DNA of 59,374 nucleotides from Pseudomonadota bacterium (GTDB lineage: Bacteria; Pseudomonadota; Gammaproteobacteria; Acidiferrobacterales; Acidiferrobacteraceae). The notes under the pieces are model-generated. The model worked only from the letters and a program-made list of their open reading frames with translations. It did not search any database and was not told the origin of the DNA. Location: contig JAKBUS010000007.1 in assembly GCA_021841585.1 (NCBI GenBank), positions 1-59,374 on the forward strand, given 5' to 3'. Position 1 is the first letter of the stretch. Each line of letters opens with the position of its first letter. Positions 1 to 59,374 of the stretch are shown piece after piece. Made by a program: the position numbers and the translations under genes.

Positions 1-1
1 A

Positions 2-351
2 CAACCGCCCCACGAGGTGATCCGATTGGCCTCCGCGCGCCTGAAGGCCCCCCGGGAGGACATCTTCGAGGCCCTGCAGGGGGATCTTACGGAAAGCCAC
101 CGCTTCGTCCTCGATGAACTGATGCAGCACATCGGGGAGATCGAGGCGCGCATCGCCCGTTTCGACGCAAGCCTGCTCGCCGGACTGGATAACGAACGCA
201 ATATCCTGGCCCTGCTGCAAACACTGCCCGGTGTGGATCTCATCGGCGCCGCCATGCTCCTGGTCGAAATCGGCGCCGACATGGACGTCTTCGGAAGCCC
301 GGATCGCCTGGCCTCCTGGGTGGGTGTCTGTCCCGGCAACAACGAGACATG
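2..351 (+). pseudogene. IS110-family transposase remnant (C-terminal part, broken)
   Basis: The reading frame is already open at the left edge, so the 5' part lies outside the window. It encodes the second (transposase_20) domain of IS110/IS116/IS902 transposases, seen in the run LPGVDLIGAAMLLVEIG followed by LASWVGVCPGNNET. In intact members this is followed by a basic GKR(R)SGRTRKGN stretch and about 60 more residues. Here homology stops right after NNET (around base 350), and the frame then reads antisense through the head of a different IS. The gene is therefore disrupted and surely inactive. Confidence 0.8.
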
Positions 352-479
352 CCAGAGGGCTTCAATCCCCAAGGCTGCCTCGAACAGCTTGGTCTCCGCC
401 ATGACCGCCACTCCTCATCAGGTTCTCTGGCGGTATTCTATCCATGATGGGTACCCACTCGGAATTCAACAAAGGCAAT
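346..479 (-). mobile_element. 5' end of an ISL3-type element inserted in the IS110 gene
   Basis: On the minus strand an ATG at 402-400 opens MAETKLFEAALGIEALWHV. This resembles the start of ISL3-family transposases (LFE.ALGIE.PW.V). The frame ends after about 19 codons where IS110 sequence begins (346-351). Upstream of the ATG the minus strand reads GTTGAATTCCGAGTGGGTAC, which looks like an ISL3 end, so the terminus would be near base 479. Only the head of the element remains. The exact terminus and the rest of the element cannot be placed from this window. Confidence 0.6.
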
Positions 480-993
480 GAAATAGGCTTTTGGTGAGGC
501 TCAAGGTAAGATCGACGCGACTGCGGATTTGGGACCTGATGCAGTTACGGGCGCGCTTGCCCCAGATTACGAAGGTTTTGTCCCGATAGCGGCTGCGGGT
601 GGGGTTTCGGGCCTTGGGTGTGTAGTGCCGGACGGCATCGGTGTGGTTTTGATACGCGCAGTCGCTCTCAGACGTTGGTGGCCGCGCCATAATAAGGATC
701 AGGCTTTACCATGGTGTCATGAGCGTCGGCGGCGGTGGCCACCGGCCATAGGCTACATGGCCTACTATATACGGTCTGCCGTACCGCATGGATGATCGCG
801 GATTGGCAGACCATTCTTGCAGGCGCCTTATTTATTCTTCAAAGGTTCATGCACATGAATCGCGCTCTCAGTTAGATTAATAGATATAGAATATATTATT
901 ACGATATGTGTATATAAAGAATACTGTAAACAACTATGTACATGGAAACGATACGCGGTACGACTTCACCCTTGAAGAGCGCCACGAACCCGC
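480..993. other. Non-coding stretch with an AT-rich island
   Basis: I see no credible gene here. Open frames on both strands lack recognisable domains. From about 850 to 955 the base composition falls sharply to mostly A/T (for example TATAGAATATATTATTACG), against a very GC-rich background. This is typical of foreign DNA or a lost promoter region. It separates the broken IS copies from the truncated HTH-phosphoesterase gene. Confidence 0.5.
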
Positions 994-1347
994 ATGGGCG
1001 AGTCCGTGGCGGATTGGGCCCGGCTCTGTGGCGTGAGTCCCCGGCAATATCGTCGCTATGAGAGAAAAGAGTCAGGCGCGCCTCGGGCGCGGCAAGCCGC
1101 ATTGTATGCCCATGTCGAGCGGTATGTTATTCAAAGACTGCTCGTCAATACCAAGGGGCGCGATTTCGTGGTCGGCAATCTGCACGGTCATCACGCCGCT
1201 TTCGAGTCGCTTCTGAAAGAGGCGTGCTTCGATCCCTTCCGGGATCGAGTCTTTTCGCTGGGCGACCTCGTAGAGCGCGGTCCAGACAGTTTTCAGACCT
1301 TGCGCCTACTGCAAGAGCCCTGGTTTTTCGCGGTACGCGGCAACCAT
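994..1347 (+). pseudogene. Truncated HTH-metallophosphoesterase gene
   Basis: About 118 codons. Residues 5-45 look like a small DNA-binding helix-turn-helix (ADWARLCGVSPRQYRRYE). From about residue 55 the frame matches the start of PrpA/lambda-type serine/threonine phosphatases: GRDFVVGNLHGHH, then FSLGDLVERGPDS, then FFAVRGNH. The gene stops at GNH, just before the expected Glu of the GNHE motif, because an IS21 istB fragment begins at that point. The first metal motif reads GNLHG instead of the usual GDLHG, so a metal-binding Asp is also lost. About half the catalytic domain is missing, so it cannot be active. The HTH-phosphatase pairing resembles phage cargo. Confidence 0.6.
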
Positions 1348-1672
1348 TAACGAGATCGGCTACCTGCCGCTCACACGGGAGGAGGCGCACCTGTTCTTTC
1401 GGCTGCTGACCCGACGCTATGAGAAGGCGCCGTTGATCCTGACCTCCAACAAGAGTTTTCTGGACTGGGGTGAGATCTTCGGCGATCAAGTGCTCGCGAC
1501 CGCCATCCTCGACCGGTTGCTGCACCACGCCACGACCTTGAACATCAAAGGAGAAAGCTATCGACTGAAAGAGAAACGCAAGGCGGGGCTTCTCGGGAAG
1601 ACGCCCAGGACCGAGACCGCAAAGCCGGAGACAACGGGCGAATAGGGGACATTTTACCCTTCCGAAAAGGGC
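1346..1672 (+). pseudogene. istB: IS21-family istB tail and element end
   Basis: The frame from 1346 to 1645 reads INEIGYLPLTREEAHLFF, then LILTSNKSFLDWGEIFGDQV, then ILDRLLHHATTLNIKGESYRLK. This is the C-terminal third of the IS21 helper ATPase IstB. The N-terminal AAA+ part with Walker A and the partner istA are absent. After the stop at 1645 the GGGGACATTTTACCC stretch resembles an IS21-type terminal repeat, so the element probably ended near 1670. The left junction falls inside the truncated phosphatase gene. It is a remnant that cannot move by itself. Confidence 0.75.
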
Positions 1673-1674
1673 TC

Positions 1675-1842
1675 ATGCGGCGTATCGAGGGAGAGCGATT
1701 CCACTTCCATGACCTGCGGGCAGTCGCGGCGAGTCGTTCGGAAAACGCTCAGGAATTGCTCGGGCATGACGATCCGCGCACGACGAACCGGGTCTATCGA
1801 CGGGGGCCGCGCACGGTCAAACCGGCGGCGCTCAAGGGCTGA
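1675..1842 (+). pseudogene. Tyrosine recombinase (integrase) C-terminal fragment
   Basis: A 55-codon frame, [15 protein letters not shown] followed by [19 protein letters not shown]. It contains the HxLR box (HDLR) and the LLGH box of phage and island integrases. The last part normally carries the catalytic tyrosine, here in RVYRRG. The two upstream catalytic regions are missing, cut off by the IS21 remnant. It points toward the 3' end of the tRNA-Pro gene 70 bases away, the usual position of an integrase next to its attachment site. It was probably the integrase of an island that entered at this tRNA. Confidence 0.65.
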
Positions 1843-1861
1843 ATATTGGAATTTCCAATAT
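1843..1861. repeat. 19-base perfect palindrome
   Basis: ATATTGGAATTTCCAATAT: 9-base arms that are exact reverse complements around a central T. It starts right after the stop codon of the integrase fragment and lies 48 bases from the 3' end of the tRNA-Pro gene. It could be a hairpin, a recombination-accessory site or the operator of a lost regulator. The sequence alone does not decide. Confidence 0.75.
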
Positions 1862-1908
1862 CCGGGCCGTTTTCGGGGTGAGAGAAAAGACGCTAAGTCC
1901 TTGATTTA

Positions 1909-1986
<78 letters not shown>

Positions 1987-1997
1987 TTCCGGCAGGC

Positions 1998-2025
1998 ATC
2001 ATACCGTAAGCGCTGCGCGTATCAA
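1998..2025 (-). promoter_or_regulatory. Sigma-70-type promoter of tRNA-Pro
   Basis: On the minus strand a -35 box TTGATA (2025-2020), 16 bases of spacer and a -10 box TATGAT (2003-1998) lie just upstream of the mature tRNA 5' end at 1986. Both boxes match the consensus at 5 of 6 positions. Confidence 0.65.
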
Positions 2026-2149
2026 AGATGCCGTTGATGGGGGGTGGGGGGTGCTCAGGCCCTCGTGGAAGGCCGATCTGGGCGTAGCGGGCCAGACGGG
2101 GTGCGCGCATCGCATCGCCAAGGGGGCCGGGAGCCCGTAGAATACGCGG

Positions 2150-4003
2150 ATGCTCAATGTCCGTGATCTGTCATTCCGGGTGGGTGGCGACGAGCTCTTC
2201 CACGACGTCTCGTTTGAAGTCTACCGGGGCCAGCGTATCGGCCTCGTCGGCCGCAACGGCTCAGGGAAATCCACGCTTCTCAGGATCATCCATGAGCGCC
2301 TAGAGCCGGAGGAGGGGCGGCTTGAGTTCGCGGGAACGGTGAGCGTCGTGGCGGTCGCCCAGGAGACCCCGGACACGGATGCCTCGGTACTGGCGTTTAC
2401 GCTGGACGGGGATTCGGAGTTGCGGGCCCTGGAGGAGCGGCTTGCAAGCGGGGTGCACGATGAGCGTTATTTTGCCGCCCAGGCCCGTTACGAGGCGATC
2501 GGCGGCTTTGGCGCCGCAGCGCGCGCAAGCCAGCTCTTGGCCGGGCTGGGTTTTTCGCAAGAGGACCTAGGGCGGCCTGTCCGGGTGTTGAGCGGTGGTT
2601 GGCGCATGCGCATCAATCTCGCCCGTGCGCTTATGGCGCGCGCCGATCTGTTGCTGCTGGACGAACCCACCAACCATCTGGATCTCGAGGCCATCGCCTG
2701 GCTCGAGCAGTACCTGGCGCGCTTCGACGGGGCGCTCTTGGTGGTATCGCACGACCGGGATTTCCTGAATGCGGTGGTCAATCGGGTGGCGGCGATCCAC
2801 GACCACACCCTGTCTTTGTATGTGGGATCCTACGACGCTCATATCGAGCGCCGCGCCCTCGAGGCCGCTCAGCGGGAGGCGGCGGAGAGTAAGCAGGCGG
2901 CGCAGGTCGAGGCGCTGGAGCGTTTCGTGGCGCGCTTTCGGGCCAAGGCCAGCAAGGCGCGCCAGGCGCAGAGCCGCTTGAAGATGCTGGAGCGCATGGA
3001 ACGCGTCACAAGACTTCGTGGCGAGGTCAGTTACACGCTGCCGTTGAAGGGTCCCGAACGCGTGCCGGATACCTTGATCACGCTACGCGATGTGGCCTTC
3101 GGTTACCCCGATGCCGCCGCATTGTTTGCGGGCGTGGGGATCACGGTAGCGCCAGGTGATCGTATCGGCGTGATCGGCCGCAACGGCGCCGGCAAGTCGA
3201 CTTTCCTGAAGGTCCTTTTAGGGGCGCTTGCGCCGACCGCGGGCACGCGCACCGCGACCGCCGGCATCACTGTCGGATATTTTGCGCAGCATCAACTCGA
3301 GCAGCTCAATCTGCAGGGTACGCCGCTATCCTACATGGCGGCCCTGGACCCGGCCGCACCCTTGCAGGCCTTGCGCGACTTTCTGGGAGGCTTTGGCTTC
3401 GGCTCGGCCGGTCTGGAGCGCGCGATCCAGGGCCTGTCGGGCGGGGAGAAGAGCCGCCTCGTCCTGGCCGGCCTGTCGTGGGGCCGCCCCCATCTCCTGT
3501 TGCTAGACGAGCCCACCAACCATCTCGATCTCGAGATGCGCGAGGCCTTGGGTTACGCCCTGCAGGACTATAGCGGGGCCTTGATTCTGGTGTCGCATGA
3601 TCGCCATCTGATCCGCTCATGCGCGGACACCTTATGGCTGGTGGGAGACCGCGGGGTGCGGGAGTACGCCGGCGACCTCGAGGACTATCAGCGCGAGACG
3701 GTCGCATCGCGCGCGCCGAAGGCCGCAGTGCGCCCCACAAGGGAGCCGCGGCGGTCCACCATATCCCCCAAGACCTATCGGCGCGAGCAACAGGCCATCG
3801 AGGCGCGCATGGCGGCGGATGCCGCGCGTCTTGCCGAGATCGACGCGGTATTGGGCGATCCGCGCGCCTACCAGCAGGGGGGAGAGACCATAAAAATCCT
3901 GCAGGCCGAGCGCGCGGTCGTCACGGCCCGCCAGGCAGCCGACGAGGAGGAGTGGCTGGCGCTGGAGGAAAAGCTGGCCGAAGTCTCGGCGCGCCTACTT
4001 TAG
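2150..4003 (+). CDS. ABC-F family ATPase (YheS-like)
   Basis: A soluble protein of 617 aa with two ABC cassettes and no membrane segments, the layout of ABC-F ribosome-associated translation factors. Cassette 1 has Walker A GRNGSGKS (34-41), signature LSGGW (about 147) and Walker B/D-loop LLLLDEPTNHLD (about 165-177). Cassette 2 has GRNGAGKS (about 343), LSGGEKSR (about 429) and DEPTNHLD (about 453). A charged, Lys/Arg-rich linker separates them, and the last 90 residues form a probable coiled coil. The length and tail fit YheS more than EttA or Uup, but the paralogue choice is not certain. It is convergent with moaE, and the 3' ends overlap by 9 bases. Confidence 0.9.
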   Translation: MLNVRDLSFRVGGDELFHDVSFEVYRGQRIGLVGRNGSGKSTLLRIIHERLEPEEGRLEFAGTVSVVAVAQETPDTDASVLAFTLDGDSELRALEERLASGVHDERYFAAQARYEAIGGFGAAARASQLLAGLGFSQEDLGRPVRVLSGGWRMRINLARALMARADLLLLDEPTNHLDLEAIAWLEQYLARFDGALLVVSHDRDFLNAVVNRVAAIHDHTLSLYVGSYDAHIERRALEAAQREAAESKQAAQVEALERFVARFRAKASKARQAQSRLKMLERMERVTRLRGEVSYTLPLKGPERVPDTLITLRDVAFGYPDAAALFAGVGITVAPGDRIGVIGRNGAGKSTFLKVLLGALAPTAGTRTATAGITVGYFAQHQLEQLNLQGTPLSYMAALDPAAPLQALRDFLGGFGFGSAGLERAIQGLSGGEKSRLVLAGLSWGRPHLLLLDEPTNHLDLEMREALGYALQDYSGALILVSHDRHLIRSCADTLWLVGDRGVREYAGDLEDYQRETVASRAPKAAVRPTREPRRSTISPKTYRREQQAIEARMAADAARLAEIDAVLGDPRAYQQGGETIKILQAERAVVTARQAADEEEWLALEEKLAEVSARLL

Positions 4004-4423
4004 ATCCTGCGGGGTCTGGCCCGGCACCCATAGGGCGCCCTCGGGCGAGATCTCTTTTTTCCAGAAAGGTGCGCGGGTCTTCAGGGCATCGACGATTGCC
4101 TGGCAGCCGGCGAAGGCCTCGGCCCTGTGCGCCGACCATACGGTGACAAGCACGATGCGTTCGTGGCAGGCGAGGCGCCCGTAGCGATGGATGATGAGCA
4201 CCTCTTGGAGATTGTGGCGGGCCTGGGCGGATGCGCCGATGCGGGATAGCTCCGCGTGTGTCATCTCCGGGTAGTGCTCGATCTCGAGCGCCGTGATCGT
4301 GCGATCCTGCGCGGTGTCGCGCACCGTACCGACGAAGCTTACCCGCGCGCCCGCGCCCTTGACGTCAAGGGCCTGCGCCTCGCGCTCGGCATCGAAGTCC
4401 TCGGTCTGCAGCCTTATGATCAT
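3995..4423 (-). CDS. moaE: Molybdopterin synthase catalytic subunit MoaE
   Basis: A 142-aa protein, close to the usual 150. With MoaD it transfers sulfur to cyclic pyranopterin monophosphate to give molybdopterin. Family landmarks visible are GAGARVSFVGTVRD near the N-terminus, IHRYGRL in the middle, and FWKKE, which holds the conserved active-site lysine, near residue 120. It is the last gene of the minus-strand moaC-moaA-moaD-moaE run. Its start overlaps the end of moaD, so translation is probably coupled. The neighbouring soeABC genes encode a molybdoenzyme that would need the product. Confidence 0.93.
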   Translation of the reverse strand: MIIRLQTEDFDAEREAQALDVKGAGARVSFVGTVRDTAQDRTITALEIEHYPEMTHAELSRIGASAQARHNLQEVLIIHRYGRLACHERIVLVTVWSAHRAEAFAGCQAIVDALKTRAPFWKKEISPEGALWVPGQTPQDLK

Positions 4424-4662
4424 CAGCCGCCGCTCACGGGCGGAAAGAACGCCACCTCGTCACCGTCATGAACGAGGCTTGTCAGCGATGCGTGCTCGCA
4501 ATTAATGGCCACGAGGAGGGGCTTGGGGAGGTCGGCTACGCGCGCGCCAGCGAGTGCCGCCAGTATGTCCGAGGCGCGCTGAGGTGTAGTCGCTGCTACC
4601 AGGCTGCGCGTGTCGCACCCCAGGATCTCGCGCACGACGGCAAAACAGCGAACCGTGATCAC
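4423..4662 (-). CDS. moaD: Molybdopterin synthase sulfur-carrier subunit MoaD
   Basis: A 79-aa ubiquitin-fold sulfur carrier. The diagnostic end is PPVSGG: the terminal Gly-Gly is adenylated and thiocarboxylated before sulfur transfer in the MoaD-MoaE complex. The VHDGDEVAFFPP stretch before it is typical of the family. It lies one base downstream of moaA and shares one base with moaE. Confidence 0.93.
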   Translation of the reverse strand: MITVRCFAVVREILGCDTRSLVAATTPQRASDILAALAGARVADLPKPLLVAINCEHASLTSLVHDGDEVAFFPPVSGG

Positions 4663-4663
4663 A

Positions 4664-5671
4664 TCAGCCTCCCAGGCGCATCATGTAGACGGGGGCGGCG
4701 CGCGTGGGGTCGTCGTTGAAGGTATGCCGCTCCGGTTTCTCATGCCAGACCTTGGCGCAAATAAGGTCGGCCAGCGCCTCGGGCGTCAATCCGGCGCGCA
4801 GCGGCGTGAGGAGATCGACCCCGTCGTCCTGGCCCAGGCAATACACGAGGCGCCCGGTGGAGGTCAGGCGCACGCGGTTGCAGCTGGCACAGAAGTTCTC
4901 GCTGATGGGGCTTATGAAGCCGATGTCGCTGGCAAAGCCGGTGACGCAAAATCGCCGGGCGGGCCCGTCATCGGGTGCCCGCGGCCGCGCCACCAGGGCA
5001 TGCGAGTGGGCGATGCGTGCCTCGGCCTCGGCCACGCTTACATAGCTTTCGGCGCGGCTCATGCTGCCCGCGACCCCCAAGGGCATGGTCTCTATGAACT
5101 GAATGTCGAAGCCCTCGGCCAGCGCGAAATCGACGAGCGACGGGATCTCGGCAAAATTCTCGTCTTTCAGAAGGACCACATTGAGCTTGATGCGCGGTAT
5201 GAATTCACGCGCGATGAAAAGACCGCGCAGGACCCGGTTCAGATCGCCGCCGCGTGTGATGCGTGCGAAGCGCTCCGGTATGAGGCTGTCGAGACTTACA
5301 TTGAGGCGCTTCAGGCCCGCTTGCGCGAGTGCTTGAGCCAGCCGGTCGAGCAGGTAGCCGTTGGTGCTGACGCTCAGTTTCTCAATGCCCAAGTTGTGGG
5401 CATAAGCGACACGATCGACAAGCCAGGGATAGAGCAGCGGCTCGCCACCGGTGAAGCGCATATGGCGCACGCCGAGGCCGCGAAACACCGAAAGCAGCTG
5501 GTCGAGTTCAGCGGGCGTCAGGTGGTCCTTGCGCGCGAAGCGCGGCGTGCCTTGTTCGGGGGAGCAGTACCGGCAGCGGAGGTTACAGTGCTCGGTCAGC
5601 GATACCCGCAGATAAGAGATGCGACGGCCAAAACGGTCATGAAGATCCCTCGCCGGTGGGGCGAGAGCCAC
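4664..5671 (-). CDS. moaA: GTP 3',8-cyclase MoaA (radical SAM)
   Basis: It converts GTP to 3',8-cyclo-GTP, the first step of molybdenum cofactor synthesis with MoaC. The radical-SAM cluster CX3CX2C is at residues 29/33/36 (CNLRCRYC). A second C-terminal cluster starts with FCASCNRVR and has a later Cys in LVYCLG. The protein ends in the conserved Gly-Gly (MMRLGG). The frame stays open to 5800, but that start would overlap moaC by over 100 bases with unrelated residues. I chose the GTG at 5671-5669, 13 bases after the moaC stop, giving 335 aa, near the family norm of about 330. Confidence 0.9.
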   Translation of the reverse strand: MALAPPARDLHDRFGRRISYLRVSLTEHCNLRCRYCSPEQGTPRFARKDHLTPAELDQLLSVFRGLGVRHMRFTGGEPLLYPWLVDRVAYAHNLGIEKLSVSTNGYLLDRLAQALAQAGLKRLNVSLDSLIPERFARITRGGDLNRVLRGLFIAREFIPRIKLNVVLLKDENFAEIPSLVDFALAEGFDIQFIETMPLGVAGSMSRAESYVSVAEAEARIAHSHALVARPRAPDDGPARRFCVTGFASDIGFISPISENFCASCNRVRLTSTGRLVYCLGQDDGVDLLTPLRAGLTPEALADLICAKVWHEKPERHTFNDDPTRAAPVYMMRLGG

Positions 5672-5684
5672 GGCGCCTAACGTA

Positions 5685-6176
5685 TCATGTGCGATCCCAG
5701 GTTCCAGAGCGGCCTCCCTCCTTGTGCACCAAGCGGATTCCGTCAATGACCATGCCGCGGTCCATGGCCTTACACATATCGTAAACGGTAAGAAGCGCAA
5801 CGCCTACAGCTGTCAGGGCCTCCATCTCCACGCCGGTCACATAGCGGGTGCGGACACTGACCGAGCAGCGCAGACAAGTGGCGTCGACGAAGTCCCAGGC
5901 GACATCGAGCCCCGAGATCGGCACCTGATGGCAGAGCGGTATCAAGGCATCCGTGCGTTTGGCGGCCTGAATGGCGGCAAGCCGTGCCACACCCAGGACA
6001 TCTCCCTTGCGGATCGTGCCGGCGCGGATGGTGTCGGCGGTCGCCTGGGCCATGGTGATGTGTCCCTCAGCCGTGGCAACCCTGGACGTGACCCTCTTCT
6101 CAGTCACATCCACCATCCGCGCCTGGCCGTGCGCATCGAAGTGCGTAAGGCCGCCTTTTTCCCTCTGGTCCGCCAT
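5685..6176 (-). CDS. moaC: Cyclic pyranopterin monophosphate synthase MoaC
   Basis: It acts after MoaA, turning 3',8-cyclo-GTP into cyclic pyranopterin monophosphate. Landmarks are [15 protein letters not shown] at the N-terminus, [10 protein letters not shown] in the middle, [11 protein letters not shown], and [12 protein letters not shown] near the end. The ATG at 6176 follows a GAGAG ribosome-binding stretch and gives 163 aa (Escherichia coli MoaC is 161). The open frame to 6224 adds residues foreign to the family. First gene of the moaCADE run. Confidence 0.93.
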
Positions 6177-6233
6177 GGCCCGACTCTCGCGCTCGTGATC
6201 TTCGGGCACTATAGCGGTCGGCACCGATAAGCT

Positions 6234-7268
6234 CTAGCGCTTCTCGTAGCTCGGCACAAGCCGCGATTTCCCGGCCACCGCCGCCGGGCTCACCGTCCCG
6301 CCACGCAAGGCGGGATGCATCTGCGGCAAGGAGCCAGGCATGCGCCCATGGTAGAGATTCACGACGTGCTGGGCCTCCACGAAGAACAGGTAGCGCTCAA
6401 GCCCGATCCCGATGAAGGCCAGCAGCGGGGCCAATAGCACGCCCAGGCCAAGGGACACGTGAGCGGCGGCAAGCAGGATGGCCACGGGCGCCAGGAACCC
6501 CAGGGCATAGACCGCGATCTTGAAGTTCCGGGCGCGGACCGGGCTTATGCAGTTGCTGAACTCATGAGTCAAAAATGTACCAAAGGTGTGCCCCTGATCA
6601 AGGAGCTTTACCCGCCCACCCGTGAAACCCGTGGCGGTCTGCAGGGTCGTGCCGCTCGGGGCGCCGATCCAGAAATAATAAATCGCCTTCATGACCCCGG
6701 CCGCCACCAGCAGGGCACAAGCGGCGCTTACCAGTATGAGATCCGGGCCGTCGGCAAGCACCCGGCTGGTTGCGACGATGGTCATGCCGAGCGCAAGCCC
6801 AAGGGCGTAAAAATTGGCCGGGACAAGCGGCGTATGCCATTGCCGTATGGTCCGCAGGCAGGCATAGATCATGCCCTGGCAGAAGATCGTGGCAAGCCCG
6901 ATCAGGCCCGCGACGTTGCCGAGCACGAGTGCCCCGTCATCCTGGTCGGTGTTTGTAAAGAACACCCAACCCAGATAGGCGATGGCGACTGGATAGAACA
7001 TCACCGCGAATACGCCCTCGCGCGCAAGCCACGAGGTCCGCCAGCGCGTGAACGCCCGCCAGGCATTCTTCGGGTTCGCGAGGTGCGCGGTCGACGACAC
7101 CATGCCTATGGTCACGAGCAGCAACGCAAGTGCCACAAGGATGGCAGTACGCAACGGGCTCAAGCCCCCGTCGATGGTAAAGTCGTTGACGACCACGACC
7201 ATCGCCATAAGACCGAATCCGGCGCCCGAGAAGAGCGTTAGGAATATGACGGCAAGTGACGGGTTCAT
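6234..7268 (-). CDS. soeC: Membrane anchor subunit of the sulfite dehydrogenase complex (DmsC-like)
   Basis: A 344-aa protein with about eight hydrophobic helices, of the DmsC type that anchors molybdoenzymes and passes electrons to or from quinone. It begins MNPSLAVIFLTLFSGAGFG, a membrane segment without a cleavable signal. It is the third gene after soeA and soeB on the same strand (24-base gap), which supports a three-subunit membrane complex facing the cytoplasm. The exact substrate is inferred from SoeA. The family also includes DMSO and polysulfide reductase anchors. Confidence 0.85.
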   Translation of the reverse strand: MNPSLAVIFLTLFSGAGFGLMAMVVVVNDFTIDGGLSPLRTAILVALALLLVTIGMVSSTAHLANPKNAWRAFTRWRTSWLAREGVFAVMFYPVAIAYLGWVFFTNTDQDDGALVLGNVAGLIGLATIFCQGMIYACLRTIRQWHTPLVPANFYALGLALGMTIVATSRVLADGPDLILVSAACALLVAAGVMKAIYYFWIGAPSGTTLQTATGFTGGRVKLLDQGHTFGTFLTHEFSNCISPVRARNFKIAVYALGFLAPVAILLAAAHVSLGLGVLLAPLLAFIGIGLERYLFFVEAQHVVNLYHGRMPGSLPQMHPALRGGTVSPAAVAGKSRLVPSYEKR

Positions 7269-7292
7269 ATTTTAAGCCCCCTATGATGAGTT

Positions 7293-7988
7293 TTAACGTT
7301 CGACGACACGGTTGACCCACTCCTTGACCTTGCGCGCCAGCGATCCGCGCGGGAGGTCGGAGGTGGGTATCGCCGGCCGTGTCCGTGGTGGCAGATAATG
7401 GTTTGTCGGGTTGTAGTTGAGCTCGGGCATGAGCGCATAACCGCCGCGCTCGCGCACCGCGCGGCTCGTGGTGCTCTCCGGGTCGTCCAGATCGCCGAAC
7501 AGGCGGGCATGGGCCGGGCAGGCGAGCACACACGCCGGCTGCCTGTCCTCGACCGCCAGCGTCTCGTCGTAGATGCGGTCCACGCACAAGGTGCACTTCT
7601 TCATGGTACCTGACTCGCGATCGAGCTCGCGCGCGCCGTATGGACATGCCCAGGAGCAGTAGTTGCAGCCCATGCATTTGTCCTGATCGACGAGCACAAT
7701 GCCGTCTTCGGGACGCTTGTAGGAGGCGCCCGTCGGACACACGGTCACGCACTCAGCGTTCTCGCAGTGCATGCACGACATCGGGAAGTTGATGGTTTTA
7801 TTGTTCGGGTATTCACCGATCTCGTAATGGCGAATACGGTTGAACCATACCCCGGATGGTTCCTTGCCATAGGGATCGTAATCCGTGAGCGGTGCGGTGA
7901 TGGAACTCGTGTTCCATTGTTTGCAGGCCGTCGCGCATGCGTGACAGCCGACGCAGGTGTCGAGATCGATGACAAGGCCTAGGCGCAT
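7293..7988 (-). CDS. soeB: Four-cluster ferredoxin subunit of the sulfite dehydrogenase complex
   Basis: A 231-aa DmsB/NrfC-type electron-transfer subunit. Four [4Fe-4S] cysteine groups are visible: CVGCHACATACKQ near residue 14, CMHCENAECVTVCP near 60, CMGCNYCSWACP near 93, and a split set CTLCVDR ... CVLACP around 120-145. No Tat or Sec signal is seen, which fits a cytoplasmic location beside SoeA. It would carry electrons from the molybdenum subunit to the membrane anchor. It follows soeA by 11 bases. Confidence 0.9.
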   Translation of the reverse strand: MRLGLVIDLDTCVGCHACATACKQWNTSSITAPLTDYDPYGKEPSGVWFNRIRHYEIGEYPNNKTINFPMSCMHCENAECVTVCPTGASYKRPEDGIVLVDQDKCMGCNYCSWACPYGARELDRESGTMKKCTLCVDRIYDETLAVEDRQPACVLACPAHARLFGDLDDPESTTSRAVRERGGYALMPELNYNPTNHYLPPRTRPAIPTSDLPRGSLARKVKEWVNRVVER

Positions 7989-7999
7989 GACAGACTCCT

Positions 8000-10849
8000 T
8001 TATCTCGCTTTGGCGCGCGTGTTATAGCGCAGGATATCGGGCTTCGGTGCCGCGTTCGGTAACGGCGGGACATTGGCGAACGTTGGCCAGACGCCTTCCT
8101 CGCCAGGGGCGGCGCGCGTGACCTTTACGCGCAGGTCATACCACGCCGCCTGCCCGGTGACCGGGTCGGAATTGGTGAGGCGCCGCTCGCCGGGCTTCTC
8201 GGGAAGGAGCTCCGAGATCAGGTGGTTCATGAGGAAGCCCTCGGTGGCCTCGGGACCGCCGGGTTTCAGTCCCCACGTGCCCGATTGCTTGCCGATCGCG
8301 TTCCAGGTCCACACCGTGTCTTCCTGGCAGCCCTCAATGAGGCGCAGCTGCACACGGATCTTGCCGTTGTGCGATTCGACCCACACCCAGTCCTCATCCT
8401 TGAATCCAAGACTCTCGCCGCGGGCACGGTTCATGTAGAGATGGTTTTGGGCAATGATCTGCCGAAGCCAGGCGTTCTGCGAATCCCAGGAGTGGTACAT
8501 CATCATCGGGCGCTGGTTGACGGCGAAGAACGGATACTCCTCCTTGTCGATGCGCTGCTGCTCCAGCGGCTCATAGTAATCCGGCAGGGGATCGAAATAG
8601 GTGGCCAAGCGCTCCTGATCGACGCGCTCCTTGGGGGTCGGGCCATCATAGAGCCCGAGTCCGGCCAAGCGGAACCGCTGAATGGCCTCGGAGTAGAGCT
8701 CGATCACGATCGGCTCGGCGGCCTTCAGAAAGCCCGCCTCCTTGGCGAATTCCAGGTAGCCCTTGTTGCCGAACCGCATATAGCGGATGCCCTTGGGCAG
8801 GTGATACTGGAAGAAGCCCTGGTTTTCGATGTAGCGTTCCCACTGCTGGGGATTGGGTTCGCCGCGCAGCGACTTGCTGCCGTCGGCACCCCGGTAGCCA
8901 GCCAGGAAGCCGATGCCGGGTTCGCGCTCGTAATAGGTGATGAAGTCCTTGTAGCCCTTGTACTTGGGCGTGCCATCGGCGTTTGTAAACACCGGAAGCT
9001 TCAGACGCGCGCCGATCTCGATCATGACCTCCTGCCAGGGCCGGACATTACGGTCGAGCGCGAGCAGCGGGTGACGAATGGAGTCGGCGACCGCGTCCGG
9101 TTCGGAGATCGGCCGGTCGAGGAGCGAGATCGCGTCGTAGCGCTCGAGATAGGTGGTATCCGGCAGCACGAGGTCGGCAAAATGCACGGTCTCGGAGTGG
9201 AAGGCGTCGACCACCACCAGAAACGGGATTTTGTATTCCCCGTCGGGGCCCTTCGCGCGCAGCATGTCCTGGATATTGGCGGTGTTCATGCTCGAGTTCC
9301 AGGCCATGTTGGCCATGAAGAACAACAGCGTGTCTATCGGGTAAGGATCGGCGTTGACGGCGTTTGTGATCACCATGTGCATGAGGCCGTGATTGGCGAT
9401 CGGCGCCTCCCAGGAATAGGCCTTGTCGATGCGCAGCGGCCGCCCCTCGTCATCGATCACGAGATCCTCGGGGGCGGTCGGGAAGCCGAGCGGGTGCGAA
9501 TCGAGCGGCGTGTTGGGGGCGCTGTGGCGCGCGGGCTTGCCGGGTGAGGGCACCGGCCGCGGATAGGGGGGCTTGGCGCGGAATCCCCCGGGGCAGTCGA
9601 TCGTGCCGAGCAGGATCTGCAGGAAGTGGATGGCGCGCGCCGCCTGAAAACCGTTGGAGTGCGCCGAGACCCCGCGCATGGCGTGCATGGACACCGGCCG
9701 GCCAATGAACTTGTCGTGCTTGCGGCCCGCCCAGTCGGTCCATTCGACGGCGATCTCTATGGTCTCCTTGAAGGCCACATGAGCCATTTCCAGCGCCAGA
9801 CGCTCAATGGTGGCAGCCGGCACGCCGCAGATCTTGGCGGCGTTTTCGGGCGCGAAGCGCTCATCCATATAGCGCTCGGCAAGCAGTGTCATTACGGTCT
9901 TTACCGTGCGCCCGTCGGCCGTCTTGTGTTCGCCAAAGAGCGCCGGGTGGCAGGAGGCGTCGAGGCCGTTTACGAACGCCTCTTTCTTAAGGTCCCAGGC
10001 AAGCGGATTCCCGGCCTCGTCGCGATAGATCAGTCCGTCACCCTTCTCGCCGGGGGTCTGCACCACGAGGAATGGGGCATTGGTGTAGCGAATCAGGAAC
10101 TCCCAGTCAAACAGCTCGCGCGAGAGCAGGACGTGGATCATGGATAACGCCAGTATGGCGTCGGTGCCGGGCCGGATCGGCACCCATTCATCGGCGACCG
10201 CCTGATAGCCGGTGCGCGCCGGGTTGATGCCGACGAACTTGCCGCCGCGGCTCTTCAGTTTCTCGATGCCGATCTTCATGGGGTTCGAGTTGTGGTCCTC
10301 GGCAACCCCCCAAAGCATGAAATACTTGGTGCGGTCCCAGTCGGGATCGCCGAATTCCCAGAAGGCGTAACCCAAAGTATAGAGTCCGGCGGCGGCCATG
10401 TTCACCGAACAAAAGCCACCATGCGCTGACCAGTTGAGCGTGCCGAACTGTTCGGCGAACAAGCGCGTGAGCGCCTGCATCTGGTCGCGGCCGGTAAAAA
10501 ATGCGAATTTGTTGGGATCGGTGGCGCGAATGCGCGCGAGCCGTTCGGTCAGCATGTCCAGCGCCTGGTCCCAGGAGATCTCGACAAACTCTCCGGCGCC
10601 GCGCTCGGTACCGGGCTTGCGCATGAGCGGGCTGCGCAGGCGCGCCGGCGAGCACTGCTTCATGATGCCCGCCGATCCCTTGGCGCACAGCACGCCTTTA
10701 TTGATCGGGTGGTTGCGGTTGCCTTGGATGAAGCGGACCTGATTGTTCTCGATCGTCACCTTGATGCCGCACCGGCAGGCGCACATATAGCAGGTGGAAT
10801 ACTTCACCTCCGACGTGCCATGCTCGTGATCGTGTTGTGCTGTGGCCAT
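8000..10849 (-). CDS. soeA: Molybdopterin oxidoreductase, sulfite dehydrogenase subunit SoeA
   Basis: A 949-aa protein of the DMSO-reductase family. Near the N-terminus CYMCACRCG ... GVLCAKG binds a [4Fe-4S] cluster. The segment HGGFCSVNMAAAG places a cysteine at the usual molybdenum-ligand position, followed by YAFWEFGDPDWDRTKY, typical of the cytoplasmic sulfite dehydrogenase SoeA. There is no twin-arginine signal, so it stays inside the cell. The inferred role is oxidation of sulfite to sulfate with electrons going to quinone. The ATG at 10849 has a GGAG five bases upstream; a TTG at 10861 is less likely. It reads away from the FAH-like gene. Confidence 0.87.
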   Translation of the reverse strand: MATAQHDHEHGTSEVKYSTCYMCACRCGIKVTIENNQVRFIQGNRNHPINKGVLCAKGSAGIMKQCSPARLRSPLMRKPGTERGAGEFVEISWDQALDMLTERLARIRATDPNKFAFFTGRDQMQALTRLFAEQFGTLNWSAHGGFCSVNMAAAGLYTLGYAFWEFGDPDWDRTKYFMLWGVAEDHNSNPMKIGIEKLKSRGGKFVGINPARTGYQAVADEWVPIRPGTDAILALSMIHVLLSRELFDWEFLIRYTNAPFLVVQTPGEKGDGLIYRDEAGNPLAWDLKKEAFVNGLDASCHPALFGEHKTADGRTVKTVMTLLAERYMDERFAPENAAKICGVPAATIERLALEMAHVAFKETIEIAVEWTDWAGRKHDKFIGRPVSMHAMRGVSAHSNGFQAARAIHFLQILLGTIDCPGGFRAKPPYPRPVPSPGKPARHSAPNTPLDSHPLGFPTAPEDLVIDDEGRPLRIDKAYSWEAPIANHGLMHMVITNAVNADPYPIDTLLFFMANMAWNSSMNTANIQDMLRAKGPDGEYKIPFLVVVDAFHSETVHFADLVLPDTTYLERYDAISLLDRPISEPDAVADSIRHPLLALDRNVRPWQEVMIEIGARLKLPVFTNADGTPKYKGYKDFITYYEREPGIGFLAGYRGADGSKSLRGEPNPQQWERYIENQGFFQYHLPKGIRYMRFGNKGYLEFAKEAGFLKAAEPIVIELYSEAIQRFRLAGLGLYDGPTPKERVDQERLATYFDPLPDYYEPLEQQRIDKEEYPFFAVNQRPMMMYHSWDSQNAWLRQIIAQNHLYMNRARGESLGFKDEDWVWVESHNGKIRVQLRLIEGCQEDTVWTWNAIGKQSGTWGLKPGGPEATEGFLMNHLISELLPEKPGERRLTNSDPVTGQAAWYDLRVKVTRAAPGEEGVWPTFANVPPLPNAAPKPDILRYNTRAKAR

Positions 10850-11038
10850 ACGGTCTCCCAAAACATAAAGGTAGCGACGCTTGAACGGTACACGAAAAGC
10901 GTGCCGGAATACCAGAGGATTGTTTTGATAACCTGATAAGAATCAGATAGTTATTTCACTGTGTGATGAGGCATATCACGCAGATTTATAGAAGACGGCC
11001 GGCGCGGCAGCCGGGGGCTTGTAAAAAAGGGGCAGAGT
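10850..11038. promoter_or_regulatory. Divergent control region with two inverted repeats
   Basis: This 189-base, AT-richer region separates soeA (minus) from the FAH-like gene (plus). A compound inverted repeat spans 10928-10954: outer arms ATAAC/GTTAT and inner arms CTGAT (10933-10937) and ATCAG (10942-10946) around AAGA. A second, GTGAT-N7-ATCAC, lies at 10963-10979. They resemble operator sites. The second does not fit CRP or FNR spacing. No clear -35/-10 pair could be fixed. Confidence 0.45.
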
Positions 11039-11956
11039 ATGGAGTTTTTGCGCTACAAAAAGGCCCGGGGCGGTTATCGCCTGGGTGTGAATATCGCCGG
11101 CACCTTCCACGATCTCGGCGATTGCTACCGGCAGTACCGGGATTTGGCGGGCCGGAGACTACCGGGTCTCCCGGCGGCGCTGGCGGCCGCGAGTCTTCGT
11201 GCGCTTCTGGCATCACCCGGGGTCGATGCCTTTCTCGACGCCTTGCGCGGCGATGGCGCGCCGGCCGGCGTCAGCGCCCTGGATGGCGCGGCCCTCGTGC
11301 TCGGCGCCCCGCTGCACGACCCCGGCCGCTTCATCGGCATCGGTCTTAACTATCGGAGCCATGCGCGCGAGATCGGGCAGGCGGTTCCCCCCGAGCCGCC
11401 GCTCTTTGCGAAATGGGCCAACGCCATCACCGGTCCGCGCGCTGACGTCAGGCTGCCCGCGCAGTCGCAGGCGGTCGACTACGAAGTGGAGCTCGGTGTC
11501 GTCATTGGCCGGCGCGCGCGGCAGGTGGCGGTGAAGGAGGCCCTGGATTATGTGTTTGGCTACACCGTGATCAACGACGTAAGTGCCCGTGACCTGCAGT
11601 TTCGTACCGGCCAATGGCTTGCCGGAAAGATCAGTGATGGTTTCGCGCCGATGGGCCCCGCGGTGGTGGAGAGGGCCGATGTGGGGCCCCCGCACGATCT
11701 AAAACTCGAGACCTGGGTCAACGGGGAACTACGTCAGCAGGGCCGCACCTCGGACATGATCTATGACGTCCCGGCGCTTGTCAGTCATCTTTCGCATCTC
11801 ATTACGCTCGAGCCAGGCGATGTCATCGCCACCGGCACGCCTCCGGGGGTCGGCATGAGCCGCACGCCCCCTTCCTATCTCGCCGCGGGCGATGTGGTGC
11901 GCATGCGGATTACGGGGGTAGGAGTGATCGAAAACCGCTTTATCGCCGCTGATTGA
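11039..11956 (+). CDS. Fumarylacetoacetate hydrolase-family protein
   Basis: A 305-aa protein. The FAH fold covers roughly residues 95-300: FIGIGLNYRSHARE, VDYEVELGVVIG with metal-binding acids, GYTVINDVSARDLQ, and LEPGDVIATGTPPGVG near the end. Members act on C-C or oxo-acid substrates (acylpyruvate hydrolase, oxaloacetate decarboxylase, 2-hydroxyhepta-2,4-diene-dioate isomerase). The true substrate cannot be read here. The first 80 residues are a variable N-terminal extension common in bacterial members. Start at ATG 11039 behind an AAGGGGCAG stretch. It is divergent from soeA and convergent with the methyltransferase gene. Confidence 0.85.
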   Translation: MEFLRYKKARGGYRLGVNIAGTFHDLGDCYRQYRDLAGRRLPGLPAALAAASLRALLASPGVDAFLDALRGDGAPAGVSALDGAALVLGAPLHDPGRFIGIGLNYRSHAREIGQAVPPEPPLFAKWANAITGPRADVRLPAQSQAVDYEVELGVVIGRRARQVAVKEALDYVFGYTVINDVSARDLQFRTGQWLAGKISDGFAPMGPAVVERADVGPPHDLKLETWVNGELRQQGRTSDMIYDVPALVSHLSHLITLEPGDVIATGTPPGVGMSRTPPSYLAAGDVVRMRITGVGVIENRFIAAD

Positions 11957-12106
11957 AGGGGCCTTTCCGGGGCCCGGAGGCGGGAGATTGCCGCAATGCG
12001 TGCCGCGCGGGCACAGGCAAGCGGCAGGCGCCTGGCAAAACCCTGAAGGACCCTTACGCCGCCGGCATGGCGATCGCATGAGGTCCAGGGGCCGCTGCGC
12101 TTGCGG

Positions 12107-12871
12107 TCAATAGGCGCGTTTTTCGCACTGTACGGTGAGGACGTCGAGATGAAACGAGCCATCTTCCCCCACGCCTAGCCGCGAGCGCGCCTCGGCCGGG
12201 GCTTGCGACAGTAGATCCTCGATTGCATCGATCCGCGAGCGCGGCGTCTTGGCACGCGTCACCCAGTCGGCGAATACCAGATGAATACGGAAATGATCCG
12301 TGCGCAAAAGCGCAAGGTCGTGCGTTGCAAGCAGCGCCATCCACGTAGAGACCGTGTAGTTGCGGACATGGGTCGGATCACGCAAGACCTCGATGGCCTG
12401 GAGATGGGTATCGGCCAGCGGGTCGTCGGGGGTGACGCTGTCGGTCAGGATGAAGGTACCGCCAGGGCGTAGGACGCGTCCGATCTCGCGTATCCCGGCT
12501 GTCACGTCGCGCCAGTGGTGGGCGCTGAAGCGGCATGTGACGAGATCCATGGCCTCATCGGCGAACGGGAGCCGGGCCGCGGGGGCCTCCTGGAAGTCGA
12601 TATGGCCATGGCCGGCCTCGCGGGCGCGCTTGGTGGCGATCGCAAGCATGGCGGGGCTTGCGTCTATGGCCTGCACGTGGGTGCAGAACGGGGCCAGCGC
12701 CAAGGCCACGTGCCCGGGTCCACAGCCGACATCGAGGGCCTGGCGGGGGCGCAGCCGCTCGGCGGCCTCACGAAACAGCGCGAGATCCGGGCCCTCGGCA
12801 TGCACGGGGCTTTTTTCGTAGCGCGCGGCGACATCGTCGAACTGGCGCGTGACATCTTGCTCGTGGCTCAT
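12107..12871 (-). CDS. Class I SAM-dependent methyltransferase (UbiE/Methyltransf_11-like)
   Basis: A 254-aa soluble protein. SAM-binding motif I reads ALDVGCGPGHVALAL (about residues 40-54), the acidic motif II follows at VQAIDAS, and FQEAPAARLPFADEAMDLV covers motif III with LRPGGTFIL after it. This is the UbiE-like small-molecule methyltransferase pattern. The substrate is unknown. It is not likely to be the ubiquinone UbiE itself, since residues beyond the SAM core differ. It is transcribed away from an MmyB-type regulator across a 100-base region with two palindromes, so that regulator probably controls it. Confidence 0.82.
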   Translation of the reverse strand: MSHEQDVTRQFDDVAARYEKSPVHAEGPDLALFREAAERLRPRQALDVGCGPGHVALALAPFCTHVQAIDASPAMLAIATKRAREAGHGHIDFQEAPAARLPFADEAMDLVTCRFSAHHWRDVTAGIREIGRVLRPGGTFILTDSVTPDDPLADTHLQAIEVLRDPTHVRNYTVSTWMALLATHDLALLRTDHFRIHLVFADWVTRAKTPRSRIDAIEDLLSQAPAEARSRLGVGEDGSFHLDVLTVQCEKRAY

Positions 12872-12922
12872 GACAAACCTTCCTTGTAATGAAAGACCAA
12901 GCCAGCATACATCCCCCGCATG

Positions 12923-12954
12923 CTGGTACCAGATAGGGCTGTTATACTGGTATA
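12923..12954. promoter_or_regulatory. Two palindromes in the methyltransferase-regulator intergenic region
   Basis: CTGGTACCAG at 12923-12932 is a perfect 10-base palindrome. TATACTGGTATA at 12943-12954 has perfect five-base arms (TATAC/GTATA) around TG. Both share the CTGGTA core and sit about 20 bases apart between divergent genes. The second ends 18 bases before the regulator start, overlapping the likely promoter. They are good candidates for autoregulatory operators of the MmyB-type protein. Confidence 0.5.
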
Positions 12955-12972
12955 AAGACTACCGGGATCGAC

Positions 12973-13749
12973 ATGACAACCAGGCCCGAAGAGCTGGGGC
13001 GATTTGTGCGGATGCTGCGCGAGCGCGCCGCGCCGCCGAAGACGCCAAGCGCGCGGCGGCGGCGCACGCCGGGCCTGCGCCGCGAGGAATTGGCCACGCT
13101 GTGCGGGATCAGCGTCACGTGGTACACATGGATCGAGCAGGGGCGCGCGCCCCAGGTCTCCCCAGACACCCTCGCGCGGCTTGCCGATGCGCTGGCCGTG
13201 ACCGACGCCGAACGGCGCTATCTCTGGGAGGCGGCCGGGCTCGCGCCGCAGCGCGCGCCGCGCCGGACGCCGCGTGTCCCGCCGGCGATCACATCGGTCC
13301 TGGGGCGCATCGCAAGTCCGGCCTATTGCCTGGGACGCTATTGGGATGCGCTGGCCTGGAACGAAGAGGCCGAGGCGCTGTTTCCAGATTGGCTTGGGCC
13401 CAACGGCCAGGAACGCAATCTGCTGCGCTTTATGTTCTGCGTGCCGGCGGCGCGTGATTTCGTGATCGATTGGCCGCAACGCGCGCGCCGTCTGGTGGCG
13501 GAGTTTTCGGCGGATGCCGGGGATCTTGTGGGAGAGGGGCAATATGAGGAGCTGGTTGCGAACCTTGACCGCCAGAGCGCCGAGTTCCGGGCCTATTGGC
13601 AACGGCGCGAGGTCTCGTTCCGCGATCCCGCGGTGAAGACCTTTCGCCATCCGGCTCTGGGTCTCGTGGTCTATGAGCAAACCACCTTCGCCTCGCTCGT
13701 CGAGCGAGACTTAAAACTTGTGGTGCTGTGCGCGCGCACCGGGACCTAG
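12973..13749 (+). CDS. XRE-family regulator with MmyB-like sensor domain
   Basis: A 258-aa protein. Residues 8-75 form a helix-turn-helix of the XRE class (PGLRREELATLCGISVTWYT, WIEQGRAP, SPDTLARLADAL). Residues 95-255 match the MmyB-like ligand-binding domain, seen in ILGRIASPAY-type and WLGPNGQERNLLRFMF segments. MmyB proteins are PAS-like regulators suggested to bind fatty acids, usually controlling a divergent neighbour. Here the neighbour is a methyltransferase. Confidence 0.85.
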   Translation: MTTRPEELGRFVRMLRERAAPPKTPSARRRRTPGLRREELATLCGISVTWYTWIEQGRAPQVSPDTLARLADALAVTDAERRYLWEAAGLAPQRAPRRTPRVPPAITSVLGRIASPAYCLGRYWDALAWNEEAEALFPDWLGPNGQERNLLRFMFCVPAARDFVIDWPQRARRLVAEFSADAGDLVGEGQYEELVANLDRQSAEFRAYWQRREVSFRDPAVKTFRHPALGLVVYEQTTFASLVERDLKLVVLCARTGT

Positions 13750-13809
13750 GGGATCGAGACGAACGGCGGCACGCCGCCCGCCCGTCTCGCCCAAGTCCCG
13801 CTGTGACCT

Positions 13810-14220
13810 CTAGCGGCTCTTGCGAGCCGCCTTCTTTTTCGCTGGTGCAGCCTTCACCGCGCCACTGGCCGCTTTCGCCGTGCTCTTTACCGCGCTCTTC
13901 GCTGTGCTCTTTACCGCCGTCTTCTCGGTCGGACCGCCGCTCAGGTTCTCCTCTAGAAACGCCAATAATTCCCCAATGGTGCTAAGTACGGGGGAGTAGC
14001 GTATCGAGCGGCCTTCACGCGACGGTTTGATAAGCCCGGCTTGCGTCAGCTGCGACAGGTGGAAAGACGATGTCGCCGGAGCGAGCTTGAGGCGCAAGGC
14101 AATCTGACCGGCCACGAGTCCGCTCGGCCCCACCTTGGCCAGCAATCGGACGATGCCAAGTCGTGTCTCCTGTGCAAGTGCCGTAAGAGCGCGCGTTGCC
14201 GCAGTAATTTTCATTGTCAT
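13810..14220 (-). CDS. ArsR-type winged-helix regulator with Lys/Ala-rich tail
   Basis: 136 aa. Residues 8-95 carry an ArsR/SmtB winged helix: ALAQETRLGIVRLLAKVGPS, then LAPATSSFHLSQLTQAGLI and REGRSIRYS. No metal-binding cysteine pair is visible, so the ligand is unknown. The last 38 residues are low-complexity and basic, with repeats AVKSTAK and KKKAARKSR, like histone H1 or the AlgP/BpH1 family of bacterial DNA-binding tails. A palindrome lies 18 bases upstream. The start is either M1 or M3. Nothing shows which genes it controls. Confidence 0.75.
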   Translation of the reverse strand: MTMKITAATRALTALAQETRLGIVRLLAKVGPSGLVAGQIALRLKLAPATSSFHLSQLTQAGLIKPSREGRSIRYSPVLSTIGELLAFLEENLSGGPTEKTAVKSTAKSAVKSTAKAASGAVKAAPAKKKAARKSR

Positions 14221-14234
14221 CGGTTGAGTTTACC

Positions 14235-14251
14235 TTAATAGTTACTATCAA
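14235..14251. promoter_or_regulatory. Palindrome upstream of the ArsR-type gene (candidate operator)
   Basis: TTAATAGTTACTATCAA: core ATAGT-T-ACTAT (14238-14248) is a perfect inverted repeat, extended by TT/AA outside one mismatch. It begins 15 bases upstream of the regulator start in AT-rich DNA. ArsR-family proteins usually bind ATA...TAT inverted repeats over their own promoter, so this fits autoregulation. Confidence 0.5.
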
Positions 14252-14609
14252 TTTACCAAGGACAACGCCGCCTGTGTTTGGTTCCGAGAACCTCCGCATC
14301 GAGAGGCGTTGCCGCTGTCGTCAAGAACCATTCGTGATTCTTTGGGTATAACTATACCGCATTTTAGCGACAATAGCAGCACCTATTTTCACGGATTTAG
14401 CCGAAAGGCCTACTCGTCGTGCGCCATGGAATCATAGACGTCTAAAACTGCCATAAAAAACTTAAAGAATGTATGGCAATTCCTAATGAGGACCCGGATT
14501 TTCGGAGGTATGACCGGATAAGGGATTTTTGGCGGCGTGCGTGCGCGTGTTATGGAATAATAACCATCCACTGGCGTCATTGGCATATTATTGCGAGGGG
14601 AAGAGCGAA
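14252..14609. other. Long AT-richer intergenic region before cysQ
   Basis: About 360 bases with no credible gene. It is richer in A/T than the surroundings (for example CATAAAAAACTTAAAGAATG around 14453). It presumably holds the cysQ promoter and leader, but I could not fix a convincing -35/-10 pair. Confidence 0.4.
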
Positions 14610-15398
14610 GTGAATGGGGGCTACAGGCGATATCTGGAATGGGCGCAGACCGCAGGAGAGCGGGCGGGCGCGGCGATAATGAGTCATTACCGTACCGCCG
14701 GACCTGTGGACCTGAAAAGCGACGGTAGCCCGGTGACGCCGGCTGACCGGGCCGCGCACGAGGCCATCATGACGGTCCTCGCTCAGGCCACTCCGGATGT
14801 GCCAGTGGCTTCGGAAGAGGGCGACGAGATTAGCGGGGACCGGTACTGGTCCGTCGATCCGCTCGACGGGACCAAGGAATATGTGGCGCGCACCGACGCC
14901 TTCGTGGTGAACGTGGCGCTCGTCGAGGACGGCCGGCCGGTGGTGGGCGTCATATTCGTGCCGGTGACAGGCGAGTGTTATTTTGCGCTAAAGGGTGAGG
15001 GCGCCTTCAAGAAGACACAAGGGCGCGTGCAGCGCTTGACGGGACGGACTTTCGCCGGCGGACCGGTGCGTGTGGTGGGTAGCGCCCGGCACGGCACTGA
15101 GGCGGTCAGCAAGTTGTGCGAGGCGCTGGCGTGCGGCGAGGGAGGCATCGAGCGCACGGCGCTTGGTTCGGCATGGAAATTCGGCTGGCTCGCCGAGGGC
15201 CGTGCCGACCTCTATCCGCGCCTGGGCCCGACGCACACCTGGGATACGGCCGCCGGCCAATGCCTGGTGGAGGAGAGCGGCGGGGCGGTATGGGTAGCTG
15301 GCCGCGAGCCGCTCGTCTACCATCATGCCCGGCAGCTGAACCCATCTTTCGTGGCGGTCGCCGATGCGAGGTTTGCGTGGCCGGATCTACTATTATGA
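14610..15398 (+). CDS. cysQ: 3'(2'),5'-bisphosphate nucleotidase CysQ
   Basis: 262 aa, an inositol-monophosphatase-fold enzyme that removes the 3'-phosphate of PAP formed during sulfate assimilation. Metal-binding motifs are SEEGDEI, DPLDGTKEY (residues about 89-97) and WDTAAGQ near the C-terminus. The frame opens at 14529, but the GTG at 14610 has a GAGGGGAAGAG site upstream and gives a family-like length (E. coli 246 aa). In a sulfur-metabolising organism it would recycle PAP. It stands apart from other cys genes. Confidence 0.85.
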   Translation: MNGGYRRYLEWAQTAGERAGAAIMSHYRTAGPVDLKSDGSPVTPADRAAHEAIMTVLAQATPDVPVASEEGDEISGDRYWSVDPLDGTKEYVARTDAFVVNVALVEDGRPVVGVIFVPVTGECYFALKGEGAFKKTQGRVQRLTGRTFAGGPVRVVGSARHGTEAVSKLCEALACGEGGIERTALGSAWKFGWLAEGRADLYPRLGPTHTWDTAAGQCLVEESGGAVWVAGREPLVYHHARQLNPSFVAVADARFAWPDLLL

Positions 15399-15410
15399 GG
15401 CGCGCGGCCC

Positions 15411-15437
15411 TTCAATATTAGCAATCCATGATATAAT
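15411..15437 (+). promoter_or_regulatory. Promoter of the DUF2892 gene
   Basis: A perfect -10 box TATAAT (15432-15437) lies 33 bases before the ATG at 15470. The -35 side is weak (CTTCAA or TTCAAT with a 15-16 base spacer). The ribosome-binding site GGGAGG sits about 7 bases before the start. The promoter may need an activator because of the poor -35. Confidence 0.45.
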
Positions 15438-15469
15438 AAGTCCATGTTTCAACTCTCGGGAGGTGCTTT

Positions 15470-15673
15470 ATGTCAGTCGATCGGGTTGTGATGGCCTTTG
15501 CTGGAAGCGTAATCCTGCTCAGCCTGCTGCTCTCGCACTATGTCTCCACTGATTGGTTGTGGGTCACGGCGTTCGTGGGCGCAAACCTGTTGCAGGCCTC
15601 GATTACCGGCCTGTGCCCCTTGGCCAAGATCCTAAAGGCCATGGGCGTGCGCGCCGGCTGCGCCTTCGAATAA
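15470..15673 (+). CDS. Small DUF2892 membrane protein
   Basis: 67 aa with two hydrophobic helices (about residues 8-22 and 27-45), ending FCP-like: ITGLCPLAKILKAMGV. This is the YgaP-type DUF2892 domain, often found in rhodanese proteins or next to sulfide-related and cation-resistance genes. Here it stands alone behind its own promoter. The cysteine in GLCP is a common family feature. The function is unknown. Its 3' end overlaps the end of the convergent histidine kinase gene by 42 bases. Confidence 0.75.
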   Translation: MSVDRVVMAFAGSVILLSLLLSHYVSTDWLWVTAFVGANLLQASITGLCPLAKILKAMGVRAGCAFE

Positions 15674-16936
15674 ACGGGCATCCCCGGGCAGCGGGAGGTG
15701 GATGGTGGCACGCAGACCGCCCCCGTTGCGCGGGGCGAGGTCGAGCGTGCCGCCGTGGGCCTCGGCGATCCGTCGGGCGATGGCAAGCCCAAGCCCGCGG
15801 CGGTCGCTTGCATGCAATTCCCGGGCGGCCATGAGTTCCGCGCAGCGCGCATCGCTCAAGCCCGTGCCGCTATCTTCGATCACGATACGCACGCAGTCCT
15901 CGGTGACCAAGAGGCGCACCGCGATCGGCGGCTTGCCGTGGGAGACGGCGTTATCCACGAGGTTTGATACCAGCCGGCCGATGGCCACCGGCCGGTAGGG
16001 GAAACGCGGCACCAGCTCGGGCTGGTAGTCGATGTCGGGCGTGCGCCGCCGGAAGCGCTCGACGACATCGTGGACCAGGGCATTGAGGTCGCCCATGACC
16101 GGCGCCTCCTGGACGCCATGTCGGGCATAGGCGAGAAATTCCGCCAGGATCGCATCCATCTCCTCGATATCCTCGACCATACCGGCCCGTAATTCCGCGT
16201 CGCCCCCATACATCTCGACGGCCAAGCGCAGACGCGCGAGCGGCGTGCGCAGGTCGTGGGACACGCCGGCCAGCAGCAGCGCCCGGTCGCGCTCGTAGCG
16301 CCGCGCATCCTCGGTCATGCGATTGAAGGCCCGCGACACCCGGCGGATCTCCGCCGGGCCGTCCTCCGGCAAGGGGGGCGGGGTCTCGCCGCGGCCAAAG
16401 CCGGTGGCGGCTTGGGCAAGCGCGGCAAGCGGCCGATTGACGCGCCGTACCACCAGCAGTGCCCCCGCGCCGGTCAATAGCGCGCCCATTATCAGAAATC
16501 CGATGCGTGGCCAGGGGAGGGCGGGGGGGCGGCCCGGCAGATGGAGAGACATCGGCGGGCCGCTGTCGTGCGTGTCGATAATAAGCCCGTGGGCCCCGGG
16601 CGCGATGCGTGCCTCAATACCATGGGCCGCAAGTTCGCGGGTAAGGGCGTGCGCGAACAGGCCGCGCGCCCGTGGGCCGGTGGGCGCGCGGCGCGCATCA
16701 TGTATGCCGGCCGCCTTGAGGGTGCGCGTCAGGGCCGTTTGGCGGTTGGGTGGCACCAGGGAGCGGGCGACGCCGGCGATGCGCATCTCGCCCGCCACGA
16801 GGCTCGCGACTTGCGTGACGTGCACGCGACTGAAGGATAGCCGCGCCAGGATCAGGAACGTGGCCTGGGCGATGAGGAGCGCGAGCGCGATGACGAGCGC
16901 AATGCGCCCAAAGAGGGTATTGGGCCACAGTCTCAC
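15632..16936 (-). CDS. EnvZ-like sensor histidine kinase
   Basis: 434 aa. Transmembrane helices lie at about 10-32 and 155-180 around a periplasmic sensor, followed by a HAMP linker. The H box is LLAGVSHDLRTPLARLRL, the N box SNLVDNAVSHG, and the G boxes EDSGTGLSD and RGLGLAIARR. The layout is that of EnvZ-type kinases in an operon with an OmpR-type regulator, and it overlaps that gene's stop by four bases. The signal cannot be read from the sequence. Confidence 0.88.
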   Translation of the reverse strand: MRLWPNTLFGRIALVIALALLIAQATFLILARLSFSRVHVTQVASLVAGEMRIAGVARSLVPPNRQTALTRTLKAAGIHDARRAPTGPRARGLFAHALTRELAAHGIEARIAPGAHGLIIDTHDSGPPMSLHLPGRPPALPWPRIGFLIMGALLTGAGALLVVRRVNRPLAALAQAATGFGRGETPPPLPEDGPAEIRRVSRAFNRMTEDARRYERDRALLLAGVSHDLRTPLARLRLAVEMYGGDAELRAGMVEDIEEMDAILAEFLAYARHGVQEAPVMGDLNALVHDVVERFRRRTPDIDYQPELVPRFPYRPVAIGRLVSNLVDNAVSHGKPPIAVRLLVTEDCVRIVIEDSGTGLSDARCAELMAARELHASDRRGLGLAIARRIAEAHGGTLDLAPRNGGGLRATIHLPLPGDARLFEGAAGAHAHGL

Positions 16937-17619
16937 TGGCTATCGCCCGGATTGAAAACATAGCCAAAGCCCCACACCGTCTGAATGAAGTGTGGCTTGG
17001 CCGGGTCATCCTCGAGCAGCCGGCGCAGGCGCGAGATGCGCACGTCAATGGAGCGATCGAAGGGCATGTGGTCACGGCCTCTTGCGAGCTGCATCAGGAT
17101 ATCGCGCGACAAGGGCTGGCGCGGATGGGTGACAAGTACGCGTAGGAGATCGAATTCCGCGGTGGTGAGGTCCACTGGCGTGCCATCTGCGGTCAGGGCA
17201 CGCTCGTGGATGTCTAGCTGATAGCGCCCGAAGCGCAGCTTCTTGTCGTCGGGCGGGCGTTGACGGCGCAACACGGCATTGATACGCGCCACGAGTTCGC
17301 GGGGGTTGAAGGGTTTGGCCAGATAGTCGTCGGCCCCGAGGTCGAGTCCCATGATGCGATCGGCCTCGTCGCCGCGCGCGGTGAGCATGAGCAGCGGAAT
17401 ATAACGACCCTCGGCGCGCAGGCGCTGGCAGATATTCAGGCCGGTTTCCCCAGGCAGCATGATGTCCAGGATGAGGAGGTCGTAGGCGGCGCGCGCCAGG
17501 GCCTTGTCCATGGCGCGTCCGTCGGGCACGGCGACGACTACGAAGCCCTGCTCCGAGAGGTAGCGGCTCAGAAGCTCGCGCAGGCGTGCGTCATCATCGA
17601 CCAGGAGGATACGCGGCAT
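16933..17619 (-). CDS. ompR: OmpR-family response regulator
   Basis: 228 aa. The receiver domain has acidic D8-D10 (LLVDDD), phospho-acceptor D52 (LLILDIMLPG) and the conserved lysine in DDYLAKPFN near residue 105. A winged-helix DNA-binding domain follows (TTAEFDLLRVL ... DRSIDVRISRLRRLLE ... IQTVWGFGYVF). It is very close to OmpR in overall plan, but the true orthology to osmoregulatory OmpR is inferred. First gene of a two-gene unit with the kinase. Confidence 0.88.
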   Translation of the reverse strand: MPRILLVDDDARLRELLSRYLSEQGFVVVAVPDGRAMDKALARAAYDLLILDIMLPGETGLNICQRLRAEGRYIPLLMLTARGDEADRIMGLDLGADDYLAKPFNPRELVARINAVLRRQRPPDDKKLRFGRYQLDIHERALTADGTPVDLTTAEFDLLRVLVTHPRQPLSRDILMQLARGRDHMPFDRSIDVRISRLRRLLEDDPAKPHFIQTVWGFGYVFNPGDSQ

Positions 17620-17700
17620 GGCGACAGGATACCCGCTTTGTTTAGCCGGCGGTGCCGGGCTTTACAAATCCCTACACGCAGGACCCAAAGCCCCATGGCT

Positions 17701-18471
17701 TTATAAGCCGTCCGCCGGCACGCCGTGCATGTCGCTGTGGTGGGCCACTATGACATCGTGCGCGCGATTGGCGAGGGTGCGGGCACTGAGGCCGGTCGGG
17801 AGTTCCGGGGCGAGGAAGCGGACCTCGACTGTGAATTCGCCGCGCGCGCGCAAGAGCCCCCAGAGGTGATGGACGAGCGTGTCCTCCCCTATGAAGGGCG
17901 CGGCCGGGTGGATGCCGCCCTGGGTGTCTGGGTAGCTCAACACGACCGGCTGAACCGGACAGTTCGCGTCGATCGCGGCGGAGAACAGGCGCGCATGAAA
18001 GGGACGCACCTCGCGTCCGTCGGTCGACGTGCCCTCCGGAAACAGCAGCACCGATTGGTGGCGCAGGAGGGCCTCGGTCATGCGCTGGGCGACGCCCGCG
18101 GAGGCCGTGCGGTCTCCGCGCTGGATGTAGTAGGTGCCGGCCTGGGCTGCCAGCCAGCCGATCATGGGCCAGGCCTCGATCTCGGACTTGGCGACGAAGT
18201 GTCCGGGGCATAGGGCGCCAAGGGCGGCGATGTCGACCCAGGAGATGTGATTGGCTACGATAAGGACCGGTGCCTCCAGGGGCTTGCCCATGGCCTTGAG
18301 CCGGATCCCGAGGATGGCTAGGACGCCGCGGTGCCAGAAGCGCACGACGCGCCGCCCGCTTGCGCTATTGCTGAGGGCGCCAGACGGGGCGATGGCAGTC
18401 ACTGCCACACCCCACAAGGCATGTCCGATCAGCGCCAGCAGCCGGACTGGGGCCCCGCCAGGGAACTTCAC
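17701..18471 (-). CDS. olsA: Lyso-ornithine lipid / 1-acylglycerol-phosphate acyltransferase (OlsA-like)
   Basis: 256 aa, one N-terminal membrane helix (about 8-28) and a PlsC domain. The catalytic HX4D is HISWVD at 75-80. FPEGTST, near residue 150, is the second acyltransferase block. PlsC enzymes make phosphatidic acid, but the overlap with an OlsB-type gene suggests it is OlsA, which adds the second acyl chain to lyso-ornithine lipid. General PlsC activity cannot be excluded. Confidence 0.78.
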   Translation of the reverse strand: MKFPGGAPVRLLALIGHALWGVAVTAIAPSGALSNSASGRRVVRFWHRGVLAILGIRLKAMGKPLEAPVLIVANHISWVDIAALGALCPGHFVAKSEIEAWPMIGWLAAQAGTYYIQRGDRTASAGVAQRMTEALLRHQSVLLFPEGTSTDGREVRPFHARLFSAAIDANCPVQPVVLSYPDTQGGIHPAAPFIGEDTLVHHLWGLLRARGEFTVEVRFLAPELPTGLSARTLANRAHDVIVAHHSDMHGVPADGL

Positions 18472-19220
18472 GCGACCTTTTGTTTGTAGGAGCGCCCAAG
18501 GAGGCGCTCTAGATAGCGGCGATTGAACCGGTTGCGGAAAAGTATGATGAGGACGTCGGCGACATCGAACGTCTCATCCAGGCAAGGAGGGCCACCGACA
18601 TAGGCGCCAAGGCGCATATAGGCACGCAACAAGGCCGGCGCCGCGGTCTCGTCATCCTCGCCCTCCACGATCGGCAGCGGGTGGCGGGGGGTGACGCGAT
18701 AGGGTTCCGGGCAGCCATAATGGCGGATGAGCGTTGATACGGTCCGTAGCGCCTGGGCGCGATCCGGACTCAACGGGACGCTGCCGCAGCCGATCAGATA
18801 ATCGTAAGGGCCGTTTTCCATGATATGCGCGAGGCCCGCGAGCAGCAAGGCGATGGCCGGCCCCCGGCGATAGTCGGTATGGACGCAGATGCGGCCGACT
18901 TCCATGATGCGGCCGGGCAGGCTCAGGATCGGCGTGAGGTCGAACTCGGTCTGGGAATAAAACCCGCCGCATTGGCGCGCGGCGTCATGCAGCAGGACCC
19001 GTGAGCACGCCACCACGCGGCCATTCTCGTCGCGAACGACCATATGGACGCAATAGGGATCAAAGCGGTCCTCGTCGTATTCGCGATCCCGGTCACCGAT
19101 CGCTGCCCCCAGCTCGCGAGCAAAGACCTGATAGCGCAGTCTTTGCGCCTCCGCGATCTCGTCCGCCGTTTCCGCGAACTCCACTCGCAGATTCTGCGCC
19201 CTCAAGTCATCCATATTCAT
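18468..19220 (-). CDS. olsB: Ornithine N-acyltransferase OlsB-like (GNAT family)
   Basis: 250 aa. It shows the N-acyltransferase pattern of the acyl-ACP-using GNAT group: ETADEIAEAQRLRYQVFARE at the start, DPYCVHMVVRDE, then IMEVGRICVHTDYRRGPAI, LIGCGSVPLSPDRAQAL. OlsB transfers a 3-hydroxyacyl chain to the alpha-amino group of ornithine. It lies just upstream of the PlsC-type gene with a four-base overlap, the usual olsBA order. Ornithine lipids are phosphorus-free membrane lipids linked to acid and stress tolerance in several bacteria. Confidence 0.78.
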   Translation of the reverse strand: MNMDDLRAQNLRVEFAETADEIAEAQRLRYQVFARELGAAIGDRDREYDEDRFDPYCVHMVVRDENGRVVACSRVLLHDAARQCGGFYSQTEFDLTPILSLPGRIMEVGRICVHTDYRRGPAIALLLAGLAHIMENGPYDYLIGCGSVPLSPDRAQALRTVSTLIRHYGCPEPYRVTPRHPLPIVEGEDDETAAPALLRAYMRLGAYVGGPPCLDETFDVADVLIILFRNRFNRRYLERLLGRSYKQKVA

Positions 19221-19263
19221 TCCCCGCGCCTCGGCCGCTTATGTCGCTACAGTCCGGGGGTTA

Positions 19264-19293
19264 AAGCTACTGTCCTGGCACCGGGCACGTCAA
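19264..19293 (-). promoter_or_regulatory. Possible promoter of olsBA
   Basis: On the minus strand TTGACG (19293-19288) matches the -35 consensus at five of six positions. An 18-base spacer leads to TAGCTT (19269-19264), a poor -10. It lies in the 77-base gap between the FHA gene and olsB. The start has GCGGGGA just before the ATG. Confidence 0.35.
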
Positions 19294-19297
19294 GCGC

Positions 19298-19891
19298 TCA
19301 ATGTTGATAAAATTGAAGCCGGGTGTCTCCGACTTCGATAATGTCGCCCGATGTCAATACCTGGCCACCTGGGGCCACGGACTTGCCGTTATGGGCCACG
19401 TGCCCCACGTCGGGACCGATCATGAGAGTGTAACGGTCGCCGGTGCGCGAAAGAAGGGCTGCCGATTGGCCCGCCATGCCCAGGTGTGTGACAGTGCTGG
19501 TGAGCTCTATGCGCTTACCGCTGTTGAAGCCACTCAGAACGAACAAGGCGGCGTCATCGAAGGCCGCAGGCTGTGGCGTCGTGATCGCCGCCACATCGCG
19601 ATCCTGATAAAGGAGGGTATATTTGCCGATCACGATCTCATCGCCGGGCTTCAGGTGATGTTTGCGGGTCCGGCGGTTGTTGATGTAAGTGCCGTTGGTG
19701 CTGTCCAGGTCTTTCAAAAAGGAGTCCTGACCGACGGTGAATATGCTCGCGTGGTCGGCGCTGACCGCCGCGTCTTCCAGGACCAGGGCATGGCTGCGTC
19801 TGCGGCCTATGGACAGGTCGCCTTGGGGGAGTTGTACTTGCCGTATGACCGCGTGCTTTAGCTTCACAATGATACTCGGCATGGTGTCCAT
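19298..19891 (-). CDS. Tandem FHA-domain protein
   Basis: 197 aa from the ATG at 19891. The first FHA domain is clear: LSIGRRRSHALVLEDAAVS, ADHASIF, DLDSTNGTYINNRRT and LKPGDEIVIGKYTL (about residues 20-95). The second half repeats the theme in degenerate form: NSGKRIELTSTVTHLGM, then HNGKSV and LTSGDIIEVGDTRL, so it looks like two FHA domains in a row. FHA domains bind phosphothreonine, but no kinase or phosphatase gene is adjacent. It follows dapE directly. A TTG at 19942 that shares bases with the dapE stop, or the ATG at 19918, are alternative starts. Confidence 0.8.
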   Translation of the reverse strand: MDTMPSIIVKLKHAVIRQVQLPQGDLSIGRRRSHALVLEDAAVSADHASIFTVGQDSFLKDLDSTNGTYINNRRTRKHHLKPGDEIVIGKYTLLYQDRDVAAITTPQPAAFDDAALFVLSGFNSGKRIELTSTVTHLGMAGQSAALLSRTGDRYTLMIGPDVGHVAHNGKSVAPGGQVLTSGDIIEVGDTRLQFYQH

Positions 19892-19938
19892 AAACAGTGG
19901 TGGCTCCTGGATAGTCATTATAGACGACACCGCGCCCC

Positions 19939-21069
19939 TCAAAGCGCCCAGATCCGCTCCAGTGTCCCCTGATAGATCCGGGTCAGGCGCACGAGATCGT
20001 CCACGGAAACCGCTTCATTCACTTTATGAATAGAGCCGTTGAGCGGTCCAAATTCAAGAACTTGGGCACCAAAGGGCGCAACGAACCGACCATCGGACGT
20101 CCCCCCGCCCGTCGAGTACTGCGGCTCCCGGCCGGTCTCGGTCAGGATGCTCGCTGCCAGTGCCGCCTTGAGGGGGCCGTCACTGCTCAAAAACGGTTCC
20201 CCGGACAGCCGCCAGCTCAGGGTGTAGCGCAGATCGTGGGCGGCGAGGACCTCCTCGATGCGCGCGCGCAGTACGGGCGCCGGTGTTGCCGGCCCGTAGC
20301 GCAGATTGAAGAGCGCGCGCAGGCTTCCCGGGATGACGTTATCCGCGCCGGTCCCGGCCTGGATATTGGAGAACTGCAGGCGCGTGGGCGGGAAATCCGC
20401 GGAACCCTCGTCCCAGACGATCGATGCCAGGGCCTGCAAGGCCGGCGCGAAGCGCGTGATGGGGTTGTCGGCGAGCTCCGGGTAGGCCACATGACCCTGG
20501 ACACCATGGATCACTAGGTCGCCGTTCAGAGACCCTCGCCGGCCGTGCTTGACGGTATCGCCGAGTACCGCCTGGCACGAGGGCTCGCCCACGAGGCAAT
20601 AGCTGATGGACTCGCCGCGCGCCGCCAAAGTCTTCAGGACCTGGACCGTGCCGTCACGGGCGGGGCCCTCCTCATCGGAGGTTAAGAGCAGGCCCACAGA
20701 GCCCGGGTGTTGGGGGTGGCGCTCCACGAACCCGATCAAGGCCTGCACGAACGCCGCCACCGCGCCCTTCATGTCCGCCGCCCCGCGCCCATAGAGCATG
20801 CCATCGCGAATGGTCGGCGCAAACGGCGAGGTGGTCCAGTCGGCCGCCGGCCCGGGCGGGACTACGTCTGTGTGTCCGAGAAATACGACGAGCGGGCCGG
20901 CCGTGCCATGACGGGCCCAGAGGTTGGTGACCTCGCCGAACACCAGCGACTCCGTATGAAAGCCCGCGGCCTGCAACAGTCCGGCAATATGCGCCTGACA
21001 GCCGGCGTCATTCGGGGTGATCGATGCGCGCCCGATGAGTTCCATGGCCAGTGCCAGTGTCGGATCCAT
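19939..21069 (-). CDS. dapE: Succinyl-diaminopimelate desuccinylase DapE
   Basis: 376 aa, an M20-family zinc peptidase fold that hydrolyses N-succinyl-LL-diaminopimelate on the lysine and peptidoglycan route. Metal and catalytic motifs are FLGHTDVVPPG (His), GRGAADMKG (bridging Asp) and DEEGPA (Glu base plus ligand). The chosen ATG at 21069 is four bases after the dapD stop; the longer open frame adds unrelated sequence. Third gene after dapC and dapD. Confidence 0.93.
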   Translation of the reverse strand: MDPTLALAMELIGRASITPNDAGCQAHIAGLLQAAGFHTESLVFGEVTNLWARHGTAGPLVVFLGHTDVVPPGPAADWTTSPFAPTIRDGMLYGRGAADMKGAVAAFVQALIGFVERHPQHPGSVGLLLTSDEEGPARDGTVQVLKTLAARGESISYCLVGEPSCQAVLGDTVKHGRRGSLNGDLVIHGVQGHVAYPELADNPITRFAPALQALASIVWDEGSADFPPTRLQFSNIQAGTGADNVIPGSLRALFNLRYGPATPAPVLRARIEEVLAAHDLRYTLSWRLSGEPFLSSDGPLKAALAASILTETGREPQYSTGGGTSDGRFVAPFGAQVLEFGPLNGSIHKVNEAVSVDDLVRLTRIYQGTLERIWAL

Positions 21070-21073
21070 GGGG

Positions 21074-21892
21074 CTAAATATCTCGCAGGAGCGCGTTGAT
21101 CCCGACCTTGGCGCGGGTTTTGGCATCCACACGCTTGACGATGACCGCGCAATAAAGGCTGTGGCTGCCATCCTTGGCTGGTAGCGAGCCCGATACCACC
21201 ACTGAGCCTGCGGGCACCCGTCCATAGAGGATCTCGCCGGTGTCGCGGTTCAGGATCTTCGTGCTCTGGCCAATGAAAACACCCATGGAAATAACGCTGC
21301 CGCGCTCGACGATGACACCCTCCACGATCTCCGAGCGTGCCCCTATGAAGCAGTCGTCCTCGATGATCGTCGGCGCAGCCTGCAGGGGCTCCAGGACGCC
21401 GCCTATGCCGACGCCGCCGCTCAGGTGGACGTTCTTCCCGATCTGCGCGCACGAGCCGACGGTCGCCCATGTGTCGACCATGGTGCCGCTGTCGACATAG
21501 GCGCCGATATTGACGTACGACGGCATGAGTACGGTCTGCGGCCCGATATAGGCGCCACGGCGCACGGCCGCCGGCGGCACCACGCGAAATCCGCCCTCGC
21601 GGAAGCGGTGCGAATCATAGCCCGCGAACTTGGAGGGGACCTTGTCGTAATACTGGGCCTCGCCACCCTTGACGAGGGTATTGTCCTCGATCCGAAAGGA
21701 GAGCAGCACCGCCTTTTTGATCCATTCATGGACCTTCCAGCCGCCATCGACCGGTTCGGCGACGCGCAGGATACCGCGGTCGAGGTCATCGATAACGCCC
21801 TGGATGGCGTCCTTGACCGCGGTATCGACGCTGCGCGGCGTAATCCGCGCGCGATCTTCGTAGGCCGCCTCGATGAGCGCTTGATGTGTCAT
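21074..21892 (-). CDS. dapD: Tetrahydrodipicolinate N-succinyltransferase DapD
   Basis: 272 aa. It transfers succinyl from succinyl-CoA to tetrahydrodipicolinate. The C-terminal half is a left-handed beta-helix of hexapeptide repeats ([39 protein letters not shown]). The N-terminal helical part has [11 protein letters not shown] and VIDDLDRG. The length matches E. coli DapD (274). It sits between dapC and dapE, so succinylase-pathway genes are together. Confidence 0.95.
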
Positions 21893-21901
21893 TATGACTC
21901 C

Positions 21902-23101
21902 TTAGGTTAACGATTCGACATAGGATCGCAGGCGATACGCGCCCTCCTGGCATTCGGCCCGCGGACCGACGAGTGCCAGACGGATGTGGCCGGCACCCGG
22001 GTCTTGGCCGCCGCTTGGCCGCGAGAGATAGGAGCCGGGGAGCGCCAAAAGATTCTGGGTGGCATAGAGGCCGGCCACGAAGGCCTCGTCATCGATCGGC
22101 GTCGGCACCCAGAGATAAAACCCCCCTTCGGGGCGCGTGACCGGCAGGACGCCGTCGAGGATGGCGATGACGTCGGTGAATTTCTCACGGTATTGCCGGC
22201 GGTTCTCGCGCACGTGGGTCTCATCGGCCAGCGCCGCGACCGCGGCGCGCTGGGCGAGCTGCGAGGGGGCGGAGCCGAAATAGGTGCGCAGCGTGAACAA
22301 GGCCGCCATGAACTCGGCCTCGCCCGCCACGAAACCAAACCGCAGCCCCGGGACGTTGGAGCGCTTGGAGAGGCTATGGACGGCCACGCAATGCGCGAAA
22401 TCATGGACGCCATGGGCGATCGCCGCTGCCAGCAGGCCCTCGGGTGGCTGCGCCTCGTCGGGATAGATCTCCGAATAGCATTCATCGGCAACGATCAGGA
22501 AGTCATGACGGTGGGCGAGTTCCAGGAGCTCGCCATATTCGTCCCGCCCCATGACCTGGCCCGTGGGGTTGCCTGGACTGCAGGTGATCACGACTTCGGT
22601 GCGTTCGAGGATGGCGCGCGGAATAGCCTTGATGTCCATGACCGTGCCGTGCGTCCCGCCGGTGTTGACGTAATAGGGTTCCGCGCCGGCCAGCAGCGCC
22701 GCGCCCTCATAGATCTGATAGAACGGGTTAGGCATCACCACCACCGGCCGCTCGGCGCGCCGGTCGACGCGCGCCTGCACCACCGCGTAGAGGGCCTCGC
22801 GGCTGCCCGAGGTCGGCAGCACATGGCGCTCCGCGTCGATGGCCCCCGGGGGCAATTGAAAGCGGCGTGCAAGCCAGTCGGCAATGGCCGCGCGCAGGGC
22901 CGCGGTGCCGCGCGTCGACGGGTAGGTCGACAGCGCGTCAAGGGCGCCTGTAAGCTCCGCTATCACGAGATCCGGCGCCGGGTGGCGCGGCTCGCCGATC
23001 GCCATATTGATGCGCGTCAATGCCGCCGGCTCAAGGTTCGCGGTCAGGGCGGCGAGCCGCTGGAACGGGTAGGGGTGGAGCAGTTCGAGAGTGGGGTTCA
23101 T
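21902..23101 (-). CDS. dapC: Succinyldiaminopimelate transaminase DapC
   Basis: 399 aa, a fold-type I aminotransferase. The PLP lysine lies in HSLSKRSNVPGLR. Earlier landmarks are YPSTRGTAALRAAIADWL, SPGNPTGQVM and DECYSEIYPDE. Its place just upstream of dapD, with the phrase MNPTLELLHPYPF at the start, points to DapC rather than ArgD. The open frame runs to 23431 but enters the divergent exporter gene; ATG 23101 gives the normal length. Confidence 0.9.
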   Translation of the reverse strand: MNPTLELLHPYPFQRLAALTANLEPAALTRINMAIGEPRHPAPDLVIAELTGALDALSTYPSTRGTAALRAAIADWLARRFQLPPGAIDAERHVLPTSGSREALYAVVQARVDRRAERPVVVMPNPFYQIYEGAALLAGAEPYYVNTGGTHGTVMDIKAIPRAILERTEVVITCSPGNPTGQVMGRDEYGELLELAHRHDFLIVADECYSEIYPDEAQPPEGLLAAAIAHGVHDFAHCVAVHSLSKRSNVPGLRFGFVAGEAEFMAALFTLRTYFGSAPSQLAQRAAVAALADETHVRENRRQYREKFTDVIAILDGVLPVTRPEGGFYLWVPTPIDDEAFVAGLYATQNLLALPGSYLSRPSGGQDPGAGHIRLALVGPRAECQEGAYRLRSYVESLT

Positions 23102-23150
23102 AGGCGATGCGGGCGCATAGGATCGGCGGATTATACGGGAGCGCGCGGCC

Positions 23151-23999
23151 ATGACCAAGAAGGCATGGCCGGCGGTCGCGCTCATGGTGGGCGCCGGCTC
23201 GTGGGGCGTGATCTGGTATCCCTTGCGCCTTTTGGCCCATGCCGGCCTGTCGGGGCTTTGGCTTTCGCTCCTCATGTATGGCGGAGCGGCCGTCGCGAGC
23301 CTGGTGTTGTGCCGCGGCGGGCGCTGCGCGGGCGTCCCGCGCCGCGTGTGGCTGGTGTTGGCGGTGCTCGGCGGCATCACCAATATCGGTTTCGTGGTGG
23401 CGGTCCTGCATGACAACATCCTGCGCGTCACGCTGCTCTTCTACCTCTCCCCGGTGTGGTCGGTGCTGGCCGCGCGGGCGTTTCTGGGGGAGCGCTTGTC
23501 GTTGCCGATCTTGGCGGGGATCGTCACCGCCTTGGCCGGGGTCATGATGCTGCTGTGGCGGCAGGCGTCCCCGGCCTTGAATGGTTACGATGCCCTCGCG
23601 CTCGCATCCGGGGCGGCGTTTGCCGGCGCCAATGTCATGATGCGCGCGCAACCCGGCGTGGCGCTCGCGGCCAAGCTCTTGGCGACGTTCACGGGTGTGG
23701 TCGGTGTGGGGCTCGTAGCGCTTGCCGCCACCGCGCACGGCATGCCGCACCCCCGGGGGCCTGCCGTGCTGGCCGCGCTGGTGGCAGGCGGCCTCGGGAT
23801 CTTTGTGATCACCGTGCTCGTGCAATACGGGGTCACGGCCCTGCCGGTGCGTCAGTCATCGGTACTGTTGCTCGTCGAGGTCGTGACCGCGGCATTTTCG
23901 CAACACCTGCTGTTGCACGGGGCGCTGACCGCACAGGCCATAATCGGGGCGCTGGCCGTGGCCGCGGGGGCCACCCTGGTGGCGGCCTACGAGGCCTGA
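23151..23999 (+). CDS. EamA/DMT-family transporter
   Basis: 282 aa with about ten hydrophobic helices in two homologous halves, the drug/metabolite transporter layout. Signs include GAGSWGVIWYPLRLLAHAG at the start, VLHDNILRVTLLFYLSPVWS in the first repeat and AVAAGATLVAAYEA at the end. Such proteins export amino acids or other small solutes, but the substrate is not readable. It is divergent from dapC with a 49-base gap. Confidence 0.85.
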   Translation: MTKKAWPAVALMVGAGSWGVIWYPLRLLAHAGLSGLWLSLLMYGGAAVASLVLCRGGRCAGVPRRVWLVLAVLGGITNIGFVVAVLHDNILRVTLLFYLSPVWSVLAARAFLGERLSLPILAGIVTALAGVMMLLWRQASPALNGYDALALASGAAFAGANVMMRAQPGVALAAKLLATFTGVVGVGLVALAATAHGMPHPRGPAVLAALVAGGLGIFVITVLVQYGVTALPVRQSSVLLLVEVVTAAFSQHLLLHGALTAQAIIGALAVAAGATLVAAYEA

Positions 24000-24008
24000 T
24001 GGCCGGGC

Positions 24009-24710
24009 CTAACCGGCATCGCGCGCCCCGAACAACGCCCGGCCGACACGCACCATGGTTGCGCCCTCGGCGATCGCCCAGGGATAGTCATCGCTCATGC
24101 CCATCGACAATTCATCGAAGCCCGTGAGACCAAAGCCCTGGCGGCAGTCGGCGGCGAGTCCGCGCAGGCGCGCGAAGGTGGCGCGCGCGGCGCCCTCGGA
24201 GGCGCCGTGCGCGGCCATGGTCATGAGTCCGGAGAGCACAAGGCCGGGCCACTCGCGTGCGCAGTAGGCCTCGAGGAAGGCCGGTAGCGCGGCGGCCGCA
24301 AGCCCGTGTTTGCGCGCATCGGCGGTCACATTGACCTCGATCAGGACATGCAGCCGGGTGCCCGCGGCATGCGCGTGACGCGACAGGGCCTCGGCGGCAT
24401 CGAGGCCCTCGAGCGAGTGCAGCCAATGGAAGTGCCGGGCGATGAGGCGCGCCTTGTTGCGCTGCACGGGTCCGAGGAAGTGCCATTCGAGGGCCGCGCC
24501 GGCCACGGCGGCGATCTTGGGTACGCCCTCCTGGACGCGGCTTTCGCCGAAATGCCGCTGCCCGCAGGCCGCGAGCCGCTCTACGGCCTCAACGCCATGG
24601 GTCTTGGAGACCGCCACGAGACGCACGGCGCCGGCCGGCCGGCCACTCGCGCGCGCGGCCTGCTCGATCCGCGCCATGATGTGAGTGTAGCGTTCACACA
24701 AGTCGCTCAT
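24009..24710 (-). CDS. yggS: YggS-family PLP-binding protein
   Basis: 233 aa, a single-domain alanine-racemase-like barrel that binds pyridoxal phosphate and maintains its homeostasis; it has no known enzyme activity. The PLP lysine is in LVAVSKTHG (about residue 35). HFGESRVQEG, WHFLGPVQRNK and LSMGMSDDYPWAI are family blocks. ATG 24710 gives a normal length, and the open frame up to 24779 overlaps the divergent DUF721 gene. Confidence 0.93.
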   Translation of the reverse strand: MSDLCERYTHIMARIEQAARASGRPAGAVRLVAVSKTHGVEAVERLAACGQRHFGESRVQEGVPKIAAVAGAALEWHFLGPVQRNKARLIARHFHWLHSLEGLDAAEALSRHAHAAGTRLHVLIEVNVTADARKHGLAAAALPAFLEAYCAREWPGLVLSGLMTMAAHGASEGAARATFARLRGLAADCRQGFGLTGFDELSMGMSDDYPWAIAEGATMVRVGRALFGARDAG

Positions 24711-24773
24711 GGGCGTGAGTGTAGCGGGCCTCAGCGCATATCCAAAGCCATGCCGCTCTGGCATACTGGCGGG

Positions 24774-25223
24774 ATGCAAGTCATAGCCCGCCTTCTTGAT
24801 CGTTCGCTACCCAAGCCGCCCGCGGATCTCGTGCAGGGGCCGGCCCTGGGGGCGGTGTGGGCGCGCTTGCGGCCCGAAGGCCTGCGCGCCGTCGAGGCGC
24901 TTTTTTATTGTCATGGGCGGTTATTCGTGGTGGCGCCGGGTTCCGCGCAGGCGGCGCGGTTGCGTCAGGAGATGCCGGAGCTGCTGGTGCGTCTGCGCGC
25001 CGAGCCCGGCCTTGGCGCCCTTCGCGAGATCGTGGTCCGGCGCATCGGGCGGGAGATTGCGCGCCGCCGGGGAAGCGAAGGCCGGCCCGTGCGCTCGGCG
25101 GTCGGATCACGGTGCTTTGAGTCGCTGGCCGAGGCCATCGATGACGCAGCCCTGAAGGCAAGCCTCGCGCGGCTCGCCGCGGCCCTCGCATCGAGCGGCA
25201 CCGAGGATACGCGGCACGCATGA
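24774..25223 (+). CDS. DUF721 (DciA-like) protein
   Basis: 149 aa. The first 85 residues match the DUF721 fold (RLLDRSLPKPPADLVQGPAL, then FYCHGRLFVVAPGSAQAARL, then RQEMPELLVRLRAEPGL, LREIVVRRIG). DciA proteins of this fold are replicative helicase loaders in bacteria without DnaC, but a second DUF721 protein of unknown role is common too. The C-terminal part is basic, then low-complexity alanine-rich. It overlaps lolC by four bases, an unexpected operon position. Which DUF721 type it is remains open. Confidence 0.6.
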   Translation: MQVIARLLDRSLPKPPADLVQGPALGAVWARLRPEGLRAVEALFYCHGRLFVVAPGSAQAARLRQEMPELLVRLRAEPGLGALREIVVRRIGREIARRRGSEGRPVRSAVGSRCFESLAEAIDDAALKASLARLAAALASSGTEDTRHA

Positions 25224-26467
25224 CACGATTCTTCGAAATTTTTATTGGCCTGCGCTACATGCGCGCCAGGCGCCGCAATCATTTCATTTCCTTCATATCC
25301 GTGACCTCGCTGGTGGGCATTGCATTGGGCGTCATGGCGCTCATCACCGTGTTGTCGGTCATGAACGGATTCCAGAGGACGCTGCGTAACCGCATACTCG
25401 GCGTGATCTCCGATGTGACGATCAGCGGCCCCCGTCATCACTTGGCGGATTGGCGGAAGGCCGCGCATGTGGCCTTGCGCGAGAAGGGGGTGATCGCGGC
25501 CGCCCCGTATGTGCGCGGGGAGGCGCTGCTCGTCCATGGGCGCTACTCGAGCGGGGCTTTGGTGCGAGGGGTGGTTCCGGACAAGGAGAAGGCGGTATCG
25601 GACATCGCCACGCACATCGTGCAAGGACGGCTCGCGGCCCTGCGTCCGGGAAGCTTTGGCATCGTGCTCGGCCGCTACCTGGCGTGGCGCCTCGGGGCTA
25701 CCGTGGGTTCGCATGTGTTGTTGGTGGCCCCGGGTGGCATGGTGACGCCGGCGGGCTTTCTGCCCCGGCTGCGGAGCTTTCGCGTGGTGGGGGTTTTCGA
25801 TGTGGGGATGTACGAGTACGACGCCGGGCTGGCCGTGATCAACATGAAGGATGCCCAGGCGCTTTATCGCATGGGCGGCGATGTGAGCGGCGTACGCCTG
25901 AAGCTTGCCAACATCGACCGCGCCCCGGCCGTGCGCCGGGCCTTGCAGGCGCGGTTGCCGGCCTATGACGTGGTGCGCGACTGGAGCGAGAAGCACGCCA
26001 ACTTCTTCCGGGCGCTCAAGATCGAGAAGACCGTGATGTTCGTGATCCTGCTACTCATCGTGGCGGTGGCGGCCTTCAATATCGTGGCCACCCTGGTGAT
26101 GGTGGTGACCGACAAGCGCGCCGATATCGCCATTTTGCGCACGCTCGGCGCAAGCCCTGCGAGCGTGCTCGCGATCTTTCTCGTGCAGGGCACGCTCATA
26201 GGCCTCCTCGGGACCGCGATCGGGGTCGTGGCGGGCGTCGTGTTGTCGTTGAACGTGACTACGATCGTGCCGTTCATCGAGCACGTCTTTCATACGCACT
26301 TCCTGTCCGCCAACGTGTATTACATCAGTGAATTGCCCTCGCACCTGCGCTGGCAGGACGTGGCGCATGTCGCCGCCGCATCCTTTCTCATGAGTTTTCT
26401 CGCGACCTTATATCCCGCGTGGCGGGCCTCGAAGACCCAACCGGCCGAGGCGTTGCGCTACGAATGA
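25220..26467 (+). CDS. lolC: Lipoprotein-releasing ABC permease LolC/LolE (LolF type?)
   Basis: 415 aa with one N-terminal membrane helix (25-45 region), a large periplasmic domain and three C-terminal helices (about 275, 320 and 380), the MacB/LolCE plan. It begins with [20 protein letters not shown] and carries [14 protein letters not shown], typical of Lol permeases that pull lipoproteins out of the inner membrane. Only one permease gene is next to lolD, so the complex may use two copies (LolF type). The ATG overlaps the previous stop, and its own stop overlaps lolD. Confidence 0.88.
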
Positions 26468-27177
26468 ATGACGTGATCCGCGCCGAGGCGGTAGCCAAGA
26501 CCTTCGTTGAGGGCGCATTGTCGGTGAATGTCCTGCGCCGCGTGGATGTCGTCGTAAGGCCGGCCGACACGATCGCCATCGTCGGCGCGTCGGGGGCCGG
26601 CAAGAGCACGCTTTTGCATCTCCTGGCGGGCCTTGACCAGCCGACCTCGGGGCGGGTGTTGGTGGACGGGCAGGACATGGGGCGGCTGAGCGAGGCCGAG
26701 CGCGGACGGGTGCGCAACCGCCTGCTTGGCTTCGTCTATCAGTTCCATCACCTCCTGCCGGAGTTCACAGCCCTCGAAAACGTGGCGATGCCGCTTTTGA
26801 TCCGGCGCGAGCGTGTGCGCAGCGCCCATCAGCGCGCGCAGGCGATGCTAAAGCGCGTGGGGCTCGCGGACCGCACCTTGCACAAGCCATCGGAGTTGTC
26901 GGGCGGGGAGCGCCAGAGGGTGGCCATTGCCCGGGCCGTGGTGCACGAGCCGCGTTGCGTGCTGGCCGACGAGCCGACCGGCAATCTCGACACGCGCAAC
27001 GCCGCTGAGGTCTTTGCGCTCCTGCGCGAGCTGAACGCGTCGCTCGGCACGAGTCTCGTGCTCGTCACGCATGACCACGCGCTCGCGCAGTCCATGGCCC
27101 GAGTCGGTGTCATCGTCGACGGCTGCCTGTCGGTGACCGATAGCGGCATGCTTCCCACGTCTCCGGGGCCTTGCTAG
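26464..27177 (+). CDS. lolD: Lipoprotein-releasing ATPase LolD
   Basis: 237 aa ABC ATPase. Walker A is GASGAGKST, the Q-loop segment is [16 protein letters not shown], signature LSGGERQR and Walker [12 protein letters not shown]. The [12 protein letters not shown] loop is characteristic of LolD and MacB-type ATPases. ATG 26464 overlaps the stop of the permease gene (ATGA), so expression is coupled. Confidence 0.93.
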
Positions 27178-27198
27178 AGTAATGACCATTAAAGAAGG

Positions 27199-27822
27199 AT
27201 GAGTGCGGTGCTGGAACTCATAAAGGCAGGCGGCTTCGTCATGTGGCCGCTGATGTTATGTTCCGTGTTAGCGGTGGCGATCATAGGGGAGCGTCTTTTG
27301 TCATTGCGTCGCGCGCGCGTGGCGCCCCCGGGGGCGGCGGCCATGGCACGTGAATGGATCACGCGTGGCGACATGACGCCCGAGCAACTGCGGACCCTGG
27401 AGGAGGGATCGGCCTTGGGTCAGGTGCTGGCCGCGGGGCTTATGAACAGGCGCCATTCACGGGCGGTCGTGCGCGAGGCAATCGAGGATGCCGGGCGTCA
27501 TGCGGCGTCGGAGCTCGATCGTTATCTGGATGCGCTCGGCACAATCGCGGCGGTCGCCCCGTTTCTCGGGCTTCTCGGCACCGTTCTTGGCATGATCCAT
27601 ATGTTCTCGGGGCTCGGCGAGGCGGGCATGGGGAACCCCGCGGTGCTCGCGACCGGCATCGCCCAGGCGCTTACGACCACGGCCACCGGCCTTGGCATCG
27701 CCATACCGAGTCTCATTTTTTATCGATACCTGCGCTCGCGCGTCAACACTTTGCTTTCCGACATGGAGCGCGAGGCCGTGCGATTGGTCGAGATCCTGAA
27801 AGGCGAGCGCGAGGCGGGCTGA
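27199..27822 (+). CDS. exbB: ExbB/TolQ-family proton channel
   Basis: 207 aa with three membrane helices (about 12-32, 108-130 and 150-170). The MotA/TolQ/ExbB channel domain shows as IAAVAPFLGLLGTVLGMI and ALTTTATGLGIAIPSLIFY. It works with the ExbD-type partner encoded next to convert the proton gradient into force on an outer-membrane partner. No tonB gene is adjacent. Position before msbA and lpxK resembles other gammaproteobacterial layouts. Confidence 0.9.
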   Translation: MSAVLELIKAGGFVMWPLMLCSVLAVAIIGERLLSLRRARVAPPGAAAMAREWITRGDMTPEQLRTLEEGSALGQVLAAGLMNRRHSRAVVREAIEDAGRHAASELDRYLDALGTIAAVAPFLGLLGTVLGMIHMFSGLGEAGMGNPAVLATGIAQALTTTATGLGIAIPSLIFYRYLRSRVNTLLSDMEREAVRLVEILKGEREAG

Positions 27823-28232
27823 TGCGCTTTCGCAAACGGATGCCCGAGGAGCCGGAGATCAATCTCGTGCCGATGATCGACGTGTTGCTCATGACCCTCA
27901 TCTTTCTCGTTCTGACGACGAGTTTTGCCCACGAATCGTCACTGAAGGTCCAGCTCCCCCAGGCGCATCCGAAGCAGCCGATCAAGCTCCAGGGCGTGCA
28001 TATCGTGATCGACAGCGCTGGCACCTTCGCGGTGGACGGCGTGGTGGTGGCGGGTACCGAGCGATCCCTCATGCGCGCGCTGGCCGCGCACGCGCACGGC
28101 CCTCACACACCTATCATCCTGTACGCCGACCGTAGCGCGCCTTACCGCGCCGTCGTGCATGCCTTGGATGCGGCCCGGCGGCTCGGTCTTGGGCGGATCG
28201 TGTTTGCGACCAATGTGCGCAAGACATCGTGA
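27822..28232 (+). CDS. exbD: ExbD/TolR-family protein
   Basis: 136 aa. One N-terminal membrane helix carries the key acidic residue in INLVPMIDVLLMTLIFL (about 13-30). The periplasmic part ends HALDAARRLGLGRIVFAT, typical of ExbD. The ATG shares its A with the exbB stop TGA, and the stop overlaps the GTG of msbA. It should form a complex with ExbB. Confidence 0.9.
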   Translation: MRFRKRMPEEPEINLVPMIDVLLMTLIFLVLTTSFAHESSLKVQLPQAHPKQPIKLQGVHIVIDSAGTFAVDGVVVAGTERSLMRALAAHAHGPHTPIILYADRSAPYRAVVHALDAARRLGLGRIVFATNVRKTS

Positions 28233-29956
28233 CGGACTTAAGGGTGGGTCTCTACCGAAGGCTGCTGCGCTATACCTGGCCTTATCGCCGGAGCTTTTTT
28301 TTGGCGGTGGTCGGGATGATGATCGGGTCGGCCACCGAGCCCGTGTTTGCCGCGCTCATGCGCCCGCTCTTGAATGGCGGCTTCGTGCACAGGAACCCGG
28401 TGAGCATGCGCCTCATGCCGATCGCCGTCGTGGGCCTGTTCCTGGTGCGCGGGGTGGCGTCGTTTGCCGCCAATTATCTGATGAACTGGGTCGGGCGGCG
28501 GGTGGTCTTCGATATCCGCGGCCAGATGTTCTCGCACCTGCTGTATCTCCCGACGACCTTCTTCGACGGCCATTCTTCCGGGGTCCTCATAGCGAAACTC
28601 ATCTATGACGTCGAGCAGGTGGCAAGCGCCGCCACGCGCGCCTTGTCGACGCTCGTAAAGGACAATGCCACCGTCATCGGCCTGCTCGGATGGATGTTCT
28701 ATCTGAATTGGAGATTGACCATGGCCATCCTGGTGGCGGCGCCCGTGATCACGTGGGTGAACCGCCGCATGGGCAAGCGCTTCCGGCGCACCAGCCGCTC
28801 GATCCAGGACTCCATGGGGGCGATCTCGCATGTCGTTCAGGAGGCCGCGGACGGACATCGGGTCATAAAGACCTTTGCCGGCCAGGACGAGGCCATGCGC
28901 GGCTTCACGCACGCCAATGAGGCCAACCGACGCGAGAACATGCGGCGCACGCGCGTGGCCGCCTCGGGGGTGCCGGTGGTGCAGCTGATGGCCGCATCGG
29001 CCCTGGCATGGGTGGTATACGAGGCCATGCGCCAGCCGCACGCGACCGTCGGGGGCTTCATGTCCTATGTGGCGGCGATGATGATGCTGCTCGCGCCCAT
29101 CAAGCGGCTGACGCAGGTCAATGAGACTTTGCAGACCGGCATGGCCGCATCGCAGAGCGTGTTTTCATTTATCGATCAGCCACCCGAGACCGAGACCGGG
29201 CAGCGCGTGTTGACTGATGTGCGCGGGGATGTCGCCTACCACGATGTCTCGTTTCGATACAGTCCGGAAGGACGGCGAGCGGTCAACGAGGTGTCGTTCA
29301 CGGTGCCCGCCGGGCAGACGGTGGCATTGGTCGGCACGTCGGGGAGCGGCAAGACCACCATAGCCAATCTCCTGCCGCGGTTTTATAACGCGGAATCCGG
29401 CCATATCACCCTGGATGGCGTGGACACGCGCGAGATCACGCTCGCCGACCTGCGCTCGCATATCGCCCTCGTGAGCCAGGAGACGGTGCTGTTCGATTCG
29501 ACCATCCGCGAGAACATCCTCTATGGGCACAAGGGCGTGACCGACGAGGCGCGGCTCATGGAGATCATCGAGGCGGCCCATGTCGCGGAATTCTTGAAGG
29601 ATCTCCCACATGGCTTGGAAACGCTGGTCGGTGAACGCGGGGTCAGATTGTCCGGCGGGCAGCGTCAACGCATCGCCATTGCCCGCGCGCTGCTGAAGAA
29701 TGCGCCAGTCCTGATTCTCGATGAGGCGACCGCGGCGCTCGACACCGAGTCCGAGCGGCACGTGCAGGCGGCCATGATCCGGCTCATGCAAAACCGCACG
29801 ACGCTCGTGATCGCACACCGTTTATCGACGATAGAGCATGCCGATTGCATCCTCGTCATGAGCAAGGGTCGGGTCGTGGAGCGCGGGACGCATGCCGAGC
29901 TCCTGGTCTTGAACAAGATGTATGCGCGGCTGCACCAGATGCAGTTTCATGGCTGA
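28229..29956 (+). CDS. msbA: Lipid A flippase MsbA
   Basis: 575 aa, a half-size ABC exporter. Residues 1-320 carry six membrane helices. The ATPase part has Walker A GTSGSGKTT, signature LSGGQRQR, and Walker B LILDEATAALD. MsbA moves lipid A-core across the inner membrane. It is followed directly by a Kdo-transferase-like gene and lpxK, the classic msbA-lpxK neighbourhood. Start GTG overlaps the exbD stop. Confidence 0.92.
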   Translation: MTDLRVGLYRRLLRYTWPYRRSFFLAVVGMMIGSATEPVFAALMRPLLNGGFVHRNPVSMRLMPIAVVGLFLVRGVASFAANYLMNWVGRRVVFDIRGQMFSHLLYLPTTFFDGHSSGVLIAKLIYDVEQVASAATRALSTLVKDNATVIGLLGWMFYLNWRLTMAILVAAPVITWVNRRMGKRFRRTSRSIQDSMGAISHVVQEAADGHRVIKTFAGQDEAMRGFTHANEANRRENMRRTRVAASGVPVVQLMAASALAWVVYEAMRQPHATVGGFMSYVAAMMMLLAPIKRLTQVNETLQTGMAASQSVFSFIDQPPETETGQRVLTDVRGDVAYHDVSFRYSPEGRRAVNEVSFTVPAGQTVALVGTSGSGKTTIANLLPRFYNAESGHITLDGVDTREITLADLRSHIALVSQETVLFDSTIRENILYGHKGVTDEARLMEIIEAAHVAEFLKDLPHGLETLVGERGVRLSGGQRQRIAIARALLKNAPVLILDEATAALDTESERHVQAAMIRLMQNRTTLVIAHRLSTIEHADCILVMSKGRVVERGTHAELLVLNKMYARLHQMQFHG

Positions 29957-31058
29957 CCGTGCCTATGAAGGACGCCTGATCGCGGGGGCCGTGGCCGACA
30001 TCTGGGATCGGTTGACCGGTCATGCGGCGCGCGCCAATGCCCGTCTCGGCTTGTTGCGGGGGCCTGCCTCGCGCACCCGTCTGGTGTGGATCAAGTCCGA
30101 TGCGCGCGAGGTGAACGGGCGGCTGGCCGCGGAGATCGCGCGCACCGTGCGCGAACGGAGCGCGGACCTGCCGATCGTCGTGACGTTCGAATACGAGCAC
30201 GCCGCTACCCTCGCCCGGCTCAAGGCCATTGCCAACCTTGGTTTTGCCTATGGGCCGGCGGATCGCCGCGCCGCCACGCGGCGCATTCTCGAACGGCTGC
30301 GCCCGGCCTATGTGGTGGCACTCGGCGAGGCCATGCGGCCGCGGCTTGCCGCCGGACTAAAGGCCTTGGGTGTGCCTTGTTGTATCGTGCATGGCTACCC
30401 GATGGCGGCCGACGGGTGCGTGGGCTTTGCGCAGACCGCGAGTGAGCAGCAGGCCTGGCGCGACCGCGTGCATTGGGACGGGCCCTTTGGTGCGCTGCTT
30501 GCCATGGCGCAGGTGGAGCCGGTCTTTCAGGGTTTGGCCGGGGCCCATGCGCGCGCCTTGTTCTGGGTGGCCGATGCCGAGCCGGCGGCCGCCGCGCGTA
30601 TCGCGCAGGCCTGGCGGGCATCCCCCGGGGCCGACAGCGATATCCTGTTTCTCGCAAGCCCGATCCCGGGCGCGAGCCGTTTGAGCGCTTGGAACGAGGA
30701 TCGCCGGCCGTTGGCACCGGGCAGCGTGGTATGGGTGGATGAGGAGCGGTTTTGGCCGGCGCTCGCGGCGAGCTGCACGGCGATCCATCTCATGACACCT
30801 TCGGAGCCCTTGCTATGGGCGGTGCTGGCCGGCGGGCGCGTGGTGAGCGCGGCGCACGTCGCCGCGCTTGACCTGCCCGGGGCGCCACCGCTCGCAAAGG
30901 TCGATAGCGACCGGCTTGTGGCGTACTGGGCCGGGCTTTTGGCAAATCCTGGGGAGGCGCGCGCGGCCGCCGATTCGTTGCGGCGTTATTTCTGGCACGA
31001 ACGGCGCGCCGCCGGCGAGGCCGCCTCGGCGCTGGTGGCGCAGGTCTGCGCATGCTAA
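29949..31058 (+). CDS. Divergent Kdo transferase (WaaA/KdtA)-like protein
   Basis: 369 aa. The N-terminal half resembles WaaA: RTRLVWIKSDAREVNGRLAA stands where the catalytic-Glu segment (usually HxxSxGE) is expected, then LPIVVTF, and RPAYVVALGEAMRPRL. However the usual PRHPER-type loop and the GGHNPLEP motif that binds CMP-Kdo are absent, replaced by TPSEPLLWAVLAGGR. WaaA normally adds Kdo to lipid A in the cytoplasm. The place between msbA and lpxK supports an LPS role. It could be a diverged or repurposed GT-B enzyme rather than a true WaaA. Confidence 0.6.
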   Translation: MADRAYEGRLIAGAVADIWDRLTGHAARANARLGLLRGPASRTRLVWIKSDAREVNGRLAAEIARTVRERSADLPIVVTFEYEHAATLARLKAIANLGFAYGPADRRAATRRILERLRPAYVVALGEAMRPRLAAGLKALGVPCCIVHGYPMAADGCVGFAQTASEQQAWRDRVHWDGPFGALLAMAQVEPVFQGLAGAHARALFWVADAEPAAAARIAQAWRASPGADSDILFLASPIPGASRLSAWNEDRRPLAPGSVVWVDEERFWPALAASCTAIHLMTPSEPLLWAVLAGGRVVSAAHVAALDLPGAPPLAKVDSDRLVAYWAGLLANPGEARAAADSLRRYFWHERRAAGEAASALVAQVCAC

Positions 31059-32050
31059 GCGACCCCTGGCGCCACTGGGCCACGACCGGTCTTTGGAGCC
31101 GGCTCCTATGGCCGGCCAGTACCCTGTATTGCGTCGTCGCGGTCGCGCGCCGGCGGCTCTACATGGCCGGCGCGCGCACGGTCCATAAGCTTTCGGTCCC
31201 GGTCATCGTGGTCGGCAATGTGACCGTGGGCGGCACCGGGAAGACGCCCTTCGTGTTGTGGCTGTGCGCGCAGCTCGCGGCCGCCGGCTGGCGTCCCGGC
31301 ATCGTGTTGCGCGGTTACGGGGGGCGTAACCGGAGCGTGCTGCGCGTTGCCGCGGATAGCGATCCGGCATACGCCGGCGACGAGGCCGTGTTGCTGGCGC
31401 GTCATGCCGATGGGCCTGTCATCGCCGCCCGCGATCGCGTGGCGGGCGCGCGGGCCTTGATCGAGGCCGGGTGCGACGTGGTCGTGGCCGACGATGGCCT
31501 GCAGCATTATCGCCTGGGGCGGTGCCTAGAGATCGGGATCCTCGATGGGGCGCGGCGTTTTGGAAACGGCTCGTGCCTGCCCGGGGGGCCCCTGCGCGAG
31601 CCCAGCGCCCGTTGGGATCGCCTGGATTTCCGCGTGACGCAGGGCCGTGCCGCGGCCGGCGAGTGGTCCATGGGGCTTACCGGCGACAAGGCTTGTGCTG
31701 TGAAAGGCCAGGCCGAGGTGGGGCTCGCGGAGCTGCGGCGCGTGCATGCGGTGGCCGGCATCGGCCATCCACAGCGCTTCTTTCGGGCCCTGGAAGGGTG
31801 GGGGCTTCAGGTCATTGCCCATCCGTTTCCTGACCATCACCGATATTCCGCGAAAGACCTCCGGTTCGACACCGATGATCCGGTGGTCATGACCGAGAAA
31901 GATGCCGTGAAGTGCGAGCATCTCGGGCGCCCCGGGCTCTGGTATGTGCCGGTGCGGGCGGTAGTCGATGAGGAACTGGCGCGCCGTGTCCTGGCGCGTC
32001 TTACGGCCCATCCCGATATTGCCAAGCCCGTGCCCGGCCTTCGATCGTAG
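31052..32050 (+). CDS. lpxK: Tetraacyldisaccharide 4'-kinase LpxK
   Basis: 332 aa, inner-membrane-bound kinase that phosphorylates the lipid A disaccharide. Near the start is a membrane-associated helix ([20 protein letters not shown]), followed by [17 protein letters not shown] with the P-loop. The acidic DDGLQHYRL and GDEAVLLA segments are conserved. It overlaps the preceding gene by seven bases. Confidence 0.94.
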
Positions 32051-32150
32051 CCGGCACGCACCGGCTGTTCTACAATGGGCCTTGATTGTCACGACGGGCC
32101 GGGGGCTGCAAAAGCGCGCCCCTGTCCTGAATAGAGGGGAAGGATACGAT

Positions 32151-32339
32151 ATGGACAGGCGACTTTTGGAGATATTGGTGTGCCCGGTCTGCAAGGGGCC
32201 GTTGCACTATCGGCGCGAGGTCGGGGAATTGGCATGCCGCGCCTGCCGTCTCGCCTATCCGATCCGCGACGATATCCCGGTCATGCTCGAGGAGGAGGGG
32301 CGTAATCTCAGTGACGAGGACCTGAAGGACCTCGGCTAG
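32151..32339 (+). CDS. Small zinc-ribbon Trm112/YcaR-like protein
   Basis: 62 aa. The four cysteines of a zinc ribbon are CPVC (about residues 11-14) and CRAC (about 33-36), then [13 protein letters not shown]. Trm112-family proteins of this kind commonly sit just before kdsB. The exact role in bacteria is unclear. A clear AGGGGAAGG ribosome site precedes ATG 32151. The stop overlaps the GTG of kdsB. Confidence 0.88.
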
Positions 32340-33070
32340 TGCACGTCATCATCCCCGCGCGCTATGGCGCGACACGCCTGCCCGGCAAACCGTTGCGGGA
32401 GATTGCCGGTCGCCCCCTGATCGTGCGCGTGCTGGAAAGGGCCATGGCAAGCGGCGCTGCGCGCGTGACCGTCGCGACCGATGATGCGCGTATCGCCGAG
32501 GTCGTGGAGGGGGCGGGCGGCGAGGTCGTGATGACCGCCGCGACCCATGCCTCGGGAACCGACCGGATTGCCGAGGCCATCGCGTTGCTGGCGCTTCCTG
32601 ACGATGCCATCGTCGTGAACCTCCAGGGGGACGAACCGCTTATGCCGCCGGCCCTCGTGGCGGCGGTGGCGCGCGCCTTGAACGATAATCCGCAATGGCA
32701 AATGGCGACGGCGGCGCGGCGCATGCAAGACGCGCAGGCCTTCGCGAGCCCGCATCTCGTGAAGGTCGTATGCGAGGCGGGCGGCCGTGCCTTGTACTTT
32801 TCGCGCGCGCCCATCCCTTGGCCGCGCGACCCGGTGGCGCCCGTGGCGTTTCTTGGGCATATCGGGCTATACGCCTACCGCGCGGGCTTCGTGCGGATGT
32901 TTACCGGCTGGGGCCCAAGTCCCCTGGAGCAGCGCGAAAGCCTGGAGCAGCTGCGTGCCCTGGATCATGGCGCGGCGATAGGGGTCATCGTGACCGATGC
33001 CGATCCCGGTCCCGGGGTCGACACCGAAGAGGATCTGGCGCGCGCCAATGCCTTGTGGAGACCCGCATGA
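32339..33070 (+). CDS. kdsB: CMP-Kdo synthetase KdsB
   Basis: 243 aa, activates Kdo with CTP for LPS. N-terminal HVIIPARYGATRLPGKPL binds the nucleotide, then VATDDARIAEV, LQGDEPLMPP and GLYAYRAGFVR. GTG at 32339 overlaps the previous TAG by one base. The length fits (E. coli 248). Confidence 0.94.
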   Translation: MHVIIPARYGATRLPGKPLREIAGRPLIVRVLERAMASGAARVTVATDDARIAEVVEGAGGEVVMTAATHASGTDRIAEAIALLALPDDAIVVNLQGDEPLMPPALVAAVARALNDNPQWQMATAARRMQDAQAFASPHLVKVVCEAGGRALYFSRAPIPWPRDPVAPVAFLGHIGLYAYRAGFVRMFTGWGPSPLEQRESLEQLRALDHGAAIGVIVTDADPGPGVDTEEDLARANALWRPA

Positions 33071-33798
33071 CGCCGATCCAGGCGGCGGCTATCCGCGCCT
33101 ATAGCAGCCGTTGGACCGCGGCGCTCATCGCCTTCGAGCTGATCGGCGCGATCCTGGTCGGGCGCCATTCGCGGACCACGAGCCTCTGGCCGCTTCTGGC
33201 GTGGCTCGCGTGCGTGCCGATGGTCCGTTATCTCTATCTCCAGAAGCTGCATGATGCCGCCCCCATCGCCTGGCGCCACGTCGTGCGCCGCACATACGGC
33301 GTGACGGCGTGGCTTATGTTGGCCGGCGCCATGATCGTGCTGTTGTTCGTCGCCTTGGGGTTTATGATCAGCCGTCTCCCCGAGATACTCGCCTTCTGGA
33401 GCCGCCATGGGGGATACGCGGGCGTCGTGGCCGGGATGTGCCTGCTCGCGGCGGGCTTGGTCACGGCCAGCGGCGCGGCGTTTTTATGGGGTGGGCTTTC
33501 CATTATCGCGTATGCGCGGGCGGTGGTGGAGCCGGCGCGCCGGATTCGCGAGGTCGTCGTCCAGGGGCTCGCGTGCGCCTGGCAACGCGCGCCGGTCGTG
33601 GTCGGCATGAGCACTTTTCAGGGGCTGCTGGTGGTCTATGCGGTCGGCGCGCAGCTCGCCAAGCCAAGCGGCATGGTGTTTATGCCCGTGGTATGGCCGG
33701 CGGTATTTTTCGCGCCCGTGGCGCTCGCCTTTCTGCTGGCACTGGCCGAGTCAGGCGTCCGATGGCGCACGCAACGGACGTCGAGGGCGGTTTTATGA
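33067..33798 (+). CDS. Unknown multi-helix membrane protein
   Basis: 243 aa. I do not recognise a family. Hydrophobic segments lie at about residues 14-33, 38-52, 76-100, 111-135, 175-195 and 205-225, so around six membrane helices are likely. The ends are basic. The ATG shares bases with the kdsB stop and its own stop overlaps the phosphatase start, so it is a member of the LPS operon. Its role could be envelope-related, but nothing in the sequence proves that. Confidence 0.7.
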   Translation: MTPIQAAAIRAYSSRWTAALIAFELIGAILVGRHSRTTSLWPLLAWLACVPMVRYLYLQKLHDAAPIAWRHVVRRTYGVTAWLMLAGAMIVLLFVALGFMISRLPEILAFWSRHGGYAGVVAGMCLLAAGLVTASGAAFLWGGLSIIAYARAVVEPARRIREVVVQGLACAWQRAPVVVGMSTFQGLLVVYAVGAQLAKPSGMVFMPVVWPAVFFAPVALAFLLALAESGVRWRTQRTSRAVL

Positions 33799-34271
33799 TA
33801 CGTGTGTTGTTCGTATGCCTCGGTAACATCTGCCGATCACCGATGGCGGAGGGCCTGTTCCGCGAGCTCGTGACCCGCAAGGGACTCGACGAGGTCATCG
33901 AAATCGATTCCGCTGGCACTCATGGCTATCACATCGGCGAATCCCCGGACGAGCGTGCCTGTCGGACCATGGCCGGTCACGGCATCGACATAGAGGGACT
34001 CGCCGGACGTCAGGTCACCGCCGCCGATCTCCGGGATTTCGATTATGTGCTCGCCATGGATCGCGAGAATCTGACTCATCTGGAAGCCCTCGGCGGGGAA
34101 CCGCGGGTCTCGCTGGGACTGTTCTTGGATTTTGCCCGCGACACGCGGGTTCGCGAGGTTCCCGACCCGTATTACGGGGGGGCCGAGGGGTTTGAGCGGG
34201 TCTATGCGCTGCTCGAGGACGCCGCTCAGGGTCTGCTTGCGGATATCGAGGCCCGGCTGCCCGGCGCCTGA
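33795..34271 (+). CDS. Low-molecular-weight protein-tyrosine phosphatase
   Basis: 158 aa. The CX5R phosphatase loop is VCLGNICRSPMAEG at residues 7-20. The distal acid motif DPYYGG follows near residue 125. These enzymes often dephosphorylate Wzc-like kinases in polysaccharide export, but here no kinase is adjacent. It is the last gene of the msbA-to-kdsB operon, overlapping the unknown membrane protein by four bases. Confidence 0.9.
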   Translation: MIRVLFVCLGNICRSPMAEGLFRELVTRKGLDEVIEIDSAGTHGYHIGESPDERACRTMAGHGIDIEGLAGRQVTAADLRDFDYVLAMDRENLTHLEALGGEPRVSLGLFLDFARDTRVREVPDPYYGGAEGFERVYALLEDAAQGLLADIEARLPGA

Positions 34272-34385
34272 GGAATTCCAGGGCCTGACTGGGTCTATTG
34301 CCCCCGAAGTCACCATCCTGTCTTATCCACCGGCCCTCGACAACGGGCGCCGGTTGCAAAGGGACCGTTCCTAACCATCAGCCAG

Positions 34386-34413
34386 GCGCCCGCCGGCCAC
34401 AGCCGACGGGCGC
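34386..34413. terminator. Strong hairpin downstream of rne
   Basis: GCGCCCGCCGGC (34386-34397), loop CACA, and GCCGACGGGCGC (34402-34413) form a 12-base stem with one mismatch. It follows the rne stop by eight bases on the minus strand and the phosphatase gene stop by 115 bases on the plus strand. No T-run follows in either direction, so it is a hairpin of terminator or RNA-stabilising kind rather than a classic terminator. Confidence 0.45.
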
Positions 34414-34421
34414 GCGCGGCA

Positions 34422-36635
34422 TCACTCGTCGCTCGGCGTTTCCTGTCGCTCGGTCTCACGCACCGGACGCGCTTCAGACTCCCCCGATCCAGCGGTCGGC
34501 TCGGGCCTGGAGATCGGCTCGGGCGTGACAGCAGGCGGGTTTCCGCCCTTGTTTTGGACGGGGGCGGTGTCGCGCATCGGTTCCACGGATAGGGCGGGGG
34601 CGTCCGCCGCCTGGTTTCCGCCGGAGGCCGCCTCCGGGTTGGCGGCCGCGGCCTCTCCACGCTCATTGCCATGGCGGCCACGCCCACCGCGCCGCGCGCG
34701 GTGACCACGAGGCCGTGCCGGGCGGTCTCCCTTGTCGACCGGGCGTTCCCCCCCGCGCTCGGCCTTCTCGGGTGAACGTTCCGGCGCCGCCTCACGCGTC
34801 CGCTCGCGCGGTTCCGCGGGGGGCTTGGCCGGTGGCCGGTTGCGGCCGGTTGCGGCGCGTCGTGGCGGCCGCGCGGGCCGCGCCGTGGGCGCCGCCGGGG
34901 CGGCCTCGGCGATGGTCGAAGCCGGGGTGGGTTCCGGCCCGCTTCCGCCGCCCAGGAGACGGTGGAGGAAGGATCGTATCAGGCCGTTGGCGGGAGCCGC
35001 GGGTGGCGGGCTTACGGGCTCGGGCCTGGGCGGTGCGATCGGTGCGAGCTGGCCCACGGCCGGCCGCTCCATGGTCGGCGTCGGGGGACGCGCCGGCTCC
35101 TCGGCCTCAACCTCGAGCGGGATCAGGTAGCTTGGCGCGATGCGCTCGGCCTCGATCTCCTCGGCCTTCAGGCGCTTGATGCGATAGTGCGGGGTCTCGA
35201 GATCGATGCTCGGAACGATCGTGATGGGTGTACCCAGGCGCGATTCTATGCCGCTGATCTCATGGCGCTTCTCGTTTAGGAGGAAGGTCGCGGTGGCGAG
35301 CGGCAGGTGCACATGCAGCGCCGCGGTATTCTCCTTCATCGCCTCTTCCTGGATGAAGCGCAGGATCTGCAGGGCAGATGAGGGCACGCTCCGAATGTGG
35401 CCGGTGCCCTCGCAACGCGGACAGGTCAGGCTGCTGGATTCGCCGAGCGATGGCCGCAACCGCTGGCGCGACATCTCGAGGAGTCCGAAGCGGGAGATCC
35501 GTCCGACCTGCACGCGCGCGCGGTCGGCCTTGAGCGCCTCGCTCAGGCAGGTTTCCACCGCACGCTGGTTGCGTGTCGGCGTCATATCGATGAAGTCGAT
35601 GACGATGAGGCCCCCGAGGTCGCGGATACGCAGCTGCCGGGCAATCTCCTCGGCGGCCTCGAGGTTGGTATTGAGCGCGGTCTCCTCGATGTCGCTTCCG
35701 CGCGTGGCGCGCGCCGAGTTGACGTCGATCGTGACCAGTGCCTCAGTGTGGTCGAATACCACCGCGCCGCCGGACTCCAGATGGACCTCGCGGGAAAACG
35801 CCGACTCGATCTGGTGCTCGATCTGGTAACGCGAAAACAGCGGGATCTCGTCCTCGTAGAGCTTGAGCTTGCCGACGTTTTGCGGCATGACCTGCTGCAT
35901 GAACTTCAGGGCGCGTTCGTAGATATCCTGGTTGTCGATCAGGATTTCGCCGATATCGCTGCGCAGGTAATCGCGGATCGCGCGAATGACGAGACTGCTT
36001 TCCTGGTAGATCAGGAAGGACGCCGGCTGGTCCTCGCTCGCGCGGGTGATGGCATCCCATAACTGCACCAGGTAGTCGAGGTCCCACTGGAGCTCTTCGA
36101 CGCTCTTGCCGATGCCCGCCGTGCGGATGATGACGGAATAGTCGTCCGGGAGATTGAGTTGGGCCATGGTGTCGCGCAGTTCGGCCCGTTCCTCCCCCTC
36201 GATACGGCGCGAGATGCCGCCGCCCTTGGGGTTGTTCGGCATCAGCACCAGATAGCGGCCGGCGAGGCTTATGAAGGAGGTGAGTGCCGCGCCCTTGTTG
36301 CCGCGTTCTTCCTTCTCGATCTGGACTACGATCTCCTGGCCTTCGCGGATGACATCCTTGATGCGTACCGGGCCCTGCGTGCCCTTGCTCTCAGGCCCGC
36401 TGAAATAGCTGCGCGAGATCTCCTTCAAGGGCAGGAAGCCCTGCCGTTCGGCACCGTAGTCGACGAATGCCGCCTCGAGGCTGGGCTCCACGCGCGTCAC
36501 GCGTGCCTTGTAGATGTTGCCCTTCTTTTGTTGGTAGTTCGCCGATTCGATGTCCAGATCGATCAATTTCTGGCCGTCGACGATCGCCACTCGCAGTTCT
36601 TCCGAGTGGGTAGCATTAAAAAGCATTCTTTTCAT
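34422..36635 (-). CDS. rne: Ribonuclease E
   Basis: 737 aa. The N-terminal catalytic half has the S1 domain ([21 protein letters not shown]), the DNase-I-like VIDFIDM region and the zinc-link CPRCEGTG (about 400). The C-terminal 230 residues are low-complexity proline- and arginine-rich ([13 protein letters not shown]), the unstructured scaffold tail, shorter than in E. coli (1061 aa). No clear membrane-targeting helix is visible. ATG 36635 with AGGA upstream gives the usual [10 protein letters not shown] start. It is divergent from rluC, with a 337-base region between. Confidence 0.94.
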
Positions 36636-36972
36636 GAATCCTGACTCCGCCGCGTTGCGGCGCACGACCACCGGCCTTGAGGGAGGTCGGCAGTCCACGC
36701 GAGTGTGGGCGGCGAAGAACGGGCCCGGATTAAGGGCATGAATCCGCTTTGAAACCCGTCGCTGTAGACTTTCCGCCTCCCGGGCCAGGGGGCGTACATC
36801 CGAGCACCTCTCCGGTTGGGCGAGGGGTGCAAAACCCTTATGTCAAGGCGACCTACACGGTCGACCTACGAAAATCGTTTTGTATGCGACCAGAAAGCTT
36901 GCTAATATCCGATGCATACGAAGGCGCACTATAGCAGCCGGGTTGCGCCCCGGCAATCTTTGGCTTCCCCTG
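36636..36972. promoter_or_regulatory. Divergent rne/rluC region
   Basis: The 337-base gap holds control signals for two genes. For rluC, TTGTAT (36880-36885), a 17-base spacer and TAATAT (36903-36908) form a plausible plus-strand promoter. For rne, a perfect TTGACA is on the minus strand (36846-36841) but no good -10 follows. RNase E is expected to carry a long 5' leader that limits its own mRNA; the distance to the start would allow one of about 170-200 bases. No other gene is seen here. Confidence 0.4.
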
Positions 36973-37908
36973 ATGTCTTGGCACGACAAGGCGGCGTCGG
37001 CGGTTCGCTTGGTGACGATAGATGCCGAGCGATCCGGGCAACGCCTGGATAATTTTCTTCTGGCGATCCTCAAGGGCGTTCCCCGGACGCACATCTATCG
37101 CATTGTCCGCAAAGGCGAGATCCGCATCAATAAGGGTCGGCGCAAGGCGGATTATCGCCTGCAGGTCGGCGATATCGTGCGCATCCCACCTATAGAGGTG
37201 AAGGCGCCGCCGCCGCCCGCCCCGGATCTCAAGTGGCTTTCCGAGCTCATTCTTTTCGAGGATGACTGGTTGCTGGTGTTGGATAAGCCCACCGGGATGG
37301 CGGTGCATGGCGGCTCCGGGCTGTCTTTCGGGGTGATCGAGGCGTTGCGCGCCCTGCGTCCGGCGGCGCGCAGCCTGGAGCTCGTGCACCGGCTCGATCG
37401 CGCGACGTCTGGCTGCCTTTTGATCGCGAAGCGGCGCTCGGCGCTCCGGGGCCTGCACGAGTCTATGCGCGCCGGGCACTTCGGCAAACACTATGTGGCG
37501 CTCCTGCAGGGCGTGCTGGCGGGCGGTGCGCGCACCGTGGATGCGCCGCTTTTGCGCCGCGACACCGATGAGCGGCGGGTGGTCGTGGATGCCGCCGGCA
37601 AGCCCGCGCAGACGTACTTTACGCCGCGCCGGCGCTTTCGTGATGCCACCCTGACCGACGTCCGCCTGGGTACCGGACGCACGCACCAAGTGCGCGTGCA
37701 CGCGGCTTATCTCGGACACCCGCTGGCCGGCGATGAGCGCTATGGGGACCCCAAGGCCCTTGGCGCCTGGAAGCAGAGGGGCCTTACGCGGCTGTTTTTG
37801 CATGCCGCGCGCCTGTCGTTCCCGCATCCGGCCACCGGAAAGACCGTAGATATCGAATCGCCGTTGCCAAAGGATCTCGTGCGCGTATTGGAGTCGCTTG
37901 ATGCGTAA
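36973..37908 (+). CDS. rluC: 23S rRNA pseudouridine synthase RluC
   Basis: 311 aa. An S4 RNA-binding domain (RLDNFLLAILKGVPRTHIYR, about 18-75) is followed by the pseudouridine synthase domain with catalytic Asp in LELVHRLDRATSG. RluC modifies U955, U2504 and U2580 in 23S rRNA. Its place divergent from rne matches many gammaproteobacteria. I start at ATG 36973 (MSWHDKAASA); a TTG at 36880 adds unlikely residues. The end overlaps the HAD gene by eight bases. Confidence 0.9.
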   Translation: MSWHDKAASAVRLVTIDAERSGQRLDNFLLAILKGVPRTHIYRIVRKGEIRINKGRRKADYRLQVGDIVRIPPIEVKAPPPPAPDLKWLSELILFEDDWLLVLDKPTGMAVHGGSGLSFGVIEALRALRPAARSLELVHRLDRATSGCLLIAKRRSALRGLHESMRAGHFGKHYVALLQGVLAGGARTVDAPLLRRDTDERRVVVDAAGKPAQTYFTPRRRFRDATLTDVRLGTGRTHQVRVHAAYLGHPLAGDERYGDPKALGAWKQRGLTRLFLHAARLSFPHPATGKTVDIESPLPKDLVRVLESLDA

Positions 37909-38551
37909 GGCCTATGAACTTGTGATTTTCGACTGGGACGGGACGCTCATGGATTCCGCGGAGCGTATCGTGGCCTGCTTCCAGGCCGCGGCGCATGACT
38001 GCGGGTGGCGCGCGCTCGCCGACGAGGCGATCCGCAAGACCATAGGCCTCGGGGTCGCCGAGGCCCTGGCGCGGCTCTTGCCCGGGGAGGCGGACAGCCG
38101 CCGGCGGGCGATCGCCGCCCGTTACCGGGAGCATTTCCTGCGCTTGAATGACACGCCCACACCGCTTTTTCCGGGGGTCGCCGCCGGGCTTAAGGATCTG
38201 CGCGCGCGTGGCTACCGGATCGCGGTGGCCACCGGCAAGTCACGGATCGGCCTTAATGCCGCGCTCGAGGCAAGCCAGACCGGCGCGCTTTTTTGCACCA
38301 CACGCTGCGCCGACGAGACACGTTCCAAGCCCGACCCGCTCATGCTCCACGAGATACTGGCAGAGACCGGGGTGCAAGCCGCGGACGCCCTTATGGTCGG
38401 AGATACGAGCTACGATATCGAGATGGCCGCGCGCGCCGGCATCGACAGCGTGGCGGTGACTTATGGGGTCCACGATCTCGCGGAATTGCGCCTTCATCAG
38501 CCGCGGTTGTGCGTCCAGACCTTTCCGGAACTGTGCGCGTGGCTACCCTAG
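37901..38551 (+). CDS. HAD-family phosphatase (phosphoglycolate-phosphatase-like)
   Basis: 216 aa. HAD motif I is FDWDGTLMDS (nucleophile Asp), motif II is in AVATGKS, motif III RSKPDP and motif IV GDTSYDIEMA. The cap domain lies between residues 20 and 80, the subfamily I layout. Such proteins next to rluC are usually called phosphoglycolate phosphatase-like, but the substrate is unproven. ATG 37901 is preferred over a TTG three bases earlier. Confidence 0.88.
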   Translation: MRKAYELVIFDWDGTLMDSAERIVACFQAAAHDCGWRALADEAIRKTIGLGVAEALARLLPGEADSRRRAIAARYREHFLRLNDTPTPLFPGVAAGLKDLRARGYRIAVATGKSRIGLNAALEASQTGALFCTTRCADETRSKPDPLMLHEILAETGVQAADALMVGDTSYDIEMAARAGIDSVAVTYGVHDLAELRLHQPRLCVQTFPELCAWLP

Positions 38552-38883
38552 TGGTATGCGCGAGCGACGTGCTGGAGAACGGCGGCCTCGGGCGGCGGTT
38601 TGCGCTGGAGTCCGGGGACGAGGCCTTTGTCGTACGCCATCGCGGCGTGGCGCGCGCCTATCTCAACCACTGCCCGCACCGCGGCCTGGAGCTCGATTGG
38701 CAGGAAGGGCGATTCTTTGATGACAAAGGCGAGGTCCTGGTGTGTTCTGTGCATGGGGCGCGCTATGATCCGGCCGGCGGGGGGTGCCTGGGCGGGCCGT
38801 GCCGCAATCAGGGGCTTACGGCTTTGACCTGCTGGGAACAAGAGGGGATGGTAGTCGTGGAGGAGGGGGGCGATGAACGATAA
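38539..38883 (+). CDS. Rieske-type [2Fe-2S] ferredoxin
   Basis: About 114 aa. The cluster is held by CPHRG (Cys-His) in NHCPHRGLELDW and CSVHG (Cys-His) in VLVCSVHGARYDP. The spacing is that of small NirD-like or dioxygenase-type soluble Rieske proteins. No partner oxygenase or reductase is near. The start is ambiguous between GTG 38539 and GTG 38551; the first overlaps the HAD gene. The end overlaps sppA by 11 bases, so it is in the rluC-to-rpoS operon. Confidence 0.85.
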   Translation: MATLVVCASDVLENGGLGRRFALESGDEAFVVRHRGVARAYLNHCPHRGLELDWQEGRFFDDKGEVLVCSVHGARYDPAGGGCLGGPCRNQGLTALTCWEQEGMVVVEEGGDER

Positions 38884-39877
38884 TAACGACAAGGGGCGCG
38901 AAGGAGAGCGCGACCGGCGATCCGACCAGGATAATCGCTTAGGACTTGGCGAGGACTGGGCGCGCGCAACGCTGGAGAAGCTCGCGTTTGCGGCATTGCA
39001 GGAGCAGCGGCGCAGCCGCCGCTGGACGCTGGCCTTCCGGTTTCTTATCATCACCCTCATCGTGGCGCTGTTTTTGAGCTACGAGGGCACGCAGATGCGC
39101 ACCACCGGACTTGCCGGGCGGTTTACCGCGCTGGTGCGTATGGACGGTACGATTCAGGAGGGCGGCCCGGCCAGTGCCCACCCGATCGATGCCGCCTTGC
39201 GCCACGCCTTCGCCGCGCGCCCGGCGGGCGTGATCCTCGATGTCGATAGCCCCGGCGGCAGTCCCGTGCAGGCGAGCGATATCAACGCCGAGATCTGGCG
39301 GTTGCGGGCGCGCTATCCGCACATCCCGGTGTATGCCGTGGTCCAAGACCTGTGCGCCTCCGGCTGTTATTACGTCGCGGTAGCCACCCAGCGGATCTAC
39401 GCCAACCCCGCAAGCCTGGTCGGTTCGGTCGGCGTACTCATGGACGGGTTTGGCTATACGCGGCTCATGCACAAGATCGGCGTCACGCGCCGCCTCCTGG
39501 TGGCCGGCGCCAACAAGGACTTCCTGGACCCGTTCTCCCCGCTCACCAAGGCCCATAAGGCCTTTGCCGAGAGGATGCTGGCGCAGATCCACGAGCAATT
39601 CATCGAGGCCGTGAAAAAGGGTCGGGGGGCGCGCCTGCGTCCACATCCCGGACTCTTCAGCGGATTGATATGGACGGGCTACCGAGCCCACCAATTGGGT
39701 CTGATCGATGGATTCGGGACCGTCGGGCAGGTGGCCCGGCATCTTTTCAACGCCCCCCGTATCGTTGATTTTTCACCCAAGGAGGGGCTTGTGACCCGTT
39801 TCGCGCAGCACCTGGGCGCGACCATGACCCAGGCGTTCGTGACCCAATGGCTGTCCCCCATGCCACGTATGCAATGA
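38873..39877 (+). CDS. sppA: Signal peptide peptidase SppA, S49 family
   Basis: 334 aa. A cytosolic charged region (residues 1-60), one membrane helix (about 55-72) and an S49 protease domain. The catalytic serine is in DLCASGCYYVAVA, the lysine partner is inferred from LVGSVGVLM downstream. This is the single-domain 36-kDa form, half the size of E. coli SppA. It digests cleaved signal peptides in the membrane. Confidence 0.88.
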   Translation: MNDNNDKGREGERDRRSDQDNRLGLGEDWARATLEKLAFAALQEQRRSRRWTLAFRFLIITLIVALFLSYEGTQMRTTGLAGRFTALVRMDGTIQEGGPASAHPIDAALRHAFAARPAGVILDVDSPGGSPVQASDINAEIWRLRARYPHIPVYAVVQDLCASGCYYVAVATQRIYANPASLVGSVGVLMDGFGYTRLMHKIGVTRRLLVAGANKDFLDPFSPLTKAHKAFAERMLAQIHEQFIEAVKKGRGARLRPHPGLFSGLIWTGYRAHQLGLIDGFGTVGQVARHLFNAPRIVDFSPKEGLVTRFAQHLGATMTQAFVTQWLSPMPRMQ

Positions 39878-39880
39878 ACC

Positions 39881-40633
39881 GTGAAACGGATACTGATCAG
39901 TAACGATGATGGATACATGGCCGCCGGCCTCGGATGCCTCGCTGCGCGTCTCGCGCATAACGCCGAGGTCACCGTGGTGGCGCCGGACCGCGACCGCAGC
40001 GGGGCGAGCAATTCCCTGACCCTGCTGCGGCCGTTGCGCGTCTCGCGCGCCGCCAACGGGTTTTTCTTCGTCGACGGCACACCCACCGACTGCGTGCACA
40101 TCGCGATCACGGGGCTCCTCGAGCAGGAGCCCGATATCGTCATCGCCGGCATCAATCACGGCGGCAATCTCGGCGATGATGTCTTGTATTCTGGAACCGT
40201 GGCGGCGGCCATGGAGGGACGATTTCTCGGTCTGCCGGCCATTGCCGTGTCGCTGGCGGCGCCCAATCCCACGCACTTCGCGACCGCGGCGGCGGTCACC
40301 GAACGCCTACTTTTGGCGTTGACCGCCGAGACCTTGCCCGCCGACACGGTGCTGAACGTAAACGTGCCCGATGTCGCCTATGCCGACTTGCGTGGTTTTG
40401 AGGCGACCCGTCTCGGGCATCGCCACAAGGCCGAACCTGTGGTCGCCTCGCAGGATCCTCGGGGGCGGGCGATCTATTGGGTGGGGCCGCCGGGCGCGGC
40501 CGATGACGCCGGTCCCGGCACCGATTTCCACGCCATCGCCGCGGGCTATGTCTCGATCACGCCCCTGCACGCCGATCTGACTCGCCACAATACTCTGGAT
40601 TCCCTCAAGGCCTGGTGCCAGGAGACATTGTGA
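39881..40633 (+). CDS. surE: 5'/3'-nucleotidase SurE
   Basis: 250 aa. The metal site is [14 protein letters not shown] at the N-terminus, and [11 protein letters not shown] and [21 protein letters not shown] follow. SurE hydrolyses nucleoside monophosphates and is linked to stationary-phase survival. The order surE-pcm-nlpD-rpoS is the classical gammaproteobacterial set. GTG 39881 starts the frame, three bases after the sppA stop. Confidence 0.94.
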
Positions 40634-41292
40634 ACGGTGAATCGCGCGCTGGCGCCGGCATGACCTCGGCGCGTACCCGCGAGCGTCTCATAGGGCGGTT
40701 GCGCGAGCAGGGGATACGCGACGAAGAGACGCTCGGGGCGCTGTCGGCGGTCCCCAGGCATCTGTTCGTCGACGAGGCCTTGGCGAGCCGCGCCTACGAG
40801 GATACGGCGCTGCCGATAGGACATGGGCAGACCATTTCCCAGCCCTATATCGTGGCGCGCATGACAGCGGCCTTGCGCGCCTCGGGGCCACTTGATCGCG
40901 TCTTGGAGGTCGGGACCGGTTCCGGATACCAGGCGGCGGTGCTGGCGCGGCTGGTCGGCCACCTTTATACAGTGGAGCGCATAGGGGGTCTGGTGCGCGC
41001 CGCGCGCCAGCGCTTCCAGACGCTTCGGCTTGCCAATGTCACCGTCCGCCACGCCGATGGTTGCGAGGGCTGGCCGGAGGAGGCGCCGTTCGATGCCATC
41101 ATCGTGACCGCCGCGGCGCGCGCGGTCCCGACCGCGCTCTTTAGTCAGCTCAAGGAAGGCGGGCGCCTCGTGGTACCAGTGGGCGGGGACGGGCAGGAAC
41201 TCTTGCTTTATCGCCGGCGTGGCACGGCGATGTCCTTTGAACGCCTCGAGGCCGTCAATTTCGTGCCGCTGCTCCCGGGCGGAATCGTGTAA
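40630..41292 (+). CDS. pcm: Protein-L-isoaspartate O-methyltransferase Pcm
   Basis: 220 aa from GTG 40630, which overlaps the surE stop (GTGA); ATG 40660 would give 210 aa, near E. coli Pcm (208). It repairs damaged aspartates. The conserved [19 protein letters not shown] and SAM motif [15 protein letters not shown] are present, with DAIIVTAAA later. The 3' end is two bases from nlpD. Confidence 0.92.
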
Positions 41293-41294
41293 GG

Positions 41295-42059
41295 ATGCGC
41301 CGCGCGCTGCTCGCAGGGTGCCTGCTCGCGCTACTTGCGGGGTGCGTGGCCCGCTTCCCCGCGCCTATCCAGAATGATGGCACGTCGCTTGCCGGTAATC
41401 GCGGCTATTACCGGGTCCTGCCAGGCGACACTCTATATAGTATCGCGTTCGAGACCAGGCACGACTACCGCACCTTGGCGCGCTGGAACCATATCCCGGC
41501 GCCTTACCGCATCGAGGTGGGCGAGCGTATCCGGTTAACCGCGCCACGGCATGTCAGGGTGGCGCCGGCACCCACCGGAAGGCCCATCGCATCCCATCCG
41601 ATATCTCCTCCGGTGGCGCTTGCGCGGCCTGTTCAAGGCTTGCGCGCAGCGCCGGCGCCGCGGGTGTCCGTGGTGCATTGGATATGGCCGGCGCGTGGGA
41701 CCATTAAGGAGACCTTCGGGCGCGGTCCACTGAGCGGCCGGCCAGGCAATCGCGGTATCGATATCCTCGGGCGGCCCGGGGAGCCGGTGCGCGCCGCTGC
41801 CGCTGGGCGGGTCGTCTATCGCGGTAGTAGACTTCCTGGTTACGGTAAGCTTATTATCATTAAAGAAAATAATGAGTACCTAAGTGCGTATGCGCATAAC
41901 GCGCGCATTAAGGTAGAGGAGGGGGCGATAGTGCGGCAAGGCGAGGTGATCGCCATCATGGGTGACAGCGGTACCGATCGGGTGGAGCTTGAGTTCGAGA
42001 TCCGCCGACGCGGAATTCCGGTGAACCCTCTGCGCTATCTGCCCGTAAGACACCACTAG
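41295..42059 (+). CDS. nlpD: NlpD-like lipoprotein (LysM + LytM domains)
   Basis: 254 aa. A lipoprotein signal ends in the lipobox LLAGC (Cys 17). A LysM domain follows ([17 protein letters not shown]). The C-terminal M23/LytM domain reads NRGIDILG and [20 protein letters not shown], but lacks the catalytic HxxxD and HxH pattern (RVELEFEIR), so it is a non-catalytic activator of amidases as E. coli NlpD. Codons in 41843-41895 turn strikingly AT-rich. It precedes rpoS, where an internal rpoS promoter is expected. Confidence 0.92.
41828..41857 (+). promoter_or_regulatory. Candidate rpoS promoter inside nlpD
   Basis: TAGACT (41828-41833) matches -35 at 4 of 6 positions, and TATTAT (41852-41857) matches the -10 at 5 of 6, with an 18-base spacer. 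The boxes lie at the start of an AT-rich codon run in otherwise GC-rich nlpD. In E. coli the main rpoS promoter also lies inside nlpD. The long leader to rpoS at 42086 would be about 220 bases. Confidence 0.45.
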
Positions 42060-42085
42060 CGAGAAAAAAAGAGGTACAGCCGCTC

Positions 42086-43069
42086 ATGGTCGAATCGGAA
42101 CTGGATGAGAATGCGGTAGAAGCATCGGAGTCGGAGGTCCTTGAGGGGACGGACACGGAGGAGGCCTTGGAGGGGGCCAGCGATGCGGGGGCGACGGCTG
42201 AGGCCACCTCTGAGCGCGAAACTGACGACACGGCCGGTCCGCAGGCTGATGCCACCCAGCTCTATTTGCGCGAGATCGGGTTTTCGCCGCTGCTTGCAGC
42301 TGAGGAGGAGGTCTATTACGCGCGCAAGGCCTTGCAGGGCGACTCATCGGCGCGCCATCACATGATCGAATGCAATCTGCGGCTCGTGGTGAAGATCGCG
42401 CGCCGATACATGAATCGCGGGCTGGCCCTGCTCGACCTGATCGAGGAAGGCAATCTCGGGCTCATACGCGCGGTCGAGAAATTCGATCCCGAGCGCGGCT
42501 TCCGGTTTTCCACCTATGCCACATGGTGGATCCGGCAAACGATCGAGCGCGGGATCATGAACCAGACGCGCACGATACGCCTTCCGGTCCATATCCTGAA
42601 GGAGATCAATATCTACATGCGGGCCGCCCGTCATCTGGCCCAGAAGCTTGACCACGAACCCACTCCCGAGGAGGTGGCGCTCCTGCTCGACAAGCCGATC
42701 GCCGATGTGCGCGCCATGATGGGTTTGAATGAGCGTATCGCCTCGGTCGACGCGCCCCTCGACATCGATCCCGACCGCTCGCTGCTTGATGCCATCGCCG
42801 ATGACAAGACCGCGAACCCGGAGAAGATCCTGCAAGACGAGGACCTCCATGGCCAGATCGCGGCGTGGCTGTTGGAGCTGAACGAAAAGCAGCGCGAGGT
42901 GGTGGAGCGCCGTTTTGGCCTGAACGGCCGCGATGTCTCGACCCTGGAGCAGGTGGGCGCGGATATCGGCGTGACGCGCGAACGCGTGCGGCAGATCCAG
43001 GTGGAGGCCTTGCGTCGCCTGCGCGGCATGCTCGAGCGCGGCGGTTATTCGATGGACGCGCTTTTTTAG
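42086..43069 (+). CDS. rpoS: RNA polymerase sigma factor RpoS
   Basis: 327 aa (E. coli 330). An acidic N-terminus of 45 residues precedes region 1.2 ([14 protein letters not shown]). Region 2 shows [27 protein letters not shown] in parts and [20 protein letters not shown]; region 4 has [18 protein letters not shown]. It is the stationary-phase/stress sigma factor. The AAAGAGG ribosome site lies upstream of ATG 42086. Confidence 0.95.
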
Positions 43070-43105
43070 CCGATCATCGCGACCCTGGTGGCGGATGCGG
43101 GCCTG

Positions 43106-43489
43106 TCAGGATGAGGGGTCGGCGAGCAATAGACCGGCCGCCACCCGGCGCCCCTCGCTCATGAGCAGGTTATAGGTCCGGCAGGCGGCGGCGGTGTCCA
43201 TGCATTCGACGCCGATCTGGGCATGCGCAAACGGGGCGAGCCACACAGGGGGCGGGAAGCGCAGCATGCCGCCGGTGCCGAGCAGGACGATCTCCGGGGT
43301 GCCCGCGGCGAGCTCCGCGAGACATATGGCGTCGAGCTCCCCGAAGTGCCGGGGACGCCAGTTCGGGATCACCTTATCCGGCATGAGAATGACGCTGTGC
43401 TCGTAGATGAGGTCATCGATACGCAGTCGGCCCGGGTCATAACCCCGAATGAGGTGTCGCCCGTCACCGGTGTCCAGATGAATCTTCAC
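43106..43489 (-). CDS. Mth938-like (DUF498) domain protein
   Basis: 127 aa. The fold is seen in GYDPGRLRIDDLIYEHSVIL, EIVLLGTGGMLRFP and VECMDTAAACRTYNLLMSEGR. Family members include human NDUFAF3 and Xcc1710-like proteins, of unclear bacterial function. It is convergent with rpoS and divergent from alaC. Confidence 0.85.
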   Translation of the reverse strand: MKIHLDTGDGRHLIRGYDPGRLRIDDLIYEHSVILMPDKVIPNWRPRHFGELDAICLAELAAGTPEIVLLGTGGMLRFPPPVWLAPFAHAQIGVECMDTAAACRTYNLLMSEGRRVAAGLLLADPSS

Positions 43490-43508
43490 GAAAGTCCTCC
43501 GATCGACA

Positions 43509-43537
43509 TTGACAGGGCGGCGGTTCGCCCGTATGTT
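43509..43537 (+). promoter_or_regulatory. Promoter of the alaC-hom-thrC operon
   Basis: A perfect -35 TTGACA (43509-43514), exactly 17 bases of spacer and TATGTT (43532-43537, 4 of 6) lie about 100 bases before the alaC start. The ribosome site GGTGGAG is close to the ATG. The 90-base leader was not found to hold a clear attenuator. Confidence 0.55.
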
Positions 43538-43633
43538 CGCGGTTCAAACGGCCGTGTTTGGCGCGCCGCTTATCCCACGGCATCTTGACCGGCCGAACGC
43601 GCCGCCGGCCCGTCCGGGCATCCCAGGTGGAGT

Positions 43634-44833
43634 ATGGATCAGTTTCCCCGCATAAAGAGATTACCGCCGTACGTCTTTAACATTGTAAACGACCTGAAGG
43701 CCGAGGCCAGACGACGTGGCGAGGACATCATCGACTTCGGGATGGGCAATCCCGACCACGCCACGCCCCAGCATATCGTAGACAAGTTGTGCGAGGCCGC
43801 GCAACGGGGTGACACGCACCGATATTCCGTATCGCGGGGGATACCGCGCCTGCGGCGCGCGATCTGCCATTGGTACGAGACCCGCTACGGTGTCACGCTC
43901 GACATGGATCGCGAGGCGATCGTCACCATCGGTTCCAAGGAGGGTCTGGCGCATCTCGCGCTCGCGACCACCGGTCCTGGGGATGTGATCCTGGTGCCCA
44001 ACCCGAGCTACCCGATCCATCCCTATGGCTTCGTGATCGCCGGCGCCGATATCCGGCATGTCCCACTTGTGCCCGGCGGCGATTTCTTCGCCGAACTCGA
44101 GAGCGCGATCCGCAACTGCTGGCCCAAGCCCAAGATGCTGGTGCTGAACTTCCCCAGCAATCCCACCGCGCAATGCGTCGATCTCAGCTTCTTCGAGAAG
44201 GTGATCGCGGTAGCGCGCGACCATGGCATCTACGTCATCCACGACCTCGCTTATGCCGACATCGTGTTCGACGGCTACAAGGCCCCGTCGATCCTGCAGG
44301 TGCCGGGGGCTATAGAGGTCGCCGTCGAGTTCTTCACGCTTTCGAAGAGCTATGATATGCCCGGATGGCGGGTGGGCTTCATGTGCGGCAACCGCGAGCT
44401 CGTGGCGGCGCTGGCGCGCATGAAATCGTATCTCGATTACGGCATGTTCACGCCCATCCAGATCGCCGCGATCCTCGCGCTCGAGGGTCCACAGGAGTGC
44501 GTGGCCGAGATCCGCGACCGTTACCAGAGCCGCCGCGACGTCCTGTGCGACGGCCTGAAGGCCGCCGGCTGGGAGGTGGACGTACCGAAGGCTACGATGT
44601 TCGTATGGGCGAAGATCCCCGAGCCGTTCCGGGAGATGAAGTCGCTGGAGTTCGCCAAGAAGCTCCTGCTCGAGGCCAAGGTGGCGGTATCGCCGGGTAT
44701 CGGTTTCGGGGAGTACGGCGACGATTATGTACGCTTCGGCCTCATTGAAAACGAACATCGCACGCGCCAGGCGGTGCGCAGTATCCGTGACCTCCTGCGG
44801 CGTGCGGGCATGCCGGCGAAGGAAGCCTTGTGA
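43634..44833 (+). CDS. alaC: Alanine transaminase-like aminotransferase AlaC
   Basis: 399 aa, PLP fold-type [38 protein letters not shown] and the PLP lysine in [13 protein letters not shown] are typical of AlaC (YfdZ). It makes alanine from pyruvate. In many proteobacteria it precedes hom and thrC, as here, with a four-base overlap to hom. Confidence 0.9.
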
Positions 44834-46140
44834 AGGCGGTCCGTGTAGGACTTTTGGGGTTTGGGGTCGTGGGCGGAGGCACGGTTGCGGTATTGACGCG
44901 CAATGCCAACGAGATCGCGCGCCGCGCCGGGCGCGGTATAGAGATCGTGAAGATTTTGACGCGCGATCCAGGCAAGCGCCGCGCACAGGCGGTGCCCGAG
45001 GGTCTCATCACCACGGATGCGACAACGATTCTGGATGACCCGACCATAGAAGTCGTGGTCGAGACCATGGGTGGCATCGAGCCGGCGCGTTCCTACGTCC
45101 TCGCGGCCATCGCCAAGGGCAAGCATGTCGTCACCGCCAACAAGGCCTTGATTGCCACCGCCGGCAACGAGATCTTCGCGGCCGCGCGCGCGCGCGGCGT
45201 GGTGGTCGCCTTCGAGGCGGCGGTGGCCGGCGGGATCCCGATCATCAAGGCCATCCGCGAGGGGCTTGCCGGCAACCGCATCCGCGGGGTCGCCGGCATC
45301 ATCAATGGGACCTGCAACTATATTCTGACCGAGATGCGCGAGCATGGCACCGAGTTCGCCACCGCGCTGGCGCAGGCCCAGGAGCTCGGTTACGCGGAGG
45401 CCGACCCGCATTTCGATGTCGACGGGATCGATGCCGCGCATAAGCTTACGATCCTCGCCGCGATCGCTTTTGGCATACCGCTTGCGTTTGCGCAGGTACA
45501 CATCGAAGGCATACGCGATCTGGAGCCCGCGGATATCGCCTATGCCGCCGAGCTCGGGTATCGCGTCAAGCATCTCGGGATCGCGCGGCGCGTGTCCGAT
45601 GGCATAGAGCTGCGCGTCCATCCGGTGCTGATTCCCCAAAAGCGGCTTATCGCCAATGTCGATGGGGTCATGAATGCCATCCTCGTGTCGGGCGATGCCG
45701 TGGGCTCGACGCTATTCTATGGGCCGGGGGCCGGCGCCGAACCGACGGGATCGGCGGTGGTCGCCGACATCATCGATGTGGTGCGTACGCTCACGACCGA
45801 TCCGGAGCTGCGCGTGCCGCACCTGGCCTTCCAGCCGGACGCGCTGTCGGATGGTCCGATTTTGGGCATGGCGGACGTGACGACCGCCTGCTATCTGCGC
45901 TGCGAGGCCGAGGATCGGCCCGGCGTGCTCGCCGATATCACGCGCATCCTGGCCGACCTTGGCATCAGCATCGAGGCGATCCTGCAAAAGGCCCCCGAGC
46001 CCAGTGCCCACACCGTGCCGGTCATCCTTTTGACCCACGGCGTGCGCGAGGCCCAGATCGATGAGGCCATTGCCCGCATCGCGGCATTGCCCGCGGTCAC
46101 TGGCAAGATCCGGCGCCTGCGCGTCGAATCATTTGCATAG
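44830..46140 (+). CDS. hom: Homoserine dehydrogenase
   Basis: 436 aa. The NAD(P)-binding [13 protein letters not shown] is at the start, [10 protein letters not shown] in the middle, the catalytic segment [16 protein letters not shown] and [12 protein letters not shown] follow, and a C-terminal ACT domain (about 355-430: [20 protein letters not shown]) suggests threonine feedback control. It is the monofunctional type, without an aspartokinase. GTG start overlaps the alaC stop. Confidence 0.94.
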
Positions 46141-46154
46141 GAGCAAGAATCCCC

Positions 46155-47225
46155 ATGAGTCGTTATACCGGCATCATTGCGCGTTACCGTGACTGGCTTC
46201 CGATCGCAGACGACAGCCGTATCATCACCCTGGGCGAGGGCGATACGCCGCTCATCCGGCTGGATCGGCTGACCCGCACCACGGGACGGACGGCGACCTT
46301 GTATGTGAAGTTCGAGGGCCTGAATCCCACCGGTTCCTTCAAGGATCGGGGCATGTGTTTTGCCGTCACCAAGGCCTGTGAGGCCGGCTCGCGCGCGATC
46401 ATCTGCGCGTCCACCGGCAATACCTCGGCCTCCGCCGCGGCCTACGCGGCGCGTGCCGGGATCAAAGCCTTCGTGCTGATTCCGGAGGGCAAGATCGCGC
46501 TCGGCAAGTTGAGCCAGGCGATGATCCATGGCGCGGTGGTGGTGCAGATCCAGGGGAACTTCGACGCTGGCATGCGGCTCGTGAAGGAGATTGCCGAGAG
46601 CACGCCCATCACGCTCGTGAATTCCGTCAATCCCTACCGCCTGCAGGGACAGAAGACCGCGGCCTTCGAGGTCGTTGATGCCCTGGGATTTGCCCCGCAC
46701 TATCATTATCTGCCGGTCGGCAACGCCGGCAACATCAGTGCGCATTGGTTGGGATACAAGGACTATGCGCGCGAAGGGCGTTGCGCGATCCCTAAGCTCG
46801 TGGGTTATCAGGCGGCGGGTTCCGCGCCGTTCGTTGAGGGCCACATGGTCGATGAGCCGGAGACCGTGGCCACCGCCATCCGTATCGGCCATCCGCAGTC
46901 ATGGGCGCTCGCGCAGGCCGCGCGCGAGGCCACCGGCGGTTGGTTTGGGGCGATCGACGACGCCGAGATCTTGGCCACGCAGAAACTCATGGCGCGCGAG
47001 GAGGGGATATTCTGCGAGCCGGCGTCGGCGGTGTCGGTGGCCGGCGCCCTGCGTGATTTGCGCGCCGGACGCATTGAGGAGGGTACGACGGTGGTGTGCA
47101 CGGTCACAGGCCACGGCCTGAAGGATCCCGACGCGGCTATCCGTCAGAGCGGGGCAAGTGAGCTCGTGACCGTCGCCCCGACGCTTGCCGCGGTGCGCTC
47201 TGCCATTCTCGATCGCTCGTCCTAA
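46155..47225 (+). CDS. thrC: Threonine synthase
   Basis: 356 aa, PLP fold-type II. The PLP lysine is in PTGSFKDRGM, with CASTGNTSASAAAYAARA and VGNAGNISAHWLGY following. It converts O-phosphohomoserine to threonine. It is the short class-2 form. No homoserine kinase gene (thrB) lies in this operon. Confidence 0.94.
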   Translation: MSRYTGIIARYRDWLPIADDSRIITLGEGDTPLIRLDRLTRTTGRTATLYVKFEGLNPTGSFKDRGMCFAVTKACEAGSRAIICASTGNTSASAAAYAARAGIKAFVLIPEGKIALGKLSQAMIHGAVVVQIQGNFDAGMRLVKEIAESTPITLVNSVNPYRLQGQKTAAFEVVDALGFAPHYHYLPVGNAGNISAHWLGYKDYAREGRCAIPKLVGYQAAGSAPFVEGHMVDEPETVATAIRIGHPQSWALAQAAREATGGWFGAIDDAEILATQKLMAREEGIFCEPASAVSVAGALRDLRAGRIEEGTTVVCTVTGHGLKDPDAAIRQSGASELVTVAPTLAAVRSAILDRSS

Positions 47226-47280
47226 AGTGTCTTGCGGCCGCGCAGGTCCGCGCCGCGCCATCCAGCCGGGGTCCTAAGGC

Positions 47281-48273
47281 ATGTCACCGGCGCCCATGGC
47301 CCCCGCGGTCACGCTCTATGTGCCCGGCCTCCATGGGGGAGTGGGATGGCCGAATCCCCCGCCCGCGGCGCTTGCCCGGGTGCTTGCGCGCACACGGCGC
47401 GTGGAGGGGGGTGACGAGGGTTATGCAGCACGCGCCCTGGCGCTCTTTGGTCTGCCCCCCACGGCCGGACTCGCGGCGCTCGCGCGCCTGGGCGAAGGGC
47501 AAGTGCGTGATGACCGCTGGTGGGTGCGTTGCGACCCCGTGCACCTGGCGGTGGACGGGGACCGGCTGCTGCTTTTGGATAACGACACCCTGACACTCGA
47601 TGCGAAGGAGGCGCTACGCCTGAGCGCGCGCGTGGGCGAGATATTCGCCGACGAGGGCGGGGTGGTCGAGGCGTTGGCGCCCACGCGCTGGTATCTGAGC
47701 CTGCCGGCCCCCGAGCCTTTGCACGCCACGGCCATGGCCGAGGTCGCCGGTCGCAACATCCACGATTACCTCCCCGCAGGCCATGCGCGCTATTGGCGGA
47801 CCCGCTTGAATGAGGCGCAGATGGTCTTGCATGAGGCCCTGAGCGCCGGTCACGGCGGCGAGGCCGCGCGCGGCGAGGCCAATAGCGTCTGGCTGTGGGG
47901 GCCGGGACGGGCCCCGGCCGCCGTGCCCGCCGATCCGGCCTTCACGCGCGTATGGACCGATGACGCGCTCGTAAGCGGGATGGCGCGGGCCACCGGGGCT
48001 GCGGTGGCGGGCGAGCCCACCGGGGTCCCTGAGCTCGATCATGCGGGCGCGACCTTGATCGTGTTACGCGGGGCGCAGGGCGCGGTGCAGTATGGGGATA
48101 CCGAGGCGTGGTCGTCGTTCCTGGAGGCCTTTGTCGCCGCCTGGTGGGGGCCGCTCGCGGCCGCCGTGCGCGCCCGGCGGCTGGCGCGGTTGTCATTGAT
48201 AGGTGATCGCGGGCCGTGCCATGTGCTGGAGCGGGGCTTGTGGCGCCCGCTTGCCGGCTGGTGGCGCCGGTGA
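47281..48273 (+). CDS. Uncharacterised protein, COG4255-like (phosphoglycerate-mutase-like)
   Basis: 330 aa. I recognise it only as the proteobacterial protein that precedes recJ and is often annotated as a cofactor-independent phosphoglycerate mutase relative. No alkaline-phosphatase-type metal motif could be confirmed. The N-terminal VTLYVPGLHGGVG and a tryptophan-rich middle (DDRWWVRCDPVHLAVD, TRWYLSLP) are seen. The stop overlaps the GTG of recJ, so it is co-expressed. The function is unknown. Confidence 0.6.
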   Translation: MSPAPMAPAVTLYVPGLHGGVGWPNPPPAALARVLARTRRVEGGDEGYAARALALFGLPPTAGLAALARLGEGQVRDDRWWVRCDPVHLAVDGDRLLLLDNDTLTLDAKEALRLSARVGEIFADEGGVVEALAPTRWYLSLPAPEPLHATAMAEVAGRNIHDYLPAGHARYWRTRLNEAQMVLHEALSAGHGGEAARGEANSVWLWGPGRAPAAVPADPAFTRVWTDDALVSGMARATGAAVAGEPTGVPELDHAGATLIVLRGAQGAVQYGDTEAWSSFLEAFVAAWWGPLAAAVRARRLARLSLIGDRGPCHVLERGLWRPLAGWWRR

Positions 48274-49940
48274 CCGCGCCATCGGCGCCCCCAGCTATCG
48301 TCCAGGCGGTCCTCGATCGCCTCTACGCGGCACGTGGGGTTGAAGACCGCGCCGCGGAGACGCGTGGGCTTGCGGCGCTCGCCGCGCCCGATGACCTGAG
48401 CGGGCTTGATCTCGCCACCGGCGCCCTGGCGGAGGCCATGGCGCGGGATGAGCGCATCCTCGTCATCGGCGACTATGACGCCGATGGGGCCACCGGGACC
48501 GCGCTCGCGGTGCGCGGGCTGCGTCGCCTGGGCGCGCGCGATGTCCATTATCTGATCCCGGATCGGGCGCGCGAGGGCTATGGCCTCAGTGCCGCCATCG
48601 TCGCGCGCGCCGCCACCCTGGAGCCGCGGTGGATCCTCACGGTCGATAATGGCATCAATAGCCTCGAGGGGGCGCGCGCGGCGCGCGAGCGCGGATTGCG
48701 CCTCATCATCACCGATCACCACCTGCCCGGCCCGACGCTGCCGGAGGCGGTGGCCATCGTCAACCCCAACCAGCCCGCGGATCGCTTTCCGAGCAAGGCC
48801 CTGGCCGGGGTCGGCGTGGTGCTCTATGTGCTGATCGCGCTGCGCCGAAGGCTTGGCGCCGAGCACGTATCGCTCGCCGACCTTCTCGACCTTGTGGCGC
48901 TCGGCACGGTCGCCGACTGCGTGCCGCTCGATGCCAATAACCGCGTGCTGGTGCGCGAGGGCTTGCGGCGCATGAACGCCGGACGCGCGTGTGCCGGCAT
49001 CGAGGCCTTGCTGCTCGTGAGCGGCAGGCGTCCCGGGCGCATCTATGCCCAGGACCTCGGTTTTCAGATCGGACCGCGGCTGAACGCCGCCGGGCGCCTC
49101 GCTGATATGAGCGTGGGCGTGCGCTGCCTGCTCACGGATGACCGTGCGGAGGCCTTGGCGCTGGCGCGCGAGCTCGATGCCTTGAACCGCGAGCGGCGCG
49201 AGCGCGAGGCGCAGATGCAGGCCGAGGCCAGCGCGCGCCTGGCGGTGTCGGTGGAGGCCGATACGTTGAGTGCCGGGATCTGTCTCATGGAGCCGCACTG
49301 GCATCCAGGTGTCGTCGGGATCCTCGCCGGGCGCTTGAAGGATGCCCACAAGCGGCCGGCGATCGCATTCGCGCCCGCCGACGACGGGTCCCTGCGGGGC
49401 TCCGGCCGCAGCGTGCCGACGCTCAATCTGCGCGATACCCTGGCGGCCATCGGCGAACGCCATGCGGGCCTGATCCGCCAGTTTGGCGGACACGCCGCGG
49501 CTGCGGGCCTCACGATCGCCGAGGACGATTATCCGCGCTTCGCCGCGGCGTTCGCAGACGAGGTCGAGCGGCGCATAGGGCGCGGTCCATTCATCGACGC
49601 GCGCGGGGATGGCGTATTGCAGCCCGAGGAACTGACCCTGGCGCTGGCATCGGCGATCCGCGCCGGTGGCCCGTGGGGTAATGGTTTCCCCGAACCGCTC
49701 TTCGAGGGGCTTTTCGGGGTGGTGGAGGCGGCGGTGGTGAAGGAGGCGCATCTGCGCCTACGGCTTGCCGTGGACGGCCGTGACGAACCCATGAAGGCCG
49801 TGGCATTCCGCTGTAACCAGGCGCCGGCCATCGGCAGCGCCATTGCCGTGCGCTACCACCTCGGGGTCGACGACTTCGGCGGCCGCGAGACCCTCTGCCT
49901 TTATGTTGCGGAATGGTCCGCCGTGTCGCCCAAGCCTTAA
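48270..49940 (+). CDS. recJ: Single-strand exonuclease RecJ
   Basis: 556 aa (E. coli 577). The DHH phosphoesterase motifs are VIGDYDADGATGTALAV and TDHHLPG. GTVADCVPLDANNR and the C-terminal DHHA1 part with FGGHAAAAGL follow. It degrades 5'-ended single strands in recombination and mismatch repair. GTG 48270 overlaps the previous stop (GTGA); a start at 48216 would overlap deeper. Confidence 0.93.
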   Translation: MTAPSAPPAIVQAVLDRLYAARGVEDRAAETRGLAALAAPDDLSGLDLATGALAEAMARDERILVIGDYDADGATGTALAVRGLRRLGARDVHYLIPDRAREGYGLSAAIVARAATLEPRWILTVDNGINSLEGARAARERGLRLIITDHHLPGPTLPEAVAIVNPNQPADRFPSKALAGVGVVLYVLIALRRRLGAEHVSLADLLDLVALGTVADCVPLDANNRVLVREGLRRMNAGRACAGIEALLLVSGRRPGRIYAQDLGFQIGPRLNAAGRLADMSVGVRCLLTDDRAEALALARELDALNRERREREAQMQAEASARLAVSVEADTLSAGICLMEPHWHPGVVGILAGRLKDAHKRPAIAFAPADDGSLRGSGRSVPTLNLRDTLAAIGERHAGLIRQFGGHAAAAGLTIAEDDYPRFAAAFADEVERRIGRGPFIDARGDGVLQPEELTLALASAIRAGGPWGNGFPEPLFEGLFGVVEAAVVKEAHLRLRLAVDGRDEPMKAVAFRCNQAPAIGSAIAVRYHLGVDDFGGRETLCLYVAEWSAVSPKP

Positions 49941-50057
49941 GTGCGTTACACTCACCACCGGTATTCGAGCTCGCCTTGACCGCTAGCGGGCGGCGCACAG
50001 AGCCGCATGCGGGGCAGGCGCGGATGGCGAGATGAACAGGCTTATTGGACCGATCGC

Positions 50058-50951
50058 GTGAACATAAAATCCCTTGCCGAGTGTGTCGGCAATACACCGC
50101 TCGTCGCCCTGCAGCGCCTAGGCGCGGAACGGGGGAATCGTCTGCTCCTGAAGCTCGAGGGCAATAATCCGGCGGGCTCGGTCAAGGACCGGCCGGCACT
50201 CAACATGATCGAGGCCGCCGAGCGCCGCGGGACCATACACCCGGGCGACACTCTGATCGAGGCCACGAGCGGCAACACCGGAATCGCATTGGCCATGGCC
50301 GCCGCGGTCAAGGGCTATCGCATGGTGCTGGTCATGCCCGAGCACATGAGCGTCGAACGCCAGGGGCTCATGCGCGCCTTTGGCGCGCAGCTGATCCTTA
50401 CCTCGAAGGCCGGCAGCATGGAGGAGGCCATCGACACGGCGCGCGCCATGGAGGCGCGCGGCGAGGGCCGCATCCTCGACCAGTTCTCGAATCCCGACAA
50501 CCCGGATGCCCACTACCGGACCACGGGCCCGGAGATCTGGCGCGACACCGACGGCACCGTGACCCATTTTGTGAGCGCCATGGGGACTACCGGGACCATC
50601 ATGGGGACCTCGCGCTATCTGAAGGAGCGCAATCCGGGGATCGTCGTGGTTGGCGTGCAGCCCACGGCCGGGTCATCGATCCCAGGCATACGGCGGTGGC
50701 CGGCGAGCTACCTCCCGGCGATCTACGAGGCCACGCGCGTGGACCGCATCATCGATATCGACCAGAAGGAGGCCGAGGAGATGACCCGTCGGCTGGCGCG
50801 CGAGGAGGGGGTCTTTTGTGGGATCTCCTCGGGCGGCGCGGTGGCCGCGGCGCTAATGCTCGGTGCCACGCTCGAGAATGCCACCATCGTCAGCATCGTC
50901 TGCGACCGTGGTGACCGCTACCTGTCCACGGGCGTGTTTCCAGTCTCATGA
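50058..50951 (+). CDS. cysM: Cysteine synthase CysM
   Basis: 297 aa, PLP fold-type II. The PLP lysine is in NPAGSVKDRPA, the SGNTG loop at about 70, and ISSGGAVAA binds phosphate. The length and wording (ECVGNTPLVALQRL, IPGIRRWPASYLP) fit CysM, which can use thiosulfate as well as sulfide. GTG 50058 starts the frame after recJ by 117 bases. The stop overlaps the exonuclease start. Confidence 0.92.
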   Translation: MNIKSLAECVGNTPLVALQRLGAERGNRLLLKLEGNNPAGSVKDRPALNMIEAAERRGTIHPGDTLIEATSGNTGIALAMAAAVKGYRMVLVMPEHMSVERQGLMRAFGAQLILTSKAGSMEEAIDTARAMEARGEGRILDQFSNPDNPDAHYRTTGPEIWRDTDGTVTHFVSAMGTTGTIMGTSRYLKERNPGIVVVGVQPTAGSSIPGIRRWPASYLPAIYEATRVDRIIDIDQKEAEEMTRRLAREEGVFCGISSGGAVAAALMLGATLENATIVSIVCDRGDRYLSTGVFPVS

Positions 50952-51724
50952 ATGTCCTCGTATTCGATATCGAGACCGTGCCGGACGTGGCCGCGGGGCG
51001 CCGTCTCTATCACCTCGATCTGGACGACGAGGGCGTCGCGCGGGTCATGGTCCACAGGCGGCGCGAGGAGTCCGGCCAGGAGTTTCTGCGCCACTATCTG
51101 CACAAGGTGGTGGCGATCTCGGTGCTGTTGCGCCGCAACGACGAGTGCCGGGTGTGGTCGCTCGGCGACCCCGCGGCCTCCGAGGCCGAGATCCTCGGGC
51201 GTTTCTTTGAGGGCATAGAGCGATTTTCGCCGACGCTCGTGTCGTGGAATGGCGGCGGCTTCGACCTGCCGGTTCTGCATTACCGCGCCCTCTTGCACAA
51301 GATCCCCTGCGGCCGCTATTGGGAGACCGGCGATGAGGACAGCACGTTTCGCTGGAACAATTACCTAAGCCGCTATCATGCCCGGCATACGGATGTGATG
51401 GATGTGCTGTCGGGCTACCAGGCACGCGCCACGGCGCCCCTGGACGACATGTCGGCGTTTCTCGGCTTTCCCGGCAAGCAAGGCCATGACGGCGCCGAGG
51501 TCTGGGACCGTTATCGCCGCGGCGAGATCGACGGCATCCGCGACTACTGCGAGACCGACGTCTTGAACACCTATCTCGTGTTCCTGCGGTTAGAGCTCAT
51601 GCGCGGGCACCTTACGCCCGAGGCCCATGGGCAGGAGGAGGAGCGGCTGAAGGCTGTCCTGGCTGCCGCCGGCAAGCCGCATCTGTCGGCGTTTTTGCAG
51701 GCGTGGGAGGCGGCCGGCGCATGA
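50948..51724 (+). CDS. DEDD-type 3'-5' exonuclease (PolB-like)
   Basis: 258 aa. Exo I FDIETVPD, Exo II SWNGGGFDLPVL and Exo III with RDYCETDVLNTY show a DEDDy-type nuclease, as in the predicted 'PolB-associated 3'-5' exonuclease' family. No polymerase domain is present. ATG overlaps cysM by four bases and its stop overlaps rlmD. Confidence 0.85.
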   Translation: MNVLVFDIETVPDVAAGRRLYHLDLDDEGVARVMVHRRREESGQEFLRHYLHKVVAISVLLRRNDECRVWSLGDPAASEAEILGRFFEGIERFSPTLVSWNGGGFDLPVLHYRALLHKIPCGRYWETGDEDSTFRWNNYLSRYHARHTDVMDVLSGYQARATAPLDDMSAFLGFPGKQGHDGAEVWDRYRRGEIDGIRDYCETDVLNTYLVFLRLELMRGHLTPEAHGQEEERLKAVLAAAGKPHLSAFLQAWEAAGA

Positions 51725-53040
51725 GGGCCCGGCGCCTGCCGGAGGACGCGACCTGTGTCATCGCCTCCCTGAATCATGATGGTTCCGGCGTCGGACACTG
51801 CGATGGCAAGGTGGTGTTCGTGGACGGCGCGTTGCCCGGCGAGGAGGTGCGATTTCGTTATGCCGGCCGCCGGCGCCGCTATGACATGGGCGTGGCGCAA
51901 GAGATCCTGGTGCGCTCCGCCAAGCGCGTGGAGGCGCGGTGCGCGCATTTCGGGGTGTGCGGCGGCTGCCAGCTCCAGCACCTGGAGCCCGCCGCCCAGC
52001 TTGTCGCCAAGGAGGGCATCGTGCGCGAGGCCTTCGCCCATATCGCCCAGGTGGAGTGCGCGGACTGGGCGCCGCCGGTGCCGGGTCCGGTATTCGCTTA
52101 CCGGCGCAAGGCTCGGCTCGGGGCGCGGGTCGTCGACAAGAAGGGTGGGCTTTTGTTGGGGTTTCGCGAACGCCGGCACTCCTATATCGCGCCCTTGTCC
52201 TATTGCCACACGCTCGATGCGCGTCTCGGCGCGCGTCTTACCGACGTGAAGGCGCTCATGGAGGGCCTGTCCTGCCCCGAGGCCATCCCGCAGATCGAGT
52301 TCGCGGCCGGCGATGACGCCGCGGCCCTGGTGCTGCGCCATTTGCGCGACCTGACCGACGCCGACCGGCGCGCGCTCGCAGTCTTCGGCGAGACCCATGG
52401 ATTTGCCATGCATGTCCAGGCCGGCGGGCCGGAGACCGTGCAGTACGTGGGCGGCCCCGGTGAGGTCCTGCGCTACGCCCTGCCTAAGTTCGACGTCGAG
52501 CTGAGTTTCGGGCCCACGGATTTCATTCAAGTAAACGGCGAGACCAACAAGGCCATGGTGGCGCAGGCGGTGGACTGGCTGGGGCTTCACGCCGGTAGCC
52601 GCGCGCTCGACCTTTTCTGTGGCCTTGGGAACTTCACGCTGCCCATCGCCCGCCGCGCGGCCTCGGTCTTTGGTGTTGAGGGACTGCCCGCGCTTGTCGA
52701 CAAGGGGCGCGCCAATGCGCGCGCCAACGGCCTCGACAACGCCACGTTCGCGGCCGCGGACCTGGACGCCGAGACCTTGGGTGATCTGCTCGAAGACCGG
52801 GCGTTCGACGTAGCACTCCTCGATCCCCCGCGTACCGGGGCGATGGCGGCGGTCAAGACGCTTGCGGCACGCGGTGTGCCGCGACTCGTCTATGTGTCGT
52901 GCAATCCCGCGACCTTGGCGCGCGACGCGCAGTGGCTCGTGCGCGAGGCTGGGTATCGTCTGATGCGCGCAGGCGTGGTGGACATGTTCCCGCAGACCCA
53001 TCACGTCGAGGCCATGGCCTTGTTTACGAGAGACGGCTAG
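51721..53040 (+). CDS. rlmD: 23S rRNA (uracil-1939-C5)-methyltransferase RlmD
   Basis: 439 aa. A TRAM domain (residues 8-65), a [4Fe-4S] cluster set CAHFGVCGGCQLQH, the SAM motif LDLFCGLGNFTLP and catalytic Cys in YVSCNPATLARD. DPPRTG is the substrate motif. ATG 51721 overlaps the exonuclease stop. The length is near E. coli RlmD (433). Confidence 0.94.
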   Translation: MRARRLPEDATCVIASLNHDGSGVGHCDGKVVFVDGALPGEEVRFRYAGRRRRYDMGVAQEILVRSAKRVEARCAHFGVCGGCQLQHLEPAAQLVAKEGIVREAFAHIAQVECADWAPPVPGPVFAYRRKARLGARVVDKKGGLLLGFRERRHSYIAPLSYCHTLDARLGARLTDVKALMEGLSCPEAIPQIEFAAGDDAAALVLRHLRDLTDADRRALAVFGETHGFAMHVQAGGPETVQYVGGPGEVLRYALPKFDVELSFGPTDFIQVNGETNKAMVAQAVDWLGLHAGSRALDLFCGLGNFTLPIARRAASVFGVEGLPALVDKGRANARANGLDNATFAAADLDAETLGDLLEDRAFDVALLDPPRTGAMAAVKTLAARGVPRLVYVSCNPATLARDAQWLVREAGYRLMRAGVVDMFPQTHHVEAMALFTRDG

Positions 53041-53526
53041 ATGCCCTATATCGAGATCGATGTCGCCAGCCAGCGGTTGCGGCTCTGCGAGCGCGAGGGT
53101 GGGCGCGTGCTATGGGATATCGCGGTGGCCACCGCCAAAAATGGCGTGGGCGAGCGCTATGGGAGTTATCAAACGCCACGGGGTCTGCATGTCGTGCGCG
53201 CCAAGATCGGCGCCGGCGCCGCGCGCGGCACGGTGTTCGTCGGACGCCGTCCGACTGGCGAGATCTACAGTCCGGCCTTGCGTCGTCTCCACCCCCAGAG
53301 GGACTGGGTGCTGACGCGCATCCTGTGGTTGAGCGGGCTTGTGGTGGGCGAGAATCGCTTGGGCGAGGTCGATACCATGCGCCGCTATATCTACATCCAT
53401 GGGGCCCCGGACGAGGATCCCATGGGCATACCTTCGTCGCACGGTTGCATCAAGATGCGTAACGACGAGGTCATGGAACTCTTTGATCGGGTGCCACCCG
53501 GCACCCGCGTGCGTGTCATTGCGTAA
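53041..53526 (+). CDS. YkuD-family L,D-transpeptidase/carboxypeptidase without signal peptide
   Basis: 161 aa. The YkuD catalytic motif is HG ... SHGCIKMRN with the active Cys at about residue 138. IYIHGAPDE just before gives the conserved His. It starts MPYIEIDVASQRLRL: no signal peptide or membrane helix is seen. That is unlike periplasmic transpeptidases and resembles cytosolic YkuD L,D-carboxypeptidases (Acinetobacter ElsL/LdtK) that trim recycled tetrapeptides. It begins right after the rlmD stop and is followed by nagZ, another recycling enzyme. Confidence 0.85.
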   Translation: MPYIEIDVASQRLRLCEREGGRVLWDIAVATAKNGVGERYGSYQTPRGLHVVRAKIGAGAARGTVFVGRRPTGEIYSPALRRLHPQRDWVLTRILWLSGLVVGENRLGEVDTMRRYIYIHGAPDEDPMGIPSSHGCIKMRNDEVMELFDRVPPGTRVRVIA

Positions 53527-53535
53527 GGAGACGCT

Positions 53536-54567
53536 ATGTCCTTGGGTCCAGTCATGATGGATTTGGTGGGAACCACGCTGTCGCCGCAGGAGCGCGCGCA
53601 GCTCTGCCACCCGCTGGTCGGGGGCGTGATCCTCTTTAGCCGGAATTACGAGAGCCCGGCCCAATTGCGCGCGCTGACCGCCGAGATCCGCGCCCTACGC
53701 AATCCCCCGCTCATTATCACGGTCGATCATGAAGGCGGGCGCGTTCAGCGTTTCCGGGAGGGATTCACCGCACTTCCGGCGCTCGCGCGCATCGGCGAGA
53801 TCCATGCGCTCGATCGCGCGCGCGGCCGCAAGCTGGCGCACGCGGCGGGCTATGTCATGGCCGCCGAACTACTGGCCCATGGCGTGGACCTGAGCTTTGC
53901 GCCGGTACTCGATCTCGGGCGCGGCGTCAGCACCGTGATCGGTGACCGGGCATTCGCCGAAGACCCGCTGGTGGTAACCGAACTCGCCCGGCAATATGTG
54001 CTGGGCATGACGCAGGCGGGGATGACGGCCTGCGGCAAGCACTTTCCCGGGCACGGCGGGGTGATGGGGGATTCGCATACCGAATTGCCGGTCGATGACC
54101 GTCCGCTGTCGGCGCTAAAGCACGCAGACCTCGTGCCGTTCGCGCGCCTGTGCCCGACGGTGCTGGCGGCGGTCATGCCCGCGCATGTCTTGTATCCGCA
54201 GGTCGATGCAGAACCCGCGGGGTTCTCGCGCGTGTGGTTGCAAGAGGTGTTGCGCAAGGCGCAGCGCTTCAGTGGGGTGATCTTCAGCGACGACCTCAGC
54301 ATGGCCGGTGCGCATGGCGCGGGCGACCTCGGCGAGCGCGCCCGCAAGGCCCTGGCCGCCGGTTGCGATGTCGTGCTCGCCTGCAATGACCCGCAAGGTC
54401 TCGATGGCCTGCTCGCGGCGCTCGCAGGCTACGCCAATCCCTTGTCGCAGGCGCGCATGGCACGCTTGCACGGGCGCCCGGCGTGGACCGCAGACGAGCT
54501 CGCCGCAAACCCCGACTATCGCGCGTCGTGCGAACTCTTGCGGTCATCTTTCAGCGAGTTGCCATGA
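53536..54567 (+). CDS. nagZ: Beta-N-acetylhexosaminidase NagZ
   Basis: 343 aa, GH3 family, cytosolic. It removes GlcNAc from recycled anhydromuropeptides. The GH3 signature KHFPGHGGVMGDSH carries the catalytic His of NagZ (about residue 175-188), and FSDDLSMAGAHG holds the nucleophile Asp. Start ATG 53536 with AAGGAG upstream. It overlaps the glycosylase gene by four bases. Confidence 0.95.
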   Translation: MSLGPVMMDLVGTTLSPQERAQLCHPLVGGVILFSRNYESPAQLRALTAEIRALRNPPLIITVDHEGGRVQRFREGFTALPALARIGEIHALDRARGRKLAHAAGYVMAAELLAHGVDLSFAPVLDLGRGVSTVIGDRAFAEDPLVVTELARQYVLGMTQAGMTACGKHFPGHGGVMGDSHTELPVDDRPLSALKHADLVPFARLCPTVLAAVMPAHVLYPQVDAEPAGFSRVWLQEVLRKAQRFSGVIFSDDLSMAGAHGAGDLGERARKALAAGCDVVLACNDPQGLDGLLAALAGYANPLSQARMARLHGRPAWTADELAANPDYRASCELLRSSFSELP

Positions 54568-55250
54568 GTGGAGCGGCAAGGCGGCGGACATCGCCCAAGC
54601 GGGAGGCGGCCGGCCCGCCTGGGCGCACGGCGGCGCTGTCACGTTGCCGGCAATGCGCAAGACTTGCGGCGTTTCGTGACGAGATCAAGGACCGTCACCC
54701 CGAGTATTACTGCCGGCCGGTGCCTATGTTCGGTGACGAGTCCGCGCGCCTTGTGATCGTGGGGCTTGCGCCTGGACTCCATGGCGCCAACGCCACCGGC
54801 CGTCCGTTTACCGGCGACTACGCGGGTATCCTGCTCTATGAGACCCTCCATCGCCTGGGGATTGCCAACCGCGCGCAGTCGCTGGCGGTGGGCGATGGAC
54901 TGGTGCTCACTGGCGCGCGCATCACCAATGCCGTCAAGTGCGTGCCCCCGGCCAATCGTCCGACCGCAGAAGAGATCCGGACCTGCGCGCCGTATCTAAA
55001 CGTGGAGCTTGCCGCGCTACCCGAGGGTGGCGTTATCATGGCGCTGGGCCGCATTGCCCACGAGGCCGTGCTGCGGGCCTTCGGCGCGCCGCTTGCGCGT
55101 CACCGCTTCGCGCACGGCGCGCGTCATGAGGTGGCGGGCCGGATCATGTGGGATTCTTATCATTGCAGCCGCTACAACACGCAGACACGGCGTCTGACCG
55201 CGACCATGTTCGAGGAGGTCTTGAGGGCCGCCGCGCGCGAGGTGTCATGA
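54564..55250 (+). CDS. Uracil-DNA glycosylase, family 5 (UDGb-like)
   Basis: 228 aa. Cysteines in CRQCARL plus later ones fit the [4Fe-4S] cluster of families 4 and 5. Motif GLAPGLHGANATGRPFTGD is typical of family 5 (UDGb), and WDSYHCSRYNT carries the leucine-loop region. It removes uracil and other deaminated bases. It sits between nagZ and uvrC with four-base overlaps on both sides. Confidence 0.85.
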   Translation: MSGAARRRTSPKREAAGPPGRTAALSRCRQCARLAAFRDEIKDRHPEYYCRPVPMFGDESARLVIVGLAPGLHGANATGRPFTGDYAGILLYETLHRLGIANRAQSLAVGDGLVLTGARITNAVKCVPPANRPTAEEIRTCAPYLNVELAALPEGGVIMALGRIAHEAVLRAFGAPLARHRFAHGARHEVAGRIMWDSYHCSRYNTQTRRLTATMFEEVLRAAAREVS

Positions 55251-57046
55251 GCGATCTACGCGAGTTGGTGCGAGGTCTGGGGGATTGCCCGGGGGTCTAC
55301 CGCATGCTGGACGAGGGTGGGGTGGTGCTCTATGTCGGCAAGGCCGTAAGCCTACGTAAGCGCGTGAGCAGCTACCTTAGGCCCGCGAAGAGCCCGAGGA
55401 TCGCCTCGCTCATGGCCGCCGTGCGTCATATCGAGGTCACGGTGACACATACCGAGACCGAGGCCCTGCTGCTCGAAAACAACCTCATAAAGTCTTTAAG
55501 ACCTCGCTATAACGTCTTGTTACGGGACGATAAAAGCTATCCCATGATCTTTCTCGGCGGGGCCTCGGACTTTCCCAGACTGGGATTCCACCGCGGGGCG
55601 CGCCGCGAGCCCGGGCGCTATTTCGGACCCTACCCTAGCGCCACCGCCGTGCGCGAGACCTTGAACCTCCTCCAGCGGGTGTTCCCAGTCCGCCAGTGCG
55701 AGGACTCCGTGTTCCGCAACCGCACGCGCCCGTGCCTGCAATATCAGATCCACCGATGTTCCGGGCCGTGCGTTGGGCTCGTGGACCAGGGCACCTATGC
55801 GCGCGATGTCGAGCACACGCTGTGGTTTCTCGAGGGGCGCAACAAGACCCTGCTTAGCGACCTCAAGCGACAGATGACGGAGGCCGCCGCGCGGCTCGAT
55901 TTCGAACAGGCCGCGCGCCTGCGCGATCGCGTGGCGCTTTTGAGCGCCGTGCAGGAGCGCCAGTACGTCGACAACGACAAGGGCGATGCCGATGTCCTGG
56001 CGGTGGTCGAGGAGGAGGGCGTGCTGGCCGTCGCGATCCTGGCGATACGCGGGGGGCGGCAGTTGGGCTGCAAGACGCTTTTTCCGCGCGTCCCCGAGGC
56101 CCTGTCCGCCGAGGAGGCGCTGGCGGCCCTTCTCCCGCAATATTATCTCGGGCAGTCGCCGCCCACGCATATCTATATCGGGACCTCGGTCCCGGGGCGC
56201 GAGTTGATCGCCCAGGCCCTGCGCGCCGATTCCGGGCATGCGGTAACGATCGCGGTACCCGCACGCGGAATCCCCCGCCAATGGGTGGCGTTGGCGAGGA
56301 CCAATGCCGCCGATGCCCTGCGCCGCCGACGCGCGGAGCGCGCCGGCCACGGGGCGCGCTTTGCGGCGATGGCGGCGGCCCTTGGGCTTACCGCGGCCAC
56401 GCGTGTCGAATGCTTCGATATCAGTCACACGCAAGGTGAGCTGCCCGTGGCTTCGTGCGTGGTGTTCGGGCCGGACGGGCCGATCAAGAGCGATTATCGG
56501 CGTTTTCATATCGAGGGTGTGGGCGCCGGGGACGACTATGCGGCCATCGGCCAAGCGGTCGCGCGTCGCTACGCCAAGGCCCCGCTGCCCGATCTCGTGC
56601 TGATCGACGGCGGCGCGGGCCAGGTGGCGCGCGCCCATGAGGCCTTGCAGGCCCTGGGACTGCAGGCGCGGATCCTCGGTATCGCCAAGGGGCCGGAGCG
56701 TCGATTCGGGGACGAGGAGTTCCATGAACCGGGACGCGCCACGCCCTTTACTCTCGATCATGCCCCCGCGGCCTTGGTGTTCCTGGCGTCGGTGCGTGAT
56801 GAGGCCCACAGATTTGCCATAACCGGGCATCGCGCGCGGCGCGCGCGTGCACGGCTCGTATCGGAGCTCGACAGCATCCCCGGGGTCGGGCCGAAGCGCC
56901 GCCAGACCCTGGTCAAGGCCTTGGGGGGTACGCGTTTCGTGGCGCAGGCCGAACTTGCCGATCTCGAGCGGCTCCCGGGCATCAGCAGGGAGCTTGCGCG
57001 CCGTATCTACGATATCTTTCATGCCAAAGGCGAGCCGTGCCCCTAA
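55247..57046 (+). CDS. uvrC: Excinuclease ABC subunit C
   Basis: 599 aa (E. coli 610). The N-terminal GIY-YIG nuclease has CPGVYRMLDEGGVVLYVGKA. A UVR motif is in the middle, then an RNase H-like half with ECFDISHTQGE and LIDGGAGQV, and tandem helix-hairpin-helix motifs at the end (IPGVGPKRRQTLVKALG). ATG 55247 overlaps the glycosylase stop; the open frame to 55148 is not needed. It overlaps pgsA by ten bases. Confidence 0.95.
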   Translation: MSDLRELVRGLGDCPGVYRMLDEGGVVLYVGKAVSLRKRVSSYLRPAKSPRIASLMAAVRHIEVTVTHTETEALLLENNLIKSLRPRYNVLLRDDKSYPMIFLGGASDFPRLGFHRGARREPGRYFGPYPSATAVRETLNLLQRVFPVRQCEDSVFRNRTRPCLQYQIHRCSGPCVGLVDQGTYARDVEHTLWFLEGRNKTLLSDLKRQMTEAAARLDFEQAARLRDRVALLSAVQERQYVDNDKGDADVLAVVEEEGVLAVAILAIRGGRQLGCKTLFPRVPEALSAEEALAALLPQYYLGQSPPTHIYIGTSVPGRELIAQALRADSGHAVTIAVPARGIPRQWVALARTNAADALRRRRAERAGHGARFAAMAAALGLTAATRVECFDISHTQGELPVASCVVFGPDGPIKSDYRRFHIEGVGAGDDYAAIGQAVARRYAKAPLPDLVLIDGGAGQVARAHEALQALGLQARILGIAKGPERRFGDEEFHEPGRATPFTLDHAPAALVFLASVRDEAHRFAITGHRARRARARLVSELDSIPGVGPKRRQTLVKALGGTRFVAQAELADLERLPGISRELARRIYDIFHAKGEPCP

Positions 57047-57630
57047 ATGCGCCCAATATTCTGACGCTGCTGAGAATCGCGCTCATCCCGGTGTTCGTGC
57101 TAGTGTATTTCCTGCCGGTGTCATGGGCCAATGTCGGGACCGCGGGATTCTTTTTGCTGGCGGCGCTTACCGACTGGCTGGATGGCTATCTCGCGCGGCG
57201 GTGGAACCAGTCATCGGCGTTCGGGGCCTTTCTCGATCCGGTGGCGGACAAATTGATGGTGGCCGCGGCGCTCATCATGATCGTGGCCAACCCTGGGCTG
57301 CATCCGCCGCTACTAAGTACCTCGCTCTTTTCCATCGTGGTGCTGGTCATTATCGGTCGCGAGATCGCGGTCTCGGCGTTGCGCGAGTGGATGGCGGAGG
57401 TGGGCAAGCGCAAAAGCGTTGCGGTGTCGGTGGTGGGCAAGTTCAAGACCGGCGTGCAGATGGTGGCGATCCTTTTGTTGCTCTACGAGCGGCCGATCAT
57501 CGGCATCTCGGCGTTTAGGGCAGGCGAGCTCCTTCTTTATGTGGCAGCCCTGCTCACGCTCTGGTCGATGGGGGTGTACCTGAAGGCGGCGTGGCCGGAG
57601 CTTACGAGAACGGAGGATGATGCACGCTAG
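57037..57630 (+). CDS. pgsA: Phosphatidylglycerophosphate synthase PgsA
   Basis: 197 aa with about four to five membrane helices. The CDP-alcohol phosphotransferase motif DGYLAR...GAFLDPVADK (DGX2ARX8GX3DX3D) is complete at about residues 50-72. It makes phosphatidylglycerophosphate from CDP-diacylglycerol. GTG 57037 lies inside the uvrC end, a common uvrC-pgsA arrangement. Confidence 0.95.
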   Translation: MPLNAPNILTLLRIALIPVFVLVYFLPVSWANVGTAGFFLLAALTDWLDGYLARRWNQSSAFGAFLDPVADKLMVAAALIMIVANPGLHPPLLSTSLFSIVVLVIIGREIAVSALREWMAEVGKRKSVAVSVVGKFKTGVQMVAILLLLYERPIIGISAFRAGELLLYVAALLTLWSMGVYLKAAWPELTRTEDDAR

Positions 57631-57690
57631 CTACGCGTGGAGGGCCGGTAGCTTGGGGCTCCATGGGGCCGCGCCTTCATACTCATGGCT

Positions 57691-58242
57691 TTACGCCGAG
57701 CATGAATGGATGCCCAAGACGTAGCGTTCTTGCTCGGGTGTCTCGATGGCGCCTGGACGTACGGCGCGGATCTGCTCGATAGCAGTCGCGGGCTCCATGC
57801 CGAGCTCGATCAACAGGCGCGCCGCGATCGTGCCGGCTCGCCCGAGTCCGCCACGGCAATGAACCAGGATGTCTTGCCCGCTGCGCAGCCGTTTTCGAAG
57901 CGCGTGGCCTGCGGTCTCCCAAGTCTTGGCGAAATCCCCGTCAGGTATCGACACATCTGTAATCGGCAGGTGGTACCACGACATATTCCTGCGACGCACT
58001 TCCGGCCCCAGTTGTTCCACGCGCAGGAGGACGAATTCTTCTTGCCGAAGGAGGGTGACGACGGCCGCTGCCCCCCAATTCCGGATGGCGTCGAGGTCAC
58101 AAGAGAGATCACGGTCCCAAGAGCCGGTCTGGGCATGCGGGTCGTATTTGCCCGGGCAAAAGGTGATGCCGACGCGCCCCAGCGCGGGCCCCGCGGATAC
58201 GGCCGCGATCATCAAGGGATGCGTGAGCGAGGTTCTAGGCAT
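57691..58242 (-). CDS. CDKN3-like dual-specificity/tyrosine phosphatase
   Basis: 183 aa. The active-site loop HCRGGLGRAGT (CX5R, about 128-138) is that of cysteine phosphatases, and YHLPITDVSIPD contains the WPD-like acid position. The pattern resembles eukaryote-like cyclin-dependent-kinase inhibitor 3 phosphatases that also occur in scattered bacteria. There is no signal peptide. The substrate is unknown. It is convergent with pgsA. Confidence 0.8.
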   Translation of the reverse strand: MPRTSLTHPLMIAAVSAGPALGRVGITFCPGKYDPHAQTGSWDRDLSCDLDAIRNWGAAAVVTLLRQEEFVLLRVEQLGPEVRRRNMSWYHLPITDVSIPDGDFAKTWETAGHALRKRLRSGQDILVHCRGGLGRAGTIAARLLIELGMEPATAIEQIRAVRPGAIETPEQERYVLGIHSCSA

Positions 58243-58354
58243 CTATGACTCCGCGTGCTCTTTTGGTGGGCCCTGAACATGCCGCGCCAGGACGGATCGT
58301 ATCGACAAGCGAAGATTAACGCTCTTTATGCCGCATCCGGCCCGCCACATGGCA

Positions 58355-59215
58355 TCATATCAAAAGCAGGCCGAAAAGGGAGGGGGTGCGCTGCCTTGGA
58401 TAGAGTGCTTGCGGCATGCCTGGCGGCGCGATGGCCTGATGTCCCTCCAGAATCCCGGACACTCGGTTCAAGCCGCGCTCCTGCTTGAAGTGCTCGGGAG
58501 ACAGGCACCTGAGCGGGCGCTTGATGCGATCGACGATCAGCGGCGCCATGAAGAATACGGCCCTCCATGGCCCGCGCCTGGTTGCGCGACGCATCCTGAA
58601 GCCGCGCCGCACCGCCAATCTCCCTGTGCGCTTTCTCTTCCACGGCGCCCGAAAGTCCGCCTTGATCCATGGTGGGACATTTCCGACACGATCTGCGCGG
58701 CCTGCTCGTCTATCCCCACTTCGTCCCATTGGCAATATGGCACCGGCCCCCAGAATCCTGGCGCAGTCTTTGCCAGCGCGCCTTGTGCATCGGCGCCTTG
58801 GCAAACAAGGTAAGTCGTAAATGTCCCCCACACAGCGTACGTCGAGCCGATAGCGGTCGCCAGGGCACAGCTCCAATGTGGCTTCACCGCTCATGTTTCC
58901 CGCTTGAAAAAACAGGCCAAATCGGGAGAAATCCACCAGAACCAGCAGCCATTGGCCCGTTGGCAGGCCGATCTTGGTCACTGCGCGCTTTAGCCTCACA
59001 AGGCCCAGAAACGTCGTTCGGCAAGCGGCGGCCGTGCGGTAGATCTGGAGAGTGGTAACCATTCTGGAAAACAGAGAGCCGATTCGCCTATTCTTGGCGA
59101 CGCAAAGACTCAGATCTCGTTCTCTGCGATAGAGCTTCGTGATCGCGCATCCGCCCAGAAGACCAGAACACAGAAGCGCAGCCGCCGCAAGCCACCCGGA
59201 TGACGCGCGGTTCAC
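58355..59215 (-). CDS. Hypothetical lipoprotein, possibly frame-damaged
   Basis: 286 codons. The N-terminus is a clear lipoprotein signal, WLAAAALLCSGLLGGC with lipobox LGGC at about residue 23. The region after residue 130 is strongly arginine-rich, and its third-position GC is low in this frame. An alternative frame at 58887-58537 looks more protein-like there (for example FWGPVPYCQWDEVG). This suggests compensating frameshifts or a decaying gene. I recognise no domain. It lies near the end of an IS-like element. Confidence 0.45.
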   Translation of the reverse strand: MNRASSGWLAAAALLCSGLLGGCAITKLYRRERDLSLCVAKNRRIGSLFSRMVTTLQIYRTAAACRTTFLGLVRLKRAVTKIGLPTGQWLLVLVDFSRFGLFFQAGNMSGEATLELCPGDRYRLDVRCVGDIYDLPCLPRRRCTRRAGKDCARILGAGAILPMGRSGDRRAGRADRVGNVPPWIKADFRAPWKRKRTGRLAVRRGFRMRRATRRGPWRAVFFMAPLIVDRIKRPLRCLSPEHFKQERGLNRVSGILEGHQAIAPPGMPQALYPRQRTPSLFGLLLI

Positions 59216-59275
59216 GCGTTTATCAAGGCAACGCCCCGATTCGGCACGCTAGGTCCTTGCGACGTTTATAAAAAA

Positions 59276-59374
59276 GGCTCTTCCGGGTTTTGTGTGGGTA
59301 GCCCATAAAAGCCTCATGACGGGCACCCTGCTGGATAAAGGTCAAGCTTCCCGCAATGGAAGAGAATCGCGATG
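59276..59374 (+). mobile_element. Terminus of an ISL3-type element (partial, runs off window)
   Basis: GGCTCTTCCGGGTTTTGTGT at 59276 begins a stretch ending in GTGGGTAGCCC. It fits an ISL3-family terminal repeat (typically GG.TCTT...), and shares the GTGGGTA(C/G)CC core with the ISL3 remnant at 346-479. The preceding eight bases are A/T only, the preferred target of the family. The window ends before the transposase can be read, so this is provisional. Confidence 0.45.

Follow-up and report, generated by a model that had tools for sequence, protein, structure and literature searches.

Organization of the nlpD-rpoS locus

The window, by which we mean the whole 59,374-nucleotide stretch of Acidiferrobacteraceae DNA analysed here, carries surE, pcm, nlpD and rpoS in this order on the + strand (Table 1). 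The protein encoded between pcm and rpoS matches two NCBIfam models, ActS with 189 bits and NlpD with 179 bits, both below the cut-off, and the name NlpD is assigned from gene order. Only 26 bases separate the end of nlpD from the start of rpoS, so any independent rpoS promoter must sit inside nlpD. The element described below (41826-41858) falls within the nlpD reading frame, with rpoS downstream on the same strand.

Table 1. Coordinates of the genes and of the proposed promoter features at the nlpD-rpoS locus
Feature	Position	Strand	Description	Family evidence
pcm	40615-41292	+	upstream of nlpD in the cluster	Pfam PCMT
nlpD	41295-42059	+	LysM and M23 lipoprotein gene, contains the element	Pfam LysM, Peptidase_M23
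-35-like box AGTAGACT	41826-41833	+	hexamer TAGACT at 41828-41833; AGTGGACT or GGTGGACT in most relatives	
Spacer, 18 bases	41834-41851	+	synonymous sites variable in the left and middle part	
-10-like box GCTTATTATC	41849-41858	+	hexamer TATTAT at 41852-41857; TATYAT in relatives	
A/T-rich extension ATW AAR NAN AAT AAT NAN TAC	41859-41879	+	family-level; presumed initial transcribed region	
Putative transcription start	41864	+	placed solely by promoter geometry, about 7 bases past the -10 box	
rpoS	42086-43069	+	presumed target gene	NCBIfam RpoS equivalog, 494 bits (cut-off 394); Pfam sigma-70 regions 1.2, 2, 3, 4

The original prediction had described an island of A/T-ending codons at 41825-41910. 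The island is real: G/C-ending codons make up 35% of the 17-residue peptide quoted there, compared with 71% in nlpD outside it. However, its centre lies further left. The 17 codons at 41823-41873 have a G/C-ending share of 18%, the minimum among all 16,603 overlapping 17-codon windows of the 59 kb, of which 130 are as low as the 35% of the quoted peptide; these were drawn from 55 mechanically chosen open reading frames, some of them spurious. The right-hand third of the proposed island, beyond about 41880, lies outside the constrained element.

The two hexamers TAGACT and TATTAT, claimed to stand 18 bases apart at the left edge of the island, are indeed present. In a scan of 41200-42200 against the sigma-70 consensus hexamers, they form the sole promoter-like site (0.3 +/- 0.6 sites in shuffled sequences), with 9/12 consensus matches and a spacing within the 16-18 bases usual for such promoters. 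The same scan of the minus strand of 41200-42200 revealed no promoter-like site. With a -35 hexamer that matches only 4/6 of the consensus and a spacer of 18 bases, the site is middling as a sigma-70 promoter.

Synonymous constraint within the family

To describe the constraint on the island, we compared the locus among the family genomes. The search took in all 18 genomes of the family, and 17 contain the relevant part of nlpD; the contig of G015 stops inside nlpD, and this genome does not enter the family counts. In these 17 genomes, the 17-codon window from codon 178 shows 0.22 synonymous differences per comparable pair, compared with a mean of 0.50 (sd 0.07) when surE, pcm, nlpD and rpoS are divided into 986 windows. 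This is the lowest value in the four genes; outside the element, the minimum is 0.29, in rpoS. Past about 41880, synonymous divergence is back to normal. The low divergence that the original prediction had anticipated is thus found, and relatives do not adopt the GC-ending codons that were to speak against it.

At the first box, Ser178 is AGT, the next codon is GGA or AGA (Gly/Arg) and Leu180 is CTT, each in 17/17 genomes; the window and four of its close relatives have AGA, not GGA. Similarly, at the second box, Leu186 is CTT and Ile188 is ATC in 17/17, while Ile187 is ATT in 15 and ATC in 2. Elsewhere in family nlpD genes, AGT accounts for 13% of the codons for Ser, GGA for 12% of those for Gly and CTT for 16% of those for Leu. 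Between the boxes, the Pro/x, Gly, Tyr and Gly codons differ among relatives in their third base. To the right of the -10 box, Asn192 and Asn193 are AAT in 33/33 Asn codons, and Tyr is TAC in all 16 rows that bear it. The A/T-ending codons at 41859-41879, part of the island as first described, are kept within the family only and not outside it.

Folding also revealed an inverted repeat, GCTTATTAT-N11-ATAATGAGT, at 41849-41877 in most of the window's genus, which may be a family-level operator. A short upstream open reading frame (ATG-Ser-Thr-stop, 41872-41883) was considered and dropped, its ATG being absent in L013, L014 and L018.

Conservation across the order and the class

Outside the family, the conserved signal consists of two boxes, (A)GTRGACT at the positions of 41826-41833 and GCTTATYATC at those of 41849-41858, with 18 bases between TRGACT and TATYAT. 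Elsewhere in the order, 38 of 39 genomes have an nlpD match and 34/38 carry both boxes. At class level, 254 of 377 drawn genomes have an nlpD match, and the element is present in 50 of the best 125 of these 254, a sample biased toward nearer NlpD relatives. The looser call rule gives these 50, and the stricter one gives 49 and a single partial element (L156). The total scores of the class loci are bimodal, with 49/125 at 16-17, one at 15 and the other 75 no higher than 14. When all 377 class genomes were searched with the pattern, 83 matched with at most two mismatches, and at least one of these matches (G107, the same as L130) is not a true element.

The Leu codon of the -10 box is CTT in all element-bearing loci of the order (34/34) and class (50/50), CTT having formed part of the call rule in both counts, and the second Ile codon is ATC in 34/34 and 45/50, respectively. 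Where Ser is replaced by Gly (9/34 elements in the order, 3/50 in the class), a GGT codon preserves the T. Additionally, none of the 101 loci with the element has the consensus A as the third base of the Ile codon at -9, although ATA would leave the protein unchanged; this absence is due in part to avoidance of a rare codon. A sequence logo was built from loci chosen by the pattern and is not independent evidence.

The bases of the element occur together or hardly at all. Four synonymous states were followed, namely the T of AGT/GGT, GGA, CTN and CTT, in the 60 class loci where the protein sequence is compatible with the element ([SG]GL..YG.LII). All four are present in 49 of these loci, the other 11 have at most two, and GGA and CTT are never found singly. 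Among the matches listed, the element is common to Acidiferrobacterales, Chromatiales, Woeseiaceae, Thioalkalivibrio, Ectothiorhodospira, Sedimenticola, Competibacteraceae and others. A contig in a record titled Nitrospira sp. MohnsGC08_bin011 (L288) also bears the gammaproteobacterial nlpD element, which suggests binning contamination. Collectively, these results uphold the claim that selection acts on DNA rather than on protein, as relatives keep AGT, CTT, ATC and AAT and the core recurs well beyond the family. The original prediction understated both this constraint and the promoter: the signal is very sharp and extends over many deep lineages of the class.

Association with rpoS

In the class sample, rpoS lies downstream in 50/50 nlpD loci that bear the element, and the element occurs in 0/29 nlpD loci without rpoS within about 900 bases, after one locus that was too short had been dropped (Fisher p = 2.8e-8, for genomes that are not independent). 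The element is absent, however, in 45/95 class loci with rpoS beside nlpD, so rpoS does not need it. The distance from the element to rpoS ranges from 177 to 642 bases with a median of 292 in the class loci, and this looseness is more in keeping with a promoter than with an RNA element at a set distance from the start codon.

Moreover, an exact scan at the DNA level, free of protein guidance, over a collection of 84,980 species' genomes returned at least 119 loci. Among the matches listed, 119/119 lie inside nlpD, as judged by an NlpD match, and 111 have rpoS within 1500 bases; in 7 others the sequence ends within 404 bases of the element. The one real exception without rpoS is L223, where nlpD is followed directly (around position 4540) by a relative of the gene that lies past rpoS in the window (43106-43489, minus strand), with the element intact. 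The element is also intact in L004 (genome G013), where a transposase-carrying insertion splits rpoS just past its start. The break in G013 and the apparent deletion in L223 count against a strict rule, and both look like recent losses of rpoS.

Comparison with known rpoS promoters

Nested rpoS promoters are already known. In E. coli, the main rpoS promoter, rpoSp, is nested in nlpD, with a start 567 bases upstream of rpoS, as given in excerpts of PMC10948607. This arrangement resembles that of the window, with rpoS directly downstream of nlpD in both (excerpts of PMC10948607; K-12 record). In contrast, the position differs. On K-12 DNA, the start falls in nlpD codon 212, 277 bases upstream of the codon that an NlpD alignment pairs with GGT at 41823 of the window. 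The E. coli promoter is thus placed about 300 bases upstream of the window's -10 box, and its 567-base leader compares with about 222 bases predicted for the window. At the site equivalent to the element, K-12 has AAC GCG CTG and AAT CTG ATT ATC, and neither box is present.

The rpoS promoter of P. fluorescens SBW25 also lies inside nlpD, where it was mapped by 5' RACE and depends on PsrA (excerpts of PMC11838912). Its wild-type -10 hexamer is taken as CAGCCT, read back from the TAGCCT mutant in the same excerpts. The PsrA-activated promoters of P. fluorescens SBW25 and P. aeruginosa share with the window's element the nesting of an rpoS promoter within nlpD. Two loci without the element, L134 and L152, which we take to be Pseudomonas-like partly from the hexamer match, have CAGCCT 42 bases upstream of the GGT-equivalent codon, and upstream of it a palindrome, CAAAC-N4-GTTTG, that resembles the PsrA consensus. 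The -10 box of the window lies 29 bases downstream of the GGT codon and hence 71 bases downstream of the Pseudomonas -10 box. Within the nlpD gene of the window, no PsrA-like site was found, and PsrA-like control of the element was rejected on this ground.

Judged from these alignments, nested rpoS promoters appear to occupy at least three positions in nlpD, with the window's element included. The original prediction of an rpoS promoter at the left edge of the island is supported by the sequence evidence and probably right, but its wording "as expected" does not hold by homology, since the site differs from those of E. coli and Pseudomonas. We found no description of the window's element in the open-access literature (PMC, outside which most subscription journals lie), and on the best reading, what is new here is the position and the element inside nlpD.

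A probable nested core promoter and its alternatives

On the evidence above, we consider that the island is probably a sigma-70-type core promoter, read rightwards inside nlpD, that starts an rpoS mRNA, and we would put the probability of this reading at about 85%. RNA polymerase would bind TRGACT as the -35 hexamer and TATYAT as the -10 hexamer, 18 bases apart. Transcription would begin near 41864, and promoter geometry predicts a leader of about 222 bases up to the rpoS ATG. In this way, rpoS would obtain its own transcript, apart from read-through from surE-pcm-nlpD.

The reading frame of nlpD would account for the imperfect -35 hexamer, based on the sequence and the known consensus. The hexamer begins at the third base of a codon, takes in the whole of the next and ends two bases into the one after. 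In this frame, the consensus TTGACA would read xxT TGA CAx and place an in-frame stop in nlpD. With Leu as the following residue, the nearest allowed hexamers would be TGGACT (Gly GGA) or TAGACT (Arg AGA), and it is these that TRGACT denotes. The bases that can be chosen freely (the T of AGT/GGT, the A of GGA/AGA, the C of CTN and the T of CTT) match the sigma-70 consensus, and most of them go against codon usage. Conservation this strict is nevertheless unusual for an ordinary promoter, and this counts against the promoter reading.

The same strictness is what makes another kind of DNA site worth weighing, in which the boxes serve a dedicated DNA-binding regulator or a non-primary sigma factor acting on rpoS and the sigma-70 likeness is partly accidental. 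It would account for the strictness with which deep lineages keep (A)GTRGACT and CTTATYATC, for the imperfect -35 hexamer and for the consensus A that is never used at -9; a regulator might also use the family-level inverted repeat, which overlaps the -10 box and the start. Yet the boxes stand at promoter spacing, the rarely used synonymous bases fall on sigma-70 contacts, and no palindrome spans the conserved boxes. In L016 and L018 the inverted repeat is not intact, and no regulon is visible in the 18 family genomes, where no clear second copy was found: all matches outside nlpD have two mismatches, and they number 11 against 9 in a reversed control. We regard this explanation as unlikely, though it is the most serious of the rivals.

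Far less probable is that the conserved bases act in RNA, as a structure or a protein-binding motif such as a CsrA-type GGA in the nlpD-rpoS mRNA. The first box of most relatives does contain GGA, and in Acidithiobacillus caldus the rpoS leader is a target of CsrA (excerpts of PMC13029372), but the window and its four close relatives have AGA there instead. In addition, the folding z-scores of three stretches are unremarkable (-1.4, -1.6 and -0.8), no Rfam family matches at E up to 1, the synonymous sites between the boxes vary, and the distance to the rpoS start is loose. Least probable of all is that the island arose as a by-product, whether of constraint on the protein, of local codon usage, of biased mutation or of the acquisition of an AT-rich patch. 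The peptide is conserved across NlpD generally, and Ile, Lys and Asn codons are prone to A/T; however, element-free loci with the same peptide use AGC, GGC/GGG, CTG and similar codons, the four states appear jointly, and the synonymous conservation spans families of the class, where the element tracks rpoS. For the core element, the by-product explanation is already refuted.

Evolution of the putative promoter

To follow the element through the class, we built a tree from 139 rows (6 of the 17 family loci, 38/38 loci of the order and the 95 class loci with rpoS), with the element columns excluded, using a quick LG+G4 model and SH-aLRT only. The tree requires 16 changes of element state, at least 5 of them forced by starred branches, compared with 40 when the labels are shuffled. 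The element thus clusters on the tree with repeated changes, and the tree alone cannot separate gain from loss. Ancestry with repeated loss, although unproven by the tree, is the simpler reading because identical bases seem unlikely to have been gained independently so often at the same codons.

The element may accordingly represent an ancestral rpoS promoter at the same codons in many deep gammaproteobacterial lineages, lost or moved in some. We lean slightly toward a fuller version of this history, in which a single ancestral core promoter was kept at the same nlpD codons through most deep gammaproteobacterial lineages, NlpD (Ser/Gly-Gly-Leu and x-Leu-Ile-Ile) and the promoter reached a mutual compromise, and E. 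coli and Pseudomonas are derived, their promoter having moved within nlpD.

Implications

In Gammaproteobacteria, survival in stationary phase is under the master regulator RpoS, and most studies of rpoS transcription have been made in E. coli and Pseudomonas. If the promoter reading is true, the most widely kept rpoS promoter among the sampled lineages sits at a third position in nlpD, for which we found no assay in the open-access literature. The locus would then be a clean case of a promoter and a protein that constrain each other's sequence across a class. It would also provide a handle on why rpoS promoters stay nested in nlpD yet shift place, as the Discussion of PMC11838912 asks. Finally, the element would allow rpoS transcription to be annotated by a precise rule in many uncultured sulfur- and soda-lake bacteria.
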